Source: Phycisphaerales bacterium (GTDB lineage Bacteria; Planctomycetota; Phycisphaerae; Phycisphaerales; SM1A02). Taken from it: 64,000 nt of DNA. The notes beneath the pieces were generated by a model. That model had not been told where the DNA came from and did not search any database. It saw nothing but the letters and a program-made list of their open reading frames with translations. Where the stretch lies: NCBI GenBank assembly GCA_022447205.1, contig JAKVBQ010000001.1:62001-126000 (forward strand), written 5' to 3'. Below, in pieces: positions 1-64,000 of this stretch. Position 1 is the first letter of the stretch. Every line of letters begins with the position of its first letter. The position numbers and the translations under genes were made by a program.

Positions 1-7
1 CGCGGAG

Positions 8-1549
8 GTGACCGAGCTGGCTCGCGCCCTGACGCGACTGCCTTCCGACAGCGGCGAACTCGAGGCGTTCATCGAGTCGGGGCTTCGCTCCGATGGTGCG
101 AGGCCCGTGCCTGATCACGAAGGGGTTCGTGCCGCCCTCCGGACCACGCTCGAATTCTGGTCGGATCAGCTTGCCGCAACGGGGCGTCTGCTCCAGAAGT
201 GGATGACGACGACGGAACTGAGCACCCCGGTCCGGGTCTGGGCCAAGGACACCGCTCCCGGTTTCGCCGTCATTGCAGCGAGGCTGGCGGCCTCTGCGGA
301 CCGGTTGGACCGGCTCGCACCGCTTGCCCTGTCCGAGGCCTCTCGTGCAATCCAGGCGGGCGAGGCGGCGATCATCATCGCCCCGGAATCCGGTGCGGCG
401 GTGGTGCCTTCCTGGCAGCTCTTCCCGCGGAAGGCACTGGATGCCGACGACGGAACCGTTCGACTCGACCGCCGCTTTCGGGGTGAGGAGGTGCTCGCTG
501 GTGCGATTCGTTCGCTTCTCATGGATGAGCGGCCATGGGTCGTCTTCGTGCATGCCGAAGATCGTCGGTTGATGCAGCCGACCACCAATGGGAACGATGT
601 CTTCGCGCTTGCCGATGCCCTGCGAGCCGCTCGGTTCGAGGTGACGGAATGGAACGTCTCCGCTGGTGATCGACCGATTCCTCCGGCCGGTGTCCGCCCG
701 GTCTGGGTCGTCGTCCCTCCACTTGCACGCGAGGGCCTCGAGATCTCCGATTCGGAGAACGCGCTGCTGGAGGCGGTCGGCGAACTCATCGGGGACGGGG
801 AGCCGATCCTGCTCTCACTCTCCAGGAGCATCCTGCCGGTCCTCGGTCGGGAGGATCCCTGGGTCGATGTCGCTCGCTCCCTCGGCGTGGAACCGGAGAC
901 CTCACGGATCGTGCTCGAACTGGTTCCCTCGGAGGACGGCTCGCTCGCGCCACAGTCCTGGCAGAAGCTTTCGGCTCCCGCGGAGGGCGCCGACCATCCG
1001 TTGACGGATGCGGTCGGAACCCAGACGCTGATGCTCCTCGAACCGCTCGGTCTCGGGACCGACGCCGCCGAGCATGTTCGCACCCTCTGGGAGATCGAAC
1101 CATCCTCGACTCGATGGCTCGAGCAGGACTGGCGGCCCGAAGTCATCGCACGTCGCAGCGAATCGATCGACGAGCTCCGGTTCGAGGAACCGCTTCCCGT
1201 CGTCATGGCGGTCGAGTACGAACGTACCGATGACCGGAGACAGCGTGCAATCGTGGTCGGAGGCGCAGGCTGGCTTGTCAGCACGGTCGCCGATCTCTCC
1301 CGTTCCCTTGGTGGCGAACGAAGCGTGCTCGAGGCACCGGGCAATCGTGCCCTCATGCTGTCGGCAACGGCATGGCTTGCTTCGATGGACGAACTCGTTC
1401 CCAGCAGTGGATCGATTTCAGCGACCAGTCGCATCGAAGGCCTCGATCCGTTCATGCGCACGATCTGGGCGGTGCTCCTGATCGGGATGCTGCCTGCCGG
1501 GCTCTTCATCGCGGGGAATGTGATCGTGTTCACGAGGAGGCGTGGCTGA
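8..1549 (+). CDS. GldG-like ABC exporter auxiliary protein, 5' end cut by window
   Basis: At least 513 aa. The reading frame is open to the window edge, so the GTG at 8 may be internal and the real start is probably upstream. The protein looks like the extracytoplasmic substrate-binding-like part of GldG (gliding-type ABC transport auxiliary). It has a long soluble region with alternating strands and helices (for example the stretch around PWVVFVHAEDR) and ends in one membrane helix of about 20 residues followed by a short basic tail (FTRRRG). The stop overlaps the next start (TGATG at 1547-1551), and that next gene encodes a DUF4340 protein, the usual partner of GldG in planctomycetes and bacteroidetes. 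The ATPase and permease would be expected upstream, outside the window. Family call is from overall pattern and context, not from a catalytic motif. Confidence 0.65.
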   Translation: MTELARALTRLPSDSGELEAFIESGLRSDGARPVPDHEGVRAALRTTLEFWSDQLAATGRLLQKWMTTTELSTPVRVWAKDTAPGFAVIAARLAASADRLDRLAPLALSEASRAIQAGEAAIIIAPESGAAVVPSWQLFPRKALDADDGTVRLDRRFRGEEVLAGAIRSLLMDERPWVVFVHAEDRRLMQPTTNGNDVFALADALRAARFEVTEWNVSAGDRPIPPAGVRPVWVVVPPLAREGLEISDSENALLEAVGELIGDGEPILLSLSRSILPVLGREDPWVDVARSLGVEPETSRIVLELVPSEDGSLAPQSWQKLSAPAEGADHPLTDAVGTQTLMLLEPLGLGTDAAEHVRTLWEIEPSSTRWLEQDWRPEVIARRSESIDELRFEEPLPVVMAVEYERTDDRRQRAIVVGGAGWLVSTVADLSRSLGGERSVLEAPGNRALMLSATAWLASMDELVPSSGSISATSRIEGLDPFMRTIWAVLLIGMLPAGLFIAGNVIVFTRRRG

Positions 1550-2895
1550 TGCGGGGTCCCATCGCACGAATCGTCCTCGTCTGGATCATCGCGGCCGCTG
1601 CGACCATGGCCTGGTGGTCGTTGCGCGGCAGCCCTGGTCGTGCAGAGCGAGTCGGGATCACCCGACCTCTGGCCACGTCCCTTCCGATCGATCGCGTGCA
1701 GGAGCTGGTCATCACCCGCCCTGACGGGCGACTTCACCGCTTCGCCGACGACGGGGCCGGATGGCGTCAGGTCGAGCCGTTCGATGTCGGGCTCGATGCC
1801 TACGGGGTTCGCCAGTTCGGGACCGCAGCCCAGGCCCTGACCCGCGTCGATTCGATGCCACTCGACGATCCTGAGACCGCGGCGAGGCTCGGACTCGATC
1901 CCCCGGTCGCGACGATCACCTGGCGCTGGCCGGAGGGAGAGGAGACGGTCGAACTCGGCAATCGGACGCTCGCCGGACGTGCCTGGGTCCGTTTCACCGA
2001 TGAACCGGGCCGTGCCGCACTCGTCGACGCGGGACTGCACGAGAAGGTCATCGAGACCGACTACCGGTTCCTGCGTGACAGGACCCTTGCCCCTGAAGCC
2101 GGCAGCGAGACCGTCGAGATCCTCATCAAGGCCGGCGAGGAACGCATGGAACTCGGCCGAACCGACTCCGGATGGGAGCTGCTCCGCCCGGTGAAGACAC
2201 GAGGTGACGAGGCGGCCATCATGGACTGGCTGGCCCGAGTGGCACGAACACGAGCATCCGGGTATCTCCATGACCAACCCGACCGGCTCGATCGCTTCGG
2301 TCTGGAGGATCCGATCGGCGTGGTCGAACTGAGAGCACGTCGGGGTGGGGATCCACGGATCGTCCTTCTGGGTGATCCGATCGGCGTCGGTTCAGCTGAT
2401 CGGTACGCGATGGTGACTGGAAGTCCGACCGTCCTTCGTGTCGACGAGGAGACCCAGCAGGCCCTGGTGCCTGCCGCGGCGAGCCTGATCGATGGAACCG
2501 GCACCGGGGTGGTTCGCGAGGACATCGCTCTCGTCGAGATTCGAACCGATACGGAGAATCTCTCCCTGCAACGTGAGTTCGACGGCTGGGTCGGCTATCT
2601 CGACGAAGAGGAACCGACTGCAGTCGATCGTGAACCGGTCGAGAACCTGCTCGGATTGCTGACCAGCACCCCTTCGACGGAAATCGTCCTCGCCAGGTTC
2701 CCCGCGGACATGCAGCATGCGATCGTGATCCTGTACGGATTCGACGGGAGTCCCCTGGACACGGTTCGAATCGCCCGCGAACCCCAGAGCGGCAGTTGGG
2801 CACTCGAGAACGGCGATGATGTGCTGCGCGTCTACCCGGCATCCTTCGGGCTCGAACTCGATTCGAGCGACTACGGGCTGACCCCCGGAGGCTGA
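1549..2895 (+). CDS. DUF4340 domain protein
   Basis: 448 aa from the ATG at 1549, which overlaps the upstream stop by 1 nt; an in-frame ATG at 1372 is inside the previous gene and is rejected. An N-terminal hydrophobic anchor (about residues 5-22, ending in WWSLRGSP) is followed by a periplasmic region of repeated beta-rich units with motifs such as ELVITRPDG and RLGLDPPVATITW, typical of DUF4340 proteins. The phrase RFGLEDPIGVVEL repeats this unit later, so the domain seems internally duplicated. DUF4340 proteins are found beside GldG-like ABC exporters; the role is unproven. It ends back-to-back with ribD on the other strand with no spacing at all. Confidence 0.75.
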   Translation: MRGPIARIVLVWIIAAAATMAWWSLRGSPGRAERVGITRPLATSLPIDRVQELVITRPDGRLHRFADDGAGWRQVEPFDVGLDAYGVRQFGTAAQALTRVDSMPLDDPETAARLGLDPPVATITWRWPEGEETVELGNRTLAGRAWVRFTDEPGRAALVDAGLHEKVIETDYRFLRDRTLAPEAGSETVEILIKAGEERMELGRTDSGWELLRPVKTRGDEAAIMDWLARVARTRASGYLHDQPDRLDRFGLEDPIGVVELRARRGGDPRIVLLGDPIGVGSADRYAMVTGSPTVLRVDEETQQALVPAAASLIDGTGTGVVREDIALVEIRTDTENLSLQREFDGWVGYLDEEEPTAVDREPVENLLGLLTSTPSTEIVLARFPADMQHAIVILYGFDGSPLDTVRIAREPQSGSWALENGDDVLRVYPASFGLELDSSDYGLTPGG

Positions 2896-4008
2896 TCAGG
2901 TGCCGGAGCCTGGCATCCGATACCAGGCCACGACGTCATCCTGCCTGGGGAGAATCGAGATCGGCTCGAACGTGATGCAGTCGGCGATACGCTCGGGTGC
3001 CCGGCCTCGCATGCTTCCGGGCGCCTCCTGGTCGCCGAGCATCTTCGGCGCGATGAAGACCAGTGCGTCGTTCACGAGATCCTGGCGGAACAGTCTGCCC
3101 AGCAGTCCGCCGCCGGATTCGACCAGCACCGTGGCATGGTTCCTCTCGGTGGCGAGTGATCTCAGCGTGTCCCCGAGGTCCTCATCGGAAGCGGAGGACC
3201 TGATCGAGACGCCGAGTGCACGCAACCTTGTCGCGTGATCACCACGCTCCGCATCCGGACGGCAGATGATGGTCGTCGGTGTCTCGGCTGCGGTGCTGAC
3301 CAGTCTGCAGTCGATCGGTGTCCGGAGCTCGTCGTCGACCACGATTCGGTCCGGGGTTCGTCTTGGTGACCTGGCATCGCGAGGCGTCAGTCGAGGGTCA
3401 TCGGCAAGGACCGTTCCGATGCCGGTCATCACGGCATCGACGCGTCCGCGTTCACGGTGGACCAGGCGCCTGGACCGTGCGCTCGAGATCCACCGGGAAT
3501 CACCCTTTGCCGTGGCGATTCGTCCGTCGATCGTCTGGGCCCACTTCGCGACGATCCAGGGCAGTCCGGTGCGGACGCGGTGGACATGTGGTTCATTCAG
3601 GAGATCGGTCGCTCGGATCGGAAGATGATCGACGGCCACGCCCTTCTCCATGAGCAGTGCCGCGCCACCCGAGGCCTCCGGGTTGGGGTCGGCGGTCCCG
3701 TAGACCATCCGACTGATGCCTGCTTCGAGGATGGCGTCCGTGCATGGTGGGGTCCGGCCGTGATGCGAGCAGGGTTCGAGCGTCGTCAGAAGCGTTCCAC
3801 CCCTGGCCGCTGCTCCCGCTCGAGCGAGTGCGATTCGCTCGGCGTGGGGCCCCCCGCATCGTGCGGTGCGCCCTTCGCCGACCAGGGTTCCCGATTGGTC
3901 GAGCACCACGCAACCGACCATCGGATTGGGCTCGGCCTGGCCATGCGCACGCAGTGCGATCCGGGCGGCATGCTCGAGGTGGAGGATGTCGTTGGCCGGG
4001 TCGCTCAT
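2896..4008 (-). CDS. ribD: Bifunctional riboflavin biosynthesis deaminase/reductase RibD
   Basis: 370 aa. It catalyses the deamination and then side-chain reduction of the pyrimidine intermediate in riboflavin synthesis, in the cytoplasm. The N-terminal cytidine-deaminase-like domain has the zinc site GGPHAERIAL and the motif LEPCSHHGRTPPCTD. The C-terminal reductase domain begins near residue 150 with PWIVAKWAQTIDGRIA and contains GDSRWIS and VESGGGLLGRLF, as in RibG/RibD reductases. I use the ATG at 4008 because it overlaps the stop of the upstream phosphatase gene (ATGA, 4005-4008); the ATG 15 nt further upstream would lie deeper in that gene. No other rib genes are in the window. Confidence 0.93.
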   Translation of the reverse strand: MSDPANDILHLEHAARIALRAHGQAEPNPMVGCVVLDQSGTLVGEGRTARCGGPHAERIALARAGAAARGGTLLTTLEPCSHHGRTPPCTDAILEAGISRMVYGTADPNPEASGGAALLMEKGVAVDHLPIRATDLLNEPHVHRVRTGLPWIVAKWAQTIDGRIATAKGDSRWISSARSRRLVHRERGRVDAVMTGIGTVLADDPRLTPRDARSPRRTPDRIVVDDELRTPIDCRLVSTAAETPTTIICRPDAERGDHATRLRALGVSIRSSASDEDLGDTLRSLATERNHATVLVESGGGLLGRLFRQDLVNDALVFIAPKMLGDQEAPGSMRGRAPERIADCITFEPISILPRQDDVVAWYRMPGSGT

Positions 4009-5486
4009 GAAGCCACCTCGCATGCTTCGGGAGTCGGTTCCGAGAGGTAGTCGATGCTCACGATCAGCGCATCATCCTCGAACGCACCACGGGCATGATT
4101 GGAGACGAAGTTCAGTATGCGCTTCGGCCAGTTCGAGTCCGAACCGCCGTTCCTGACGAGGTGCCTGAGATTCTCGAGCCCCAGCATCCTTCCCCTGGTG
4201 TCCCTCGACTCGATGACACCGTCCGTGTAGGCGATGATCGAGTCACCGGGTCTGATCGTCATCACCTGCTGCTCGGGTTCGAAGTCATCGACACCGAGCG
4301 CACCGAGCATCAGCGTCGTGGTTTCCAGCTCTCGTGTCTCGCGTCCTGGGGAGAGCACGAAGGCCGGGGGATGACCACCGTTCACCCACTTGATGACCCC
4401 GGAATCAAGATCCAGTTCGCAGGCCAGACCAGTGGCGTAGACGGTGTGAGGGGCGAGGGTGAGGACGAAGTAGCGATCGATGAGGGACATGATGAGCGCG
4501 GGGTCACCCTCCGGGTGCTCCCCTCGGATTCTCAGGATCTCACCGTGGATCCGATTCACCGTCATCGCCGCGGTGAGGCCGTGCCCCGTCACGTCGATGA
4601 GGATCATCCGGACCTTGTTCCCCGAACGCTCGTACCAGACGAAGTCGCCACCGATGTCGGTCTGGGGCTTGTACTCGAAGTCGAACCTGACACACGCGTC
4701 CTGGGACCTTTCCGGGAACAGTGCGTCATGGATCCTTCGTGCCTGCTCCAGCTCCCGGCGCATGGAAAGGAACTCCCTGCCGACCATGTCGACGCGGAAG
4801 CGCTTCCCGTGCCGCCTGAGTCGCAACCAGCAGATCAGCATGCCGGGGACGAAGAGCATCGCGACGAATACCAGCAGGATGACGGTCGCGAGCGCTCCGA
4901 TGATGAGCTGTTCCTTCGTGCTTTCGCCCATGAGGTTGGTGCTGATCTCATAGACGATGATCTGCGCGTTCCAGAACAGGTAGGCGGGACCGATCGCCTT
5001 CAGGCTCTGCCATGCGGACCAGGGGAGGAACAGGCAGGCCGTGAAGTGCCAGAAGAAGAGTTCCATCGCGTTCGCCGACAGTTCCGTCTCGCCCAGGTAG
5101 GGGAGCGGGAGGTAGGCACAGACATGGGTCAGGCTCAGGATCATGACCAGCCGGGTGGCGGAGCTGATGAGCTGCTCCCTGGTCTCCAGTTGAGGCCTGA
5201 CCACGAGCATGAACCAGAGCACGATCATCGCCAGCGCGATTCCGACGCAGATGTTGTAGATCTCGAGGGTGTCGAACACCGAACCGGGGTTGACATCCGA
5301 CTGCTGGATGAGGACCACCCACCCGATGCTCCTGATCAGCCAGACGGCGACCAGAATCGACAGGAGTGCGATGCACAGGTTGCGAAAGCGGCTGCGTCCC
5401 CAGCGTTCGAGTTCGGCCTCGTACTCGCCTTCGAAGTACCTGGTGGTCTCTTCCATTGGACTGGATGACGTGTTCATCGGGTCCAA
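4005..5486 (-). CDS. Membrane-bound SpoIIE/PPM-type serine phosphatase
   Basis: 493 aa. The N-terminal half (about residues 35-225) has about six hydrophobic segments, and a linker with QARRIHDALFP leads into a PP2C-like SpoIIE domain at about 250-480. The metal-binding motifs are visible: DIGGDFVWYE, LIDVTGHGLTAAM, WVNGGHPPAF and IIAYTDGVIESRD. Such proteins dephosphorylate anti-sigma-factor antagonists in partner-switching pathways and sense an input through the membrane domain. No STAS or anti-sigma kinase gene lies nearby, so the partner is unknown. It overlaps ribD by 4 nt, so the two are probably co-transcribed. The start could also be the ATG three codons downstream. Confidence 0.85.
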   Translation of the reverse strand: MDPMNTSSSPMEETTRYFEGEYEAELERWGRSRFRNLCIALLSILVAVWLIRSIGWVVLIQQSDVNPGSVFDTLEIYNICVGIALAMIVLWFMLVVRPQLETREQLISSATRLVMILSLTHVCAYLPLPYLGETELSANAMELFFWHFTACLFLPWSAWQSLKAIGPAYLFWNAQIIVYEISTNLMGESTKEQLIIGALATVILLVFVAMLFVPGMLICWLRLRRHGKRFRVDMVGREFLSMRRELEQARRIHDALFPERSQDACVRFDFEYKPQTDIGGDFVWYERSGNKVRMILIDVTGHGLTAAMTVNRIHGEILRIRGEHPEGDPALIMSLIDRYFVLTLAPHTVYATGLACELDLDSGVIKWVNGGHPPAFVLSPGRETRELETTTLMLGALGVDDFEPEQQVMTIRPGDSIIAYTDGVIESRDTRGRMLGLENLRHLVRNGGSDSNWPKRILNFVSNHARGAFEDDALIVSIDYLSEPTPEACEVAS

Positions 5487-5548
5487 GTATACGAACGCGA
5501 CCCTGCCGGAGCAGGGTCGCGTCGTTCAATCGTTCGATCGGTGGCCGA

Positions 5549-7663
5549 TCAGCCTTGAGCGAGGACCTCGTCCTTCAGGCGCTCGGGCATGATCCGGTAC
5601 TCGGAGGGCTCCATGGAGCTCGTGGCCCGGCCCTGGGTCATCGAGCGGAGGGTGGTCGTGTATCCGAACATCTCGGAAAGCGGGACCTCGCAGTTGATGA
5701 CCCGTGCGTTTCCGCGCATCTCGCTGTCGACGATGTGCCCTCGTCGCGATGAAAGGTCGCCGGAGACGTTGCCGAAGAACTCGTCCGGGGTCACGATCTG
5801 GAGCTTCATGATCGGCTCGAGCAGGGCGAGGCCGGCTCGAGTGCATGCCTCGCGGAAGGCGAGTGCGCCTGCCTGTTCGAAGGCGACCTGGCTCGAGTCC
5901 ACGTCGTGGTAGGAACCGTCGACCATCTCGGCCTTCACGTTGATCACCGGATAGCCGCCGATCACGCCGCTGGAAGCGGCCGAGCGGATGCCGGATTCGA
6001 CCGATGGGATGTACTCCCTGGGGATCGAACCGCCGCTGATGTTGTCGACGACCGCGATGCCTTCCTTGAACTTGAGCTCCTGGGCCTCCGCCTCCTCCTG
6101 GGTGATGGGGGAGATGCTGATGATCGCGTCACCGAACTGCCCGCGACCACCGGTCTGCTTCTTGAACAGGCCTCGGACTTCCTTGGCCTCGCCGGTGATC
6201 GTCTCGCGATAGGAGACACGCGGTCGACCGACGTTCACGCCGACCTTCATGTCGCGAACGAGCTTGTTCTTGATGATCTCGAGGTGGAGTTCACCCATGC
6301 CCGAGATGATCGTCTCGCCGGTCTCGTCGTTGTAGAGGGAGCGGAAGGAGGGGTCCTCGCGGCGGATGGTGGTCAATGCCTCGCCGAGCTTCTTCTTGTC
6401 CTCCGCGGTGTTCGGCTCGATCGACATCGAGATCACCGGCTCGGGGAATTCCATGCGCTCGAGGATGATCGGGTCGTCCGTGGAACAGACGGTGTCGCCA
6501 GTCCAGGAGTTCTTGATGCCGATCACGGCGACGATCATGCCTGCTTCGGCCTGATCCAGTGCCTCACGGTCCTTCGCGTGCATCTCGAAGATGCGGGAGA
6601 CGTTCTCCTTCTTGTTGTTGCCCGGGTTGAGGATACGGGAACCCTTCTTCAGGATGCCCGAGTAGATCCTCACGTAGGTCAGGTCGCCATGGGTGTCGTT
6701 GACGACCTTGAAGACCAGGCCTGAGAACGGTGCGTCGTTGGAGTTGGGCCGTGACATCTCCTGGTCCGGATCGCGAGGATCGGTGCCCTTCACCTCGGGG
6801 ACCTCGGTGGGGGTGGGGAGATAGTCGATGACTCCGTTGAGGAGCCTCTGGATGCCGATGTTCTTGAGCGCGGAGCCGCAGAAGACGGGGTTGCATTCCT
6901 CTGCGATGGTGCCCTTGCGAAGCGCGGCCCGGATCTCGTCGGGGGTGATGGAGTGTTCGTCCTCGATGTACTTCTCGACCAGGGCATCGTCCAGCTCGGA
7001 GGCCTTCTCGACGAGGACGTGGTGCCACATCTCGGCTTCTTCCTTCATGTCGTCGGGGATCTCGCGTTCCTCGATGCGCGCACCGAGTTCGCTGGCGTCG
7101 AAGTAGTAGGCCTTCATCGCCAGGAGGTCGATGATGCCCTCGAGGGTGTCCGCCGCACCGATGGGGATCTGGACCGCGATCGGGTTCGCTCCGAGTCGCT
7201 CACGGATCGAGTTGAACGAGAACTCGAAGTTCGCGCCCATCTTGTCCATCTTGTTGATGAAGCAGAGTCGCGGGACCGCGTAGCGATCAGCCTGACGCCA
7301 GACGGTTTCGGACTGTGCTTCCACGCCTTCCTTGCCATCGAACACCGCGACCGCACCGTCGAGGACGCGAAGGGATCGCTCCACCTCGATGGTGAAGTCG
7401 ACGTGCCCGGGAGTGTCGATCAGGTTGACCTTGTACTCCTCGTCCTTGTACGTCCAGGGACAGGTCGTCGCCGCGGACTGGATCGTGATCCCACGTTCCT
7501 GTTCCTCCTCGAGGAAGTCCATGGTGGCCGTACCTTCATGCACCTCGCCCATCTTGTAGTTCATCCCCGTGTAGTAGAGGATTCGTTCGGTGACGGTGGT
7601 CTTGCCTGCGTCGATGTGTGCGCAGATCCCGATGTTTCGTACTCGTGAGAGGTCGATGGACAT
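5549..7663 (-). CDS. fusA: Translation elongation factor G
   Basis: 704 aa, the normal EF-G length. This is the ribosomal translocation GTPase. The P-loop [17 protein letters not shown], the switch region [26 protein letters not shown] and [10 protein letters not shown] are all present, and domains II-V follow without a break (for example [14 protein letters not shown] and [16 protein letters not shown]). No Shine-Dalgarno match is seen directly upstream of the ATG at 7663. It is not linked here to rpsL/rpsG or tuf; planctomycetes often carry scattered or multiple fusA copies, so this may not be the only EF-G in the genome. Confidence 0.97.
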
Positions 7664-8041
7664 GACGTTGGTCCGATGGTGATGAGGTAGGTGGAAGGGG
7701 AAATGATTTTCAGGAACATCCGACTCGGGCTCACGCCCGTCCGGCCTGATGACGACTTATCGGCTGAATGCTGATCCCGCTCCCTGATTCGCTGGTCAAA
7801 AAACCGCTTGGATCAGGTGAGCACGGCTGTGGCTCGCGAACTCATGATTGCGGCCCAGCCTTTCTTGGGGTGGGATCTCGTTCAGAAGTGAAGCAGGGGG
7901 TGCCCTGACTCGATTCCGGGATTCCGGAGGCATGCCCCGAACGCTCAGGGCAAGCGGGGAATCCTATCGAGCCTTGCCGCATGATTCAAGCAATGGTTCC
8001 GAGTATCGAAGGTCGGGTCTGTCGTCCGGGATCGGGGAGAC
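7664..8041. other. 378-bp intergenic region upstream of fusA
   Basis: No convincing gene. It lies between two minus-strand genes and should hold the fusA promoter and leader. The only structure I see is a 7-bp inverted repeat, GCCCTGA at 7902-7908 and TCAGGGC at 7945-7951, with a 36-nt G/C-rich interior. There is one short A-run (about 7797-7803). A possible 65-codon plus-strand frame at 7848-8045 has no ribosome site and an ordinary random composition. Confidence 0.5.
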
Positions 8042-9013
8042 CTAGATCCTGCGGACCAGCCTGCCCTCGTCGAGTTCGAGGGATCGCACCAAAGGGTCTA
8101 TTTCCTGCATGAATCGCCGTCCGTCCTGCACGTAGCCGGCGGTCGGCTTCAGTTCCGGCATCCTGGATGCGAAGAAGGCATTGAGCCTGATCATGTGAAG
8201 TTCCCGGACCCACTTGGCCACCATCGAGGCGAGGGCCACCGGGAGGTGGTTCTGTTCGGATTCGGTTTCGAAGGACACCGTCAGCAGTGATCCCGCGGTG
8301 TCGATCCGGTACCGGCTGATCTTCGGCGTCTCGCCGAGAATCCTGATTCCGGCATCGGGCCATGCGTGTGCGAGATGCTCTCGATAGGAGGTCCTTCCAC
8401 CCTGTCGATCGATGACCACTCGCGGATGGGCGTCCGGGCAGGCCTGCCTGACGCCTTCGGCGAGGCGAAGCGCAGCGGAAAGGTTCAGTTCGCTCTTGCG
8501 CTCCCTGCCCAGGGCTGCGGCATTGATCTGGGGAGGCTCGATCACCTCGCATCCGAGCTGGCAGAGCCGGACACCGGCCTCCTCGAGTGTTCGCCCCAGC
8601 ATGGAAGCGGCAATCCGGTGCTCGCCCGGTTCTCCCGAGAGCGGGAGCGAGACCGTGTTCGCGTACCACGGTTCTTCCGCCAGTTCCGCGCCGAGGATTC
8701 GGAGCAGCGCCTCATCGTCCTCCGGGAGGTCGCCGCTCAGTTCCTGGACGAAGGCCAGGACACCACGTTCCAGGTGACGGAGCGGATGGGCCTTGGAGCC
8801 TCGAGCACCCTTCAGGGTCTTGGAGTCGTCGATGGCGATCCGCCGTTTCCGGTCAGTGGGTCGTCTGCAGACCGCGGATTCCAGCAGGGCCCACAGATCG
8901 GGAGCGCCATCGCTGGCATCGCCCTCCTCGACCTGGAAGAGGGCGGTCCCGACGCACAGCGGCCCCAGCATCGGTCCGTAGCCCGCTTCGTCGATTCCTG
9001 CGTAGAAGAGCAT
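8042..9013 (-). CDS. Divergent RNase HII-like protein
   Basis: 323 aa, much longer than typical RNase HII (about 200-230). The N-terminus has the family signature YAGIDEAGYGPMLGPL (acidic residues D8 and E9), then IDDSKTLKG at 61-69, which matches the DSK motif. Later come VVIDRQGG (D202) and ASMVAKWVRELHMIRL, which aligns with the usual ASxxAKxxRD motif but carries Glu (E271) where the fourth catalytic Asp is expected. About 100 extra residues sit between the second and third motifs. It may act on RNA-DNA hybrids or have drifted to another nuclease role. It is divergent from mnmA, with a shared 89-nt gap. Confidence 0.75.
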   Translation of the reverse strand: MLFYAGIDEAGYGPMLGPLCVGTALFQVEEGDASDGAPDLWALLESAVCRRPTDRKRRIAIDDSKTLKGARGSKAHPLRHLERGVLAFVQELSGDLPEDDEALLRILGAELAEEPWYANTVSLPLSGEPGEHRIAASMLGRTLEEAGVRLCQLGCEVIEPPQINAAALGRERKSELNLSAALRLAEGVRQACPDAHPRVVIDRQGGRTSYREHLAHAWPDAGIRILGETPKISRYRIDTAGSLLTVSFETESEQNHLPVALASMVAKWVRELHMIRLNAFFASRMPELKPTAGYVQDGRRFMQEIDPLVRSLELDEGRLVRRI

Positions 9014-9102
9014 GCACCGAGGCTACCCGTCCAGACGGATTCAAGGGGGGATGGCGACAGATTCCCCACATCGATCGCCAGCCGGGTAGTTAGGATTGGT
9101 GC

Positions 9103-10224
9103 ATGGCAAGCTCGAAGGGCAAGGTGCTCGTCGCAATGAGTGGAGGTGTCGATTCCTCCGTCGCGGCCGCTCTCCTCATGAAGGAGGGGTGGGAGGTCGT
9201 CGGTGTCTTCATGCGGCTGGGCTCGCCGGGCGAGACCCTCGAATCCTCTTGCGACATCCGCATCGGGAAGCAGGGCTGCTGCTCGATCAATGATGCCGAT
9301 GATGCTCGTCGGGTGTCCGCACGGCTGGACATCCCGTTCTACGTGGTGGACTTCAAGCGTGAGTTCGGCAGGATCATCGACTACTTCGTCTCCGAATACG
9401 ATGCAGGCAGGACGCCGAATCCCTGTGTTCGGTGCAACGACTGGTTGAAGTTCGGCAGGTTGCACGCCCACGCCCACCAGATCGGGGCGACCCATGTCGC
9501 CAGTGGACACTATGCCCGTGTCGAGGTCGGGCCGGATGGTCGTCATCGGCTGCTTCGCGGGCTGGACCACGGCAAGGACCAGTCCTATGTCCTCTTCGGG
9601 GCGAGACCCGAGCGACTGGCCGAGATGCTGCTGCCCATCGGAGGCATGCACAAGTCCGACGTCCGGGCTCATGCCGAGGAACTCGGCCTGCCGGTCTTCG
9701 ACAAACCCGATTCCCAGGAGATCTGCTTCGTCCCGGACAACGACTACGCCCGCCTCGTCTCCGACCGTTCCGAATCCGGGGTGAGTCCCGGCAGGATCAT
9801 CGACAGGGAGGGCGCCGATCTCGGTGCTCATGACGGGCACCAGAACTTCACGGTCGGGCAGAGAAGAGGCATCGGAATCGCCTCCTCGATTCCGCTGTTC
9901 GTCCTCGAAAAGCGTCCCGACCGGAACGAGGTCGTGGTCGGGGCTCGCGAGGAACTGCTCTCCGCCGGGCTTGAAGCCGGTGACGTCAACTGGCTGGTTC
10001 CCGAGCATCGGGGCTGGCGTTCCTGCGCGGCGCGGATTCGATACAACGCGTCCCCGGTTCCGGCCCGGGTGAGGCTCGACTCCGGCAGGCTGGAGGTTCG
10101 TTTCGACGAACCGCAGGCCGCCGTTGCGCCGGGGCAGGCCGTGGTCTGCTACGAGGACGATCTGGTGCTTGGTGGAGGCTGGATCGATCAGGGGGCTTCA
10201 GGCGGGTCCGGTCCAGAAGCCTGA
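9103..10224 (+). CDS. mnmA: tRNA-specific 2-thiouridylase MnmA
   Basis: 373 aa. It thiolates U34 of Lys, Glu and Gln tRNAs. The PP-loop AMSGGVDSSVAAAL is at about residues 11-24. The catalytic cysteine aligns with C111 in NPCVRCNDWLKFG, and the second cysteine is C208 in DSQEICFVPDN. A GCCSIND stretch near residue 65 adds cysteines seen in related phyla. The C-terminal beta-barrel (FTVGQRRGIGI onward) is complete. The upstream TAGTTA at about 9088-9093 would give a very short leader if it is the -10 box. The sulfur relay partner is not in the window. Confidence 0.95.
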   Translation: MASSKGKVLVAMSGGVDSSVAAALLMKEGWEVVGVFMRLGSPGETLESSCDIRIGKQGCCSINDADDARRVSARLDIPFYVVDFKREFGRIIDYFVSEYDAGRTPNPCVRCNDWLKFGRLHAHAHQIGATHVASGHYARVEVGPDGRHRLLRGLDHGKDQSYVLFGARPERLAEMLLPIGGMHKSDVRAHAEELGLPVFDKPDSQEICFVPDNDYARLVSDRSESGVSPGRIIDREGADLGAHDGHQNFTVGQRRGIGIASSIPLFVLEKRPDRNEVVVGAREELLSAGLEAGDVNWLVPEHRGWRSCAARIRYNASPVPARVRLDSGRLEVRFDEPQAAVAPGQAVVCYEDDLVLGGGWIDQGASGGSGPEA

Positions 10225-10229
10225 AGCGG

Positions 10230-11225
10230 TCAGCCCTGCGGAGTTCCCGTCACCTCGATGGTGGGGGTGATCGTGAGCAGGATCGTGATGTACGCGCCGT
10301 ACAGGATGAAGAGAAGTGCGCCCTCCGGCCGCGTCACCTTTCGTCCGCTGAGCAGGATCGGCACGCAGACCAACGAGACGATCAGGAGTGCCGGGACGTC
10401 CAGGGTGAAGATCTGCCCCTCGACCGGAATGGAACCGAAGAGGAGCACCACGCCGAGGACGCAGAGTACGTTCATGATGCACGAGCCGAGGATGTTGCCG
10501 ATCCCGACTTCCTCGTAGCCTCGGAGCGTCGCGTAGATGCTGGTGATCAGTTCCGGGAGGGACGTCGTGAAGGCGACGATCGTGAGGCCCACCACGGCCT
10601 CGCTCAAGCCCGCCCTGACACCAAGCACGGAGGCGCTCTCGATGAAGAGGGTCGAGCCCGCCCAGAGAAGAGTGGGGCCTCCGATGATGGCGATCCAGAT
10701 CAGCCAGGCGGGCCACCGCCCCTCCACCTGCAGGTCGTCGAACTCGTCGCTCGAGTTATGGCCGGTGGAGGACCAGATGAAGAGGCCGAGAAGGGCGACG
10801 AGGCCGATCCCGTGGAAGGGGCCGAGCGTGTTGTCGAAGGGGAGGGCCAGGAGCGGAACGAGTCCGACCAGGACCACCAGCACCAGGTCCCGTCGCAGGT
10901 TCGGTGCCCTGACCGGGATCGGCTTGAAGATCGCGACGACGCCCAGGACCAGGGCCAGGTTGGCGATGTTCGATCCGATCACGTTCCCCAGGGCGATGGC
11001 CTCCTTGCCGTTGAACTGCGCGTAGAGCGATGCCGCGAGCTCGGGGACGCTGGTTCCGAAGGCCACCACGGTGACGCCGATGAAGAACGGGGAGAGCCCG
11101 CATCGCCTGGCGATCCGCACCGCGGACACCACCAGGAGGTGTGCGCCGAGGATCATCGTCCCGGCACCGGAGAGAAGCAGTGCCAAGGTCAGCAGCAGGG
11201 GGAGGTTCTGGGCGTCTTCGAACAT
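10230..11225 (-). CDS. Ca2+/cation antiporter (CaCA family, YrbG-like)
   Basis: 331 aa inner-membrane protein with about ten hydrophobic segments. The two inverted alpha-repeats of the family are clear: VVAFGTSVPELAASLYA followed by GNVIGSNIANLALVLG, and IVAFTTSLPELITSIYA followed by GNILGSCIMNVLCVLG. The GTS/TTS-PEL acidic residues bind the cation. The family exchanges Na+ or H+ for Ca2+. The tail lies 5 nt from the end of mnmA, convergently. It begins 11 nt after a TATACT box, so its leader is probably only a few nucleotides. Confidence 0.93.
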   Translation of the reverse strand: MFEDAQNLPLLLTLALLLSGAGTMILGAHLLVVSAVRIARRCGLSPFFIGVTVVAFGTSVPELAASLYAQFNGKEAIALGNVIGSNIANLALVLGVVAIFKPIPVRAPNLRRDLVLVVLVGLVPLLALPFDNTLGPFHGIGLVALLGLFIWSSTGHNSSDEFDDLQVEGRWPAWLIWIAIIGGPTLLWAGSTLFIESASVLGVRAGLSEAVVGLTIVAFTTSLPELITSIYATLRGYEEVGIGNILGSCIMNVLCVLGVVLLFGSIPVEGQIFTLDVPALLIVSLVCVPILLSGRKVTRPEGALLFILYGAYITILLTITPTIEVTGTPQG

Positions 11226-11236
11226 GATGTATGCGA

Positions 11237-11242
11237 AGTATA
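11237..11242 (-). promoter_or_regulatory. Candidate -10 box of the CaCA antiporter gene
   Basis: TATACT on the minus strand, 11 nt from the ATG at 11225. A start about 7 nt downstream would give an almost leaderless mRNA, which would fit the absence of a Shine-Dalgarno match. I do not see a well-spaced -35 element, so this is tentative. Confidence 0.3.
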
Positions 11243-11336
11243 GGTCTCCAGGCCGGCCTGCGTTCCAACTCCCGGCCGGCTCTGGTTACCATGTCGCCAC
11301 TCACCAGCCGCATCCCAAGAGAACACAGGAGCCAGG

Positions 11337-12413
11337 ATGACCAACGCGAACCATGCCCGGACCGTAGAACTGCTCGGCAACGAGGCGGACAGCCTCCTGG
11401 GCCACGTCGCGAAGGTGGACAGGTCGCTGCTGCACGTGCCCGGTTCCGACTGGGTCGACCGCATCTTCCTCGAGTCGGATCGCAATCCGCAGGTCCTGAA
11501 GTCGATGCAGCAGATCCTCGGCTCCGGTCGGCTCGGAGGTACCGGGTACGTCTCGATGCTTCCCGTCGACCAGGGGATCGAGCATTCCGGCGGAGCGTCC
11601 TTCGCGGCGAACCCCCTGTACTTCGATGGCGAGAACATCATCAAGCTCGCGATCGAGGGTGGATGCAACGCCGTCGCCACGACCTTCGGGGTGCTTGCCT
11701 CGGTCTCGAGGAAGTACGCGCACCGGATCCCCTTCATGGTGAAGCTGAACCACAATGAACTGCTTTCCTACCCGAACCAGTACGACGAGATCCTCTACGG
11801 GACGGTCGAGGAGGCCTGGAACCTCGGTGCCACCGCGGTCGGCGCGACGATCTACTTCGGATCCGAGCAGTCCCATCGCCAGATCATCGAGATCTCCGAG
11901 GCGTTCCAGCATGCCCACGAACTCGGGATGGTGACCGTGCTCTGGTGCTACCTGCGGAATTCCGCCTTCAAGAAGGACGGAAAGGACTTCCACGTCTCGG
12001 CGGATCTCACCGGCCAGGCGAACCACCTTGGTGTCACGATCAAGGCGGACATCATCAAGCAGAAGCAGGCCGAGCTCAACGGCGGCTACCTTGCGATGAA
12101 CGAGGACGGGGTCTCCTTCGGCAAGTACGACTCACGAATGTATTCGGAGCTTGCCACCGACCACCCCATCGATCTCTGTCGCTATCAGGTCCTCAACTGC
12201 TACTGCGGGCGATCGGGCCTCATCAATTCCGGCGGTGGATCGGGCGCGAACGACCTGGCCCAGGCGGTCAGGACCTCCGTGATCAACAAGCGCGCGGGTG
12301 GACTCGGGATGATCTCGGGACGCAAGGCGTTCCAGCGTCCCATGAAGGAAGGCGTTGAATTGCTCAACGCCATCCAGGACGTGTACCTCGACGAGTCCAT
12401 CACCGTCGCCTGA
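11337..12413 (+). CDS. fbaB: Class I fructose-bisphosphate aldolase (DhnA type)
   Basis: 358 aa. It reversibly cleaves fructose 1,6-bisphosphate in glycolysis/gluconeogenesis through a Schiff base. The sequence has the family's [17 protein letters not shown] stretch (about residues 73-89), [19 protein letters not shown], and a C-terminal phosphate-binding region [15 protein letters not shown] with [14 protein letters not shown]. Length is typical of the larger DhnA/FbaB group. A good ribosome site, AGGAG, lies just upstream of the ATG. It appears to be a single-gene unit. Confidence 0.93.
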
Positions 12414-12475
12414 ACCCCGGCGCTTGATTCGATGTATCCACGAGAACCGGGCTCCCCCGGGCGACGTCGTGTGCT

Positions 12476-12616
12476 TCAGTCGGCAAAGGCCCGGCTGAGG
12501 ATCGACCAGGCGGTGAACCCGACCATCGCCACGAGCAGCATCGCCGTAGCAGCGGTTCCCACCGCCATGATGCCTTCGGACACCATCGGATCGATCATCG
12601 AACAGAGCATGGTCAT
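12476..12616 (-). CDS. Small single-span membrane protein, 46 aa
   Basis: A short frame, MTMLCSMIDPMVSEGIMAVG at its start and WSILSRAFAD at its end, with one hydrophobic helix at about residues 15-38 rich in Ala, Val and Met. An excellent ribosome site, AAGGAGG, lies at 12623-12629, 6 nt from the ATG. It sits alone between fbaB (convergent) and the P1B-ATPase gene (same strand, 138 nt upstream). No family recognised. Small one-helix proteins often regulate a membrane transporter, and the nearest one is the metal ATPase, but that link is only positional. Confidence 0.55.
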   Translation of the reverse strand: MTMLCSMIDPMVSEGIMAVGTAATAMLLVAMVGFTAWSILSRAFAD

Positions 12617-12754
12617 GGCGGGCCTCCTTCATGGCTTCCAGCCCTCCTCGGTCGGAGGGGTGCGGAAACTTGTTGGGAGGACCCGCCGTGCTGTTTCACG
12701 TGCGTGTTTCGAATCGTGTCCGGAGCTGCCGGACGGCGTCTTCAGGAATCCCGA

Positions 12755-14833
12755 TCAGCCTGCTGCGGCGACCTCGCCACCACGGTCCATCGCCCGTCGT
12801 CTCGGCTTCGCTCGACGGCTGTTGAGCTCCTCGATCCGCCTCTGTTCCTCTTCGGCGAAGTCCTCGCCGAAACGGACCAGCCGGAGGCTGTTCGCGATCA
12901 CGAAGACATAGGCGACGGCCTGGTAGAAGGGCGTCACGTAGATGTCGATCTGACCTGTAGCGGCCAGGGCGAGACCGATCAGTGCGAGCAACAGGCTTGC
13001 CGCGATGTTCAGTCCCACGATCGACTTGGTCTTTCGCGCCAGGTCGAGCAGGAACGGAACATGCCGGAGGTCGTCGTTCATGAGGGCGACGCCTGCCGAA
13101 TTCGTGGCGATGTCGGAGCCCGAGAGCCCCATGGCGACACCCACGTCGGCGGACGCGAGGATCGGTCCGTCGTTGATGCCGTCACCGACCACGAGGGTGC
13201 GGTGCCCCTTCGAGATCAGGTACTTCAGCTCCTCGTGCTTCTCCTCGGGAAGGCACTCGGCCTCGATCGAGTCAACGCCCACGGTCTGACCGACACGCTT
13301 GGCGACCGACAGCCGGTCACCGGTGAAGATGCAGATCCTGCGGACACCGGCCTCGCGGAGGTTGGTGATCACCTCGCGTGCGTTCATCCTGAGCTTGTCC
13401 TCGAGACCGACGGCACCGAGGTAGCGGTCGCCGAGCATCACGTGGACGCCGGACATGCCGTCGATCTTCTCCTCGACCTCGCGCACGGCGCCTTCGATGG
13501 CCGGGTTGAGCTCGAGCAGCCATCCGGAGCGACCTGCGTGCAGCATGCCGTCTGAAGTCTCGCCCTTGACGCCACGTCCATGGATCTCGCTGTAGCCGGT
13601 CATCTTGCGGGGGCTGATCCTGGCCCGCTTGGCGGTCTCGAGGATGCTGCGAGCAAGCGGGTGGTTCGAAGCCTGTTCGGCATCGGCGGCGGCCTGCAGG
13701 AGAACCGCACCCTCGACGCCTTCGGCGGGTGCAAGACGGCTCACCGCGAACTTGCCGGTGGTGAGCGTTCCGGTCTTGTCCATGACCACCGTGTCGATGT
13801 TGCCGGCAGCCTCGAGGGTCCGGGTCTGCTTGATCATGATGCCCAGACGGGCTGCAGCAGCGAACGCGGCGACCATCGCCGTCGGATAGGAGATCAGGAG
13901 GGCGCCCGGACACGTGACCACCAGGACGGTGATCGCGCGGACGGCGGCGTCCTGCTTGACCATGGGATCCGAACTCTTCGCATTGAAGAACCAGACCAGC
14001 ATGGCCACCATGAGGACCACTGGAACGTAGTAGGCGGCCAGGTTCTCGATCAGTTCCTGCCTGCGGCTGCGGCTGGATTCAGCCTCGCGGATGAGCTGTT
14101 CGACCTTGCCGATCGTCGTCTCGCCCGCGATCGCGGTGACTTCGACGTCGATCTGTCCGGTGAGGTTCGCGGTGCCTGCGTAGACCTCGGTGCCGGTGGT
14201 GGCCTCGATCGGAATCGCCTCACCGGTGAGCGAGGCCTGGTTGATGTCGGTTCGTCCGTCGACCACCCGGCCGTCGACGGGAAGATTCTCGCCTGGCCTG
14301 ACCCTGACCACGGCGCCCTTCGTCACGTCCGCCAGTCGGCACTCCACCTCGTTGCCGTCCTTGTCGATGACGCGTGCGATGTCCGGCGTGAGTTCGACGA
14401 GCTCTCGAATCGCTCGCTGCGCACCCCAGGCCGTACGGGACAGGATGAGTTCGGCCAGCCAGAGGAAGAAGGCCAGGAAACCTGCCGCGAGGTATTCGCC
14501 GACGGCGATCGCGGCAAGGACGGCGAGGCTTGCAAGGGCGTCACTGGAGGGTCGACCGGCCAGGACCTCCTTGACCGCGCCGCGTGCCAGCGGGATCACC
14601 AGGATCAGCGCACCAAGCGTCGCCGCGATGTCCGCGACCTGCTGCTCGAAACCGAACGCGAAGCGACCCAGCCAGGCGACCAGGAGGAGCATGCCTCCGA
14701 GGAGGGCGAGGAACAGCTGGCGTTCCAGTCGCTGTGCTCCACTCTCGTCGAAATTGCGTTCATTCCCATTCCGCGAGGTCATGGCCGGCAGGCCGTTGGG
14801 TTCGCTTGCGGTGGATACGGTCGATTCGCTCAT
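12755..14833 (-). CDS. P1B-type heavy-metal ATPase with unusual CPG motif
   Basis: 692 aa from the ATG at 14833 (AGGAG upstream); the frame extends further upstream but that part is out-of-character. It is a membrane metal pump. Phosphorylation motif DKTGTLTTG, the P1B HP motif in NHPLARSI, the actuator motif SLTGEAIPIE and GDGINDGPILASADVG are present. The transmembrane metal site reads CPGALLISYPTAM, where known pumps have CPC, CPH, SPC or similar. No N-terminal CxxC metal-binding domain is seen. The last two helices (NIAASLLLALIGLALAATG and FYQAVAYVFVIANSLRL) lack the Lys/Asp pair of zinc pumps and the YN/MxSS residues of copper pumps. The substrate therefore cannot be assigned. Confidence 0.88.
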   Translation of the reverse strand: MSESTVSTASEPNGLPAMTSRNGNERNFDESGAQRLERQLFLALLGGMLLLVAWLGRFAFGFEQQVADIAATLGALILVIPLARGAVKEVLAGRPSSDALASLAVLAAIAVGEYLAAGFLAFFLWLAELILSRTAWGAQRAIRELVELTPDIARVIDKDGNEVECRLADVTKGAVVRVRPGENLPVDGRVVDGRTDINQASLTGEAIPIEATTGTEVYAGTANLTGQIDVEVTAIAGETTIGKVEQLIREAESSRSRRQELIENLAAYYVPVVLMVAMLVWFFNAKSSDPMVKQDAAVRAITVLVVTCPGALLISYPTAMVAAFAAAARLGIMIKQTRTLEAAGNIDTVVMDKTGTLTTGKFAVSRLAPAEGVEGAVLLQAAADAEQASNHPLARSILETAKRARISPRKMTGYSEIHGRGVKGETSDGMLHAGRSGWLLELNPAIEGAVREVEEKIDGMSGVHVMLGDRYLGAVGLEDKLRMNAREVITNLREAGVRRICIFTGDRLSVAKRVGQTVGVDSIEAECLPEEKHEELKYLISKGHRTLVVGDGINDGPILASADVGVAMGLSGSDIATNSAGVALMNDDLRHVPFLLDLARKTKSIVGLNIAASLLLALIGLALAATGQIDIYVTPFYQAVAYVFVIANSLRLVRFGEDFAEEEQRRIEELNSRRAKPRRRAMDRGGEVAAAG

Positions 14834-15098
14834 CCGGAGGACTCCTGATCTGGCTCGGACCTCATTCAGGCCCGTTTCACGGCTGGGCATCCTACTGCGC
14901 ACGAGGAAAGAGGGGTACCACCACCGGACTGGGTACGTCCCTCGGCAGGCGTGGGTTCGGGGTGGATCCGGCCTCATGCCCTGCAAAGGCCGATCAGCGG
15001 CATGCCCATGATCCGCCCTCCTCAGGTAGGCTCGTGGTATCACTGGTCGGGGATGGTCCCCGTGACTCCCCTCAAGCGGACCCCCAGGAGCGCATGGG

Positions 15099-16118
15099 AT
15101 GGCTGAAGCATCAGGACCAAGGCGAATGACGGTGATCGGCGACGGCCAGATGGGCCTGGTCATGGCAGACGCCTTGGCTGCAGGTGGTCACCAGGTCCGA
15201 CTCTGGGGACCGTTCGAGGATCAGGTTCGAGCCCTTGCCGTCTCACGGAGCTCAGATCGGCTGCCCGGTTTCCTGCTCGATGAAGCGATCGAGGTCCTGA
15301 CGGACCCGAGTGAGGCGCTCGAGGGTGCGGAGCTGGTCGTATGCGCCATACCCTGTCAGTTCATCCGGCCCGTCTTCGATGGTCTTCGTGACGCGATTGA
15401 CGGCTCACCGGTCCTGGTCAGCGTGGCGAAGGGGGTCGAGATCGAGTCGTTGCAGCGTCCGACCGAGATCTTCGCCTCGCTCTTCCCGGAAGCGGGACAA
15501 CGGTCGGTCTGCCTGTCCGGGCCGACCATTGCGAGCGAGCTGGCGCTTCGCCAGATCGCGACCATGGTGGTCGCCGGTCTTGACCCGGATGCCGTGGCCT
15601 TCACCCAGCATGCGTTCTCCACGCCCTGGTTGAGGATCTACACCAGCACCGATGTCGTCGGCGTCGAACTGGCCGGAGCCGTGAAGAACGTGGTTGCCAT
15701 CGCCGCGGGGATCCTCGACGGCATGGAGGCAGGCATGAATGCCAAGAGTGCGTTGCTGGCCCGCGGGCTGGCGGAGATCGTCCGACTCGGCACCGCGATG
15801 GGTGCCAGGCCCGAGACGTTCTTCGGTGTCGCGGGCGTGGGGGATCTCGCCACGACGTGCTTCAGCCCGGATGGGCGGAATCGGAGCTGTGGGGAGGCCA
15901 TAGGTCGTGGCGTGTCCCTCGGAAGCTATCTGGAGGAGAGCCGCTGTGTCGTGGAAGGTGTCGCCACCACGCCTGCGATCATGAAGATGGTGCAACAGCA
16001 CTCGGTCGAGGTGCCGATCCTCTCCGCAGTGAACGACGTGCTCTTCAACGGGGTCTCCCCTCGCGAGGCGATCCAGGGCCTCCTCTCCAGGGAGGCTGGA
16101 GCCGAGGTCATCGGCTGA
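15099..16118 (+). CDS. gpsA: Glycerol-3-phosphate dehydrogenase (NAD(P)+)
   Basis: 339 aa. It makes sn-glycerol 3-phosphate for phospholipid synthesis. The N-terminal Rossmann motif is MTVIGDGQMGLVMADAL, and the family motifs VSVAKGVEIES, CLSGPTIASELA, GVELAGAVKNVVAIAAGI (with the catalytic Lys) and GVAGVGDLATTCFS are in order. AGGAG at 15086-15090 supports the ATG at 15099; an ATG at 15126 also fits the domain start. The 3' end converges on ptsH with 12 nt between. Confidence 0.95.
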   Translation: MAEASGPRRMTVIGDGQMGLVMADALAAGGHQVRLWGPFEDQVRALAVSRSSDRLPGFLLDEAIEVLTDPSEALEGAELVVCAIPCQFIRPVFDGLRDAIDGSPVLVSVAKGVEIESLQRPTEIFASLFPEAGQRSVCLSGPTIASELALRQIATMVVAGLDPDAVAFTQHAFSTPWLRIYTSTDVVGVELAGAVKNVVAIAAGILDGMEAGMNAKSALLARGLAEIVRLGTAMGARPETFFGVAGVGDLATTCFSPDGRNRSCGEAIGRGVSLGSYLEESRCVVEGVATTPAIMKMVQQHSVEVPILSAVNDVLFNGVSPREAIQGLLSREAGAEVIG

Positions 16119-16130
16119 GCGGCGGGCCCC

Positions 16131-16406
16131 TCAGTCCTCTTCTTCGAACTTGTCCTTGACGAGCGTCTTCAGTGCGGCGAGTGCAGTGCTTGCATCCTCG
16201 CCATCCGCAGTGATCTCGAGTTCCGTGCCCTTGGTCCCGGCCAGCATCAGGATCTGCATGATCGACTTGCCGTCGACGGACTCGCTCGAATCAGATCGCC
16301 GCACCTTGATGGTGCTTGAGAACTGCGATGCCTTCTCTGCAAAGGTCATTGCAGGCCGGGCATGCAGGCCGAGCTTGTTCCTGATCTTGACCTTGACGCT
16401 CTTCAC
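16131..16406 (-). CDS. ptsH: HPr phosphocarrier protein
   Basis: 91 aa, normal HPr length. His15 lies in GLHARPA and is the site phosphorylated by enzyme I. Ser48 in VDGKSIMQILML matches the regulatory serine phosphorylated by HPr kinase in other bacteria. It is the last gene of a DUF502-hpf-ptsN-ptsH run, and no sugar-specific permease is present, so a regulatory PTS is more likely than sugar uptake. Enzyme I and HprK are not in the window. Confidence 0.95.
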   Translation of the reverse strand: MKSVKVKIRNKLGLHARPAMTFAEKASQFSSTIKVRRSDSSESVDGKSIMQILMLAGTKGTELEITADGEDASTALAALKTLVKDKFEEED

Positions 16407-16447
16407 GCGGAGGTTCCGATCGACTCTCGAGTCTCGGGGAGTGGTGG

Positions 16448-16921
16448 TCAGCGGACCTGTGACGTGTCCGCTTCATCAAGAAGGGTCATCACGTCCGCGA
16501 CGGTTTCAGCCTGACGGAGGAACTTTCTGAACTGGTCGTCCTGCAGGTTGCCGAAGATCGCTTCCATCGCGTCGAGGTGTTCCTCGGGGCGGTCTTCCGG
16601 GCTCAGCAGCAGGAAGAGGGAGTAGACGGGCTGCTTGTCGAGTGCCTTGAAGTCGATGCCCTCGGAGGAGACACCGATCGCGACGGTCAGTTTGTCGACC
16701 TTCGGGCTCTTGACGTGCGGGACGGCGACGCCATGTCCGAATCCGGTCGATCCCTTTCGTTCACGGGACATGACGGCCTTCACGAACTCCTCCTGGAGCG
16801 AAGCGTCGACGCAGCCCGCTTCGATCAGGGCGGTCACCATCTCGGTGATGACGTCCTCCCGTTTGGTGGACTTGAGTTGGGGGATGATCGCCTTGTCTAC
16901 GACGATGTCTCGGAGCTTCAT
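16448..16921 (-). CDS. ptsN: PTS IIA-like protein of the nitrogen/regulatory type
   Basis: 157 aa, a single mannitol/fructose-type EIIA domain. The phosphorylatable His69 sits in GHGVAVPHVKSP. The N-terminal KAIIPQLKSTKREDVITEMV and the later YSLFLLLSPEDRPEEHL are typical of PtsN. It receives phosphate from HPr, encoded 41 nt downstream. Its position just after a ribosome hibernation factor gene recalls the rpoN-hpf-ptsN arrangement of other bacteria, without rpoN here. Confidence 0.93.
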   Translation of the reverse strand: MKLRDIVVDKAIIPQLKSTKREDVITEMVTALIEAGCVDASLQEEFVKAVMSRERKGSTGFGHGVAVPHVKSPKVDKLTVAIGVSSEGIDFKALDKQPVYSLFLLLSPEDRPEEHLDAMEAIFGNLQDDQFRKFLRQAETVADVMTLLDEADTSQVR

Positions 16922-16967
16922 GTTCTGGATACCTCGGGGCTTGGATTCAGGAGCCGTCTTGCACGGT

Positions 16968-17264
16968 TCATTGGTGGGAGTCTCGCAGTCGATCTTTCCA
17001 GTCGGTCAGCTGTCGAACCGCACGATCATGGGCCTGGTCGATGCAGGCATGGATGTCCAGGTCATGGGCGTTCGCGACGAAGTCCTTGTGCCCTTCCACG
17101 TCGACCAGGATCTCGCAGGCGAATTCGGAGCCATCCCGTCCGACTACGATATCGACCTGTTGGACCCGATCCATGTAATGAGGGAGCTTCATCGCCCGTT
17201 CCTGCGCGTATTCGCGGATCTCGGATGCGAGCTGGACATTCTTCCCGACGACATTCACCTGCAT
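16968..17264 (-). CDS. hpf: Short ribosome hibernation promoting factor
   Basis: 98 aa. The protein starts at MQVNVVGKNVQLASEIREYA, with GAGGAG just upstream of the ATG at 17264; the frame continues upstream but that part overlaps the DUF502 gene and is Pro/Gly-rich noise. The sequence has the HPF/YfiA fold pattern, with VQQVDIVVGRDGSEFACEIL and DLDIHACIDQAHDRAVRQL. It lacks the C-terminal dimerisation domain of long HPF. It binds the 30S subunit in slow growth. The start is 5 nt after the DUF502 stop. Confidence 0.9.
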   Translation of the reverse strand: MQVNVVGKNVQLASEIREYAQERAMKLPHYMDRVQQVDIVVGRDGSEFACEILVDVEGHKDFVANAHDLDIHACIDQAHDRAVRQLTDWKDRLRDSHQ

Positions 17265-17268
17265 GGCA

Positions 17269-18156
17269 TCACTCCTCGGGCATCCGCCCGGTGGTGTCGG
17301 GATCTGCATCCCTGCCCTGGGGCAACGACCCGGTCCCGGCGTTTTCGGATGACTCGTGGGAGGGCACGAGGACCCCTCCACTGATCGTGAACCTGAGGGC
17401 CTCGTCGATCGAGATCGGAAGCTCGATCACGGAATCCCTCGCCACCGTGATCGTATAGCCGGTGAATGGCGTGGGCGAGCTCGGGATGAAAACAGTTATT
17501 CCGGGGCCTTCGGTGCCGGAGATCGCCTTCTGTACCGTGCGCATCGGCTTTCCGGTGACCAGTCCCACCGACCAGATGCCCTTTCGGGGGTACTCGACCA
17601 TGACCACTCGGTTGAATCGGATGGGCTTGTCATCGCTGATGATGAAGTCGACCACCTGCTTGACGTAGGGGTAGATCTGCTTGATCAGCGGGATGCTGGT
17701 CAGCAGTCGCTCGAGTCGTCCATGGATCCTCCTGCCGAGGAAGCCCCCGAGCAGGCGACCCGCCGTGTAGACGGCCAGGATCGCCACCACGAGCCCGATG
17801 AAGTTCATGTACCAGCGCGCCTGCCACCACGTCAGGATCTCGTTGTCACGAAGCGCCCTGCGCACGGTGAGCTCGGACGCAGAGGTCTTGCCTTCGGAGT
17901 CCAGCCTGAGCTGTTCCTTGAGTACCGCTGCGGAGGTCGGCTCGAAGGCCTCCTGGAACATCTCGATGTGGGGCGTCGCCTGGCCGATCACGAAGCGGAT
18001 GCCACCGTTGATCGGCTGGGCGATCGTGACGTCGATGAATTCGTAGGCCTTGACCAGGATCCAGAGCGTCAGCACCGTCGGCAGGAGGACAGCGAGTCCC
18101 TTGATGAAGAACCTGCGGAAATCACTTCGAAATGTGCGTTTCTCTGACTTGGGCAT
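17269..18156 (-). CDS. DUF502 family membrane protein
   Basis: 295 aa. Two membrane segments (about residues 17-38 and 118-140) enclose a non-membrane region. The typical family stretch follows: SIPLIKQIYPYVKQVVDFI, then VVMVEYPRKGIWSVGLVTG and VFIPSSPTPFTGYTI. Function is unknown; in other bacteria these are widespread envelope proteins. The C-terminus is an acidic/Pro tail, and its stop lies 5 nt before hpf, so the four genes down to ptsH look like one operon. Confidence 0.87.
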   Translation of the reverse strand: MPKSEKRTFRSDFRRFFIKGLAVLLPTVLTLWILVKAYEFIDVTIAQPINGGIRFVIGQATPHIEMFQEAFEPTSAAVLKEQLRLDSEGKTSASELTVRRALRDNEILTWWQARWYMNFIGLVVAILAVYTAGRLLGGFLGRRIHGRLERLLTSIPLIKQIYPYVKQVVDFIISDDKPIRFNRVVMVEYPRKGIWSVGLVTGKPMRTVQKAISGTEGPGITVFIPSSPTPFTGYTITVARDSVIELPISIDEALRFTISGGVLVPSHESSENAGTGSLPQGRDADPDTTGRMPEE

Positions 18157-18195
18157 GTGACCTGTCGATCGGACGGCACAGTCTACACCAGCAGG

Positions 18196-19707
18196 TCAGC
18201 CTCCGAGTGGTTTCAGGGTCACCGGTACATCCTGGTACTCGCTGCCACGCCGGATCCGGATGAGGATCGTCTCGCCGACCCTGCGCCTTGCGATCACCAG
18301 CATCAATTCACGTGTCGAACGAACGGGGTCCGAGTCGATCCTGACGATCACGTCATCCTCCCGTATGCCCGCATCACTGGCGCCGCTGCCCGGATTCACC
18401 CGGGTGATCCGGCATCCGTCGACCTCGTCCGTGGCGGAGACCCCGATCGAGGCATCTCCCCAAGTGATCATGTCGTCGAATCCGCCCCGGCTCCGGACCC
18501 AGTTCCGCCAGGTCTCGTCGATCTCGTGCAGGGAGGAGCCGAAGGTCCGTTCCAGGGCGGTCACGCCCGTCCCATCCATGTCCCAGGTCTCGACCAGCGT
18601 CTGGTACCACCGTTCGAGGAGCCCTTTCATGGCGATGAATTCGAAGAACGACCGGGCCACCGGATAGTTTCGCTCCGCACCTCGCATGAAGTGCATCGGT
18701 TCCATCGTGAAGATCGCCCTCAGCGAAGGGCAGTCACCCTCGATCACGAGCCTTCGCGCGATGTTGTGCCGTTCGTTCGGTCGGAACTTGATCGTTCCGT
18801 TCCGGTCGTCGATCGCGTACTCCTCGTAGAGGCTGGCAAGGCCCTCCTGGATCCACATCGGGTGTCGTTGGCCGATCCGGTCCATGTGGCCCCAGTGCAG
18901 GACGTGTGCGAACTCGTGCCGCAGGGAGGCGCCGATGTCCGCGGTCACCAGCATCCGCCTTGAATGTTCGTACCACCCGGGTGTCTGGGAATCGACATTG
19001 AACGTTCCCTGGTCCTCGCGGTTCGGGATCAGGACGAACACCCAGTCGGACTGGGGTGCGCCGAAGAGGCTCTTCACCATCTGGTCCGCCTGGGACCTGA
19101 GCATCGAGGTCATCTCCCCGTGCGCCTCCTCGGTCAACGGGGTGCCGAAGTGGAGGCGGTGCCGAGCATCACTCTCGTAGGTGTAGCCTTCGGGATGAGC
19201 GGCCTCCCAGTCAGCGAACTCCTCCGAGCCTCGATTGGATCGAGGGATGAGCATGGTCGGGCGTTCGTCGATCGACCCGGCCCCGAGGCCCTGTTCGTCC
19301 CGCTCCTTCTGTTCCCTTGTCTCGATTTGATCCCTGGCTTCCAGGATCGCCTGGAAGACATCGTGGTCCCGGATGGTCGAGAGGTCTTCGTCCTGCTCCA
19401 TGTGGCTGAATTCGCGAAATCCGCTTCGGACCGCTTCCAGCAGGCGTTCGGCAGCGGATTCCCGCTCGCCGAGGATGGCGTGGCCACATGCCGCGTTGTA
19501 GAGCATGTTCGGATCGTTCGGCCAGTGTTCGAGATACTGGTCGATCAGTCTCAGCGCCCTGCGAGGATTGTCGCGATCAAACGCGCTGATGATCTGCTGC
19601 TCGAGCGCCGGCCTCGATGGCTTGGACTGGGCATGGACCTGGCTTGTGGAACCGAGGATCGTGGCGCAGCCGATCAGGATCGCGAGGATCGGTGACAGGC
19701 TCCTCAT
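18196..19707 (-). CDS. Secreted gluzincin-type metallopeptidase with TPR and PDZ domains
   Basis: 503 aa. The ATG at 19707 overlaps the purN stop (ATGA, 19704-19707) and gives a proper signal peptide (SPILAILIGCATILG, cleavage near VHA-QS). An N-terminal TPR-like part (about 30-120) counts subunits such as NPRRALRLIDQYLEHWPNDP. A central zinc site HEFAH is at residues 264-268 with the downstream Glu in WIQEGLASLYEE, the gluzincin arrangement. A C-terminal PDZ domain (about 415-500) contains AGIREDDVIVRIDSDPV. It probably acts outside the cytoplasm. The substrate is unknown; the linkage to purN is only by operon. Confidence 0.82.
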   Translation of the reverse strand: MRSLSPILAILIGCATILGSTSQVHAQSKPSRPALEQQIISAFDRDNPRRALRLIDQYLEHWPNDPNMLYNAACGHAILGERESAAERLLEAVRSGFREFSHMEQDEDLSTIRDHDVFQAILEARDQIETREQKERDEQGLGAGSIDERPTMLIPRSNRGSEEFADWEAAHPEGYTYESDARHRLHFGTPLTEEAHGEMTSMLRSQADQMVKSLFGAPQSDWVFVLIPNREDQGTFNVDSQTPGWYEHSRRMLVTADIGASLRHEFAHVLHWGHMDRIGQRHPMWIQEGLASLYEEYAIDDRNGTIKFRPNERHNIARRLVIEGDCPSLRAIFTMEPMHFMRGAERNYPVARSFFEFIAMKGLLERWYQTLVETWDMDGTGVTALERTFGSSLHEIDETWRNWVRSRGGFDDMITWGDASIGVSATDEVDGCRITRVNPGSGASDAGIREDDVIVRIDSDPVRSTRELMLVIARRRVGETILIRIRRGSEYQDVPVTLKPLGG

Positions 19708-20291
19708 GACGTCCTCATTCCCAGGAGTACCTGCTGAAGTGCTTCGGGAAAGGCATCGCATTCGAGCGCGAAGACACGGGCGGCAAGAGTCTCGTGGTCG
19801 TCATCCGGATGCACCACGCATCGTTTCTGAAGGATGGTCGGGCCGTGGTCGTATTCCTCGTCGACGAAGTGGACCGTGCATCCGCTCTCTCGCCGTCCAC
19901 TCTCGATCACCGCTCGGTGAACATGTGCGCCATACATGCCCTTGCCTCCGAAGTCCGGGAGAAGGGCTGGATGGATGTTGATCGTTCGACCGGCCCAACG
20001 CTCGCCGACCCTGAAATGCCGGAGGTATCCGCAGAGGCAGATCAGTTCGGCTCCGCTCTCGAGGAGCACCTCGTCGAGTCGATCATCCATCGTCTCGGCC
20101 GGATCCTTCGGGACGATGGTGACCTCGAGTCCGCGGTCCCGGCAACGTGCGACGCCCGCCAGTGACTCCCGATGCGCGACGACCCTCGAGATCCTGATCG
20201 GAAGATTGCCTGCGTCGATCTCGTCCGCGAGGTTGAGCACGGTTCGTCCGCCGCCAGAGATCAGTGCGGCGATGGGTGTGGGCGCGTTCAT
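19704..20291 (-). CDS. purN: Phosphoribosylglycinamide formyltransferase
   Basis: 195 aa. It transfers formyl from 10-formyl-THF to GAR in purine synthesis. The catalytic triad is N105 and H107 in RTINIHPALLPDFGG and D148 in EEYDHGPTI, matching the Asn-His-Asp set of PurN. The N-terminal loop is SGGGRTVLNL, where most homologues have SGxGSNLQ. The start overlaps the upstream thioesterase stop by 1 nt (20289-20293) and the end overlaps the metallopeptidase start by 4 nt. Confidence 0.94.
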   Translation of the reverse strand: MNAPTPIAALISGGGRTVLNLADEIDAGNLPIRISRVVAHRESLAGVARCRDRGLEVTIVPKDPAETMDDRLDEVLLESGAELICLCGYLRHFRVGERWAGRTINIHPALLPDFGGKGMYGAHVHRAVIESGRRESGCTVHFVDEEYDHGPTILQKRCVVHPDDDHETLAARVFALECDAFPEALQQVLLGMRTS

Positions 20292-20686
20292 CAGGCGCCA
20301 CCCTTCGCACCGTGTGCGGTGGGATTGCCTTCCGCGTCGACCGAGACCATCACCAGTTCGGCGGTGGTCACGTGCACCCGCTCCTCGGAGGTCCTGCGTT
20401 CCGCGATCACCTTGACATCCACCGTGACGCTCGTCCTGCCGATCCGGACCGTCCTCGTCATGAAGTCGACGATGTCGCCCACATGCACCGGCGCATGAAA
20501 TTCCACCCGGTCGATCGCCACGGTGACCCAGCGGTTGATACCGTGCCTTCGGGCCTCCACGTAGCCGGCCTGGTCGATGTGGCTGAGGATCACGCCACCA
20601 AAGATCGTCCCGGCGTGATTGGTGTCACGCGGCATCATCATGGTTCGCAGGGCTGTCGTGTAGTCTTCGGCCATTGAGGGCATCAT
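20291..20686 (-). CDS. Hotdog-fold acyl-CoA thioesterase (YciA-like)
   Basis: About 131 aa from the ATG at 20686; ATGs at 20683 and 20674 are equally possible because no clear ribosome site is seen. The motif [21 protein letters not shown] is the YciA/BACH-type active-site stretch, with the Asp in SHIDQAG. It is followed by [17 protein letters not shown], typical of acyl-CoA thioesterases. It hydrolyses acyl-CoA thioesters in the cytoplasm. It is first in a three-gene operon with purN and the metallopeptidase, and divergent from the glycosyltransferase gene. Confidence 0.87.
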
Positions 20687-20739
20687 CCGCGCCTGACGCG
20701 GGCGAGGCAAGCGTTCAAGAGTGTCAGGGACCGGATTCG

Positions 20740-22230
20740 ATGCCACCAACCGCCTCCATCATCATCCCGAACTACGAGAACGGGCGTGAGAGCTCGGTGG
20801 ATGGTGGCACGGACCTTCTCGGCGACCTCTTCGAATCCCTCCATCACACGCTCCGGTCGGATCCCACGGATGTGGAGATCCTGGTCGCTGACGACGGGTC
20901 CGGGGATGATTCGCTCGAGACCGCTCGGGCCTGGTCGAGGCGAACCTGGCGTGATGGCCGGCCCTTCTGTCGGCTCTTCGAGCATGAGCACACCGGCCGT
21001 CTTTCGGTGGTGCTCAACCGACTTATGGAACGGGCGACGGGCCGCCTCATCTGCCGGATGGACGGGGATGTGCTCCTGAGGAGTCCTGGATGGCTTGCCC
21101 GCGTGGTGGAGCGATTCGATTCGGAGGAACGACTCGGGGTCCTCGGCGGCAGGCAGCTCGACTGCACCGGAGCGCTTCATTCGGTTGGTGACCTTCTGCT
21201 GCATCCGCATGGCTACCAGCATGTCGGTGCTGGTGCGGCATCGGAGGTGTCCTGCCCTCCCTACGAACATGACCACGTGATGGGGTGCTTCCACCTCCTG
21301 CGTCGAACTGCATTCGACGAGGTCGGTGGCTACGACGAATCGATGCCCAGGGGTCAGACCGTCGATCTCGGGGTCCGTCTGCTTCAGTCGGGTTGGAAGG
21401 CGATGACCGATCCCGACATCGTCTACGAGCATCGCCTCGCCCTGCGTCGTGGTCGTTCCTCCTCCAGTGACGGGCAGGACTCCCTCGCCGTCAGTCGGCG
21501 GATCTTCTTCGAGAAGTGGGGGTTCGACCGCCTTGTTCCCGATCAAGACGCCATGAGGGACCGCCTGGGCGAGGTACTGGTCCCGACGACAGAGGGACGG
21601 TTTCCGGATCCTGCGGGCATTGGTGCGCCGGAGGACGAGATCGAGAACCGCGTCGCACTCGTTCGAGGAGCGGTTCGTCCGAACCAACCGGTTCGTGTCG
21701 CGATGATCGGTGCCGGCGACGGTTCGGTCCCTGCGCGCCTTGTCGGACATGGGATCAAGGTGACCGGACTGGACGACCGTCCCGAGGCGATCGAAGCCGC
21801 ACGCGCCGTCGTCGACGGTGACGCGCTTCCGGTGCCACACCTCGTCGACGACCTGGCCCGACTGCCGATCGAAGAGGGGTTGATCGACATCCTGCTCGTC
21901 GATCGGGTGCTGGAGCGTCACCGCAATCCGATCGCGCTCCTGAAGGAGGCTCGACGGATCATGGCACCAGGGGGGCTCCTTCTCCTCCTCGCTCGATGGC
22001 GAACCCCCGAGGAACAGCTCGTTGCGCCACGGTCGGCCTCGACGTTCACCCCGACCTCGCTTCGCATGTTCCTCGCCGGATCAGGCAGCTTCCGTTCCGT
22101 CCCCTTCGCCACGAAGCCGTTCCCTCATCCCCAGCGCGATGTCCTCCTGTACGCCTTGCATCCACTCGCGGAGATTGATCTGGGCAGGGAGGCCTTCGAC
22201 GGAATCGGGGATCCGACCCTCGTCGACTGA
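20740..22230 (+). CDS. Glycosyltransferase family 2 fused to a SAM methyltransferase
   Basis: 496 aa from the ATG at 20740; an in-frame ATG at 20674 would overlap the divergent gene's start. The N-terminal GT-A domain (about 1-260) starts [14 protein letters not shown], with [12 protein letters not shown] for nucleotide-sugar binding, CRMDGD as the metal-binding DxD-like site, and [19 protein letters not shown] for the acceptor side. The C-terminal part (about 325-460) is a Rossmann methyltransferase with [29 protein letters not shown] and [17 protein letters not shown]. It probably adds and modifies a sugar on a surface glycan. It ends 7 nt before the end of uvrA, convergently. Confidence 0.82.
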
Positions 22231-22237
22231 CTCGACT

Positions 22238-25138
22238 TCAGGCGGTCGCCTCCACCGGCTCCTCCTCGAGAAGTGGGGCGAGGAACCTGCCGGTATGGCT
22301 GCCCTCGACCTCCACGACATCCTCCGGCGTGCCTTCGGCGACGATGGTCCCGCCTCCGTCGCCTCCCTCGGGGCCGAGGTCGATGATCCAGTCCGCGCAC
22401 TTCACGACGTCGAGGTTGTGCTCGATCACCACCAGGGTGTTGTCGTTGTCGGCAAGCCTCTGCATGACGTCGAGGAGTCGCCTGATGTCCGCGAAGTGCA
22501 GGCCGGTGGTCGGCTCGTCGAGGATGTAGAGGGTGTGTCCGTGGCTCGCGGTTCCCAGTTCGGAGGCGAGCTTCACCCGCTGTGCCTCGCCACCCGACAG
22601 GGTGGTCGATGGTTGGCCGAGCTGGAGGTAGCCGAGTCCGACGTCACGCAGGCATTCCAGCATCCTGTGGCTCCTGCGATGCGCTTCGAAGAACTCGACC
22701 GCGTCATCCACGGTCATCTCGAGGACGTCCGCGATCGTCATGCCGCGGTACTTCACCTCCAGGGTCTCCCGGTTGTAGCGAAGTCCCTTGCAGGCATCGC
22801 AGGTGACGAAGACATCCGGCAGGAAGTGCATCTCGATCCTTCTGACACCCTGCCCCTGGCAGGACTCGCAGCGACCGCCCTTGACGTTGAAACTGAACCG
22901 GCCCGGCTGATAGCCGCGGATCTTTGATTCCGTGGCCTGTGCGAAGAGCTTGCGGATGTCATCGAAGATTCCGGTGTAGGTCGCCGGATTGGATCTTGGT
23001 GTCCTGCCGATCGGCGACTGATCCACCTGCACGACCCGGTCGATCGACTTCAGGCCGGAGATCGACTTGTGCCTGCCGGGGACCACTCTCGTTCCGGTGA
23101 TCGTCCGCTGCGCACCACGAAGCAGGATCTCGTTGACCAGCGTCGACTTGCCCGAGCCGGACACCCCCGTGACGCAGAGGATTCCCCCGAGGGGGAAGGT
23201 GACGTCCACCTCCTTGAGGTTGTGTTCCGCTGCGCCCTTGACCACCACCGCATCCGACGCGTCGAGGACGCGTCGTTCGTCGGGGACCTCGATCCGTTCA
23301 CGTCCGGAGAGGAAGGCTCCGGTCAGGGACTTCGGATCGTTGCGGACCTCTTCGATCGTGCCCTGGGAGACCACGGTCCCTCCGTGACGGCCCGGCCCCG
23401 GACCGATGTCGAGGATCTGGTCCGCCGCCTGCATCATCGCCTCGTCATGTTCGACGACGATCACCGAGTTGCCGATGTCGGAGAGGTGCCGCAGCGTCCC
23501 GATCAATCGGTCGTTGTCACGAGCATGCAGGCCGATCGTCGGTTCGTCGAGCACGTAGCAGACGCCCACCAGCCCGCTGCCGACCTGGGTCGCCAGTCTG
23601 ATCCTCTGCGCTTCGCCACCGGAGAGGGTGGAGCTCGAACGATTGAGCGTCAGGTAGCCGAGTCCGACCGATTCCAGGAAGCCGAGACGTGATCGAATCT
23701 CGCGAAGCACCGGTTCCGCGATGCTCGCGTTCTCCTTGCCGAGTCGGATCGAATCCAGGAACCGGATGGCATCGCCGATCGTCATCGACGCCAGTTCCGC
23801 GATGTTCGACTCCTGATCCCCGCTCCGGACCAGGACCCCGAGGGAGGCATCCCTCAGCCTCGCTCCCTTGCAGGAGGGGCAGTCGGTCTCGGTCGTGTAG
23901 CCACTGAGGCGTTCACGGACCTTCTCGCTCTCCGTCTCCTCGATCCGCCGCCTCAGGTTGGGCATCACACCCACGAAGCTGAAGCCGAGCTTCTTCTTGT
24001 CCGCATCGGTCGTTCCCTGGAGGAGCATCCGACGGGCGGCCCTCGGCACCTTCGAGTACGGCGTGGTCCTGTCGACTCCCACGTTGTCGAGGAACTTCCT
24101 GAGTTGTCGTCCGTACCAGATGTTCATCCGCTTGCCGTTGCGACGCCACGGATCGATCGCCTCCGCGACCGGCTTGTTTCGGTCGGGAACCACGAGTTCC
24201 TCGTCGAACTCGAGGATCCTTCCGAGCCCGGAGCAGTTGCGACAGGCACCATGGGGGGAGTTGAACGAGAAGAGCCGAGGCTCCAGCGCATCCAGGCTGT
24301 ATTCGGGGTGGTCGGGGCAGGCGAAGCGCTCGCTGAATCGATGTTCGGACCAGGTGCCGTCGCTCTCCTCGACGAGCAGGAGCATCGAACCCTCTCCGGC
24401 CGCAAGCGACGTCTCGATGCTCTCGACGATCCTCTGTCGTTCGCCGTCTCCGACCTTGATCCGGTCGACCACCGCCTCGATGTCGTGCATCTCGTAGCGG
24501 GCGAGCCCGAGTGGATTCTCACCGCCCTCCTTGAGTGCCTCGCGAAGGTCCACGACCTCGCCGTTCACGCGGGCACGGACGAAGCCCTGGCCCTGGATCG
24601 ATTCGAGCACGTCCTTGTGGTGACCCTTCCGCGACCTGATGAAAGGAGCGCAGAGCATCGCACGTCGTCCGTCGAACCCATCGAGCACCGCCTCCACGAT
24701 CTGCGTCGCGCTGGTCGCGGTGATGGTCCTCCCGCATCGCTTCCTGCCGTCATGGTGCCAGCAGGTCGGTGTTCCGCACCGTGCGTAGAGGAGTCTCAGG
24801 TAGTCCCATATCTCGGTGGTGGTCGCGACCGTCGAACGTGGCGTGTGGCCGCCGGATCTCTGTTCGATCGCGATCGTCGGGGGGAGGCCCTCGATCGACT
24901 CGATGTCCGGCTTGCTCATCTGGTCCAGGAACTGCCGCGCGTAGGCGCTCAGGGACTCCATGTACTTCCGTTGGCCTTCGGCGAAGATCGTGTCGAAGGC
25001 GAGGGAACTCTTTCCGGAGCCCGAGACACCGGTGATTACCAGAAGCTGGTCCCGCGGCAGGTCCAGATCGATCGCCTTGAGGTTGTGCTCGGAGGCGCCT
25101 CGTATCGAGATCCTTCTGGTTGGTGCGGGCGATGTCAT
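22238..25138 (-). CDS. uvrA: Excinuclease ABC subunit A
   Basis: 966 aa. It is the damage-recognising ATPase of nucleotide excision repair. Walker A motifs appear twice (GVSGSGKSSLAFDTI and [15 protein letters not shown]), ABC signatures twice (LSGGEAQRIRLATQ and LSGGEAQRVKLAS), and Walker B in VCYVLDEPTIGLHA and LYILDEPTTGLHF. The C-terminal zinc finger is intact: CESCQGQG then CDACKGLRYN. It is split from uvrB by a short region carrying a possible small gene. I could not find a recognisable LexA box upstream. Confidence 0.98.
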   Translation of the reverse strand: MTSPAPTRRISIRGASEHNLKAIDLDLPRDQLLVITGVSGSGKSSLAFDTIFAEGQRKYMESLSAYARQFLDQMSKPDIESIEGLPPTIAIEQRSGGHTPRSTVATTTEIWDYLRLLYARCGTPTCWHHDGRKRCGRTITATSATQIVEAVLDGFDGRRAMLCAPFIRSRKGHHKDVLESIQGQGFVRARVNGEVVDLREALKEGGENPLGLARYEMHDIEAVVDRIKVGDGERQRIVESIETSLAAGEGSMLLLVEESDGTWSEHRFSERFACPDHPEYSLDALEPRLFSFNSPHGACRNCSGLGRILEFDEELVVPDRNKPVAEAIDPWRRNGKRMNIWYGRQLRKFLDNVGVDRTTPYSKVPRAARRMLLQGTTDADKKKLGFSFVGVMPNLRRRIEETESEKVRERLSGYTTETDCPSCKGARLRDASLGVLVRSGDQESNIAELASMTIGDAIRFLDSIRLGKENASIAEPVLREIRSRLGFLESVGLGYLTLNRSSSTLSGGEAQRIRLATQVGSGLVGVCYVLDEPTIGLHARDNDRLIGTLRHLSDIGNSVIVVEHDEAMMQAADQILDIGPGPGRHGGTVVSQGTIEEVRNDPKSLTGAFLSGRERIEVPDERRVLDASDAVVVKGAAEHNLKEVDVTFPLGGILCVTGVSGSGKSTLVNEILLRGAQRTITGTRVVPGRHKSISGLKSIDRVVQVDQSPIGRTPRSNPATYTGIFDDIRKLFAQATESKIRGYQPGRFSFNVKGGRCESCQGQGVRRIEMHFLPDVFVTCDACKGLRYNRETLEVKYRGMTIADVLEMTVDDAVEFFEAHRRSHRMLECLRDVGLGYLQLGQPSTTLSGGEAQRVKLASELGTASHGHTLYILDEPTTGLHFADIRRLLDVMQRLADNDNTLVVIEHNLDVVKCADWIIDLGPEGGDGGGTIVAEGTPEDVVEVEGSHTGRFLAPLLEEEPVEATA

Positions 25139-25382
25139 CTTGTGTCAGGTCCGGGTGGGGAGTCCAGATTCTACGGATGAATCGCCTCTTGAAGCGGGAA
25201 ATGACCGTGATCCACCGCGGTTCGACAGCGGGGACGCTTCGAGATGCCCAAAAAGGTTGGCTCTATCTGGAGGAAAAGCGATACACCCGGGGGCAAAAAG
25301 TCGAATACTGGATTACGAGGTCCTTCACCCTTGTTCTTCGGCACGTGAGATGCCGTCAACCCGGGGTGGCACTGGAGCGATC

Positions 25383-25541
25383 ATGTCGGCATCACCTGCC
25401 ACACTCACCAAACGACAGTCATTCGCCGTCAAGGCGGGACGTCGTGGTGCAGCGAGCCGTGGTGCCCGGGGATCGGCCATGTCTCGCATCGAGGCAAAAG
25501 CCGGTCGCCTGCGCCTGCGCGGCCCTCGTCGTCGAGCCTGA
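25383..25541 (+). CDS. Possible small basic protein, 52 aa, between uvrA and uvrB
   Basis: Starts ATG at 25383 with GGAG about 7 nt upstream. The product is rich in Arg, Lys, Ala and Gly (for example KRQSFAVKAGRRGAASRGAR and a C-terminus of LRLRGPRRRA). Roughly a third of residues are Arg or Lys, so it could bind nucleic acid. It runs opposite to uvrB, ending 13 nt from it, and is divergent from uvrA. No homologue recognised. High-GC sequence can give basic frames by chance, so it may be spurious; the rest of the 25139-25382 gap shows no other structure. Confidence 0.4.
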   Translation: MSASPATLTKRQSFAVKAGRRGAASRGARGSAMSRIEAKAGRLRLRGPRRRA

Positions 25542-25554
25542 GCGCCTCGATTCA

Positions 25555-27645
25555 TCATCTTCTCGTCTTCTTCGGTCCGGTCCGTCCCGCACGTGACCCG
25601 GGTTCTCCTGCCCTGGTCCTGCCCTGACCCTTGCCGGCGCGAGGACCATCGGGATCCTTCAGTTCCTCGACCCGGTCCCGCAGTTCGGCGGCGCGTTCGA
25701 ACTGAAGTTCCTCCGCCGCCCTGAGCATCTCCTCCTCGAGCTCGCGAACAAGCTCGCCGACATCGTGTTCCTCCTCGTTCACCCGGCCGACCGCTTCTCG
25801 TGCGGTGCGGTATCCCGCAAGTTCCTGTTCGAACCCGCGGCGGATCGCCTTCTCGATCGTGGTGGGGGTGATGTCGTGTTCCTCGTTGTATGCCAGCTGC
25901 AGTGATCGTCGCCGGGTGACCTCGTCGATGGCGGCCTGCATCTCCGGCGTGACGGTGTCCGCATAGAGGATCGCCGTCGAATTCGCGTTGCGAGCCGCCC
26001 GACCCATGGTCTGGATGAGACTGGACGTCGAACGGAGGAAGCCCTGCTTGTCCGCGTCCAGGATGCAGACCAGTGAGACCTCCGGCAGGTCGAGCCCTTC
26101 CCTCAGCAGGTTCACTCCGACGAGGACGTCGAACTCGCCGCTTCTCAGGTCGGCGATGATCTCCAGTCGGTCCAGGGTGTCGATCTCGCTGTGGAGGTAG
26201 CGGACCCTGATTCCTTCCTGCTTCAGGTAGTCGGCGAGATCCTCGCAGAGACGCTTTGTGAGTGCGGTCACGAGGGTGCGTTCCCCGCGCTGGGAGCAGG
26301 CCCTGCATTCCTCGAGGAGGTCGGGGACCTGGCCTCGGGCGCTCCGCACCTCGACGGGCGGGTCGATCAGTCCGGTCGGTCGGATGACCTGCTCGACGAC
26401 GACGCCTTCGGTCTTCTCCAGTTCGTATTTGCCCGGCGTCGCCGACACGTACACCACCTGCGGGGCGAGTTCCTCGAACTCGTCGAGTTTGAGCGGTCGG
26501 TTGTCCAGTGCACTGGGCAGTCGGAAGCCATGCTCGACCAGGGTCTGCTTCCGCGCGCGATCACCGTGGAACATGCCTCGGATCTGCGGCACCGTGACGT
26601 GTGACTCGTCGATCAGCACGAGCCAGTCGTCCTCGCTGCGATCGGGGATCGACCTGAAGTAGTCGAGCAGGCAGAATGCCCTGGTGCCCCGGGCACGTCC
26701 GTCGAAGAACCGTGCATAGTTCTCGATGCCGCTGCAGTAGCCGACCTCCTGGATCATCTCGAGGTCGTACCTGGTCCGTCCCTGCAGTCGTTGCGCCTCG
26801 AGAAGCCGGCCTTCCGACCTGAGCTTGATGACGGTCTCGTCGAGTTCCTCCCGGATCTCCCTGACCGCCTCCTGCTTCTGGTCCTCGGGCATCACGTAGT
26901 GGACGGCGGGGAAGATGTAGACCCTCTGTTCCTCGGCAAGCAGTTCACCGGTCAGCGGGTCGAAGAGCTGGAGCGAGTCGATCTCATCCCCCCAGAGGTC
27001 GATCCTGATGCCGAACGTCTCGTAGGCCGGGTAGACCTCGATGCAATCGCCCCTGACCCTGAAGGATCCGCGTTCGGGATCGATGTCCCGCCTCACGTAC
27101 TGCATGTCGGCAAGGCCCAGGAGGAACGGTCGTCGCTCGAGCTGCATGCCCTTCTCGAGCGCGATGACCCGTCGAGCGTACTCCGACGGTGAGCCGAGTC
27201 CGTAGAGGCAGGAGACGCTGGCCACCACGATCACGTCGTCCCGGCTGAGCAGCTGGCTGGTCGCCGCCAGACGCAATCGATCCAGTTCATCGTTGCGTGC
27301 GGCATCCTTCTCGATGTAGATGTCCCGCTGGGGGATGTACGCTTCCGGCTGGTAGTAGTCGTAGTACGACACGAAGTACGACACCGCGTTCTCGGGAAAG
27401 AGCTCCCGCATCTCCTCGAAGAGTTGAGCCGCAAGGGTCTTGTTGTGGCTGACGATCAGGGTCGGCTTGCCGGTGTCCCGGATGAGGTTCGCCATGGTGA
27501 ACGTCTTCCCGGTACCCGTCGCACCAAGAAGGGTCTGGTATGGACGGCCGGAGCGCACGCCTTCCACGAGCTCCCGGATCGCCTTCGGCTGGTCACCGGT
27601 CGGTTCGAAGGCGGAATGAAGCTGGAAGCCACCCTGGTGCATCAT
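25555..27645 (-). CDS. uvrB: Excinuclease ABC subunit B
   Basis: 696 aa. Helicase-like component of nucleotide excision repair. Walker A is GATGTGKTFTMANLI, then the beta-hairpin region FVSYYDYYQPEAYIPQRD that inserts in DNA, DESHVTVPQIRGM, helicase motif TMGRAARN, and a C-terminal UVR domain ELEEEMLRAAEELQFERAAEL that contacts UvrA and UvrC. A basic tail follows. The ATG at 27645 overlaps the upstream permease stop by 1 nt (TGATG), so I prefer it to the TTG one codon upstream. Confidence 0.98.
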   Translation of the reverse strand: MMHQGGFQLHSAFEPTGDQPKAIRELVEGVRSGRPYQTLLGATGTGKTFTMANLIRDTGKPTLIVSHNKTLAAQLFEEMRELFPENAVSYFVSYYDYYQPEAYIPQRDIYIEKDAARNDELDRLRLAATSQLLSRDDVIVVASVSCLYGLGSPSEYARRVIALEKGMQLERRPFLLGLADMQYVRRDIDPERGSFRVRGDCIEVYPAYETFGIRIDLWGDEIDSLQLFDPLTGELLAEEQRVYIFPAVHYVMPEDQKQEAVREIREELDETVIKLRSEGRLLEAQRLQGRTRYDLEMIQEVGYCSGIENYARFFDGRARGTRAFCLLDYFRSIPDRSEDDWLVLIDESHVTVPQIRGMFHGDRARKQTLVEHGFRLPSALDNRPLKLDEFEELAPQVVYVSATPGKYELEKTEGVVVEQVIRPTGLIDPPVEVRSARGQVPDLLEECRACSQRGERTLVTALTKRLCEDLADYLKQEGIRVRYLHSEIDTLDRLEIIADLRSGEFDVLVGVNLLREGLDLPEVSLVCILDADKQGFLRSTSSLIQTMGRAARNANSTAILYADTVTPEMQAAIDEVTRRRSLQLAYNEEHDITPTTIEKAIRRGFEQELAGYRTAREAVGRVNEEEHDVGELVRELEEEMLRAAEELQFERAAELRDRVEELKDPDGPRAGKGQGRTRAGEPGSRAGRTGPKKTRR

Positions 27646-30248
27646 CAACGTCCTGCGGCAAGCAGTTCACGAGTCGGTCTTCTCACCAGTGCGATCAGCG
27701 CGGGAAGCGCCGCCGACACCGTCAGGACCGCCATGATGAGGATACCCAGTGCCATGGGAAGAAGCGGCAGGACAAGTGCGAGTTTGAGGCCTGCAAGGTC
27801 GTGATAGATCGTGACACCCATCCACGCCAGGTGCAGACCCATGCCAGCCCCGATGATCGAGGCGGTGGCGACCATGGTCAGCACCTCGGTGAGGACGATC
27901 CTCCCGGCAAGGCCGCGTGATGAACCGATCGCCCGCAGGACCCCGAATTCGAAGCGCCGCGCATTGATGCCTGCGGCCACCACGTTGCCGACCGCGAAGC
28001 ATGCGAGGAGGAGTGCCGCGAGCGCGACCGAGCTCGAGATGCCGAGGATCGTCTGGCCCGCCTCGCCGATGAGTCGCTTGATCGCCCGTCCGCTGCTGAA
28101 GAGCGAGCCGGGCACCGTCCTGTTCGCGGCTTCGGCCATGCTCTTCTCGCCCTCCTCGTCCATGTCCTCGGACAACACCACCTGGAGGATGTAGGCCTCC
28201 CGGGTGTTGAAGTGTCTCTCGACGGCCTTGAAGTCCATGAAGACGCAGCTGGCGGCATGTTCCATGTACAGGGACTTGATGCCGAAGAACTGGGTGGCGA
28301 TGTCGAGTCCCGCGGCCCCGACCACGCCGACGATCTCGAAACGCACCTCCCGACCCGGAGGGCCCAGCATCACGCTGTCTCCGACGTCGAGTTCCCTCGC
28401 GGTGAGGAACTGTTCGGCGACCAGGATCGCATCCCCCTCGAGCAGCCTTGGAACCGCTTCCTCAGGTGTCCCGCGTATCCAGTCGAGACGATTGAGTTCA
28501 AGGAACGATTCGACTTCGAAACCGACGCACACCACGTTCCTGGGGCCGAAGCCCTGGATGCCGAGTTGGGCGTCCGAACCGACCCGAAGCGGGAGGTAGC
28601 CCACCGGGGAGGAAGCGACCACGCCGGGCAATCTGCCCAGCCGTTCCTGTTCGTCCTCGCTGAGTCCCGTGGTCTTGAACACGAAACCGTCGGCGAACCT
28701 GACCCGTTCGAGGACCGTGTCGAGGAGCGCCTCGCCATTGCTCCAGGTGCTGGTCAGGATGGCAAGTCCCACCATGAGCGCGCCCGAGGTGCAGCCGATC
28801 CGATACGGAGCGGAACGCATGGAGCCTGCCAGGAGTCCCCGCGGCATCCTCATCAGCAGTTCGCAGGTCCGGCCTGCCGGTCGCATGAGGTACCAGGCGA
28901 CCGGCACCGCGATGAGGAACCAGCCGATCGAGAGAAGTGGCAGCCCGGCGAGGCTGTAGGTCCAGAACCGGATCTGGTTGTCCGGGATCAGGCTGAGGAG
29001 CAGCTGGATCGCGATCAGGATGACGCCGCATCCACCGCACAGCAGGACACCCTTGAGACCGGGTGCCCGTGCATGCACCGCGAGTGCCGAGATCGGAGTC
29101 ACCCTCGAGGCAAGCCACGCCGGAAGGAGCGAGCCGAGGATCCCGGAGCACAACGCGCCCGCGACCGAGAGGATCCCCGCAAGGATCGAAGGGTGGAATC
29201 CCGCCGGCATGTACTCCGAGTACCAGTGCACGAGCCCGGCAGCCAGCAGGTTCCCCGTCGGCACGCCGATGATGCCGGCCACCGTGCAGATGAGCATGCC
29301 GAGGATGACCTGGGAGGTGAAGAGCTGGCTGCGAGATGCGCCGATCAGTCTGGCCATCGCCATCTCGCGCTGTTGCTCCGCCACGCCGGTGGTCATGCCG
29401 GTCGCGACGATCAGTGAACAGGCGAGGAAGGAGGCCATCGCTGCAAAGATGAACGCGAGTCGTCCGCCGGCCACCTGCCTCTCGAAACCGGAGCGAATGC
29501 GTTCACTCGGTTCGAGCAGCAGGGGAGGTTCGACCAGGTCCTGGTTCTCCTCCACCCACGCATTCACGTCCAGGTCGTCCTCCAGCACGATCGAGTGGAG
29601 GTCGATGAGGTCCCCCGATCCCGTGGCTTCGGCCAGCGTTTCCCTCGAGAGATAGACCTGCGGCCTCTGCAATGCGCCGAGGATCGGTCGCTTCACGACC
29701 CCGACGACCTTGAGTTCGATGGGGTCCCCGAACCGCTGCACGTCGAGTCCGTCGCCCGGAGCGACCCCGAGCTGTCCGGCCGTGATCGGATCGATCACGA
29801 CCTCGTAGGGTGCACGCACGTGGCGCCCGTACTCGACCTCGATCTGCTCGAATCCGTCATTGGCATCGACATCGGATCCGCGTGCCTTCGCGGTCACCCT
29901 TCGGATGCGTCCCTCGTCATCGCGTGCCATGTCGCTGCGCACGAGCGTGAGCGAGCCGTAGAGCCTGCCTCCGGAGAGCTTCACGCCCGGCGCGGTCGAG
30001 ACCGCCTCGATCAAGGTACGGTCGAAGCGTGCGCCGTTCTCGTGGACGATCCGGGCATCGGTGGCTCCGATCGCACGATCGATCCGATGTTCCAGACTCG
30101 CCTGCATCGAGTTCATGCCGCTGCCGACAGCGCTGACCAGGGCGCTGGCCAGGAGGACGGAGCATGCAAGCAGCACCGTTCGGCTACGGCGTCCGCGCAA
30201 GTGACGCAGCGCGAGCCGCCAGCTCGGATGAGTCGAGCCCTTCGACAT
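27645..30248 (-). CDS. FtsX/MacB-type ABC transporter permease, two permease domains
   Basis: 867 aa. A first membrane helix ([18 protein letters not shown]) is followed by a large periplasmic domain, three helices, a middle region, a second periplasmic domain and three further helices. This is the duplicated FtsX-domain plan of LolC/LolE- or AttF/AttG-like permeases. The ATG at 30248 lies 65 nt inside the upstream ATPase gene, an unusually long overlap; no better start is visible. With the ATPase it probably moves lipoproteins or other envelope lipids, or acts in mechanotransmission, but the substrate is not evident. Confidence 0.85.
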
Positions 30249-30936
30249 CAAACATCCCGGCCATTCGGCCATCTCTGAGGACGAACGCCCGTCTGCAGTG
30301 TGCCGCGGCATCCGCTTCATGGGTCACCATCAGCACGATCATCCTTCGTTTCTCGGCAAGCTCCCGCAGGCACGTCCAGAGGAGGTCGCTTGAGTTGGAG
30401 TCGAGGTTGCCGGTCGGTTCGTCGGCGAACAGGACAGCAGGTGAGAAGAAGAGTGAGCGTGCGATCGCCACACGCTGCTGTTCACCTCCGCTGAGCGCCT
30501 CGGGTCGGTGGTCCATCCGTCCCTCGAGTCCGAGCTCGACGAGCAGTTCACGACCCCTCGCGAGGAGCTCCTCCTCGGGAAGTCGATCCAACACGCCCGG
30601 AAGGACGACGTTCTCGAGCGCGGTGAGCGTGGGGAGGAGGTTGAACTGCTGGAAGACGACACCGATCGCTCGCCTTCGGTACAACGTCAGTTCCTTCTCC
30701 GTGAGGGTGTCGACCCTGGTTCCGGCCACGGAGATCTCACCCTCGTCAGGCGTGTCGAGGCCGGCAAGGAGATGCAGCAACGTGCTCTTGCCGCTGCCGG
30801 ATGCACCCATGATCGCATAGAAGCCCGGTTCGTCGATCAACAGGTCGAGCGCGTCGAGCGCATGCACGCTTCGATCGCCGATCGAGAACGACTTGCTCAG
30901 TCCCCGGGTCCTGATTGTGAGCTCAACGTCTTCCAC
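30184..30936 (-). CDS. ABC transporter ATPase, LolD/MacB type
   Basis: 250 aa. Walker A is [19 protein letters not shown], the Q-loop is [17 protein letters not shown], the signature is [15 protein letters not shown], and Walker B is [22 protein letters not shown] with EPTGNLD is typical of the lipoprotein/macrolide-type exporters that pair with FtsX-domain permeases. The downstream gene encodes such a permease and overlaps it by 65 nt. It follows gcvH by 33 nt, so gcvH, the transporter and uvrB probably share one transcript. Confidence 0.92.
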
Positions 30937-30969
30937 GAGGTAGGTGCACCAGTTCCGAGGCGGCCCGCA

Positions 30970-31353
30970 TCAGCCGGAGCCGTGCAGCTGCTCGTACGTC
31001 TCGCCATCCATCAGCCCTTCGAGGCTGGATGCATCGGACACGTTCAGCTTGACGAGCCAGCCCTCACCGTAGGGATCACTGTTCACGAGGGAGGGATCGG
31101 TTGCGACGTTCTCGTTCACTTCGACGACCGAACCACCGACCATGCTCACGACGTCCGCGGTGGTCTTCACCGATTCGACTTCACCGACCGATGTTCCTGC
31201 ATCGACCGACGTGCCCTGAGGCATCATCTCGACGTAGGTGATGTCGGTGAGTTCATCCGCGGCATGTCGGGTGATGCCGATCGTCACCGTCTCCCCATCC
31301 TTCAGGAACCATTCGTGGGATTCGGAATACTGGCGGTCGTTGGGGGTGCTCAT
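30970..31353 (-). CDS. gcvH: Glycine cleavage system H protein
   Basis: 127 aa from the ATG at 31353 (MSTPNDRQYSESHEWF). The lipoyl-lysine is K63 in GEVESVKTTADV, the standard H-protein site. HEWF, GITRHAADEL and GEGWLVKLNV are other family marks. It carries the aminomethyl group between the P and T proteins in glycine cleavage. No gcvP or gcvT is nearby. It begins next to the structured intergenic region at 31.4-31.8 kb. Confidence 0.93.
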   Translation of the reverse strand: MSTPNDRQYSESHEWFLKDGETVTIGITRHAADELTDITYVEMMPQGTSVDAGTSVGEVESVKTTADVVSMVGGSVVEVNENVATDPSLVNSDPYGEGWLVKLNVSDASSLEGLMDGETYEQLHGSG

Positions 31354-31485
31354 GGATGGCTCCAGCCTGGTTCGGGGCACGAGGACTCAAGGTGGGGCAT
31401 GATAGGCAGAATTCGGCGGGCCAGATCATGGGAAACCCCTGCTCGGTGCTCGGAAAGCGTCTTTGTGAAGATAGGCAAGATTCCC

Positions 31486-31514
31486 TTGCGGGCATCGCGC
31501 TCAAATGTTATCGT
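31486..31514 (+). promoter_or_regulatory. Candidate sigma-70 promoter for intergenic RNA
   Basis: TTGCGG at 31486-31491 and TATCGT at 31509-31514 are separated by exactly 17 nt. Start would be near 31521. Matches to consensus are partial, but spacing is ideal and a terminator follows about 85 nt downstream on the same strand. Confidence 0.35.
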
Positions 31515-31520
31515 TCGTTT

Positions 31521-31606
31521 ATGTGTGCGGCCGCGCCAGCCGCGCCAACGGACTTATCTTTCTCCCCTCCGGAAAGCGCCGGCCGACTGGCGGGCGCTTT
31601 CTTTTT
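31521..31606 (+). ncRNA. Candidate small RNA or terminated leader
   Basis: A short predicted transcript from the promoter at 31486-31514 to the terminator at 31572-31606. No convincing gene lies on this strand upstream. Just before the terminator stem is an unpaired C-rich stretch, TCTCCCCTCC at 31561-31570, which contains CCTCC, the sequence that pairs with a GGAGG ribosome site. It could act in trans on ribosome sites or be the aborted leader of the gene at 31819. A frame from 31521 would give a Cys/Ala/Pro-rich 48-residue peptide; I think it unlikely to be coding. Confidence 0.4.
31572..31606 (+). terminator. Rho-independent terminator
   Basis: Perfect 9-bp stem GAAAGCGCC (31572-31580) with GGCGCTTTC (31593-31601), loop of 12 nt, followed at once by TTTTT. 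The strongest intrinsic terminator in the window, yet it has no plus-strand gene upstream: gcvH is divergent. Confidence 0.75.
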
Positions 31607-31676
31607 GAACCTAACCTCTTTTTTCACATCGTCTTCGCATGGTCAGCAGGAGCAGGAGACCAAGTGAAGTGCTCCC

Positions 31677-31730
31677 GGACCGGCATGTTATGTGACGCTT
31701 TGGTATCGAGATGCCGGTTCAAATCTCGAT
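31677..31730 (+). promoter_or_regulatory. Interleaved inverted repeats (pseudoknot or switch candidate) in a leader
   Basis: Two 8-bp perfect complements cross each other. ACCGGCAT (31679-31686) pairs with ATGCCGGT (31711-31718), extendable to 10 bp with one G.U. ATCGAGAT (31705-31712) pairs with ATCTCGAT (31723-31730). The order A, B, A', B' is that of an H-type pseudoknot or of two mutually exclusive hairpins, since B and A' share two bases. It lies 88 nt before the GTG start at 31819. Confidence 0.45.
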
Positions 31731-31818
31731 GGAGAGCAACGGGGACCGTCCTTGGCGTGCTAAACTTCGCCGCTCCCCGCGCATGGCGGTCCATGTCCAC
31801 CCTGGAGGAATCCGTCTC

Positions 31819-32754
31819 GTGCAGGCGCAGATCCTACTCACCCTCTCCGTAGGCAGCCTCAAGCCGCTCATCGATTCCGGCGAGCTCGCTCTCGAGGATG
31901 TTCCTGCATTCGCAATGCGGGAGTTCGATCTGCGCGGTCTCAACATTCCCGCGTCGTTGTTCGCAGGCCAGTCGATCGCTGTTTTCGACCGACTTCGAGA
32001 CAATGCGGACAAGGCCGGTTGCCCCGTCCTCATTCTCGTGGAGGAACAGCCCCTCCTGTTCGCCTTCGAGACCGACGAGGAGCGTGATGCGACCCTCGAG
32101 CGGATCGGTCGCCTGGCCATCGCTGCGAACCGGCTCGGCTGCAATGCCCTTGCCGTCTCCTGCCTGGCGCCGAAGAACGATGAGGACACCTTCGAGCTGA
32201 CCGTCGACGGGATCAAGGATGCCATCGGGAAGATCGAGCAGTTCGATCTCAATCTCCTGCTTGCACCCACCAAGGGACTGACCCACGAGCCCGATCGGCT
32301 CACCGACCTCATCAAGCGCGTGGGTGGATTCCGCATCGGTTCCTTCCCGAGTTTCGGTCATGCCGAGGCGACGACCGATCCCAACGACACCCTGCGCAAG
32401 CTTGCCCCGTATGCCGGAGGCATCGAGGCGACGATCTCCGGTGGCAAGAAGAGCATCGATCTCGCGGATGCGATCGACTCCATCCTGAGTGTGGGCTACC
32501 TGAACACCCTTTCAATCAACTACCTGCCGAAGAGGAAGTCGATGGACGGCATCCGTGCGAGCCGTCGTTCACTGGCGGAAGCGCTCGGCCAGCTCGACGA
32601 AGAGGATCTGGAAGCACTCCTCGAGGAGGAGTTCCCCGATGTCCCCGGTGCCGTTGACGGTGCAGGTGGGGAGGAAGGCTCCGTGGTCGAGGAGTTCGGG
32701 AACGAAGAAGACGAGGGTGCTAATGGGGCCGATGGCGAGCGAGCAGGGGATTGA
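31819..32754 (+). CDS. Probable sugar-phosphate isomerase-like TIM-barrel protein
   Basis: 311 aa from a GTG at 31819, which has GGAGG at 31804-31808 in front; ATGs at 31711 and 31783 lack a ribosome site. The sequence reads like an AP-endonuclease-2/xylose-isomerase-like TIM barrel: AMREFDLRGLNIPASLF, LAIAANRLGCNALAVSC, NLLLAPTKGLTHEPDRLTDLIKRVG and GSFPSFGHAEAT. The last 40 residues are acidic and low-complexity. The substrate is unknown. It heads an operon with cmk, plsC, cca and a membrane protein, and its leader carries the structures at 31.5-31.73 kb. Confidence 0.6.
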   Translation: MQAQILLTLSVGSLKPLIDSGELALEDVPAFAMREFDLRGLNIPASLFAGQSIAVFDRLRDNADKAGCPVLILVEEQPLLFAFETDEERDATLERIGRLAIAANRLGCNALAVSCLAPKNDEDTFELTVDGIKDAIGKIEQFDLNLLLAPTKGLTHEPDRLTDLIKRVGGFRIGSFPSFGHAEATTDPNDTLRKLAPYAGGIEATISGGKKSIDLADAIDSILSVGYLNTLSINYLPKRKSMDGIRASRRSLAEALGQLDEEDLEALLEEEFPDVPGAVDGAGGEEGSVVEEFGNEEDEGANGADGERAGD

Positions 32755-32770
32755 TCCGGGGAACCACCCG

Positions 32771-33490
32771 ATGTCCAGTCAGTCGCTTGAATCGAAACGA
32801 ATGATCATCACCATCGACGGTCCTGCAGGAACCGGGAAGTCGAGTGTCGCCCAGATGCTTGCTGCAAGGCTCGGGTTGGACAGCCTCGATACCGGTGCCA
32901 TGTACCGCGGCATCGCGCTGGTCACCATCGAGCGCGGAATCGATCCTTCCGCTCCCGAACAGGTGACGCGCATCGCCGCGGACTGTGAACTCGACTTCGA
33001 CTGGACGCAGTCGCCTCCCGCTCTTCTCCTCAACGGTTCCATGCCCGGGGAACGCATCCGCGAGGAGGATGTCGATCGCCGGGTCTCGATCGTCGCCGGC
33101 AACCCCGAGGTCCGGACGATCCTGGTCGAGGCGCAGCGCGCCATCGCATCGAGGCACCCACGTCTCGTCACCGAAGGCCGCGACCAGGGGAGTGTCGTCT
33201 TTCCCGACGCCGAGTTCCGGTTCTATCTGGACGCCTCGCCCGAGGTCCGCGCGGATCGTCGCGTCCGCCAGTCTCGTGAATCCGGACTTCCCGCGGACTT
33301 CGATGACGTCCTCGAGGCGATCAAGGCACGTGATCATCGCGACGAGACCCGCAAGGACGGGCCGTTGGCCGTTCCCGAAGGGGCCACCCGCATCGACACC
33401 AGCACCCTCGGACTGGAGACCGTCGTCGATCGGCTCGAGTCGATGGTCCTGGATCGGCCCGATGAAGTGGAAGGAGCATCGGATCCATGA
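32771..33490 (+). CDS. cmk: Cytidylate kinase
   Basis: 239 aa. It phosphorylates CMP and dCMP. The P-loop is MIITIDGPAGTGKSSVAQML, followed by DTGAMYRGIAL, EEDVDRRVSIVAGNPEVR and VTEGRDQGSVVFPDAEFRFYLDA in family order. Start taken at ATG 32771; an ATG at 32801 would also keep the whole domain. The end overlaps plsC by 4 nt (ATGA at 33487-33490). cmk-plsC is a common gene pair. Confidence 0.95.
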   Translation: MSSQSLESKRMIITIDGPAGTGKSSVAQMLAARLGLDSLDTGAMYRGIALVTIERGIDPSAPEQVTRIAADCELDFDWTQSPPALLLNGSMPGERIREEDVDRRVSIVAGNPEVRTILVEAQRAIASRHPRLVTEGRDQGSVVFPDAEFRFYLDASPEVRADRRVRQSRESGLPADFDDVLEAIKARDHRDETRKDGPLAVPEGATRIDTSTLGLETVVDRLESMVLDRPDEVEGASDP

Positions 33491-34227
33491 GCTTCCTGTC
33501 CGGCCGATTCCGCACCGGGGTTCGTGTTCCCGGGCACGCCTGGTATCTCATCTTCTGGTGGGACTTCTGCTGCCTCATGAGCGAGTGGTGGATGAAGTTC
33601 TTCTATCGACTTCGTGTGGTGGGCAGGGATCGGATCCCCAGGGACGGCCCCCTGATCTTCCTGTCCAACCACCAGTCGTACTACGACCCCGTCATCAACG
33701 GGTCGGTGGTCGCGCAGCGGCAGTATTCCGCGATCGCGTCCGCCCACCTGTTCAAGTTCAAGCCCTTCGGCTGGTTGATCAGGAGTTTCGGTGCGGTTCC
33801 CGTCGCGGCGAACGCCGGTGACAAGGGAGCGATCAAGGCGGCACTGAAGGAACTCGAGGCCGGGCGATGCGTCCTCATCTACCCGGAGGGATCGCGTTGC
33901 GAGGACGGGCATGTCGCACCCTTCCAGCGCGGCATCTCGCTGCTCATCCGCCGATCCAAGGCGACGGTGGTTCCACTTGCCATCGAGGGCGCGTTCGATG
34001 TCTGGCCGAGAAGCAGGGCCATTCCTCGACTTCGCGGGCGGGTCGTCTGTCTCGTCGGTACGGCACGGACCACGGAGGAGATCATCGCCGAGGGCACCGA
34101 CAAGGCAATGGGCGACATGCGTCTCGAGATCGATCGTCTTCGCCTCGAGGGACGTGCCATGCTTCGAGAACGCACTCGAGGCCGGTGGCCTCTCGAGGGC
34201 ACTGGTGAAGGACCGACACCGCACTAG
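33487..34227 (+). CDS. plsC: 1-acyl-sn-glycerol-3-phosphate acyltransferase
   Basis: 246 aa. It makes phosphatidic acid at the inner membrane. The catalytic NHQSYYDP (HX4D) is near residue 60, and EGSR in YPEGSRCEDG binds the phosphate. The N-terminus has a hydrophobic Trp-rich segment (WYLIFWWDFCCL), and IEGAFDVWPR lies downstream. It overlaps cmk by 4 nt and is followed by the CCA-adding enzyme. Confidence 0.92.
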   Translation: MSFLSGRFRTGVRVPGHAWYLIFWWDFCCLMSEWWMKFFYRLRVVGRDRIPRDGPLIFLSNHQSYYDPVINGSVVAQRQYSAIASAHLFKFKPFGWLIRSFGAVPVAANAGDKGAIKAALKELEAGRCVLIYPEGSRCEDGHVAPFQRGISLLIRRSKATVVPLAIEGAFDVWPRSRAIPRLRGRVVCLVGTARTTEEIIAEGTDKAMGDMRLEIDRLRLEGRAMLRERTRGRWPLEGTGEGPTPH

Positions 34228-34239
34228 GAGAGGCACCCG

Positions 34240-35463
34240 TTGTCGTCGAAGCGTGAACAGGTCAGTCCCCGTGAAGCCGCGCTCTGGATCGCCGAGCGAC
34301 TCTGTGAGCACGGGCATGTCGCGTATTTCGCAGGTGGATGCGTCCGCGATCGACTGCTCGGCATCGAGCCGAGTGATTTCGACGTCGCGACCGATGCACG
34401 ACCGGACCGCATCCAGGAACTCTTCCACAGTGCGGTGGGCGTGGGGGAATCCTTCGGGGTGATGCTCGTGCGACGAGGCGGTCATGCGATCGAGGTCGCC
34501 ACGTTTCGAAGCGATGGTCCCTACCAGGATGGTCGACATCCGGTGTCGGTCACCTTTTCCGATGCCCGTTCCGATGCCGCCCGGCGCGACTTCACGGTGA
34601 ACGCGATCTTCGAGGATCCCTCGACCGGGGAACTGGTCGATCACTTCAACGGCAGGGAGGACCTCGACAACGGGATCCTGCGTGCCGTCGGTGACGCACC
34701 CTCACGGATGGCCGAGGATCACCTTCGCGCGCTTCGTGCGGTGCGGTTCGCGGCACGATTCTCGTTCGAGATCGAGGCGGCGACCGCGGAGGCCATTCGA
34801 GACTCCGTCGGTGACCTCGATGGCGTCAGCCGGGAACGGATCGGCGGGGAGATCCGCCGCATGCTTGCGCATCCGTCCCGGGGCCGGGCGGCGGCGCTGC
34901 TCGAGTCGTTCGGTCTCGATGCGCCCGTCCTGCTCGAGAGCTCGCTTGATTCCGCGGCTCATCCGGTGTTGGCGGTTTTGGGCGAGCGGGAACGGCCACC
35001 CATCGATGGTGTCGCGGCGTGGTTGATCGATCGGCACGGCTCGGAGGCGAACGATCATGTCGAGGCGATCCGTGACGCGCTGCTGCTCTCGAACCAGGAG
35101 CACCGGACCCTCGAGGGGGTCCTCTCCACCGAACAGGCGCTTCGCGAGGATTGGATCTCATTCGGCGTTGCAGCCCGGAAGCGGCTCGCCGCCCTTGATG
35201 TCTTCCCCGTCGCACTCGAACTGCTTGGAGCGAGGGATTCGGGCCTTCATGACCGGGTCGTCGAAGACCTTGAACCACTCCGTGCCACCGGGTTGGCACC
35301 CGATCCGATGCTTGACGGCAATGACCTGATCACCATCGGACTCAAGCCCGGTCCGGACTTCAAGTCGATACTGGATGCGGTGTACGATGCCCAGCTCGAG
35401 GGCCGGGTCGTCGACAGGAAGACCGCCGTCGAGCTCGCACGCGAACTCGCGACGCGCGGTTGA
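34240..35463 (+). CDS. cca: CCA-adding enzyme / poly(A) polymerase family nucleotidyltransferase
   Basis: 407 aa, TTG start at 34240 with AGGAG 9 nt upstream. The nucleotidyltransferase core is YFAGGCVRDRLLGIEPSDFDVATDA, with RRDFTVNAIFEDPSTGELVDHFNG and the RNA-binding domain onset EDHLRALRAVRFAARFSFEI. These are class II tRNA nucleotidyltransferase motifs. A CCA-adding role is preferred because the tRNA-Ser gene in this window lacks encoded CCA, but poly(A) polymerase activity cannot be excluded. The C-terminal half is less conserved. Confidence 0.88.
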   Translation: MSSKREQVSPREAALWIAERLCEHGHVAYFAGGCVRDRLLGIEPSDFDVATDARPDRIQELFHSAVGVGESFGVMLVRRGGHAIEVATFRSDGPYQDGRHPVSVTFSDARSDAARRDFTVNAIFEDPSTGELVDHFNGREDLDNGILRAVGDAPSRMAEDHLRALRAVRFAARFSFEIEAATAEAIRDSVGDLDGVSRERIGGEIRRMLAHPSRGRAAALLESFGLDAPVLLESSLDSAAHPVLAVLGERERPPIDGVAAWLIDRHGSEANDHVEAIRDALLLSNQEHRTLEGVLSTEQALREDWISFGVAARKRLAALDVFPVALELLGARDSGLHDRVVEDLEPLRATGLAPDPMLDGNDLITIGLKPGPDFKSILDAVYDAQLEGRVVDRKTAVELARELATRG

Positions 35464-35499
35464 AGCACTCCGAACCACCTGCTGATCAGGACGCCACCA

Positions 35500-36126
35500 A
35501 TGAACGAATCTTCCAGTGCACCGATGACCAGCGAAGACGAGGAGTTCACCGAGTTCGTGCCCGAGTCCCGCTGGCCGATCGCCCTCGGAACGATCTCGAT
35601 CCTCTATGCCTCCTTCGGCATCCTCTTCATGCTGATCACGCTCGTGGGGGTCTTCCTCGGTCCCTGGTTGCAGGCCTCGCTTGCCGGCATGGAGCCGGTT
35701 CCGGTCCCGCCGCTTCTGCTCGTCGGGCAGGCGACGCTGGCCCTGGCCGGTCTCATCCTCGGGTTCATCCTGCTCATTGGTGGCATTCTCACGATCAAGC
35801 GTCGAAGCAAGGGGCCGAAGCTCATCAGCCTCTGGGTCGTCACGAGGCTGGGACTGCTCCTTCTCGGCATGGCCTTCGCCTTCATGACCCTCGACCTCAA
35901 CCTGAAGTATCAGGAGCGTGTCCAGGATGCAGTGGTCGAACTGATGCGGAACAACGACGTCCCGGAGGACCAGATCCAGGCGAACATCCCCGGTCAGGGC
36001 GCGACCCGGCAGACGATGATCACCTGGACGCTCGCCTTCGGCGGCATCCTGGCGATCTATCCGGTGATCGCGGGGCTCACGCTCAGTGGCAGGAAGGTTC
36101 GCGAGGAGGTCCGGGACTGGAGCTGA
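35500..36126 (+). CDS. Hypothetical four-helix membrane protein
   Basis: 208 aa, not recognised. An acidic N-terminus (MTSEDEEFTEFVPESRWP) is followed by four hydrophobic segments: GTISILYASFGILFMLITLVG, QATLALAGLILGFILLIGG, a segment with RLGLLLLGMAFAFMTL, and a last one with AFGGILAIYPVIAGL. It follows cca by 36 nt on the same strand and converges on the ABC-2 permease gene with 16 nt between. Confidence 0.75.
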   Translation: MNESSSAPMTSEDEEFTEFVPESRWPIALGTISILYASFGILFMLITLVGVFLGPWLQASLAGMEPVPVPPLLLVGQATLALAGLILGFILLIGGILTIKRRSKGPKLISLWVVTRLGLLLLGMAFAFMTLDLNLKYQERVQDAVVELMRNNDVPEDQIQANIPGQGATRQTMITWTLAFGGILAIYPVIAGLTLSGRKVREEVRDWS

Positions 36127-36142
36127 CCCGTTTGTCGGGTGC

Positions 36143-37216
36143 TCAGCCGACCTCGCGCTTCTGGAAGAGGATCACGGCCACGCAGAGGGCTGCAACGATG
36201 AGGAGCACGCCGTAGGCGAGGGTGACGCCCACGTACTGTCCCGGGATCGGGTGGCCCTGGTTGACCGCGTCGGCGAGCCAGAAGACCTGGAAGTTCGGCA
36301 CGACGGTATGTGCGAGCCAGAGCGCCCAGTATTCGATGAGGGTGGCGCCTTCCAGGGCGACCGGTGCCGTCGAGGTGACGGCCTCGGTGCCGTTGTCGAT
36401 CAGTTCGGTCTGGTTCGCCCTGCCGCCGGTCAGGTTCGCCAGTGGGCGACCGAAGAGCCAGTCGGAGAGGAGCCCGAGCATGAAGAAGCCGCAGGTCACC
36501 AGCAGCGTGAGCAGCTGGTTCAGTCTCGTTGATGCAGCGATCGCGATCGCGGTCAGGATCAGGACGGCCATGAACAGCATCCCGGAGGCGATCCAGAGCT
36601 GCGGGTTGAAGTCGGTGGCGATCGACTGCGTCGCCCACTCGCGTTCGAAGATCAGGACCAGGAGATAGACCAACCCCGCGATCGGGACCATGAGCATCAG
36701 CGTCGTCGCGCCGAACGCCCAGTTGTAGAAGTAATTGCACCAGATTCCAGCGCCGACGCCGATGAGTGCTCCGGCGGCGCCGAAGACCAGCACCGGCATG
36801 TGGTACTTGCTTGCCGCGGTCTCGAGTGAGCCGTGGACCTCCACGATCATGAAGGTGAGGACCAGGTAGCTCATCAGGACCAGGAGACAGATCGACACGC
36901 CGAGGTACTTGCCGAGGATGAAGATCGGTCGGGGCACCGGTTTCGAGACCACGGTCAGGACCGTCCGGTTCTCGATCTCTCTGGTGAGGACGTTGGTCGC
37001 GACGAACGCCGAGCCGATCACGCCTGCGAGGAAGACGCTGGAGAGACCGATGTCGATGAACATCCTCTGGTCGTTCTCGAGCGTGAACGTCGCGAAGGGG
37101 TTGCTCAGGGCGATGAAGAGGGTGCCGGCCAGCGCGATCACGAAGACCACCGGCTGTCGGATGCTCTCGAGAAACGTGTTGCGGGCGATGGCGAGGAATT
37201 GCTCGAGGAGCGACAT
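36143..37216 (-). CDS. ABC-2 type permease
   Basis: 357 aa from the ATG at 37216; the frame extends upstream into Pro/Gly-rich noise. About six membrane helices are clear, including FVIALAGTLFIALSNPFATF and SVFLAGVIGSAFVATNVLTR. The segment TREIENRTVLTVVSKPVPR is the mark of ABC-2 permeases such as the NosY type, and the end is FQKREVG. It has no ATPase beside it. It is divergent from the SPFH-ABC run, whose ATPase (42196) could serve both permeases; that is inference. Confidence 0.85.
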   Translation of the reverse strand: MSLLEQFLAIARNTFLESIRQPVVFVIALAGTLFIALSNPFATFTLENDQRMFIDIGLSSVFLAGVIGSAFVATNVLTREIENRTVLTVVSKPVPRPIFILGKYLGVSICLLVLMSYLVLTFMIVEVHGSLETAASKYHMPVLVFGAAGALIGVGAGIWCNYFYNWAFGATTLMLMVPIAGLVYLLVLIFEREWATQSIATDFNPQLWIASGMLFMAVLILTAIAIAASTRLNQLLTLLVTCGFFMLGLLSDWLFGRPLANLTGGRANQTELIDNGTEAVTSTAPVALEGATLIEYWALWLAHTVVPNFQVFWLADAVNQGHPIPGQYVGVTLAYGVLLIVAALCVAVILFQKREVG

Positions 37217-37522
37217 GGTGTCTCTGGTCTCGTCTGGGGACTGCGATCCGCCCTCAGGAGGGCGCAGGGGGGGGAGGTGGCCCACCCTCGCCCCATCTTA
37301 GGCTGGTTGGATTAAAGTATGTGGACGTCGAACCTGTCCGGATTCCCGTCCGTATCCCGTTTGATGCCTGCTCCTCGCTGGTCGAGCCCGAGTCAGGCCC
37401 CTGGGAGGCGTGCCGGCCCGGCATCAATTCCACTCGGCCACGAAGCCCTTCGGCCGGTCTCCGGGTAGCATTCGAGGATTCACCATTCCACCTCCACACT
37501 TCTCAGGGATGGCATCAAGCGC
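37217..37522. other. 306-bp divergent intergenic region before the SPFH operon
   Basis: No gene. A short hairpin CGCCCTC/GAGGGCG at about 37249-37264 lies in the leader of the minus-strand permease gene. The only AT-rich spot is ATTAAAGTAT at 37312-37321, a possible promoter core for either direction. The rest is unremarkable. Confidence 0.4.
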
Positions 37523-39682
37523 ATGAGAGTCGATCATTTCGCATATCAGCAGGCAACCAGGGTTGCTGGCTTTGGCCTCCTCTTCCAGCTGGCCATCGGC
37601 CTGACCCTGCTCCTGTACGGGATCATCGGTCGGGACAGCACGATGGCGATCAGCGCCCTCTACGTCCTGACCGGGGTGATCGTCTGGCTGTCCCTCATCG
37701 TGGTCTTCCACCAGCATCGTCTGGAACGTCTCGAGACCCTCGAGGAGAGCGAGCTTCGAGACGCACGTCCCGATGCCTCGATCTTCGACGTCAGTCGGGA
37801 GGAGACGGGCCTCGCCGCTCGCCGCCTCCGCCAGATGTACAAGTGGATGCTCCCGATCGCGAGCCTGCTTGCAGCAACGCTGCTTGTGGTCTTCTCGATC
37901 ATGACCTTCCTCTGGTTCGCCAGGCTCGAGGATCCCGAGAACATCGCGAACATCCAGTACGACTTCAGGGTCGGCACGTCCGCGGGTTGGCAGATCGCGA
38001 TCTGCCTCGGTTTCTCCGTGGTCGCATTCATCCTCAGCCGCTTCGTCGCGGGGATGTCCAAGCAGCCGGAATGGCAGAACCTGCGCGGTGGCGCCGGGTA
38101 CATGGTCGGCAACGCGCTGGTCTGTCTCGCGATCGCCGTCGGGATCGTCTTCACGCTCTTCGAGAAGTCGGGTGCGATGCGCATCGTCGCTCAGGGCATC
38201 CTGGTCTTCATGCTCGCAGTCGCCGCCGAGATCCTCCTGAACTTCATCCTGAACCTCTATCGACCCCGTCGTTCCGGGGAACTGCCCCGTCCGGCCTTCG
38301 ATTCGAGGGTGATGAGCCTGCTCGCAGCCCCCGACTCGATCGTCCGGAGCATCAACGAGGCAGTCAACTACCAGTTCGGCTTCGACATCACCAGCTCCTG
38401 GGGCTACCAGCTCCTGCTCCGCAGCATCACCTGGCTCGTGGTCTTCGCGGTCTTCGCGTTGCTCCTGCTCTCCACCATCGTGGTGGTCGAGCCGAACCAG
38501 CAGGCGGTCCGCCTGAGGTTCGGCGAGGTCGTCGGTGGTGTCCGCCAGGGTGAGGTCGTGTTCAAGCTGCCCTGGCCGATCGAGACCGTCGAGACCTACG
38601 ACGTCGGTCTGCTTCGTGATCTTCCTCTGGGGGTCATCGACACCAACTACCCGGAGATCAACCTCTGGTCCAGGGAATCGAGTCTCGGCGATCGACGCTC
38701 CTACCTGGTCGCCGCTCCGCGGATGTCGGAGATGGTGCGTCGTGCGGTCGAGGGCATGGAGCTCTCCAACACCCAGTTCATCTCATCGAGCGGGGGTATC
38801 ACCGAAGAGGACTCTTCAGCTTCGCTGGGGTCCAGGTTCGCCCTCATCGACGCGGACATCATCCTCCGCTGGCGGGTCAAGACCGGGAAGCTCATCGAGT
38901 TCCTGGACTTTTCGAGCGCGAGCAAGCGCACTCGGTCCCGACTCGACATGCGCGAGGAGGCCCTGCAGTCGATCGCGTTGCGTGTCGTGAGCCAGTTCCT
39001 CGCTCGGCAGTCGCTCGACGAGGTCCTTTCTCCGGCCGGACGTTCCCTGCTGACCAACCTCCAGACGAAGGTCCAGGAGGAGTTCGACGCACGTGAGACC
39101 GGCGTCGAGGTCGTCTCTCTCGTGATTCCATGGCTTCGGCCCGCCGGGGGATCGGCGGAGAGCTACGAGGACATGTCGATCGAGAAGGAGAACGCGCGCA
39201 AGATCATCGAGGAGGCACGCCGATCGGTCGCGGTCACCATGGGTGCCCTCGTGGGCAGCGTGCAACGAGCCGAACAGGCGGTCGAGATGATCGAGGAACT
39301 TCGGAGCCTCGAGCGGGAGAAGGGCGAGGATGCCCCCGAAGTCCGGGAGCTCCGCGCACGGGTCGAGAAGATCCTGCTCGATGGCCGAGCCCAGGCGGCA
39401 AGCCTGATCAGCAAGGCACGGGCGAGGCGATGGGAGATCATCACCGAGGCCCAGGAGACGGCATCGGAGGTCCTCGGCCAGTCCGCGGCGTTCCATGCCG
39501 CTCCCGAACTCTATCGACAGCGCATGATCATGGACGTCCTCGCAACGACGCTCAGCAACGTGCGCATGAAGTACATCCTCGGTCCATCCACGGACCGGGT
39601 CGACGTGAACATCCAGATGCGTGAGCCCGATGTCGGGTTCAATCTCGAGGAAAACATCCAGCGCAAGGGGGACGGCTCATGA
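37523..39682 (+). CDS. Seven-helix membrane protein fused to an SPFH (HflK-like) domain
   Basis: 719 aa. Predicted membrane segments are near residues 16-36, 43-63, 108-132, 155-175, 190-213, 219-245 and 299-322. An SPFH domain follows: VVEPNQQAVRLRFGEVVGG and KLPWPIETVETYDVGLLRD, as in HflK. A coiled-coil of about 90 residues lies near 560-650 (SIEKENARKIIEEARRSVAV). Usual HflK proteins are about 400 aa with one helix. SPFH proteins form membrane ring scaffolds that control FtsH-type proteases. The next two genes also encode SPFH proteins. Confidence 0.83.
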   Translation: MRVDHFAYQQATRVAGFGLLFQLAIGLTLLLYGIIGRDSTMAISALYVLTGVIVWLSLIVVFHQHRLERLETLEESELRDARPDASIFDVSREETGLAARRLRQMYKWMLPIASLLAATLLVVFSIMTFLWFARLEDPENIANIQYDFRVGTSAGWQIAICLGFSVVAFILSRFVAGMSKQPEWQNLRGGAGYMVGNALVCLAIAVGIVFTLFEKSGAMRIVAQGILVFMLAVAAEILLNFILNLYRPRRSGELPRPAFDSRVMSLLAAPDSIVRSINEAVNYQFGFDITSSWGYQLLLRSITWLVVFAVFALLLLSTIVVVEPNQQAVRLRFGEVVGGVRQGEVVFKLPWPIETVETYDVGLLRDLPLGVIDTNYPEINLWSRESSLGDRRSYLVAAPRMSEMVRRAVEGMELSNTQFISSSGGITEEDSSASLGSRFALIDADIILRWRVKTGKLIEFLDFSSASKRTRSRLDMREEALQSIALRVVSQFLARQSLDEVLSPAGRSLLTNLQTKVQEEFDARETGVEVVSLVIPWLRPAGGSAESYEDMSIEKENARKIIEEARRSVAVTMGALVGSVQRAEQAVEMIEELRSLEREKGEDAPEVRELRARVEKILLDGRAQAASLISKARARRWEIITEAQETASEVLGQSAAFHAAPELYRQRMIMDVLATTLSNVRMKYILGPSTDRVDVNIQMREPDVGFNLEENIQRKGDGS

Positions 39683-39716
39683 GTCAGTCCCACGTTCGTA
39701 ACGGGAAATTCGATCG

Positions 39717-40688
39717 ATGAACAAGTCACTCGCCATATTCATCGGACTTCTGATCGTCCTCATCCTGGTCGGTTTCAACACGACCTACTCCGTCAACTTC
39801 CACGAAGTCGCGATCAAGACGCGGTTCGGGAAGCCGGTCGAGGTCGTACGTAAGCCGGGGCTTCACTTCAAGGCGCCCTTCTTCATCGACCAGATCACGA
39901 AGCTGGACACCCGGAAGCAACTCATCGACTCCCCGCTGGAGACGGTCCTCACCAAGGACGGCCAGCAGGTCCTCGTCAAGGCGTTCATGCTCTGGCAGAT
40001 CGATGACGTCACGTCCTCCGACGCCGCGGAAAGCCCGGTCCTCGAGTTCTTCAACAGCTACGAGTCGATCGATCGAGCCTCATCCGACCTCGAACAGCAG
40101 CTCCAGGGCGCACTCCGCCTCATGGGTGGCGTGAGCTTCTCCGAACTGATCGGCAAGGACAGCAACATCAAGGACGTCGAGGACTCGATCCTCAGCGACC
40201 TTCGCAGCACCGTGAAGAACGGGATCGAGCCGGTCACGGTCGGCATCAGTCGCATCGTGCTTCCCGAGTCGACGAGCGTCTCCGTCCTCCGACGCATGGC
40301 GAGCGTGCAGTCCTCCCTCGCCCAGGCGGAGCGGGTCCGTGGCTCCTCCGAGGCGGAGAATCTCGAGAGCCAGGCCCGAACCCAGGCGGACACCATCCGG
40401 AACTTCGCCTCCCAGTGGGCGGCTCGCATCGAATCAGAAGGCAACGAGCAGGCGGACCGCTTCTATCAGGAGATGCAGAAGGAGGCGCAGCTCGCGATCC
40501 TCCTTGCCTGGCGCGACACGCTCCGGGCGAGTCTCACCGGGAACACCACCTTCGTCACGGACACCACCAGGGCGCCGTTCCACATGCTCGACCTGGATGC
40601 ACCGACCAACGAGGACGGCATGCCCATGCCCGTCGCTGGATACGGTGAACCGGAGACCGATGCTTCCGAGGCTGGGGGCGGCTCCTGA
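39717..40688 (+). CDS. HflC-like SPFH protein
   Basis: 323 aa. One N-terminal helix (about residues 5-20, LAIFIGLLIVLILVGF) is followed by an SPFH domain: TYSVNFHEVAIKTRFGKPV, VVRKPGLHFKAPFFIDQI, DGQQVLVKAFMLWQIDD. The C-terminal part is a coiled coil with RTQADTIRNFASQWAAR. Length and layout match HflC. It begins 34 nt after the seven-helix SPFH gene and its stop overlaps the next start (TGATG at 40686-40690). Confidence 0.87.
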   Translation: MNKSLAIFIGLLIVLILVGFNTTYSVNFHEVAIKTRFGKPVEVVRKPGLHFKAPFFIDQITKLDTRKQLIDSPLETVLTKDGQQVLVKAFMLWQIDDVTSSDAAESPVLEFFNSYESIDRASSDLEQQLQGALRLMGGVSFSELIGKDSNIKDVEDSILSDLRSTVKNGIEPVTVGISRIVLPESTSVSVLRRMASVQSSLAQAERVRGSSEAENLESQARTQADTIRNFASQWAARIESEGNEQADRFYQEMQKEAQLAILLAWRDTLRASLTGNTTFVTDTTRAPFHMLDLDAPTNEDGMPMPVAGYGEPETDASEAGGGS

Positions 40689-42178
40689 TGAGCGAGCAGG
40701 AACACCCTGACAAGCCGATCGACGATCTCCAGAACGATGACCTCGTCGCCGAGGAGTCCATGGAGATCGAAGCGCCTCGCCGTGCCGCCTCCGCGGAGTT
40801 CGTGGTCGCTGCCGAGGCCGGCTCCGAAGCCGCCTTGCGCGAGGCGATGGACCCTGCAAACCAGAGCTTCGCCGATGCTCTTCGGCTGAGCTTCCGCATC
40901 CTGCAGTTCGGCATGCTCGCACTGCTCGCGGTCTTCCTCTTCTCCGGTTTCCAGACCATCGAGGAGGGTGACCTCGGCGTTCAGACCCGCTTCGGTTCGA
41001 TCGTCGGGGATCCGGGCGACCAGCAGGTCGGCCCCGGACTCCATCCCTTCTGGCCGTATCCGGTGGGGGAGGTCGTCATCGTCCCGCAGATCCGCGAGGT
41101 CGAGATCCTCGAGGCGTTCTGGCCGATGGAGAAGAACGCCGGCAAGACCCCCAATCCCAGTCGTGCCGACATCGACGAAGTGCGCTCCGAGAACGAACAG
41201 CTTCGTCCCCAGTTCGACGGCTACCTGATCACCGCGGAAGGTGATCTCGCCCACTGCGAGATTCGTGCGTCGTATGCGATCGAGAACGCAGCGAGCTTCC
41301 TCCGCGAACTCTCACCGGAGCGGGCGGACGAACTCGTCGAGAACGCTCTCAAGCGAGGCGTCGTGCTCGAGGGTGCCAGGTACACCCTCAATGAGTTCAT
41401 CGATCTTCGCGAGGAGCCTGCGGATCGCGTCAAGCAGCGTGCTCAGCAGACCCTCGATGCACTTGATTCAGGAATCGAACTTCTTTCCGTCGGACTCGAA
41501 CGGCGGACCGCACCCCTTGCGATCAGGGCCAAGCTCCGGGAGGTCCAGGTCGCTCGTGAGGAGGCGAAGGAGCTCATCGAGAGCGCCCGACAGGAAGTGG
41601 CCAAGGAGTTCACGAAGGTCGCCGGTGAGAAGGCCTACCCCGACCTCATCGCTCTCATCGACAAGTACTCCTCCGCCCTCACTTCGGGCGACGAGGCCGA
41701 AGCGGATGCCATTCTGCTCACCATCGGTGAACGGTTCGAACGTGACGATGTGGCCGGGGATTCGGCTCGCATCATCGATCAGGCCCAGGCCTATCAATCC
41801 GCCCTCGAGACCCGGCTTGCCGGGGAACTTCGCAGGCTCGAGACACTTGCCCCGACCTATCGCGAGAACCCCAGGGAGTTCTCGCGTCGAATCTGGCTCG
41901 AGGCCTATCGAGATGTGTTCGACAACGACCAGCTCGAGGTCTTCTCGGTGCCTTTGACCCTGTCCCACCTCGATCTGGCGATCCAGAGTTCCGAGGACGT
42001 GATGCAGATGCGACGTGATGCCGAGCTTGCACGCAAGAAGGCGGCTCGTGAGGCGCTCGAAGGTGAGATGATCCGCGGATTCCAGTGGGGGCGTGGTCAG
42101 ATGGTCCTCGAAGGCTCGGGTCGACGCCTGGAACGCGATGCATCCGGTGGCTTTGGTCGTGAGAACGACGGTAACTGA
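40688..42178 (+). CDS. HflK-like SPFH protein, third in series
   Basis: 496 aa. An acidic cytoplasmic N-terminus of about 65 residues precedes one helix (about 71-88, LQFGMLALLAVFLFSGF) and then the SPFH domain (EEGDLGVQTRFGSIVGDPGD, GPGLHPFWPYPVGEVVIVP). The domain tail includes the HflK-like DLAHCEIRASYAIEN, and a long C-terminal coiled coil ends in an Arg/Gly-rich tail. It pairs naturally with the HflC-like product. It overlaps the HflC-like gene by 1 nt and lies 17 nt before the ABC ATPase gene. Confidence 0.85.
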   Translation: MSEQEHPDKPIDDLQNDDLVAEESMEIEAPRRAASAEFVVAAEAGSEAALREAMDPANQSFADALRLSFRILQFGMLALLAVFLFSGFQTIEEGDLGVQTRFGSIVGDPGDQQVGPGLHPFWPYPVGEVVIVPQIREVEILEAFWPMEKNAGKTPNPSRADIDEVRSENEQLRPQFDGYLITAEGDLAHCEIRASYAIENAASFLRELSPERADELVENALKRGVVLEGARYTLNEFIDLREEPADRVKQRAQQTLDALDSGIELLSVGLERRTAPLAIRAKLREVQVAREEAKELIESARQEVAKEFTKVAGEKAYPDLIALIDKYSSALTSGDEAEADAILLTIGERFERDDVAGDSARIIDQAQAYQSALETRLAGELRRLETLAPTYRENPREFSRRIWLEAYRDVFDNDQLEVFSVPLTLSHLDLAIQSSEDVMQMRRDAELARKKAAREALEGEMIRGFQWGRGQMVLEGSGRRLERDASGGFGRENDGN

Positions 42179-42195
42179 GACGGAGTGACGGTCAG

Positions 42196-43404
42196 ATGGT
42201 TTCTGGAAGTGACAACAACATCATCGAGGCCGTGGGGCTCACCAAGGTCTTCAGTGATTTCTGGTTTCGTGCCAAGGCCCGTGCCGTCGACGGTATCGAC
42301 CTCGAGGTTCGCCAGGGCGAGATCTTCGGTCTCCTCGGTCCCAACGGATCGGGGAAGAGCACGACGATCAAGCTGATCCTCGGTCTGCTCAAGAAGACGC
42401 GTGGTCGCCTCGTCGTCTTCGGCAAGGACCCGTCCCACGTCTCGATCAAGAAGCGCATCGGCTACCTGCCCGAGGAAACGTACATGTATCGTTTCCTCGA
42501 CGCACGGGAGACGCTCGACTACTACGGCAAGCTCTTCGGCCTCGATCACCGGATCCGAAAGCGTCGTGTCGACGAACTGCTCGACATGGTCGGCCTCGGA
42601 CAGGTCGCGCATCGCAAGGTGGGGGAGTTCTCCAAGGGCATGGCCCGCCGAATCGGAATCGCACAGGCCCTGATCAACGATCCGGATCTCCTCATCCTCG
42701 ATGAACCCACCTCCGGTCTCGACCCTCTGGGCACCCGGCAGGTCAAGGAGCTCGTCGAGCAGCTGGGACGCAAGGGAACCACGATCCTGCTCAGCTCCCA
42801 CCTCCTTGCCGATGTCGAGGACGTCTGCGATCGCATGGTGATCCTCTACGGCGGTCGCATCCACGCCGAAGGCACCTCGAATGAACTTCTCGCGGATTCC
42901 GAGCACACCGTGATCCGGATCCCGAAGATCGGCGACGATGCGATCAACGCCGTGGAGTCGACGCTCGAGAAGGTCGCTGGCGTCCACATCGAGACCGTGG
43001 AGAGTCCGCGTCAGCGCCTCGAGGACTACTTCATGGGCATCGTGGAGAACGCACGCGCGGAACAGGCCGCGACCTCCGGTGCTGCCGAATCCGGGCCGAC
43101 CGCTTCCTTCCTTCAGGACGAACAGAGCGGTGGTGATGCACTGATCGATGCCCTGAGTTCCGACCGGCCCGAGGAGCCGCTCGCAGCCGTCGAGCGGGTC
43201 TCGTCCGCCGAAGGCACCAGCGATGACGGGGACCAAGGCGGTGCGGATGCCGTTCTCGACGAACTCCTCTCCCCCGAGGAGGAGACCGAAACGCCCGCGG
43301 CCGCATCCACGACGATGCCCGAAGTCGACCAGGACGTCGATGCCGGGATGATCAGTGACCTTCTCGGTGAGGAACCCGAAGACGAGAAGGGATCGGCTGA
43401 CTGA
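42196..43404 (+). CDS. ABC transporter ATPase with acidic C-terminal extension
   Basis: 402 aa. Walker A GLLGPNGSGKSTTIKL is at about residues 46-61; the signature region is a variant, GEFSKGMARRIGIAQAL (SKGM for SGGQ), and Walker B is DLLILDEPTSGLDPLG. This is the ABC-2 exporter type (GldA/CcmA-like). About 110 C-terminal residues after the core are acidic and low-complexity (GEEPEDEKGSAD at the end). Its stop overlaps the permease start by 1 nt, so the two form one transporter. Confidence 0.92.
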   Translation: MVSGSDNNIIEAVGLTKVFSDFWFRAKARAVDGIDLEVRQGEIFGLLGPNGSGKSTTIKLILGLLKKTRGRLVVFGKDPSHVSIKKRIGYLPEETYMYRFLDARETLDYYGKLFGLDHRIRKRRVDELLDMVGLGQVAHRKVGEFSKGMARRIGIAQALINDPDLLILDEPTSGLDPLGTRQVKELVEQLGRKGTTILLSSHLLADVEDVCDRMVILYGGRIHAEGTSNELLADSEHTVIRIPKIGDDAINAVESTLEKVAGVHIETVESPRQRLEDYFMGIVENARAEQAATSGAAESGPTASFLQDEQSGGDALIDALSSDRPEEPLAAVERVSSAEGTSDDGDQGGADAVLDELLSPEEETETPAAASTTMPEVDQDVDAGMISDLLGEEPEDEKGSAD

Positions 43405-45452
43405 TGGGGTTCCTGCGAGCGCTGCATGCATCCATGCAGCGGAGACAGCGCACTTCGGGCTTCAAGATCGTGGCATCCGTGCTCTTCGCCCTGCTCGTCA
43501 CCGGGTACTTCCTCCCTGCATCGATGGAGGCCTACCGCGTTCAGGGACTCGAGCGGGAGATCATCGATACGCTCGCCATGGCGAGTCTCGCGGATGGCGA
43601 TGCGGCAGCGGTGGAGTTCGCGGAACAGGGATCGGTGACGATCGGTGATCGTGTCTTCAAGGACGATCGCCTTTCGGGGATCTCCGAGCAGTTCTTCAAT
43701 GACGAAGGCCAGTTGATCTCTGCTGCGGAGGCCGCGATCTTCCTTGTCGCCTCGGAAATGCCGGGCTGGATTCCCGCGTTCATGCTGGAACAGCCCGGCC
43801 TGACGGTCGCCCTCTGGGTCCTCGGCCTCCTGCTCCTCCTCGCCCTGGTCTGGAACGAGATGACCTGGTCGTTCCTCCTCACCGCACTCATCACCTTCTT
43901 CCTGACGGTTCCCTTCTGGATCGGTTCCGCGATCTACGGCCGTTTCGATTCACCTCCGAATCTCGGTCTGATCATTGCGATCTGTGGAATTGCCTTCCTT
44001 GGCATCACCTTCGCCCTCTTCACCCGTCTCGCACTTCTGGTCCTGAGCTATCCATCACCTCTCTTCGCCGTCGCCCACGGCGTGGTCCGGGAGGCGGTGC
44101 GGCTGCGTCTCTCCGCCGGATTCATCGTGATCCTGGTGGTCCTGCTCCCGATGGTTCCGCTCTGGATCGATCCCGATGAACCACTCCGCTACCAGCTTCA
44201 GGCCTATCTCAGTCGCAGTTTCACGATCACCTATGTCCTTCTTGCCTGCATGACCCTTCTTCTTGGATGTGCAACGGTCGCCTTCGAGATCAGGGATCGG
44301 CAGATCTGGCAGGTCATGACCAAGCCCGTCTCCCGGCTCTCCTACCTGATGGGGAAGTGGCTCGGAATCGTCGGGATCAACGTCGTCGGCCTTCTGACCG
44401 CTTCGATCGCGATCTTCATCTCCGTCGAGTACATGAAGACCCGTCCTGCCCAGGACGCGCTCGACGAACTGTCGGTCCGCAACGAGGTGCTCACCGCTCG
44501 AGCCGGAGCCCTTCCGAAGTACGACTACATCAAGCCCGCCCAGCTCCGAGATCTGGTTGACAAGAGGATCGACGACTCCGCCGAATATCGCGAGGCGATT
44601 GAAAGCGGGCGGAGATCCGAACTCGAGATTCGCGCGAAACTCGCTCGTGAGTTCTCCGCCGAGTACACGATGGAACAGCGCAAGGTCGCTCCTGGTGCCT
44701 CGAAGACCCTGACCTTCACCGGTCTGGACAAGAGTCGTGATGAAGGCGTCGAATCCCGGTTGAGGTTCCTCTTCAACTGCGGCGCCTCGGACACTCACGA
44801 GGTCCACCCGGTGATCTTCGCATTCCCGAAGACCGGCGACTGGCTCCCCATGCAGTACGTCCCGACGGTCGGATCCTTCATCCGCATTCCGGCGGATATG
44901 ATCAACGAAGACGGGACCCTCGAGATCCAGGTCGTGAACTCGAGCTACGACCCGGAGACCGAGATGTTCACTGCTGGACAGTGGACCCTGAACTGGGACC
45001 TCGATGACTTCGAGGTTCTCTACAAGGTCTCCGATTTCGAGATGAACTTCCTTCGGGCGATGCTGATCGATCTTTGCAAGCTCGCCTTCCTCGGAGTGCT
45101 CGCGGTCGTGACCGGCGCCTTCCTTTCGTTCCCGGTGGCCAGTCTGCTCTCATTCGCGATCTTCATCGGTGGGTCGATCGCTCCCTTCCTGGGCCTTTCA
45201 CTCGATCAGTACAGCCCGACCAACTACCTCGAGCTCCTGATCGCCCTGATCGCTCACGGGGCGCACACGATCCTGAACCGGTTCGGGCAGGTCAACCCCT
45301 CCCAGCTGCTCGTCGAGGGCCGTCTGATCCCATGGAGCGAGGTCGGGCTCGAGATCTTCTGGCTGCTGTTGGTCTGGGCCGGAATCACCCTCTTTTTCGG
45401 CTTCCTGGCCTTCAGGAAGAAGGAACTCGCCATCTACAGCGGTCAGGGCTGA
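43404..45452 (+). CDS. Large ABC-2 permease with extracytoplasmic insert
   Basis: 682 aa. An N-terminal helix (IVASVLFALLVTGYFLP) is followed by a soluble part, then about six membrane helices between 125 and 330 (for example LLLLLALVWNEMTWSFLL). VAFEIRDRQIWQVMTKPVSR is the ABC-2 signature segment, like KPVPR in the 36143 gene. A soluble insert of about 200 residues (about 350-545) precedes four more helices and the end RKKELAIYSGQG. It is the partner of the ATPase with which it overlaps. The substrate is not evident. Confidence 0.85.
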   Translation: MGFLRALHASMQRRQRTSGFKIVASVLFALLVTGYFLPASMEAYRVQGLEREIIDTLAMASLADGDAAAVEFAEQGSVTIGDRVFKDDRLSGISEQFFNDEGQLISAAEAAIFLVASEMPGWIPAFMLEQPGLTVALWVLGLLLLLALVWNEMTWSFLLTALITFFLTVPFWIGSAIYGRFDSPPNLGLIIAICGIAFLGITFALFTRLALLVLSYPSPLFAVAHGVVREAVRLRLSAGFIVILVVLLPMVPLWIDPDEPLRYQLQAYLSRSFTITYVLLACMTLLLGCATVAFEIRDRQIWQVMTKPVSRLSYLMGKWLGIVGINVVGLLTASIAIFISVEYMKTRPAQDALDELSVRNEVLTARAGALPKYDYIKPAQLRDLVDKRIDDSAEYREAIESGRRSELEIRAKLAREFSAEYTMEQRKVAPGASKTLTFTGLDKSRDEGVESRLRFLFNCGASDTHEVHPVIFAFPKTGDWLPMQYVPTVGSFIRIPADMINEDGTLEIQVVNSSYDPETEMFTAGQWTLNWDLDDFEVLYKVSDFEMNFLRAMLIDLCKLAFLGVLAVVTGAFLSFPVASLLSFAIFIGGSIAPFLGLSLDQYSPTNYLELLIALIAHGAHTILNRFGQVNPSQLLVEGRLIPWSEVGLEIFWLLLVWAGITLFFGFLAFRKKELAIYSGQG

Positions 45453-45496
45453 AACGACTGAACGACTGCGCCATGCGGCGCGTATGGATTTCTTGA

Positions 45497-47446
45497 ATGC
45501 GTGACAGGTTCGTACAACTTGGTGCCCTGACCGGACTCATCGGCTCCGTCGCCGTTGCCGGCAGCCTTCTGCAGCCGATCATCGACAAGGCCGATGATGC
45601 CAAGCTTCGCTATACCAACGTCTCCGTGGAGGGCGCGCCTCCGATCGTCGCCCTCGGTACCGCGATCGGCGCGCTTCGAGGCCTGATCGTCGACTACCTC
45701 TGGATCAAGGTCAACATGATGAAGGAGAAGGGGCTCTTCTACGAGGTGATGTCGGATGCCGACCTCATCACGAAGCTGCAGCCTCGCTTCGGGCAGGTTT
45801 GGTCGTTCCACGGTCACAACATGGCCTACAACATCTCGGTGATGACCGACACCCCCGAAGAGCGATGGAACTGGGTGAACTCCGGCATCAACCTGGTTCG
45901 CAACAGCGGACTCCGTCACAACCCGAACGACATGACCTTGCACAAGGAGCTCGCGTTCTGGTTCTCCCACAAGGTCGACGGTGTCTCCGATGATGCGCAC
46001 CTGCACTACAAGCGAGAACTCGCGAAGGAATGGCATCTCCTGCTCGGCGCCCCGCCTTTCGAGTACGAGGCGCGCAAGGCGTGGTTGAAGGAGATCGCCG
46101 ATGCTCCCGACACGCTCGCGGAGCTCGAGGCCGAGGATCCGCGGGTCACCGAGCTCGTCCAGGAGCTCACCGATTCCCTGGGGGGGTTCGAGAAGGCGAA
46201 TCACTTCGGCATCAACAGCAATTTCCTCATGAACTACGGCCGTTGGCTCGCCTCGAAGTCTTCGATGTATGCGCTCACCCTCGGGATGGTCGAGCGGTTC
46301 CAGATGTACGACCCGATCTACGGGACCTTCGATCGCATCATGGGCAACGTGGACAACGCCGAGCCCATCCGGAAGCTGGTCGCCTTCCTTCGCAAGCGCG
46401 TTCTTCTCGATGATTTCAACATGGACCCGCAGTTCATGTACGAGCTGACCGAGGAGACCGGCCCGATAGACTGGCGCCACCCCCAGGCCCATGCCCTGTA
46501 CTGGGCGGCACGGGGCCGTGAGTTCGCGGAAGACCGCTCGAACAACGAGGACGGCATCTACTCGATCATCAACAACGACCGCATCTTCATCCAGGCGATG
46601 CAGTTCCTCGCACGAAGCGGGATGATGAGCGTTGATCCATTCAGCAACGACAACCCCGGACGCTTGTCCGATGACCGCTGGATCAAGGTTCTCGACGACT
46701 ACTTCATGGAGCTCTACGACAAGCACTATGAGACGCGTGGAGCGGGCAGCGACACCTTCACGACGTTCCATGAGAACTTCATGACCTGGGCCGTCGGCAT
46801 GCTCTACAGGTCCGGGGAGATCCAGCAGGCTCAGGATCTGCTCGAACGGCTCGACGCACTCTATGGATCCGGTGGTGTCATCCCCAACCTCACCTACGAT
46901 CGCCCTCTCGATCTCTTCGTGCAGGAGTCGACCTACGGGAACTACCTTGACCGGCCGTGGCTCGCCTATGGGGATGTTCAGGCAGCCTTGCGTCGTGGCT
47001 ATCGAGAGGGCATCCTCCTCAATCGCCCCAAGCTCCTGGAGAACGCATTGACGTTCGCGAAGGACCTCACGCGCTACTTCAAGGAGAGCGAGGACCACGA
47101 CTACGTGAACAAGTTCGGCGAGGCTCGGATGACGGATCTCGTCTCGAACATCAGCAAGAGTGTCCAGGATGTCTTCGTGTCGGTCCTTTCCGACCCGACC
47201 CTTTCGCTCGTCGATCGGCTCACGATCTTCAATCGGGCTCCCGTCGAGCAGAGACGTCTGGTCTACGACATCGCGAAGCCGATCCTCGAGACGGAGTTCA
47301 CCAATTCCCCGCTGTCCGAGACCCTTGAGTTCCCCTCGATCTATCCCGAACCTCCGGGAATGGAGGAGTTCCGGGTCCTTCAGGCGGAACGGGATCTCCA
47401 GCTGCGCAAGGATCGCGAGGATCGCGCCGAGGGCGAACGCCAGTAG
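45497..47446 (+). CDS. Membrane-anchored protein of unknown function
   Basis: 649 aa. One N-terminal hydrophobic anchor (LTGLIGSVAVAGSLLQPII) precedes a large, mostly helical soluble part rich in Trp and acidic residues. It includes ALRGLIVDYLWIKVNMMKE, WSFHGHNMAYNISVMTD and DYFMELYDKHYETRG, with a repetitive feel like TPR-type proteins but no clear repeat. I do not recognise the family. It lies 44 nt after the ABC-2 permease on the same strand, so it may work with the exporter. Its tail is highly charged (RKDREDRAEGERQ). Confidence 0.8.
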   Translation: MRDRFVQLGALTGLIGSVAVAGSLLQPIIDKADDAKLRYTNVSVEGAPPIVALGTAIGALRGLIVDYLWIKVNMMKEKGLFYEVMSDADLITKLQPRFGQVWSFHGHNMAYNISVMTDTPEERWNWVNSGINLVRNSGLRHNPNDMTLHKELAFWFSHKVDGVSDDAHLHYKRELAKEWHLLLGAPPFEYEARKAWLKEIADAPDTLAELEAEDPRVTELVQELTDSLGGFEKANHFGINSNFLMNYGRWLASKSSMYALTLGMVERFQMYDPIYGTFDRIMGNVDNAEPIRKLVAFLRKRVLLDDFNMDPQFMYELTEETGPIDWRHPQAHALYWAARGREFAEDRSNNEDGIYSIINNDRIFIQAMQFLARSGMMSVDPFSNDNPGRLSDDRWIKVLDDYFMELYDKHYETRGAGSDTFTTFHENFMTWAVGMLYRSGEIQQAQDLLERLDALYGSGGVIPNLTYDRPLDLFVQESTYGNYLDRPWLAYGDVQAALRRGYREGILLNRPKLLENALTFAKDLTRYFKESEDHDYVNKFGEARMTDLVSNISKSVQDVFVSVLSDPTLSLVDRLTIFNRAPVEQRRLVYDIAKPILETEFTNSPLSETLEFPSIYPEPPGMEEFRVLQAERDLQLRKDREDRAEGERQ

Positions 47447-47494
47447 CCCTCGACCTCGATTCAGTCCGCCTCGGATCAAGATCGGAAAGCGACC

Positions 47495-48154
47495 GTGACC
47501 ACCCGTCCCCCAGCCATTCTCTGCATCGGTCGGAACTACGCGGCCCACGCCTCCGAACTCGGGAACCAGACCGAGGACCATCCGATCGTCTTCTACAAGA
47601 ATCCGGCGTCCCTCATCGGAGGGGGCGAGGCGATCGTGATCCCCGAGATCTGCGAACACAATGGCCCCCAGGTCGACTTCGAAGGTGAACTGGCGGTGAT
47701 CCTCGGAGAGGATGCCCGTGACGTGCCACACGAGCAGGCGCTCGGCCACGTGGCAGGGTATGCCGTCGCGAACGACGTCAGTGCGCGCTGGTGGCAGACC
47801 AGCGGCTCAGGTGGACAGTACTGTCGCGGCAAGAGCTTCGACACCTTCTGTCCCATGTCGCCCATGGTGCCGGCAAGCGAGGTTCCCGATCCGCAGGCCC
47901 TTCACCTCACGACGAAGGTGAGTGGCGAGTTGATGCAGGACTCATCGACGGCCGACATGATCTTCCCGGTCGCGACCCTGGTGTCCGAGCTCTCACGGGG
48001 CATGACGCTCCTTGCCGGTACCGTCATCCTGACCGGTACGCCGGCCGGGGTCGGGGCGGCCCGGGATCCCAGGCGTTTTCTCCGTGATGGAGACGTGGTG
48101 GAGATCACGATCGAATCCGTCGGTACCCTGAGCAACCCGGTGGTTGCAGGCTGA
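47495..48154 (+). CDS. Fumarylacetoacetate hydrolase family protein
   Basis: 219 aa, GTG start at 47495 with a weak GGAAAG ahead. FAH-fold enzymes cleave or isomerise C-C bonds of oxo-acids. The metal and catalytic residues are in CIGRNYAAHASELGN, DFEGELAVILGED, CRGKSFDTFCPM and LAGTVILTGTPAGVGAARD. This is the small single-domain type, like acylpyruvate hydrolases and HpaG isomerases. Reaction not determined. It ends the plus-strand run and is followed by a strong hairpin. Confidence 0.9.
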   Translation: MTTRPPAILCIGRNYAAHASELGNQTEDHPIVFYKNPASLIGGGEAIVIPEICEHNGPQVDFEGELAVILGEDARDVPHEQALGHVAGYAVANDVSARWWQTSGSGGQYCRGKSFDTFCPMSPMVPASEVPDPQALHLTTKVSGELMQDSSTADMIFPVATLVSELSRGMTLLAGTVILTGTPAGVGAARDPRRFLRDGDVVEITIESVGTLSNPVVAG

Positions 48155-48183
48155 GCCACGGCAGGGCAGCGAACATGAAATGG

Positions 48184-48211
48184 ACAGGGCCCGTCCGGAG
48201 ACGGGCCCTGT
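48184..48211. terminator. Perfect 12-bp hairpin between convergent genes
   Basis: ACAGGGCCCGTC (48184-48195) pairs exactly with GACGGGCCCTGT (48200-48211), loop CGGA. It sits between the FAH gene end (48154) and the end of the dehydrogenase-fusion gene (48243). No U-tract is present, so it is a bidirectional or Rho-assisted terminator rather than a classic one. Confidence 0.8.
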
Positions 48212-48242
48212 GGCTTGTCAGGCAATCGGATTCGATGGAGCC

Positions 48243-51200
48243 TCAGGGGCAGTTGCCCCATCCGCCGAGGACGGTCGCCAGGTCGGTCCCGTCAACGAGC
48301 CCGTCGCCGTTGATGTCATGGACCGCATTCGAGGTGCCCCAGAAGCCGAGGACACCGGCGAGATCGGAGCCGTCGATGACACCGTCACCATTGGTGTCAC
48401 CGGGACACGGGGTCTCCTCGCAGTCGTCGGGGACTCCATTCCAGTCGAGGTCGACCTGGGTCCCGGCATCGAGCTCGCAGCCGTCGGATGTCCCGTCGTC
48501 ATCACAGTCGGGAAGCTTCACACACTCATCCGGGAATCCATCCGGTCGGCCGTAGGAACCCGCATCGCCCAGGAACGCCTCGAGGTTGGCGAGGTCGACC
48601 TGGGTGAATTCATTGAAGGCACCGCCCGGGTGGTCGGTGGGGGAATACAGCTTGGCCGCGAGTTCGATCCGGGTCTTGTTCCGGAGGCTCGGTCCCGGCA
48701 GTCCGGAGCCGCCGCTCCCGGTGGAGCCATGGCAACCGGCGCAGAAGGAGTTCAGCATGGAATCGCCCACGCTCCGGTCCCCGACCGGTCCGCCGTCGCA
48801 GTCCTCGCTGACCCCGGAGGCGATGTCGCATTCATCGGGGACATCGTTGTTGTTGCAGTCGGTGCTGGTTCCGTTTGCGATGTCGAGGCCGTCGTCAAGA
48901 CCGTTCTTGTTGCAGTCGGTTCCACGCGGAGAGTAGGAGAGTGCGAGGGTGCCGATGCCGGTCGCGGCCTGGTAGCCGCCGAGTCTGATCCAGTACGTCT
49001 CGCCTGCGATCACCGAGAAGTTGGCGATGCGTGAGTAGTAGCTCTGGCATCCGGACTGTCCCGAGGCATCTCCATTGCAGGCGACGTAGTCCCAGTTGCC
49101 ACATGAGTCACCCATGTAGAGCGCCATCGACGTGTCATAGGAATTCGAGTCGCAGGTGGACAATGTGATGGATCCATCGAAGCCAGGTGAGAACTTGAAC
49201 CAGACGTCGGGGCTGTTGTCCCAGGCCAGGTAGGTCCCGCTGCACAGGCTGTCCGAGACGTTGGGGTACTCGGCACCCGCGCCCCTGGTGTCGAAGTAGT
49301 TGTCTCCAACCACCGCTTCATAGGCGTTCTCGCAGAGGTCCGCTCCGCTTTCCAGCGTGCACTGGTAGCAGCCGTCACCGGACTCGTCGTTGCCGTCGTC
49401 GCAGTCCTCGCCGGATTCCACGATGCCGTTGCCGCAGACGGGTCCGTCGTACTCCGCCTCGATCCGGTAGATCGAACCACTGCTCGAGAGCACGTACAGC
49501 TCCCCGTCGGCATCCTCGCCGAAGGAGAGCACCGCGCCCATCCCCGAGTCCCACTGGAGATCATCGGACCTGTCGACGACTTCCGTCACGCTGGTTCCGT
49601 CGTACTTGAGGGACTTGATCCATCCTGCACAGTAGTCGGCGAAGAAGTAGCTGCCTTCCAGGCCCGAGATCGCGCAACCACGGTAGACGTAGCCTCCGAT
49701 GACCGAGCAGGTGCTTGAGGTGAGCGGGTAGGTGTAGATCGGAAAATCGTAGTTGGAAGCCCCTCCGCAACCGGAGGTGTTGTATGTGGAGTCGCCTTCG
49801 TAGCAGCGCCAACCATAGTTCTCCCCGCCGTTCGAGGAGGCCGGCTGGAAGTCGATCTCCTCGAACGCGTTCTGACCGACGTCACCGATCCAGAGGTCGC
49901 CGGTCAGTCGATCGAAGTTGATTCGCCACGGATTGCGCAGTCCGATCGCCCAGATCTCGTCCCGGGTCGAGGAGTCACCGACGAACGGATTGTCATCGGG
50001 GATGAAATCGGGGCCGTTGTCGGGATCGAGTCGGACGATCTTGCCCAGGAGCGACTGACGGTCCTGGGCTCGGTTGTTCGGGTCGCCGGCACTGCCGCCG
50101 TCCCCGAAGCTCGCGTAGAGCATGCCATCCGGTCCGAACGCCAGCCCGCCCCCGTTGTGGTTGCGGAAGTCCTGCGGGACACCCAGCATGATCACTTCCG
50201 TGTTCGGATTGGCGTAGCTCGGGCTCGAAGCGGTGTATCGGGCGATGACCGAATCATCCGAATTGTCGGTGTAGGACACGTAGAAGTAGCTGTTGCTCGT
50301 GCCGTAGCCGGGGTCGAACACCATCGAGAAGAGGCCTTGTTCTCCGCTGTTCGTGACCTTCGAGCTGATGTCGAGGAACGTCGAGTGATTGCCGGATCCG
50401 GCATCGATGACCTTGATGATGCCGTTGAGCTGGGTGGCGTAGAGGTTCGAGACGTCACCGGGAGGTGACGTGAGGTGTGCGGGCGTGACCAGTCCGGACG
50501 TGACCTCCACGAGCTGGAGTGGCGCATCGCCGTCGGATTCGCATTCATCGGGAACGGAGTTTCCGTTGCAGTCCGCGCTGGTCCCATCGCTGATGTCGTC
50601 GGCGTCCGCGATGCCGTTGCCGTTGCAGTCGATGTAGCCGTTGCCGCCGCCCGGGGTCGTCATGCTGACGGACTCGACATCCGGTCCGTTCCCCGGCTTG
50701 AACAGACCGATCAGGCCGGAACCGGAAGCGGGGGAGGCGGTGCAGGTGAAGCTGAAGTTGTAGAGCGTGCCCCAGCGGAGCGCGTTTGCGTTCGGGTTGG
50801 TCTGGTAGGTCTGGGTCGCCCACTGGATCGAGTCGCTGCTGACCGTCGCGGACCAGTCGGTGCCGTCGAACGGCTCGCCGCTGTGGTACTCGACGTCATG
50901 GAAGTCGATGTTGGTGACCGTCGCCCCTGGGGTGATCGGGACCACGAAGGTTCGGATCGCGCGCTCGCTGCAGTGGTTCTGGATCGCGTACTCGTAGTGC
51001 CAGGTGCCGTTGCCGTTGTTCGTGGTCTTGAGCCCCACGATGACCAGCCCGTCCTCCTGGAGGTAGTGGTCGGTGAGTTCGACCGAGGAGTCGTAGTACT
51101 GCCAGGCGCGGATCGCCGGATCCTCGCGTTGGGTCTGTCCGGAGAGGGACATGCTCCAGTTGCTGCCGCCTCCGCTGATGTTGACGGGGCGCCATGAGGC

Positions 51201-51824
51201 GTTGTTGTAGAGGTTGCCTGCCGCGGCGTCATCGGCCGCGATGTAGTGGCCCTCGATCACGAACTGACCGCCTTCGGCGAGCTCGGAATGCCTGGCCTGG
51301 AGCCGCTTGTAGATCGAGTTGCCGGTGTCGTTCAGGTCCGTCGCCGGGAATGGGAACTCACCCGTGTACGGATTGACCTCGAACTTGGGTCCAAGGCCCG
51401 ACTGCGAGCCGTTGAGACCCGCGCTGTAGGGGTCGCTGCAGCCGACTCCGAGCTCGCTGCTGCTGGCGCCATTGCAGGAGGGGCAGCAGAGGTCGTACTG
51501 GAGCGCGAAGAAGCCGTGCTTCAGCCAGCTCTGGCCGAGCTGTTCGATGCGTCCGTTCTTGATGCTGTAGAGCGCCTGCGCGATCGTCGGGTGCTGGTTG
51601 TTTCCCGAGATCCAGGAAAGGGTCTCGTCCCCGATGTTGCAGGAGTAGGTGCCGATCGAGAAGGCGGCGATGTCACCGACGCTTCCGTAGTCGTTCACGT
51701 CGTACAGATCCCCGACGATCACGTCGGGACCTGTCGAATTGGAACAGTCGGTGTCGCCCGGCGACAGCGCGAACAGTGCGGAAGCGACCGAATACGACAG
51801 CATCAGCGGGAGCATGTATTTCAT
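48243..51824 (-). CDS. Secreted sugar-dehydrogenase-like / cytochrome c / dockerin fusion
   Basis: 1193 aa from the ATG at 51824 (signal peptide MKYMLPLMLSYSVASALFAL). The N-terminal 400 or so residues are an unrecognised Cys-containing domain. Two short Asn/Asp/Gly/Cys calcium-type repeats (DCNGNGIADADDISDG) precede a PQQ-type soluble glucose/sorbosone dehydrogenase domain (NHNGGGLAFGPDGMLYASFG, GLRNPWRINFD). Then follow a Cys-rich CGNGIVESGEDCDDGN repeat, more short calcium repeats, a cytochrome c site CAGCH at residues 1028-1032, and a C-terminal paired Ca-loop tail (DTNGDGVIDGSDL, DINGDGLVDGTDL). It probably oxidises sugars outside the cytoplasm with electrons passing to the haem. Confidence 0.82.
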   Translation of the reverse strand: MKYMLPLMLSYSVASALFALSPGDTDCSNSTGPDVIVGDLYDVNDYGSVGDIAAFSIGTYSCNIGDETLSWISGNNQHPTIAQALYSIKNGRIEQLGQSWLKHGFFALQYDLCCPSCNGASSSELGVGCSDPYSAGLNGSQSGLGPKFEVNPYTGEFPFPATDLNDTGNSIYKRLQARHSELAEGGQFVIEGHYIAADDAAAGNLYNNASWRPVNISGGGSNWSMSLSGQTQREDPAIRAWQYYDSSVELTDHYLQEDGLVIVGLKTTNNGNGTWHYEYAIQNHCSERAIRTFVVPITPGATVTNIDFHDVEYHSGEPFDGTDWSATVSSDSIQWATQTYQTNPNANALRWGTLYNFSFTCTASPASGSGLIGLFKPGNGPDVESVSMTTPGGGNGYIDCNGNGIADADDISDGTSADCNGNSVPDECESDGDAPLQLVEVTSGLVTPAHLTSPPGDVSNLYATQLNGIIKVIDAGSGNHSTFLDISSKVTNSGEQGLFSMVFDPGYGTSNSYFYVSYTDNSDDSVIARYTASSPSYANPNTEVIMLGVPQDFRNHNGGGLAFGPDGMLYASFGDGGSAGDPNNRAQDRQSLLGKIVRLDPDNGPDFIPDDNPFVGDSSTRDEIWAIGLRNPWRINFDRLTGDLWIGDVGQNAFEEIDFQPASSNGGENYGWRCYEGDSTYNTSGCGGASNYDFPIYTYPLTSSTCSVIGGYVYRGCAISGLEGSYFFADYCAGWIKSLKYDGTSVTEVVDRSDDLQWDSGMGAVLSFGEDADGELYVLSSSGSIYRIEAEYDGPVCGNGIVESGEDCDDGNDESGDGCYQCTLESGADLCENAYEAVVGDNYFDTRGAGAEYPNVSDSLCSGTYLAWDNSPDVWFKFSPGFDGSITLSTCDSNSYDTSMALYMGDSCGNWDYVACNGDASGQSGCQSYYSRIANFSVIAGETYWIRLGGYQAATGIGTLALSYSPRGTDCNKNGLDDGLDIANGTSTDCNNNDVPDECDIASGVSEDCDGGPVGDRSVGDSMLNSFCAGCHGSTGSGGSGLPGPSLRNKTRIELAAKLYSPTDHPGGAFNEFTQVDLANLEAFLGDAGSYGRPDGFPDECVKLPDCDDDGTSDGCELDAGTQVDLDWNGVPDDCEETPCPGDTNGDGVIDGSDLAGVLGFWGTSNAVHDINGDGLVDGTDLATVLGGWGNCP

Positions 51825-51833
51825 TGTCTTTGG

Positions 51834-51890
51834 TCCGGAATAGGTAGGAAGTGGGGTCCCCGTCAGCTTCAATCTACATCGCATTCCGGA
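51834..51890. repeat. 8-bp inverted repeat in a leader
   Basis: TCCGGAAT (51834-51841) and ATTCCGGA (51883-51890), 41 nt apart, directly upstream of the dehydrogenase-fusion gene start at 51824. The right arm is in the order TCCTCCGGA on the minus strand. It could form a leader stem or be two operator half-sites. Confidence 0.4.
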
Positions 51891-51962
51891 GGATAAAACA
51901 ACGGAATTGAAGATCAGGCCCTGTTTTTGGGCTTCAGGGAGCCCTTTCCGCCATCTGCGCCC

Positions 51963-52181
51963 TCAGGGCACCGGATCCTCGCCCGAGCCTCCAAGGGGAT
52001 GGCAGCGGCTGATCCGTCTCAGGGTGAGCCAGCTCCCGCGAATCGCACCGTGCCGTTCGAGGGCCTGCACCCCGTATTCGGAACAACTCGGGTTGAACCG
52101 GCAGCGGCCACCGACCCAGTGCGCGAACGTGCGCTGGTAGAGACGCACCAGCAGGACCAGGCACCTGGCCGGAAGTGTCAT
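51963..52181 (-). CDS. yidD: Membrane protein insertion efficiency factor YidD
   Basis: 72 aa from the ATG at 52181, which overlaps the rnpA stop (ATGA, 52178-52181). VRLYQRTFAHWVGGRCRFNP followed by SCSEYGVQALERHGAIRG is the YidD signature, with its Cys residues. It helps membrane protein insertion by YidC. yidC is not in the window. Confidence 0.93.
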   Translation of the reverse strand: MTLPARCLVLLVRLYQRTFAHWVGGRCRFNPSCSEYGVQALERHGAIRGSWLTLRRISRCHPLGGSGEDPVP

Positions 52182-52564
52182 GGCCTGCCGCTCTTCCGGG
52201 GCGTCCATGAATCAGCGAGTTTCTGCATCGCCGTCTCCAGATGGGTCTGGTACGCCTCCTGGGTGATCGGCTTGTGGGGGCGGACGACGATCACGTAGTC
52301 GAAGGGCCGGTCCAGGCGGACCTTCAGCTTCCGGAACGATTCCCGGAGTCTTCGCTTGACCCTGTTGCGCGTGACCGCTCCGCCGACCTTCCTGCTCACC
52401 GACAGACCCAGCCGTGGATGTGTCAGCGTGTTGGATGCAGCGTAGACCAGCAACGGACCGGACTCGCGACGATGCCTGATCTCGTAGACGTGCTGGAACT
52501 CCCGGTCATGGCGAAGTCGGTGCGCCTTCGAGAATCGTTCAGGTCTCGGGGGTGATCCGTTCAT
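52178..52564 (-). CDS. rnpA: Ribonuclease P protein component
   Basis: 128 aa. It is the protein cofactor of RNase P, which processes tRNA 5' ends. Family marks are RLRHDREFQHVYE, then LGLSVSRKVGGAVTRNRVKRRLRESFR, the RNR motif. It lies between the ClC gene (1-nt overlap, TGATG) and yidD (4-nt overlap). The usual upstream rpmH (L34) is missing; a ClC-type transporter gene takes that place. Confidence 0.94.
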   Translation of the reverse strand: MNGSPPRPERFSKAHRLRHDREFQHVYEIRHRRESGPLLVYAASNTLTHPRLGLSVSRKVGGAVTRNRVKRRLRESFRKLKVRLDRPFDYVIVVRPHKPITQEAYQTHLETAMQKLADSWTPRKSGRP

Positions 52565-54405
52565 CAGTCCTTGTCCAGTTCCCGCTGGTACTCACGCATC
52601 AACCGGGTTCTCGTGATCAGTCCCAGGACCTGCCTGGTGCTGGAGATCACGGCGAGACTCTGGACGTCGTTCGCGCTGAACTTGTCGAGGACGACGTCGA
52701 GCGTGTCGTCCTGCAGCACGGTCGGGAGGTCCTTTCTTTCCAGTTCACCCACCTGGAGCAGTGGTATGGCCTCGCGGTACACCAGCGCCTGGCTCAGGTC
52801 GCTTCCGGTGACCAGGCCCAGATAGCCGTCCTCCTCGTCGACGACGACGAAGTCCTTCACCGAGAACCGTTCCGAGAGTTCGATCAGTCTCTGGCCGCTT
52901 TCATTCTCCCGGACGATCACCGGAGGCATCATCGGAACGTCGCGGACGGACATCCTTCTCAGGAGCGTGAGGTCGCTCATCCGTCCGATGCGAACGCCCA
53001 TCGACTTGAGGTCCGCCGCGTAGATGGAGTCGCGTATCAGGATCCTGGCGACGATCGTCGCGATCACCGCGGTGAGCATCAGCGGCAGGATCAACGAGTA
53101 GTTCCGCGTGACCTCGTAGACCAGGACGATCCCGGTCAACGGGGCATGGGTGGTCGCCGCGACGACCGCGGCCATCCCGACCAGTGCGAACTGTGCGGGA
53201 TTCGTGTCGGTGATCAGGCCCATCGATTCCAGGGTGACGCCCATGAAGCTGCCGGTCACCGCTCCGACCACGAGGGAGGGCGCGAAGAGTCCACCGGCCC
53301 CGCCCGATCCGAGGGTCAGGGTGGTGGCCAGGATCTTGAGCAGGATCATCGCGAACAGCATCAGCAGCAGGACGGCGGGGAGGACCGTTTCCGGAGCGTT
53401 TCGGGTGATGTCGTAGAACTCGGGTTTCAACAGGTCCTTGATGAGCATGTACCCGTTGCCGTAGAAGTTCGGGAGTGCCTGGTCGAGTGCGGGGACCCGT
53501 GCGAAGGGGTCGATCAGGTACCAGCCGACACCGAGGATCACCAGGATCGAGGCGCCCATGACGGGCTTCAGCGGTTTCGGCGCCCGGAGCTTCTGGAAGA
53601 AGCGTTCGAACTGCCTGAGTGCGAGGCCGAAGAGGACCGCGACGATCCCGCAGACGAACCCGAGCACGATGAACTCCGGGGTCTGCAGCACCGTGAACGT
53701 CTCGTTGTGCGGGCCCAGGATGTCGGGCCCCACACCGAACAGGGGCTGGTCGCTGCCGAGGATCATCTGGGTGGTGGCGGCTGAGATCACCGCTGCCACG
53801 ACGATGGGTGTGAAGGTCCGGAGCGAGAAGTCCCGCAGGATCACTTCGAGCACGAAGAAGATCCCGGCCATCGGGGCGTTGAAGACCGAGGCGAGGCCTG
53901 CCGCCGCACCACACCCGAGGAGGGTGGCGGTGTTCTGCGGATCCGTCCTCAGGAGTCTTCCGACCGCTGATCCGATCGTGGCTCCGATCGTCACGATCGG
54001 GCCTTCCGGTCCGCCCGAGCCACCAGATGCGATCGTCGCCGTCGAACCGAGCCACTGCCTGATGCCCAGCCGGATCGGCAGGCGGGACTGCTCCCTGCTC
54101 ACCGAATACATGCAGATCGAGACCCCATGCCCTCGCAGCCTTATCGGAAGCAGCCAGAAGAGGAGCCCGGTGAACAGGGCGCCGCCGATGGGGAGCCCGA
54201 GGACCAGCCAGATGAGCCAGTTCGCATCCGAGGCGGTCACCTGATCGAGCAGTTGTTCGCTGTGGTTGATCGGCCACATGAACCCCACGACGGCGAATCC
54301 CATGATCAGGCCGATCAGGGTGGCCAGGACGATCAGGGACCAGTCCCGGTCCAGTCCCAGACGGGTACCCAGCTTTCTGAGTTGTGAGAGGTGATCTGAG
54401 GCCAT
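52564..54405 (-). CDS. ClC-type chloride channel/antiporter with CBS domains
   Basis: 613 aa from the ATG at 54405 (MASDHLSQLRKLG); the frame extends upstream into noise. About ten to twelve membrane helices carry the ClC motifs: GHGVSICMYSVS in the place of GSGIP, then GGSGGPEGPIV (E is the gating glutamate, so H+/Cl- antiport is likely) and GGLFAPSLVVGAVTG. Two CBS domains fill the C-terminal 130 residues (about 480-613). The first motif lacks the usual Pro. It is followed by rnpA with 1-nt overlap. Confidence 0.88.
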   Translation of the reverse strand: MASDHLSQLRKLGTRLGLDRDWSLIVLATLIGLIMGFAVVGFMWPINHSEQLLDQVTASDANWLIWLVLGLPIGGALFTGLLFWLLPIRLRGHGVSICMYSVSREQSRLPIRLGIRQWLGSTATIASGGSGGPEGPIVTIGATIGSAVGRLLRTDPQNTATLLGCGAAAGLASVFNAPMAGIFFVLEVILRDFSLRTFTPIVVAAVISAATTQMILGSDQPLFGVGPDILGPHNETFTVLQTPEFIVLGFVCGIVAVLFGLALRQFERFFQKLRAPKPLKPVMGASILVILGVGWYLIDPFARVPALDQALPNFYGNGYMLIKDLLKPEFYDITRNAPETVLPAVLLLMLFAMILLKILATTLTLGSGGAGGLFAPSLVVGAVTGSFMGVTLESMGLITDTNPAQFALVGMAAVVAATTHAPLTGIVLVYEVTRNYSLILPLMLTAVIATIVARILIRDSIYAADLKSMGVRIGRMSDLTLLRRMSVRDVPMMPPVIVRENESGQRLIELSERFSVKDFVVVDEEDGYLGLVTGSDLSQALVYREAIPLLQVGELERKDLPTVLQDDTLDVVLDKFSANDVQSLAVISSTRQVLGLITRTRLMREYQRELDKD

Positions 54406-54550
54406 TGCTTGCTGGAAAGGGGGTCCGGGCGACTGGTCGTGGAGCTTCAAGTCCGCTACATTACTCGGCTCAGCTGGCCATGGGCGTGAAGTCGTTCCCG
54501 AACCTTCCGTCGGGCAGCATCCGTGGCCATCCGAGCTCCAGGAGACCAGC

Positions 54551-54790
54551 ATGATCGATGCCCTGAATAGCGATGAGATCGTCAACAAGTTCGGCGGACG
54601 CTTCAAGCTCACCGCGCTCATCCAGCGCCGTCTGGCGGAGTTGATCGATGGTGCCCGTCCCCTGATCGATCGAGAGGGCCGCAGTGACCTCGAGGTCGTC
54701 ATCGAGGAGATCGTCCAGAACAAGATCTCCATCGATTGGGACGCCAGCGGTCTGGAACAGCCCAAGCTCGCCAAGCCGAGCAAGCGCTGA
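54551..54790 (+). CDS. rpoZ: RNA polymerase omega subunit
   Basis: 79 aa. The sequence has the omega layout: an N-terminal helix MIDALNSDEIVNKFGGRFKL, the RRLAELIDGARPLID stretch that embraces the beta-prime subunit, and a short C-terminal tail. It aids assembly of beta-prime. GGAG sits ahead of the ATG at 54551. It lies alone on this strand, divergent from the ClC gene. Confidence 0.85.
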   Translation: MIDALNSDEIVNKFGGRFKLTALIQRRLAELIDGARPLIDREGRSDLEVVIEEIVQNKISIDWDASGLEQPKLAKPSKR

Positions 54791-54822
54791 CACTCGGACT
54801 CTTCTCGGACGACTCCACCGGA

Positions 54823-54871
54823 CCCCGCATTGACGGGGCGTTTGTCGTGCCTCAGAAGCCCCAAACGGGGC
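54823..54871 (+). terminator. Weak tandem hairpins after rpoZ
   Basis: CCCCG (54823-54827) with CGGGG (54834-54838), followed by CGTTTGTCGT, and GCCCC (54858-54862) with GGGGC (54867-54871), 4-nt loop. Each is short, with only short U-rich stretches. Likely rpoZ terminator, low certainty. Confidence 0.4.
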
Positions 54872-54894
54872 CTCGAGGGGCTTGTTCGCTGATT

Positions 54895-54927
54895 TTGACT
54901 GGTCGAATTCCGACCGTGGGCTAGACT
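54895..54927 (+). promoter_or_regulatory. Candidate promoter with palindromic spacer
   Basis: TTGACT (54895-54900) and TAGACT (54922-54927) are separated by 21 nt, too long for ordinary sigma-70 spacing. The spacer begins with a 15-bp inverted repeat, GGTCG AATTC CGACC (54901-54915). Such a layout can be an operator for a repressor or a MerR-like activator. It precedes the Cys-rich secreted protein gene at 55001. Confidence 0.3.
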
Positions 54928-55000
54928 TCAGTTGATCGGAGTTCGGCTCCGCCCATCAGTTCACCGGCGGCAGGCCGCCGGCACCGGAAGCGAGGAATCC

Positions 55001-56497
55001 ATGCAGAGTCGAGTCGTATGCGCCGCCGTCTTCCTGGCCGCACTCTCCGCATGGCAGCAGTCCGCCGACGCGCAGCGTCTTGACCCGCTTCCGATCAAGT
55101 CCGACAAGGTGCCGAGCCTTCGTGCCGACCTTCAGCTTCCCGGCGGTGGAGGCACGCAGGGCGGGCTCGCCGGCAGTTGCGACCAGCAGGTCTCGACCCA
55201 TACCGATGCGGATTTCTCAGGTGGGACCTACATCCTCCAGGGCGGATTCGCCGAGGACGAGATGGCCGCAGTCTCCTTCGTCCTCCCGGAGAGCGCGTTC
55301 CCGATCAAGGTGGACATGGTCGAGATGATCTTCGGCACCAGCAGCGCCACGACCTCCACCACCACGGAGTGGTCGATGGTGGTCTGGTCCGGCACGCCCC
55401 GTTCCGGCCAGATCCAGTACGAATTCAGTTCCGACGGCGAGCTCCTGCCCCACATCGAGCTCGGCCCCGGCACCAACGGCATCAACGTCCAGCTGAGCGT
55501 CGATCCGTCCGATCCCGATCAGATGTACGTCGAGGACGACGGCTCGCACACCTTCAGCGTCGGCTTCCGGATCGATCGCCACAACCAGCAGATCGAGAAC
55601 CCGTGCTTCGCCGCACCACCGAGTTGCTGCAACGCCTTTCCCGCGACGGACACCAGCGGATTGGATGCGTCCACCCAGAACTGGATCCGAGCCGTCGACT
55701 GCGGGATCTTCGGTTGCCCGTCCGGCTGGAGCACGTTCGCGGAATGGCCTTCAATCTGTCGTCCTTCCGGTGACTGGGTGATCCGTGCGACCTGGACGCC
55801 TGCGAACTGCAGTGTGCTCGGCGCTTGCTGCACGCCCGAGGGCGTCTGCGTCGAGTCCACCGACCAGGCCAACTGTGAGGGGATCGGCGGCGTCTGGACC
55901 TCCGACGCGGCCTGTTCCGAAGTGACCTGCGAACCACCGTCCGACGACGTGCCGTGCTGCTTCGCCGCGACCGGCGGCTGCCTCGAACTCAGTGAGGCGG
56001 ACTGCCTCGCTGCGGGCGGTGCGCCCGGACCGGTCGGCGTGCCCTGCGACCAGCACACCTGCTTCCCGGTCGGCGCGGTCTGCATGCCCAACGGCAGTTG
56101 TCTCGATGGACTGACGCCAGATGAGGCGGAGACGATCGGCGGCACTTTCATGGGTGACGGCACCACCTGCGCGAACATCGACTGTCCGGAGCCGACCGCG
56201 GCCTGCTGCTTCCCGAGCGGCTTCTGTCTTGTCCTCACCGAATTGGACTGCACCACTGCCGCGGGCACGTGGAACGAGATCGGCACGACCTGCGAGGATG
56301 GTGATGGAAGTGGTGGCGCGGACCTCTGCGAGACCGGCATCCCGGGCGACATCAATGGTGACGGTGCCGTCGATGGCGCGGACCTGACGATCCTGCTCGG
56401 CGAGTGGGGGACCGCCAACGCGGTCGCCGACCTCAATGGTGACGGGACCGTCGATGGTGCGGACCTGACCACCCTGCTCGGCAACTGGACCGGCTGA
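55001..56497 (+). CDS. Secreted Cys-rich repeat protein with dockerin-like tail
   Basis: 498 aa from the ATG at 55001 (signal peptide ending near SAWQQSADAQ). A beta-rich first half of about 260 residues has no known family. Then come four degenerate Cys-rich repeats of about 40 residues (for example GACCTPEGVCVESTDQANC). The C-terminus is a paired calcium-loop tail (DINGDGAVDGADLTILL and DLNGDGTVDGADLTTLL). It is probably exported and held at the surface. It ends 99 nt before tRNA-Ser on the other strand. Confidence 0.8.
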   Translation: MQSRVVCAAVFLAALSAWQQSADAQRLDPLPIKSDKVPSLRADLQLPGGGGTQGGLAGSCDQQVSTHTDADFSGGTYILQGGFAEDEMAAVSFVLPESAFPIKVDMVEMIFGTSSATTSTTTEWSMVVWSGTPRSGQIQYEFSSDGELLPHIELGPGTNGINVQLSVDPSDPDQMYVEDDGSHTFSVGFRIDRHNQQIENPCFAAPPSCCNAFPATDTSGLDASTQNWIRAVDCGIFGCPSGWSTFAEWPSICRPSGDWVIRATWTPANCSVLGACCTPEGVCVESTDQANCEGIGGVWTSDAACSEVTCEPPSDDVPCCFAATGGCLELSEADCLAAGGAPGPVGVPCDQHTCFPVGAVCMPNGSCLDGLTPDEAETIGGTFMGDGTTCANIDCPEPTAACCFPSGFCLVLTELDCTTAAGTWNEIGTTCEDGDGSGGADLCETGIPGDINGDGAVDGADLTILLGEWGTANAVADLNGDGTVDGADLTTLLGNWTG

Positions 56498-56560
56498 CTC
56501 CCACTTCTCTCCCGAGTGCACGGCGGACTGTGAATCGTTGTCCCTGGTTGTCCCATGGAA

Positions 56561-56591
56561 AAGGGTCCACGGGCGATGCCCATGGACCCTT
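56561..56591 (-). terminator. Long hairpin terminator after tRNA-Ser
   Basis: AAGGGTCCA (56561-56569) pairs with TGGACCCTT (56583-56591); GGGC/GCCC extend the stem inside. On the minus strand the stem is followed by TTTTCC, so it is a good terminator for the tRNA transcript. On the plus strand it may also stop the gene ending at 56497. Confidence 0.7.
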
Positions 56592-56595
56592 GAAG

Positions 56596-56682
56596 CGGAG
56601 AGGGAGGGATTCGAACCCTCGATGACCCGGAGGCCATACCGGTTTTCGAGACCGGCGCATTCAACCGCTCTGCCACCTCTCC
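56596..56682 (-). tRNA. tRNA-Ser (anticodon CGA)
   Basis: 87-nt class II tRNA on the minus strand. Acceptor arm GGAGAGG/CCTCTCC, D-arm with GGCAGAGCGGTTGAATGC, anticodon loop CTCGAAA (anticodon CGA, reads UCG), a long variable arm, and T-arm GAGGGTTCGAATCCCTC. The 3' CCA is not encoded (CTT follows the discriminator G), so CCA must be added after transcription. The hairpin terminator is 5 nt downstream. Confidence 0.95.
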
Positions 56683-56813
56683 GTGGTGGGCGACAGCCGT
56701 GCCGATCCGGTTCGGCTGTTGCGGTCCGACAGGGTATCGAACTCTTCCGTGGTCCTCAAACCGAGGGAAGCGTGAATCCCATCAGGAGTGGAGCAGGGGG
56801 TATTTTGACGTCA

Positions 56814-59492
56814 TCACTCCGAGCAGGTGCTGCCCCAGTCGCCGAGGAGCAGGGCGAGGTCGGTGCCGTCGACGAGGCCGTCCTGATTGATGTCCGCCGC
56901 GCCTGCGCCCGAGCCCCAGGCCCCGAGGACCTCGGCCAGGTCGACGCCGTCCACCATGCCGTCACCGTTGATGTCGGTGGGGCAGGCCGGTTCGTCGCCG
57001 ATGATGACGATGTCGTCGGGGTTGCTGACGCTGCCGTCGATCGAGGCGGACCGCACGTAGATCGGGCAGCCACTCGTCACCAGAGTCGCGCCGGTCGGAA
57101 CCACCAGTTCATCGGCATAGATCACCTCGCAACCGGGGCCACTCGCATTGTCGTGCTGGTTGACGACCTCCACCGTCGCGCCGGGGCGCAGGCGGATCGA
57201 ACCGACCGGGTAGTTGTCGGGGTCGAGACCCGAGTCCACCGCGCCGCGATCCTCGCTCATCGCCTCGAGGGTCTGGGTCGGCTCCGGTGAAAGACCGGTC
57301 AACTCGATGGTGGCTTCCGCCATGACGAACCGCTCCGGATCGTCGATCCGGACATCGAGGTCACCACCAACCCGGAGCCACCAGACGGGGTCCGGCATCA
57401 CAAGGGAGGCACCGGCGCCGACCGTATAGTCACCGGCGATCGAGAACCCGTCTCCCGGTTCCGGGGCCTCGGAGCCGTTCAGGCCGTTGTTCACGTCGCC
57501 GGAGAGCGTTCCGGTGTTGACGAGGTCGCCGTAGATGTAGAGCGTGCCGCGTTGGATGATCGTGGCGCCGGCATTGTCGTAGTCGCTGAAGACGTTGGTG
57601 TCCCCCGCGATCCGGTTCTCGCCGGAATCGGTCGTCGCGACGAGGCTCGCCAGGATGTCGCCGTTGAGGAACATTCGACCGCTTCCCGAGGTCAGGCAGG
57701 TCTCGTTCACGAGGACCAGGGACTCGTTCTGGAGGAACTGTCCGTCACCCAGGACCTCGAAACTCTGGAACGAGATGGCGTTCGCATTCGGCGCGACGAG
57801 CTGGCCGGCCACCGAGAAGGAGGCGTCTTCCACCTCATTGATGAAGCGGGTGTCCGGTCCGGCCCGCAAGAGCATGCCGTCGGGGATCACGAGCTGGTCC
57901 TGGAGCTGGAACGTGACGTTCGCGGCGTCGAGGAAGATCGGTCCGGAGTCACCGGCGACCGCGCCGTCCATCAAGGCGATCTCGTCGCCTGCGTCGATGC
58001 CGGGCAGGGCATCCCGAAGCGAATCATGCAAGGTGTCCTTTGTCCGGTTGTGGACGGTGCTGCAGTCGATGACACCATCGTCGTCCAGGTCGATTTCAGG
58101 GTTGCCGCAGCCGCATGAACCCGGATCGGCCTTGTCCGGATCCTCCGGGCACTGGTCGTCGCACCATTCAGCGCCGTCTCCATCGTTGTCCTGGTCGCAG
58201 AACTCGAGCAAGCAGGGCTCCTCACCGTCTGGCCAGCTGTAGCAAGGATGAAAATTGGCGAAACCGCCATCGGTCGAACCATTCACCGTGTTGCCGCAGA
58301 GTATGCCGTTGGAGACCAATGCATCGTAGCAGTTGGTGATGTCAGACCAGATCCCGCCTCCATTCGAGGTCGCGTCATTCTCACTGATCTGGCAGTCGAT
58401 GAGTTCGACGGTGGAGCCACGCATTCCGAAGCCACCGCCCAGCTCGGCGGAATTGTTCAAGAACGTGGAGGTTTCGATGGTGAATCTTTCAGAGTCCGCA
58501 TTCTGGAGGTGCATGCCACCGCCCTCAATGGCGGAATTCGATTCGAACAGGCAGTTTCGAACGTAACCACCATCCGGACTGTAGATCCTCAGTCCGCCAC
58601 CAAAGCGCTTCGGCGCTTCGTTCATGATGAAAGTGCACGTCTCGAAACTCGAGTCGTTTCTGCTGTAGACGCCGCCACCGTTGTTTCCCGAGATGTTTCT
58701 GGTGTACGTGCAGTCAATGAACGTGCCATTCCAGGTGGAGATTCCCCCGCCGTTGCTTCCCGAAATGTTGTCGGTGAAGGTGGTGTTCTCGAAGTACCCG
58801 TCATCGATGTTGACGCCTCCGCCACTTCCGTCGGACGTGTTTCCGGTGAAGGCGCAGCCGGAAACAAGCGAGACCTCCCCGATGGCGAAGAGACCACCTC
58901 CGCCTCCGTTCGAGAAGTTGTCAATAAACGAGCAGTTCACCAGGGAGTACGTTCTTCCGGCATAAAGATGGTCCAGAGCGATCGCTCCGCCGTGGCTGCT
59001 AAAGAGGGCCTCGTCATCGGCCCGGTTGTTCTGAAAGATGCAGTTCGTGGCAAAGAGACTCGTGTCTACAATGGCACTGATGGCGCCTCCGCCTAAGCTG
59101 CCCGTTGCTGTGCAATCAGAGATGATGCAGTCGTTCATGACGAGCTGAGAGCTGTTGCCGACGAGCAGGCCGCCACCGTAGTCCGCCCGTCCATTGATCA
59201 GCTTCACATCCGTGAGGTTCACGTCCCCGGTCAGGTTCATGATGCGCGTGAGGTCGTTTCCGTCCAGGATCGTCGTGTCACGGGAAACGCCCTGGATCGT
59301 GAGGTCCTTGTAGTCGTTCGTCAGGGTCGTCGAGATGGAGTAGATCCCCTCCGCAAGCTGGATGGTGTCGCCACTCGAGGCGCCATCGATGTACGGCTGG
59401 ATGTCGGCTCCCGGAGGGACGTTCCAGGTTTCGGCAAGTCCGGTGGTGGCTGGCAGCGCGGACAGGGCGAGGGCCATGAGGATCGTCTTCAT
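56814..59492 (-). CDS. Secreted right-handed beta-helix protein with dockerin-like tail
   Basis: 892 aa, signal peptide KTILMALALSALPATTGLA. A pectin-lyase-like helix of many Asn/Thr/Gly-rich turns fills the first half (NNRADDEALFSSHGG, DNISGSNGGGISTWNG). A second set of beta turns follows after a short Cys/Asp region (about residues 440-480). The C-terminus is the paired calcium-loop tail (DINGDGMVDGVDL and DINQDGLVDGTDL). It may bind or degrade polysaccharide, or be a surface adhesin; no catalytic residues could be assigned. Confidence 0.8.
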   Translation of the reverse strand: MKTILMALALSALPATTGLAETWNVPPGADIQPYIDGASSGDTIQLAEGIYSISTTLTNDYKDLTIQGVSRDTTILDGNDLTRIMNLTGDVNLTDVKLINGRADYGGGLLVGNSSQLVMNDCIISDCTATGSLGGGAISAIVDTSLFATNCIFQNNRADDEALFSSHGGAIALDHLYAGRTYSLVNCSFIDNFSNGGGGGLFAIGEVSLVSGCAFTGNTSDGSGGGVNIDDGYFENTTFTDNISGSNGGGISTWNGTFIDCTYTRNISGNNGGGVYSRNDSSFETCTFIMNEAPKRFGGGLRIYSPDGGYVRNCLFESNSAIEGGGMHLQNADSERFTIETSTFLNNSAELGGGFGMRGSTVELIDCQISENDATSNGGGIWSDITNCYDALVSNGILCGNTVNGSTDGGFANFHPCYSWPDGEEPCLLEFCDQDNDGDGAEWCDDQCPEDPDKADPGSCGCGNPEIDLDDDGVIDCSTVHNRTKDTLHDSLRDALPGIDAGDEIALMDGAVAGDSGPIFLDAANVTFQLQDQLVIPDGMLLRAGPDTRFINEVEDASFSVAGQLVAPNANAISFQSFEVLGDGQFLQNESLVLVNETCLTSGSGRMFLNGDILASLVATTDSGENRIAGDTNVFSDYDNAGATIIQRGTLYIYGDLVNTGTLSGDVNNGLNGSEAPEPGDGFSIAGDYTVGAGASLVMPDPVWWLRVGGDLDVRIDDPERFVMAEATIELTGLSPEPTQTLEAMSEDRGAVDSGLDPDNYPVGSIRLRPGATVEVVNQHDNASGPGCEVIYADELVVPTGATLVTSGCPIYVRSASIDGSVSNPDDIVIIGDEPACPTDINGDGMVDGVDLAEVLGAWGSGAGAADINQDGLVDGTDLALLLGDWGSTCSE

Positions 59493-59533
59493 CGCATCTT
59501 CTCCAAGGCTTCGAGCAGCGGTAGGTCAGCTTC

Positions 59534-59549
59534 TTTTTCGTATGAAAAA
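59534..59549. repeat. AT-rich 16-bp palindrome upstream of beta-helix gene
   Basis: TTTTTC GTAT GAAAAA, perfect arms of 6 bp, 42 nt upstream of the ATG at 59492. Strongly AT-rich compared with the window, so it is a candidate operator or promoter element. Confidence 0.4.
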
Positions 59550-59636
59550 TGACTGGTTCATGCATCGTATCGCTCACTTGCGCAAATGCAGTATCGAATA
59601 TCGAAGTCGCTCCCATAGCTGTCGGTCGGATGGGTC

Positions 59637-59682
59637 AATAAACGGGCATCGCCGGCCTGAAGACCTGCGATGTCCGTTTATT
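59637..59682. repeat. 16-bp stem inverted repeat in divergent intergenic region
   Basis: AATAAACGGGCATCGC (59637-59652) pairs along its whole length with GCGATGTCCGTTTATT (59667-59682), one G.U pair, loop of 14 nt. It sits between divergent starts at 59492 and 59771. The AT-rich ends and GC core are like a bidirectional terminator, but there are no convergent genes here. Confidence 0.7.
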
Positions 59683-59770
59683 CGAGCTGTCGTGGAGCCC
59701 CTTGCGGCCGGAACTGGCATGTGGATGACCCTGACCCACATTGCGTCAATGAAAGCGCTACGCTTGGGCG

Positions 59771-60676
59771 ATGAACATCGCATTGACCGGTACCAGTGGC
59801 TTCATCGGCGCGGCGATCGCCCGCGAGGCGACCCGTGCAGGGCATCGGGTCCAGGGACTGGTGCGCTCCACCAGTCGCGTGGATCACCTCGAGCCATGGG
59901 TTGACCGGCTGGTGGTCGGGACGCATGACGACGCTCGCGCCCGCGAGGAACTCCTCGAGGGCGCTGATGCCGTGATCCACAACAGTTTCGACTGGCCGGC
60001 ACTTCGCGACGGCGACCTGCACGGGCACATGCGGAGCAACATGCTCGGCTCGATCGATCTCCTGCAGGCGGCCGGGGAACGACCGTTCATCTACATCAGC
60101 TCCGTCGCGGTGCACCACCACATGCACGAACAGTGGGACGGGCGCATCGACGGACTGCATCCGACGAGGCCCGGCACCTTCTACGGTGCGTTGAAGGCCT
60201 CGGTCGAGGCGCACATGTGGGCCGCCCATGCGGAACGAGGGCAGCCTGTCGACGCCCTGCGCCCGTGTGCGGTCTACGGCATCGACCCCAACCTGTCCCG
60301 ATCGATCGGCTGGCCGATCATCGAGAAGATCCGGAATCGTGAACCGTTCACGCGGGCCGGTGGCGGCAAGTTCGTGCATGTCGATGACGTGGCGGCAGCC
60401 ACGGTCGCCTGCGTCGACCGGCCTGCCGACAGCCCGAGGATCCACCATCTCGTCGACTGTTACGCACGCTGGGCGGACTGGGCCATGATCACCGCGGAAC
60501 TGCTCGGGATCGAGGATGCGGAGATCGACGACAGCAGTCCCACCGCACCGCGCAACATGTTCGAGGTGGATGATGTCCGCTCTGAGCTGGGTGTCGCGAT
60601 GGATCGAGGCTTCGACGGCATCCGAGCGCACCTCGGTGCGTTGATCGAGCTGCAGTCGAAGGCCGCCTCCTCCTGA
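59771..60676 (+). CDS. NAD-dependent epimerase/dehydratase (extended SDR)
   Basis: 301 aa. Rossmann motif ALTGTSGFIGAAIA at the N-terminus; active-site YGALK (Tyr and Lys) in RPGTFYGALKASVEA; ISSVAVHHH supplies the Ser. FVHVDDVAAATVAC is the family's C-terminal mark. This is an NDP-sugar or related epimerase, dehydratase or reductase; the substrate is not evident. It is divergent from the beta-helix gene across the region holding the long inverted repeat. Confidence 0.9.
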   Translation: MNIALTGTSGFIGAAIAREATRAGHRVQGLVRSTSRVDHLEPWVDRLVVGTHDDARAREELLEGADAVIHNSFDWPALRDGDLHGHMRSNMLGSIDLLQAAGERPFIYISSVAVHHHMHEQWDGRIDGLHPTRPGTFYGALKASVEAHMWAAHAERGQPVDALRPCAVYGIDPNLSRSIGWPIIEKIRNREPFTRAGGGKFVHVDDVAAATVACVDRPADSPRIHHLVDCYARWADWAMITAELLGIEDAEIDDSSPTAPRNMFEVDDVRSELGVAMDRGFDGIRAHLGALIELQSKAASS

Positions 60677-60837
60677 ACTCTCGGCTCCATGCCTCACGCT
60701 GGGTCGGGTATTCACCGCTGAAAACCGCCTTGGGAAGCCGTCGTGTGCGTTGGCTGGTGATCCTGCGTTCTGGTTCTGGATGCAATCACGTGCTGCTTGG
60801 TACGTTGTAGTCATCGAACCCGTTCAAGGAGCACCTC

Positions 60838-62415
60838 ATGACGCGTACCGGAATCCTCGCTGCCATCACGTCCCTGGCCGTCCCGTTCCTCTTCGAGATG
60901 CCGTTGGTGGCGCAATCGGATGGCGCCAAGCCGCCAGCTGCCACCCCTGATTCCGGAGAAGATCGTGGATTCGCGCCTGGTGAAGGTCGTGGTCGCGGAC
61001 AGATGCGTCCTCAGGACCGGGGGCGGGGCCAGGGTCGCAACCAGGGTCGTGATCCACTTTCCGGTCGGGTCAATGCCGGTGACATGATCAAGGGCTTCGA
61101 CACCATGCCGGTGCATCGCACCGATGGGACGACCACCACGCTTTCCGAGCTGGTTCCGGAGGACGGCCACCTGGTCATCGTCACCGGTTGCCTGACCTGT
61201 CCCAAGTTCCTCATCAGTCATCGTGATGTCGAAGCGATCGCACATGATCATCGTTCCAGCGGGAATCCGGTCGCGTTCGTCTACGTCTACAAGTCACTGG
61301 CCCATCCCGAGAACGGCGGCTGGATCCAGTCGTTCAACCTCGAGGAACGACTGGCCCAGGTGAAGGCGGCCGAGGCCCAGCTCAAGACGAAGGTTCCGTT
61401 CGTCTGCGACCCGATGGACAACAGCGTCTCCACGGCACTGGGCGGTTCACCGAACGCCGCGTACGTGGTTCAAGGTGATGGTGAGATCGACTACGTGTCC
61501 GGTTGGGCAGTCGGCACCGAGCTCCGGGATGCACTGACACGGATCGTCGGCGCCACCGAAAGCGTCTCCACTCCCGAGTCGATCGGCGTGCCCGGTTTCA
61601 CTCGGCCCTACCGAAACACCGGTACGGTGGTTCCTCGCGTGGAGGTTGCCGGCACCATGGTCGGTCTGAAGACCGTGCCTGCGGAGAGCAAGGAGCCTCA
61701 CTACGTGAAGCTTCGTGTCGAAGCCGACCCGGGAGTCCTCGAGGGACGAACCGGACGGCTCTACGTCGGGTTCCACCTGGACCCCGTCCACGACGTGCAC
61801 TGGAACAACCTCGTCGACCCCGTGGCCTTCACGATCACGGCTCCCGAGGGCGTGACGCTCAGCCAGACCAGCGGTGCCGCCCCCAAGGTGGAGCCCGCCA
61901 CCGATTCCGATCCACGTGAATTCCTGCTGGACGTGACGAGCTGGCCCGCAGGCAAGGACATCGAGTTCGAGGTCAGGTACTTCGCCTGCTCCGACAAGGA
62001 AGGCTGGTGCAAGCCGGTCAGCCAGAACTACGTCGTCTCACTGACTCGCGATCGAGCGGCCGGCATGGCCCAGGGACGCTGGGATCGGAGTGGCGGACGA
62101 GGCGGCGGTGGTGACGCCCAGCGCGGACGCGGTGGTGATGATCCCCTCGCGGTGATGGATGCCAACGGCGACGGGAAGATCGAGCTCGACGAGGCTCCCG
62201 AGCGCATGAAGGAACGCTTCGCGATGTACGACACCGATGGTGATGGAGCGATCGCCGGCGAAGAGCTCGAGAAGCTTCGTGAACGGATGGCAGAACGTCG
62301 TGGCAGCGTTCGTGGCGGCCAGGGTGGTCGCGGTGGTCGCGGCGGTCGCGGCGGCGGCGGCGGTGGTCGAGGTGGCGCTGGCGGCGGTGGTCTTCCCGGC
62401 GGCGGTTCGACCTGA
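60838..62415 (+). CDS. Deiodinase-like thioredoxin-fold protein with EF-hands and Gly/Arg-rich tail
   Basis: 525 aa. A signal peptide is followed by a Gly/Arg-rich linker (RGRGQMRPQDRGRGQGRN). The thioredoxin-fold domain (about 90-235) has a CxxC site in GCLTCPKFLI and a deiodinase-like region YVYKSLAHPENGGW. A domain of about 150 residues resembling DsbD N-terminal partners (YFACSDKEGWCKP) follows. Two EF-hands are DANGDGKIELDE and DTDGDGAIAGEE. The C-terminus is a Gly-rich low-complexity tail. No selenocysteine; the active residue is Cys. RBS AAGGAG lies just upstream. Confidence 0.75.
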   Translation: MTRTGILAAITSLAVPFLFEMPLVAQSDGAKPPAATPDSGEDRGFAPGEGRGRGQMRPQDRGRGQGRNQGRDPLSGRVNAGDMIKGFDTMPVHRTDGTTTTLSELVPEDGHLVIVTGCLTCPKFLISHRDVEAIAHDHRSSGNPVAFVYVYKSLAHPENGGWIQSFNLEERLAQVKAAEAQLKTKVPFVCDPMDNSVSTALGGSPNAAYVVQGDGEIDYVSGWAVGTELRDALTRIVGATESVSTPESIGVPGFTRPYRNTGTVVPRVEVAGTMVGLKTVPAESKEPHYVKLRVEADPGVLEGRTGRLYVGFHLDPVHDVHWNNLVDPVAFTITAPEGVTLSQTSGAAPKVEPATDSDPREFLLDVTSWPAGKDIEFEVRYFACSDKEGWCKPVSQNYVVSLTRDRAAGMAQGRWDRSGGRGGGGDAQRGRGGDDPLAVMDANGDGKIELDEAPERMKERFAMYDTDGDGAIAGEELEKLRERMAERRGSVRGGQGGRGGRGGRGGGGGGRGGAGGGGLPGGGST

Positions 62416-62431
62416 TCCGACGTCGAGGCGT

Positions 62432-63304
62432 TCAGCTCCCGATCACGCGGACATGATCCGATCTGATCCAACCTTGCCGACCATCGGCAAAGGCCACGTG
62501 GTGCCATCCAGGTCGACTTTCGAGGAGATCGAACTCGACACCGGCGGGCAGCGCCTCTGAGAAGACGGCCTTGAAGGTGTCACCGTTGCCGGATCGCACC
62601 ACGGACTCCTCGACCAGGACGCCCGGCATGCGCCAGGTGTCCTCGAGGACATCGAAGCTCACGGTGGCCGCTGACAGCAGCGCGATCACTCCGCAGAGGA
62701 TGACCAGCCCGCGCCAGGCGATGCTTCGGCCTTCATGGTCCGATGCACTGCGTCGTCCTCGTGCGATCCAGACCACGAGACATGACCAGAATGCGACCCA
62801 GCTGAGGGCGGCGATCCACCAGCGGGTTCGGAAGCCGAGGATGTGCCATCCGTCGGAGACCGTGTCGTAGAGCACCACGACACCCTCGGGATCGAAGCGC
62901 GCCGGGACCTGGTTGCGGGCTTCGGTCAGGTTCGCCCGGACCGTCGCGTTGCCCGGAAGCAGGCGATCCGCTTCCAGGTAGGCGGCGACGGCATTCCCGA
63001 GCCTGCCGGCCCGGAGTTCCGCATTGCCGAGGTTCGTCCAGAGGTAGCCGTTCTGGAGTCCGCTGTCGAGGATGCGTTGCCAGCCGTCCGCACTTTCCAT
63101 GAACGCGCTGCGAGCAGCGGACTCGTCAACCGTCGAGAGTGCCATGCCTCGTTCATGGGCGGCATCCGCCTCGCTCATGAGTTCGATCAGTTCGGACTCC
63201 GTCGGTTGGTCGAGCACGATCGTCGGCATGCCAGAGGCGGTCGAATGGGCGGCCATCATGGTGGCGAGGAACAGACAGGTGATCAGTGTTCGCAGCATGG
63301 TCAT
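62432..63304 (-). CDS. BatE-like TPR and SH3 protein
   Basis: 290 aa. ATG at 63304 overlaps the batD stop by 4 nt. Signal peptide (MTMLRTLITCLFLATMMAAH) then a TPR region (about residues 35-135, NGYLWTNLGNAELRAGRLGNAVAAYLEADRLLPGN), two helices (about 165-185 and 202-222), and an SH3b-like C-terminus (GRQGWIRSDHVRVIG). The order is that of BatE in Bacteroides aerotolerance operons. The exact function is unknown; it is believed to act in the envelope with the von Willebrand-type Bat proteins. Confidence 0.75.
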   Translation of the reverse strand: MTMLRTLITCLFLATMMAAHSTASGMPTIVLDQPTESELIELMSEADAAHERGMALSTVDESAARSAFMESADGWQRILDSGLQNGYLWTNLGNAELRAGRLGNAVAAYLEADRLLPGNATVRANLTEARNQVPARFDPEGVVVLYDTVSDGWHILGFRTRWWIAALSWVAFWSCLVVWIARGRRSASDHEGRSIAWRGLVILCGVIALLSAATVSFDVLEDTWRMPGVLVEESVVRSGNGDTFKAVFSEALPAGVEFDLLESRPGWHHVAFADGRQGWIRSDHVRVIGS

Positions 63305-63999
63305 CGGTCCACCTCCTCGGGGGTCACCCAGTGGCAACGATCGAGTGCGCCGAGCAGGGTCATCGCAGTCGTGGCGTGTTCCTGATGTGACTCCGACATT
63401 CCTCCGTAGCCCGAACGTTCTGCAGCACGGAAGAGTTCATCCATGCTGGCGATGGTGGGGGCGTCCGCTCCCGCCTGACGAGCGAGTCGAAGTGTCTCGT
63501 TGGAGGTGAGGCTTGCCGCGGGTCGACCGGTCCGGTCGCACACGTATCCTCGCAGGGCGAGGCCCAGGGCCATGACGTCGTCGGCCTGTTTCACGCCGGT
63601 CTTCGCCCTGGCATGGGCTCCATTGGCACGGACCAGGGCAGGATGGGCGTTCTTCCAGCGCCGCCGTCCCGCCACCAGCAGCACGGCGACGAAGCATGCG
63701 GGGGGCACCGTGGCCAGGGTCATCGAGACCGCGCCGAGGGTGATCGTGTCCTGTGCGAGCATTCGCTGGTCGACCGGGAAGTTCGCCTGCAGGCCGGTGC
63801 GATCACCATCGTCGTCGCCCGATGTCTGATCGACTTCGGTCAGCATCGAGCTGGCGCCACCGCCTGATCGAACGATGTCGGAGGCCGCGATCATTTCCGC
63901 CGGACTGACCTTGATCGGAATCGGCTTCGTGTAGACCGTTCGGTAGCTCTCGAGGTCGGGGTCGAAGAACGAGAAGGGAATCGATGGAATCTCGGTCAC
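63301..63999 (-). CDS. BatD C-terminal part, cut by window end
   Basis: At least 233 aa; the frame is open to the window edge, so the GTG at 63999 is probably internal. IPSIPFSFFDPDLESYRTVY followed by TKPIPIKVSP is the BatD mark just before the C-terminus of the beta-sandwich part. One membrane helix (about residues 88-110) follows, then a helical cytoplasmic tail. It lies upstream of BatE. batA/batB/batC would be expected to the right of the window, beyond the edge. Confidence 0.7.
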   Translation of the reverse strand: MTEIPSIPFSFFDPDLESYRTVYTKPIPIKVSPAEMIAASDIVRSGGGASSMLTEVDQTSGDDDGDRTGLQANFPVDQRMLAQDTITLGAVSMTLATVPPACFVAVLLVAGRRRWKNAHPALVRANGAHARAKTGVKQADDVMALGLALRGYVCDRTGRPAASLTSNETLRLARQAGADAPTIASMDELFRAAERSGYGGMSESHQEHATTAMTLLGALDRCHWVTPEEVDR

Positions 64000-64000
64000 C

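Follow-up and report, generated by a model that had tools for sequence, protein, structure and literature searches.

A predicted small-RNA gene with a near-invariant C-rich box, and its siblings, in the Phycisphaerales

Small RNAs that carry a C-rich anti-Shine-Dalgarno sequence are an already known kind. In the Rhizobiales, the alpha-r14 family/NfeR1 (SmelA075-type) keeps an ultraconserved, unpaired C-rich anti-Shine-Dalgarno motif while its stems diverge (PMC3927594, PMC10746234). In Listeria, LhrC is a set of multicopy sRNAs whose CU-rich UCCC motifs bind mRNA upstream of the start codon (PMC4132741). RsaE, RNAIII and SprD of S. aureus and FsrA of B. subtilis are described, in work cited in PMC4132741, as directing C-rich UCCC seeds against Shine-Dalgarno (SD) sequences.

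The locus reported here lies in a window of 64,000 nucleotides from a Phycisphaerales bacterium, to which all unprefixed positions refer. Judged from its sequence and from comparison with relatives, it is very probably a conserved small-RNA gene, independently transcribed and terminated. Like alpha-r14/NfeR1 it has a conserved unpaired C-rich box and stems that are free to change; however, alpha-r14/NfeR1 repeats CCUCCUCCC in three (or four) hairpins, whereas the window locus has one longer box with the core CUUUCUCCCCUCC, which is not repeated and sits outside the hairpins, flanked by a 5' hairpin and the terminator. The alpha-r14 RNAs also belong to a different phylum, and no Rfam or sequence relation to the present family was found. 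The likeness to LhrC lies in a multicopy family with a CU-rich motif, UCCC being present in the box; LhrC, from a low-GC Firmicute, has three redundant sites per RNA where the window copy has one box, and its copies differ slightly in their C-rich segments, the part that is kept near-invariant here while everything around it diverges. As judged by the Rfam search, RsaE, RNAIII, SprD and FsrA are unrelated in sequence, and they use short UCCC seeds, compared with a 13-nt core here. Cis-acting leaders and attenuators likewise place a terminator 5' of an operon, but the operon here has a promoter-like -10 past the terminator, and the unit is also found without the operon.

The Rfam search that a first-pass annotation of this DNA had suggested gave no match at gathering in Rfam 15 for either the window or the siblings. 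The candidate rnk_pseudo (17.3 bits, E 2.4) fell under its cut-off, and the siblings' Rfam matches are at chance level. The open-access literature yielded no described small RNA of Phycisphaerae and, as far as Rfam 15 and this limited search show, the family is undescribed.

Parts of the window locus

The features of the locus and its surroundings are as follows, with the evidence for each in brackets.

31468..31482 (approximate limits), plus strand: promoter-upstream element, here AAGATAGGCAAGATT, consensus AAGATGGGTAAAAT (alignment A1; shuffle test)
31486..31491, plus strand: predicted -35 hexamer TTGCGG, family consensus TTGC (sequence; alignment A1; shuffle test)
31509..31514, plus strand: predicted -10 hexamer TATCGT after a 17-nt spacer, family consensus TATNAT (sequence; alignment A1; shuffle test)
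31521..31606, plus strand: predicted small RNA of class A, about 86 nt, its 5' end placed by inference 7 nt past the -10
31524..31549, plus strand: 5' hairpin region GTGCGGC...GCCGCGC (folding; the letters vary, the hairpin is often kept)
31556..31571, plus strand: unpaired box AUCUUUCUCCCCUCCG (ATCTTTCTCCCCTCCG), with the C-rich TCTCCCCTCC at 31561-31570 (alignments A2 and A3; f6 copies; folding)
31558-31569, plus strand: invariant core CTTTCTCCCCTC within the box (34 class A/C loci; common to class B)
31572..31606, plus strand: intrinsic terminator, a perfect 9-bp stem of GAAAGCGCC (31572-31580) with GGCGCTTTC (31593-31601) and a loop of 12, then TTTTT at 31602-31606 (sequence; family compensation)
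31761..31766, plus strand: TAAACT, a conserved -10-like sequence of the TIM-barrel operon, 3' of the terminator; TAGACT in the family
31820..32754, plus strand: xylose-isomerase-like TIM-barrel gene with a GTG start at 31820, then cmk and plsC; a neighbour outside the RNA (profile match of the product to AP_endonuc_2, 1.4e-6, under the curated cut-off)
30970..31350, minus strand: gcvH, a divergent neighbour outside the RNA, kept beside class A copies (GCV_H, 1e-39)

The first-pass annotation had described the promoter-like pair, the C-rich stretch and the stem with its T-run, and its sequence facts hold. The two promoter hexamers stand at the positions it gave, the 9-bp stem is perfect and followed by the T-run, and no plus-strand gene precedes the locus, gcvH being on the minus strand. 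The C-rich stretch is indeed mostly unpaired in the predicted fold of the window RNA, where the box has an unpaired probability of 0.86. CCTCCGG at 31566-31572 is complementary to CTGGAGG at 31802-31808, as had been pointed out, and the two are able to pair. A long open frame (30508-31608, plus strand) lies antisense to gcvH and spans the RNA; it looks mechanical in G+C-rich DNA.

The terminator, with its G+C-rich stem and following U-run, is the strongest structural feature of the locus in folding. A simple scanner reported neither this promoter nor this terminator, because the hexamers are too weak for it and the loop of 12 exceeds its hairpin loop limit of 8. The 94-nt stretch folds moderately better than shuffled sequences (z = -2.7). 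Given the scanner's miss and this moderate z, the window sequence alone is not decisive and leaves room for chance.

Conservation and spread of the family

When positions 31480-31640 were searched blastn-style against 60 relatives, many genomes of the same family matched over the box and terminator (query 77-127), with a best E of 4e-11 outside the genus for that part alone. The sequence ATCTTTCTCCCCTCCG is kept near letter for letter in relatives and its 13-nt core is nearly invariant, while the terminator stem differs, from GAAAGCGCC/GGCGCTTTC here to GAAAACGTCGGCC/GGTCGGCGTTTTC in most. Within the box, CTTTCTCCCCTC is invariant in an alignment of 34 class A/C loci; part of these were located via the box itself, so this invariance is partly due to sample selection. 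The copies in family f6 are a fairer test of conservation, as they were found by the covariance model without the exact 15-mer, and they read [AT]GCTTTCTCCCCTCCGCCCC with the core CTTTCTCCCCTCC intact. Against the covariance model, the window locus scores 68 bits in its own genome (E 5e-19), a score that is partly built in since the model was trained with the window sequence among its members.

The stem changes in a manner that preserves pairing, which bears out the covariation check proposed in the first-pass annotation. In class A, double compensating changes occur at 7 of the 13 terminator pairs (18 cells, against 2.7 in shuffles), and in class B at 9 of 12 (98 cells, against 28.9); in both classes, the cells and the score beat every shuffle. 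A terminator with compensating changes of this kind is as expected of an sRNA gene. The annotation had named loss of the C-rich stretch and stem among close relatives as evidence against its proposal; the box is instead near-invariant and the stem changes with compensation.

Class B copies combine the same box with an unrelated terminator stem at other genomic sites; in genome G056, for instance, class B is placed at 2878367-2878429. Class A, class B and one more sibling all occur in the window's own genome. Its second copy (L046, G000:C4:52269-52332), which came from a pattern search of the phylum, has an identical box and a different terminator, GCTCCGTTGAAGC..GCTTCAACGGAG; the third (L170, G000:C31:19406-19467) has a shorter box, ATCTTTCTCCTCCGG (CTTTCTCCTCC). 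Two weaker matches in the same genome (L346, G000:C2:32813-32874, and L351, G000:C1:47228-47283; 22 and 20 bits), both with C-rich boxes before terminators, are possible further siblings. At L171, two sibling RNAs with slightly different boxes stand in tandem about 180 bases apart (G052:C111:12084-12146 and 12268-12330).

A scan of named genomes for the box followed by 18-40 nt and TTTT returned at least 118 stretches, mostly from Phycisphaerae among the matches listed. Exact 15-mer matches in unrelated phyla were treated as chance, most of them having no terminator hairpin. Complete copies of the RNA (L067, L136, L083, L140 and L088) also turn up under the labels Vicinamibacteraceae, Bacteroidia, Limnohabitans or Kuenenia, in records that are probably mislabelled metagenome bins. 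Weaker siblings in other families have varied, C/U-rich boxes, mostly ending in CUCC (CTCATTCTCCTCCTCCG, ATCTTTCTCCTCCG and others), and boxes of the CTCATTCTCCTCCTCCG type directly precede a terminator; the weakest of these siblings have E near 1e-4 and are tentative.

Two covariance models describe the distribution. With R2, the class B model, about 100 of 161 order genomes (roughly 60%) have a match at E<=2e-10; families f1, f4, f5 and f6 are well covered and f2 is mostly negative. With R1, the class A/C model, matches at E<=1e-10 come mainly from part of f1 and from all six sampled f4 genomes. Because the box is common to both, each model weakly recognises the other's members, and raw tallies at E<=0.01 are therefore too high for either class. 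A draw of 120 class genomes gave 13 matches at E<=1e-6, of which 11 are in the order and two come from one other family; these two are weak (about 1e-7, among about 100 other class genomes).

Promoter, neighbours and the downstream operon

Alignment A1 contains a second conserved block 5' of the box, consisting of GGnAAGATGGGTAAAAT, then TTGC, then TATNAT, with the -10 mostly ending 40-65 nt ahead of the box. A match to TTG-N18-20-TANNNT is present in 27 of 30 class A loci, compared with 2.0 in dinucleotide shuffles; the upstream element together with the promoter pattern is present in 18 of the 30 (0.10 in shuffles). By sequence pattern, then, class A has a promoter of its own, and from its conservation we infer that transcription begins near 31521 and yields an RNA of about 86 nt. 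Classes A and C both carry the element AAGATGGGTAAAAT on the 5' side of the -35, and some f6 copies of class B are preceded by a similar one (e.g. L177 and L188). It is perhaps the binding site of a transcription factor.

The class A promoter pattern was found in only 3 of 80 class B loci. When a shared class B promoter was sought, most families gave no clear motif, and only a lineage-limited GTCCGAA emerged. As most class B families are without a clear promoter, some lineages could produce the class B RNA by processing of 3' UTRs.

Class A is fixed at one site. Wherever the neighbours are readable, class A and C copies are flanked on one side by minus-strand gcvH, with an ABC transporter gene, and on the other by the plus-strand TIM-barrel/cmk genes. 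This constant position before the TIM-barrel operon, together with the ability of CCTCCGG to pair with CTGGAGG, is what speaks for the other possibility raised in the first-pass annotation, a leader or attenuator of the TIM-barrel-cmk-plsC operon in which the terminator or the CCUCCGG:CUGGAGG pairing acts in cis. That pairing, however, is a generic anti-SD match, and it involves nucleotides at the base of the terminator stem. Moreover, a -10-like TAGACT lies 3' of the terminator and a few tens of bases 5' of the TIM-barrel start codon in most loci (TA[GA][AGC]CT in 25 of 34, against 2.65 in shuffles), indicating that the operon would have a conserved promoter of its own past the terminator and would not be transcribed only through the element. 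The box-terminator unit is also found at class B sites, where it follows varied genes (a glycosyltransferase, a thioesterase-like gene and gatA, names that were read from the sequences and not from a family search) and where the downstream genes vary in identity and strand, so that the unit is not tied to one downstream gene. Since the operon has its own conserved predicted -10 and class B has no fixed downstream gene, we consider a leader very unlikely.

Possible partners of the box

The class B box exactly complements an SD sequence, an A-rich spacer and AUG (GGAGGGGAGAAAGAUG), and 71 of 76 class B boxes are complementary to ..GAUG at the position of the start codon. Searches for individual targets gave little. 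With at most one mismatch, GGAGGGGAGAAAGA occurs in the window's own genome only in the two RNA genes themselves, and with up to three mismatches, AUG included, no gene of that genome stands out as carrying the complement of the box. A search for GGAGGGGA-N3-10-ATG singled out no gene; its enrichment over the reversed control is what any SD sequence would show. When the box was set against start regions in a 400-kb sample from one relative (G009), using crude start codons, shuffled boxes paired at least as well, and SD-like motifs were only modestly enriched (0.30 vs 0.21). The same search that finds Hfq in control genomes did not find it in 41 order genomes.

These results have to be weighed against other accounts of the box. 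An sRNA that is real but whose box is a protein site, for a pyrimidine-tract binder of S1-domain or cold-shock type that the RNA sequesters or carries, would account for near-invariance over 13 nt across paralogues, for the absence of a near-perfect mRNA complement from the own genome and for the lack of surplus start-region pairing in the 400-kb sample. It would not explain why sibling boxes vary yet mostly keep the CUCC end, which is complementary to the SD sequence, or why 71 of 76 class B copies have an added CAU, the complement of AUG, and we regard it as unlikely. The box also resembles the rRNA 3' end (GGAUCACCUCCUUUCU), the 16S 3' end in five order genomes being GGATCACCTCCTTTCT, and the class A consensus GGAUCUUUCUCCCCUCC has words in common with this tail. 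As a 16S-tail mimic, it could titrate a factor responsible for binding or trimming the rRNA end, or capture SD sequences globally, and it would be near-invariant because it has to bind a single factor of ribosome assembly, initiation or 3'-end processing. The siblings would in that case adjust translation as a whole, in bacteria whose use of Shine-Dalgarno sequences is weak. Yet the words come in a different order, extra pairing with start regions is absent from the 400-kb sample, and the likeness may reflect only a shared anti-SD core, which leaves such mimicry quite improbable.

Because the terminator is the strongest structural feature, the box could be just its pyrimidine-rich approach, the whole serving to end antisense or read-through transcripts. 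Among 44 predicted terminators from a relative and the window, however, pyrimidine runs of at least 9 beside the stem number 3, against 2.6 when shuffled, and one of the three is the window site; the box is also far more conserved than the stem, and a conserved promoter lies upstream. We therefore give this account very little weight. Alternatively, the complement of the box could be the ribosome site and ATG (GGAGGGGAGAAAGATG) of a minus-strand gene for a small protein, as 71 of 76 class B copies have a perfect SD-spacer-ATG. The ATG is present in 1 of 30 class A copies and missing from the f6 copies, the T-run sits on the plus strand, and class B frames from the ATG stop at random lengths, from 2 to 179 codons; this candidate was rejected and can hardly be correct.

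With the minus-strand gene ruled out by its random frames and the lack of a class A ATG, the box is read as an anti-ribosome-site seed, by analogy with the boxes of alpha-r14/NfeR1 and LhrC, which act in this way. Of the small RNA that the first-pass annotation had suggested to act at ribosome sites, the gene itself stands, on its promoter, box, stem compensation and paralogues. The targeting is plausible, with a box that complements SD-spacer-AUG on one side and, on the other, neither a near-perfect target in the own genome nor an excess of start-region pairing in the 400-kb sample. We consider it moderately likely that the RNA pairs with translation-initiation regions, and we favour, with similar reserve, a stand-alone, trans-acting sRNA gene, one of a sibling family in the order, whose box does the pairing. 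A simple anti-SD seed would not require an invariant core as long as 13 nt.

In such a model, a transcription factor that recognises the AAGATGGGTAAAAT element would probably control transcription of the RNA of about 86 nt, and the box of this RNA would pair with the purine-rich initiation regions (SD and A-rich spacer, and for class B also AUG) of several mRNAs. Pairing would block ribosome loading and so silence other genes, with class A and class B placing one seed under different promoters. As no Hfq was found in the 41 genomes, we hypothesize that pairing is Hfq-independent or proceeds via another chaperone. The family, with its near-invariant 13-nt core, its presence in about 60% of the sampled order genomes and at least two differently promoted copies in many, could provide a concrete entry to post-transcriptional control in Phycisphaerae through one box and predictable transcript ends, and it offers a test of seed pairing without Hfq where Shine-Dalgarno use is weak.

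Folding across the classes describes how open the box is. Across 30 class A loci, the fold of the 5' part is somewhat more stable than that of its shuffled versions (mean z -1.4), and the openness of the class A box is 0.78 with the natural 5' part, compared with 0.66 when that part is shuffled. In class B the effect is small (0.71 vs 0.66).
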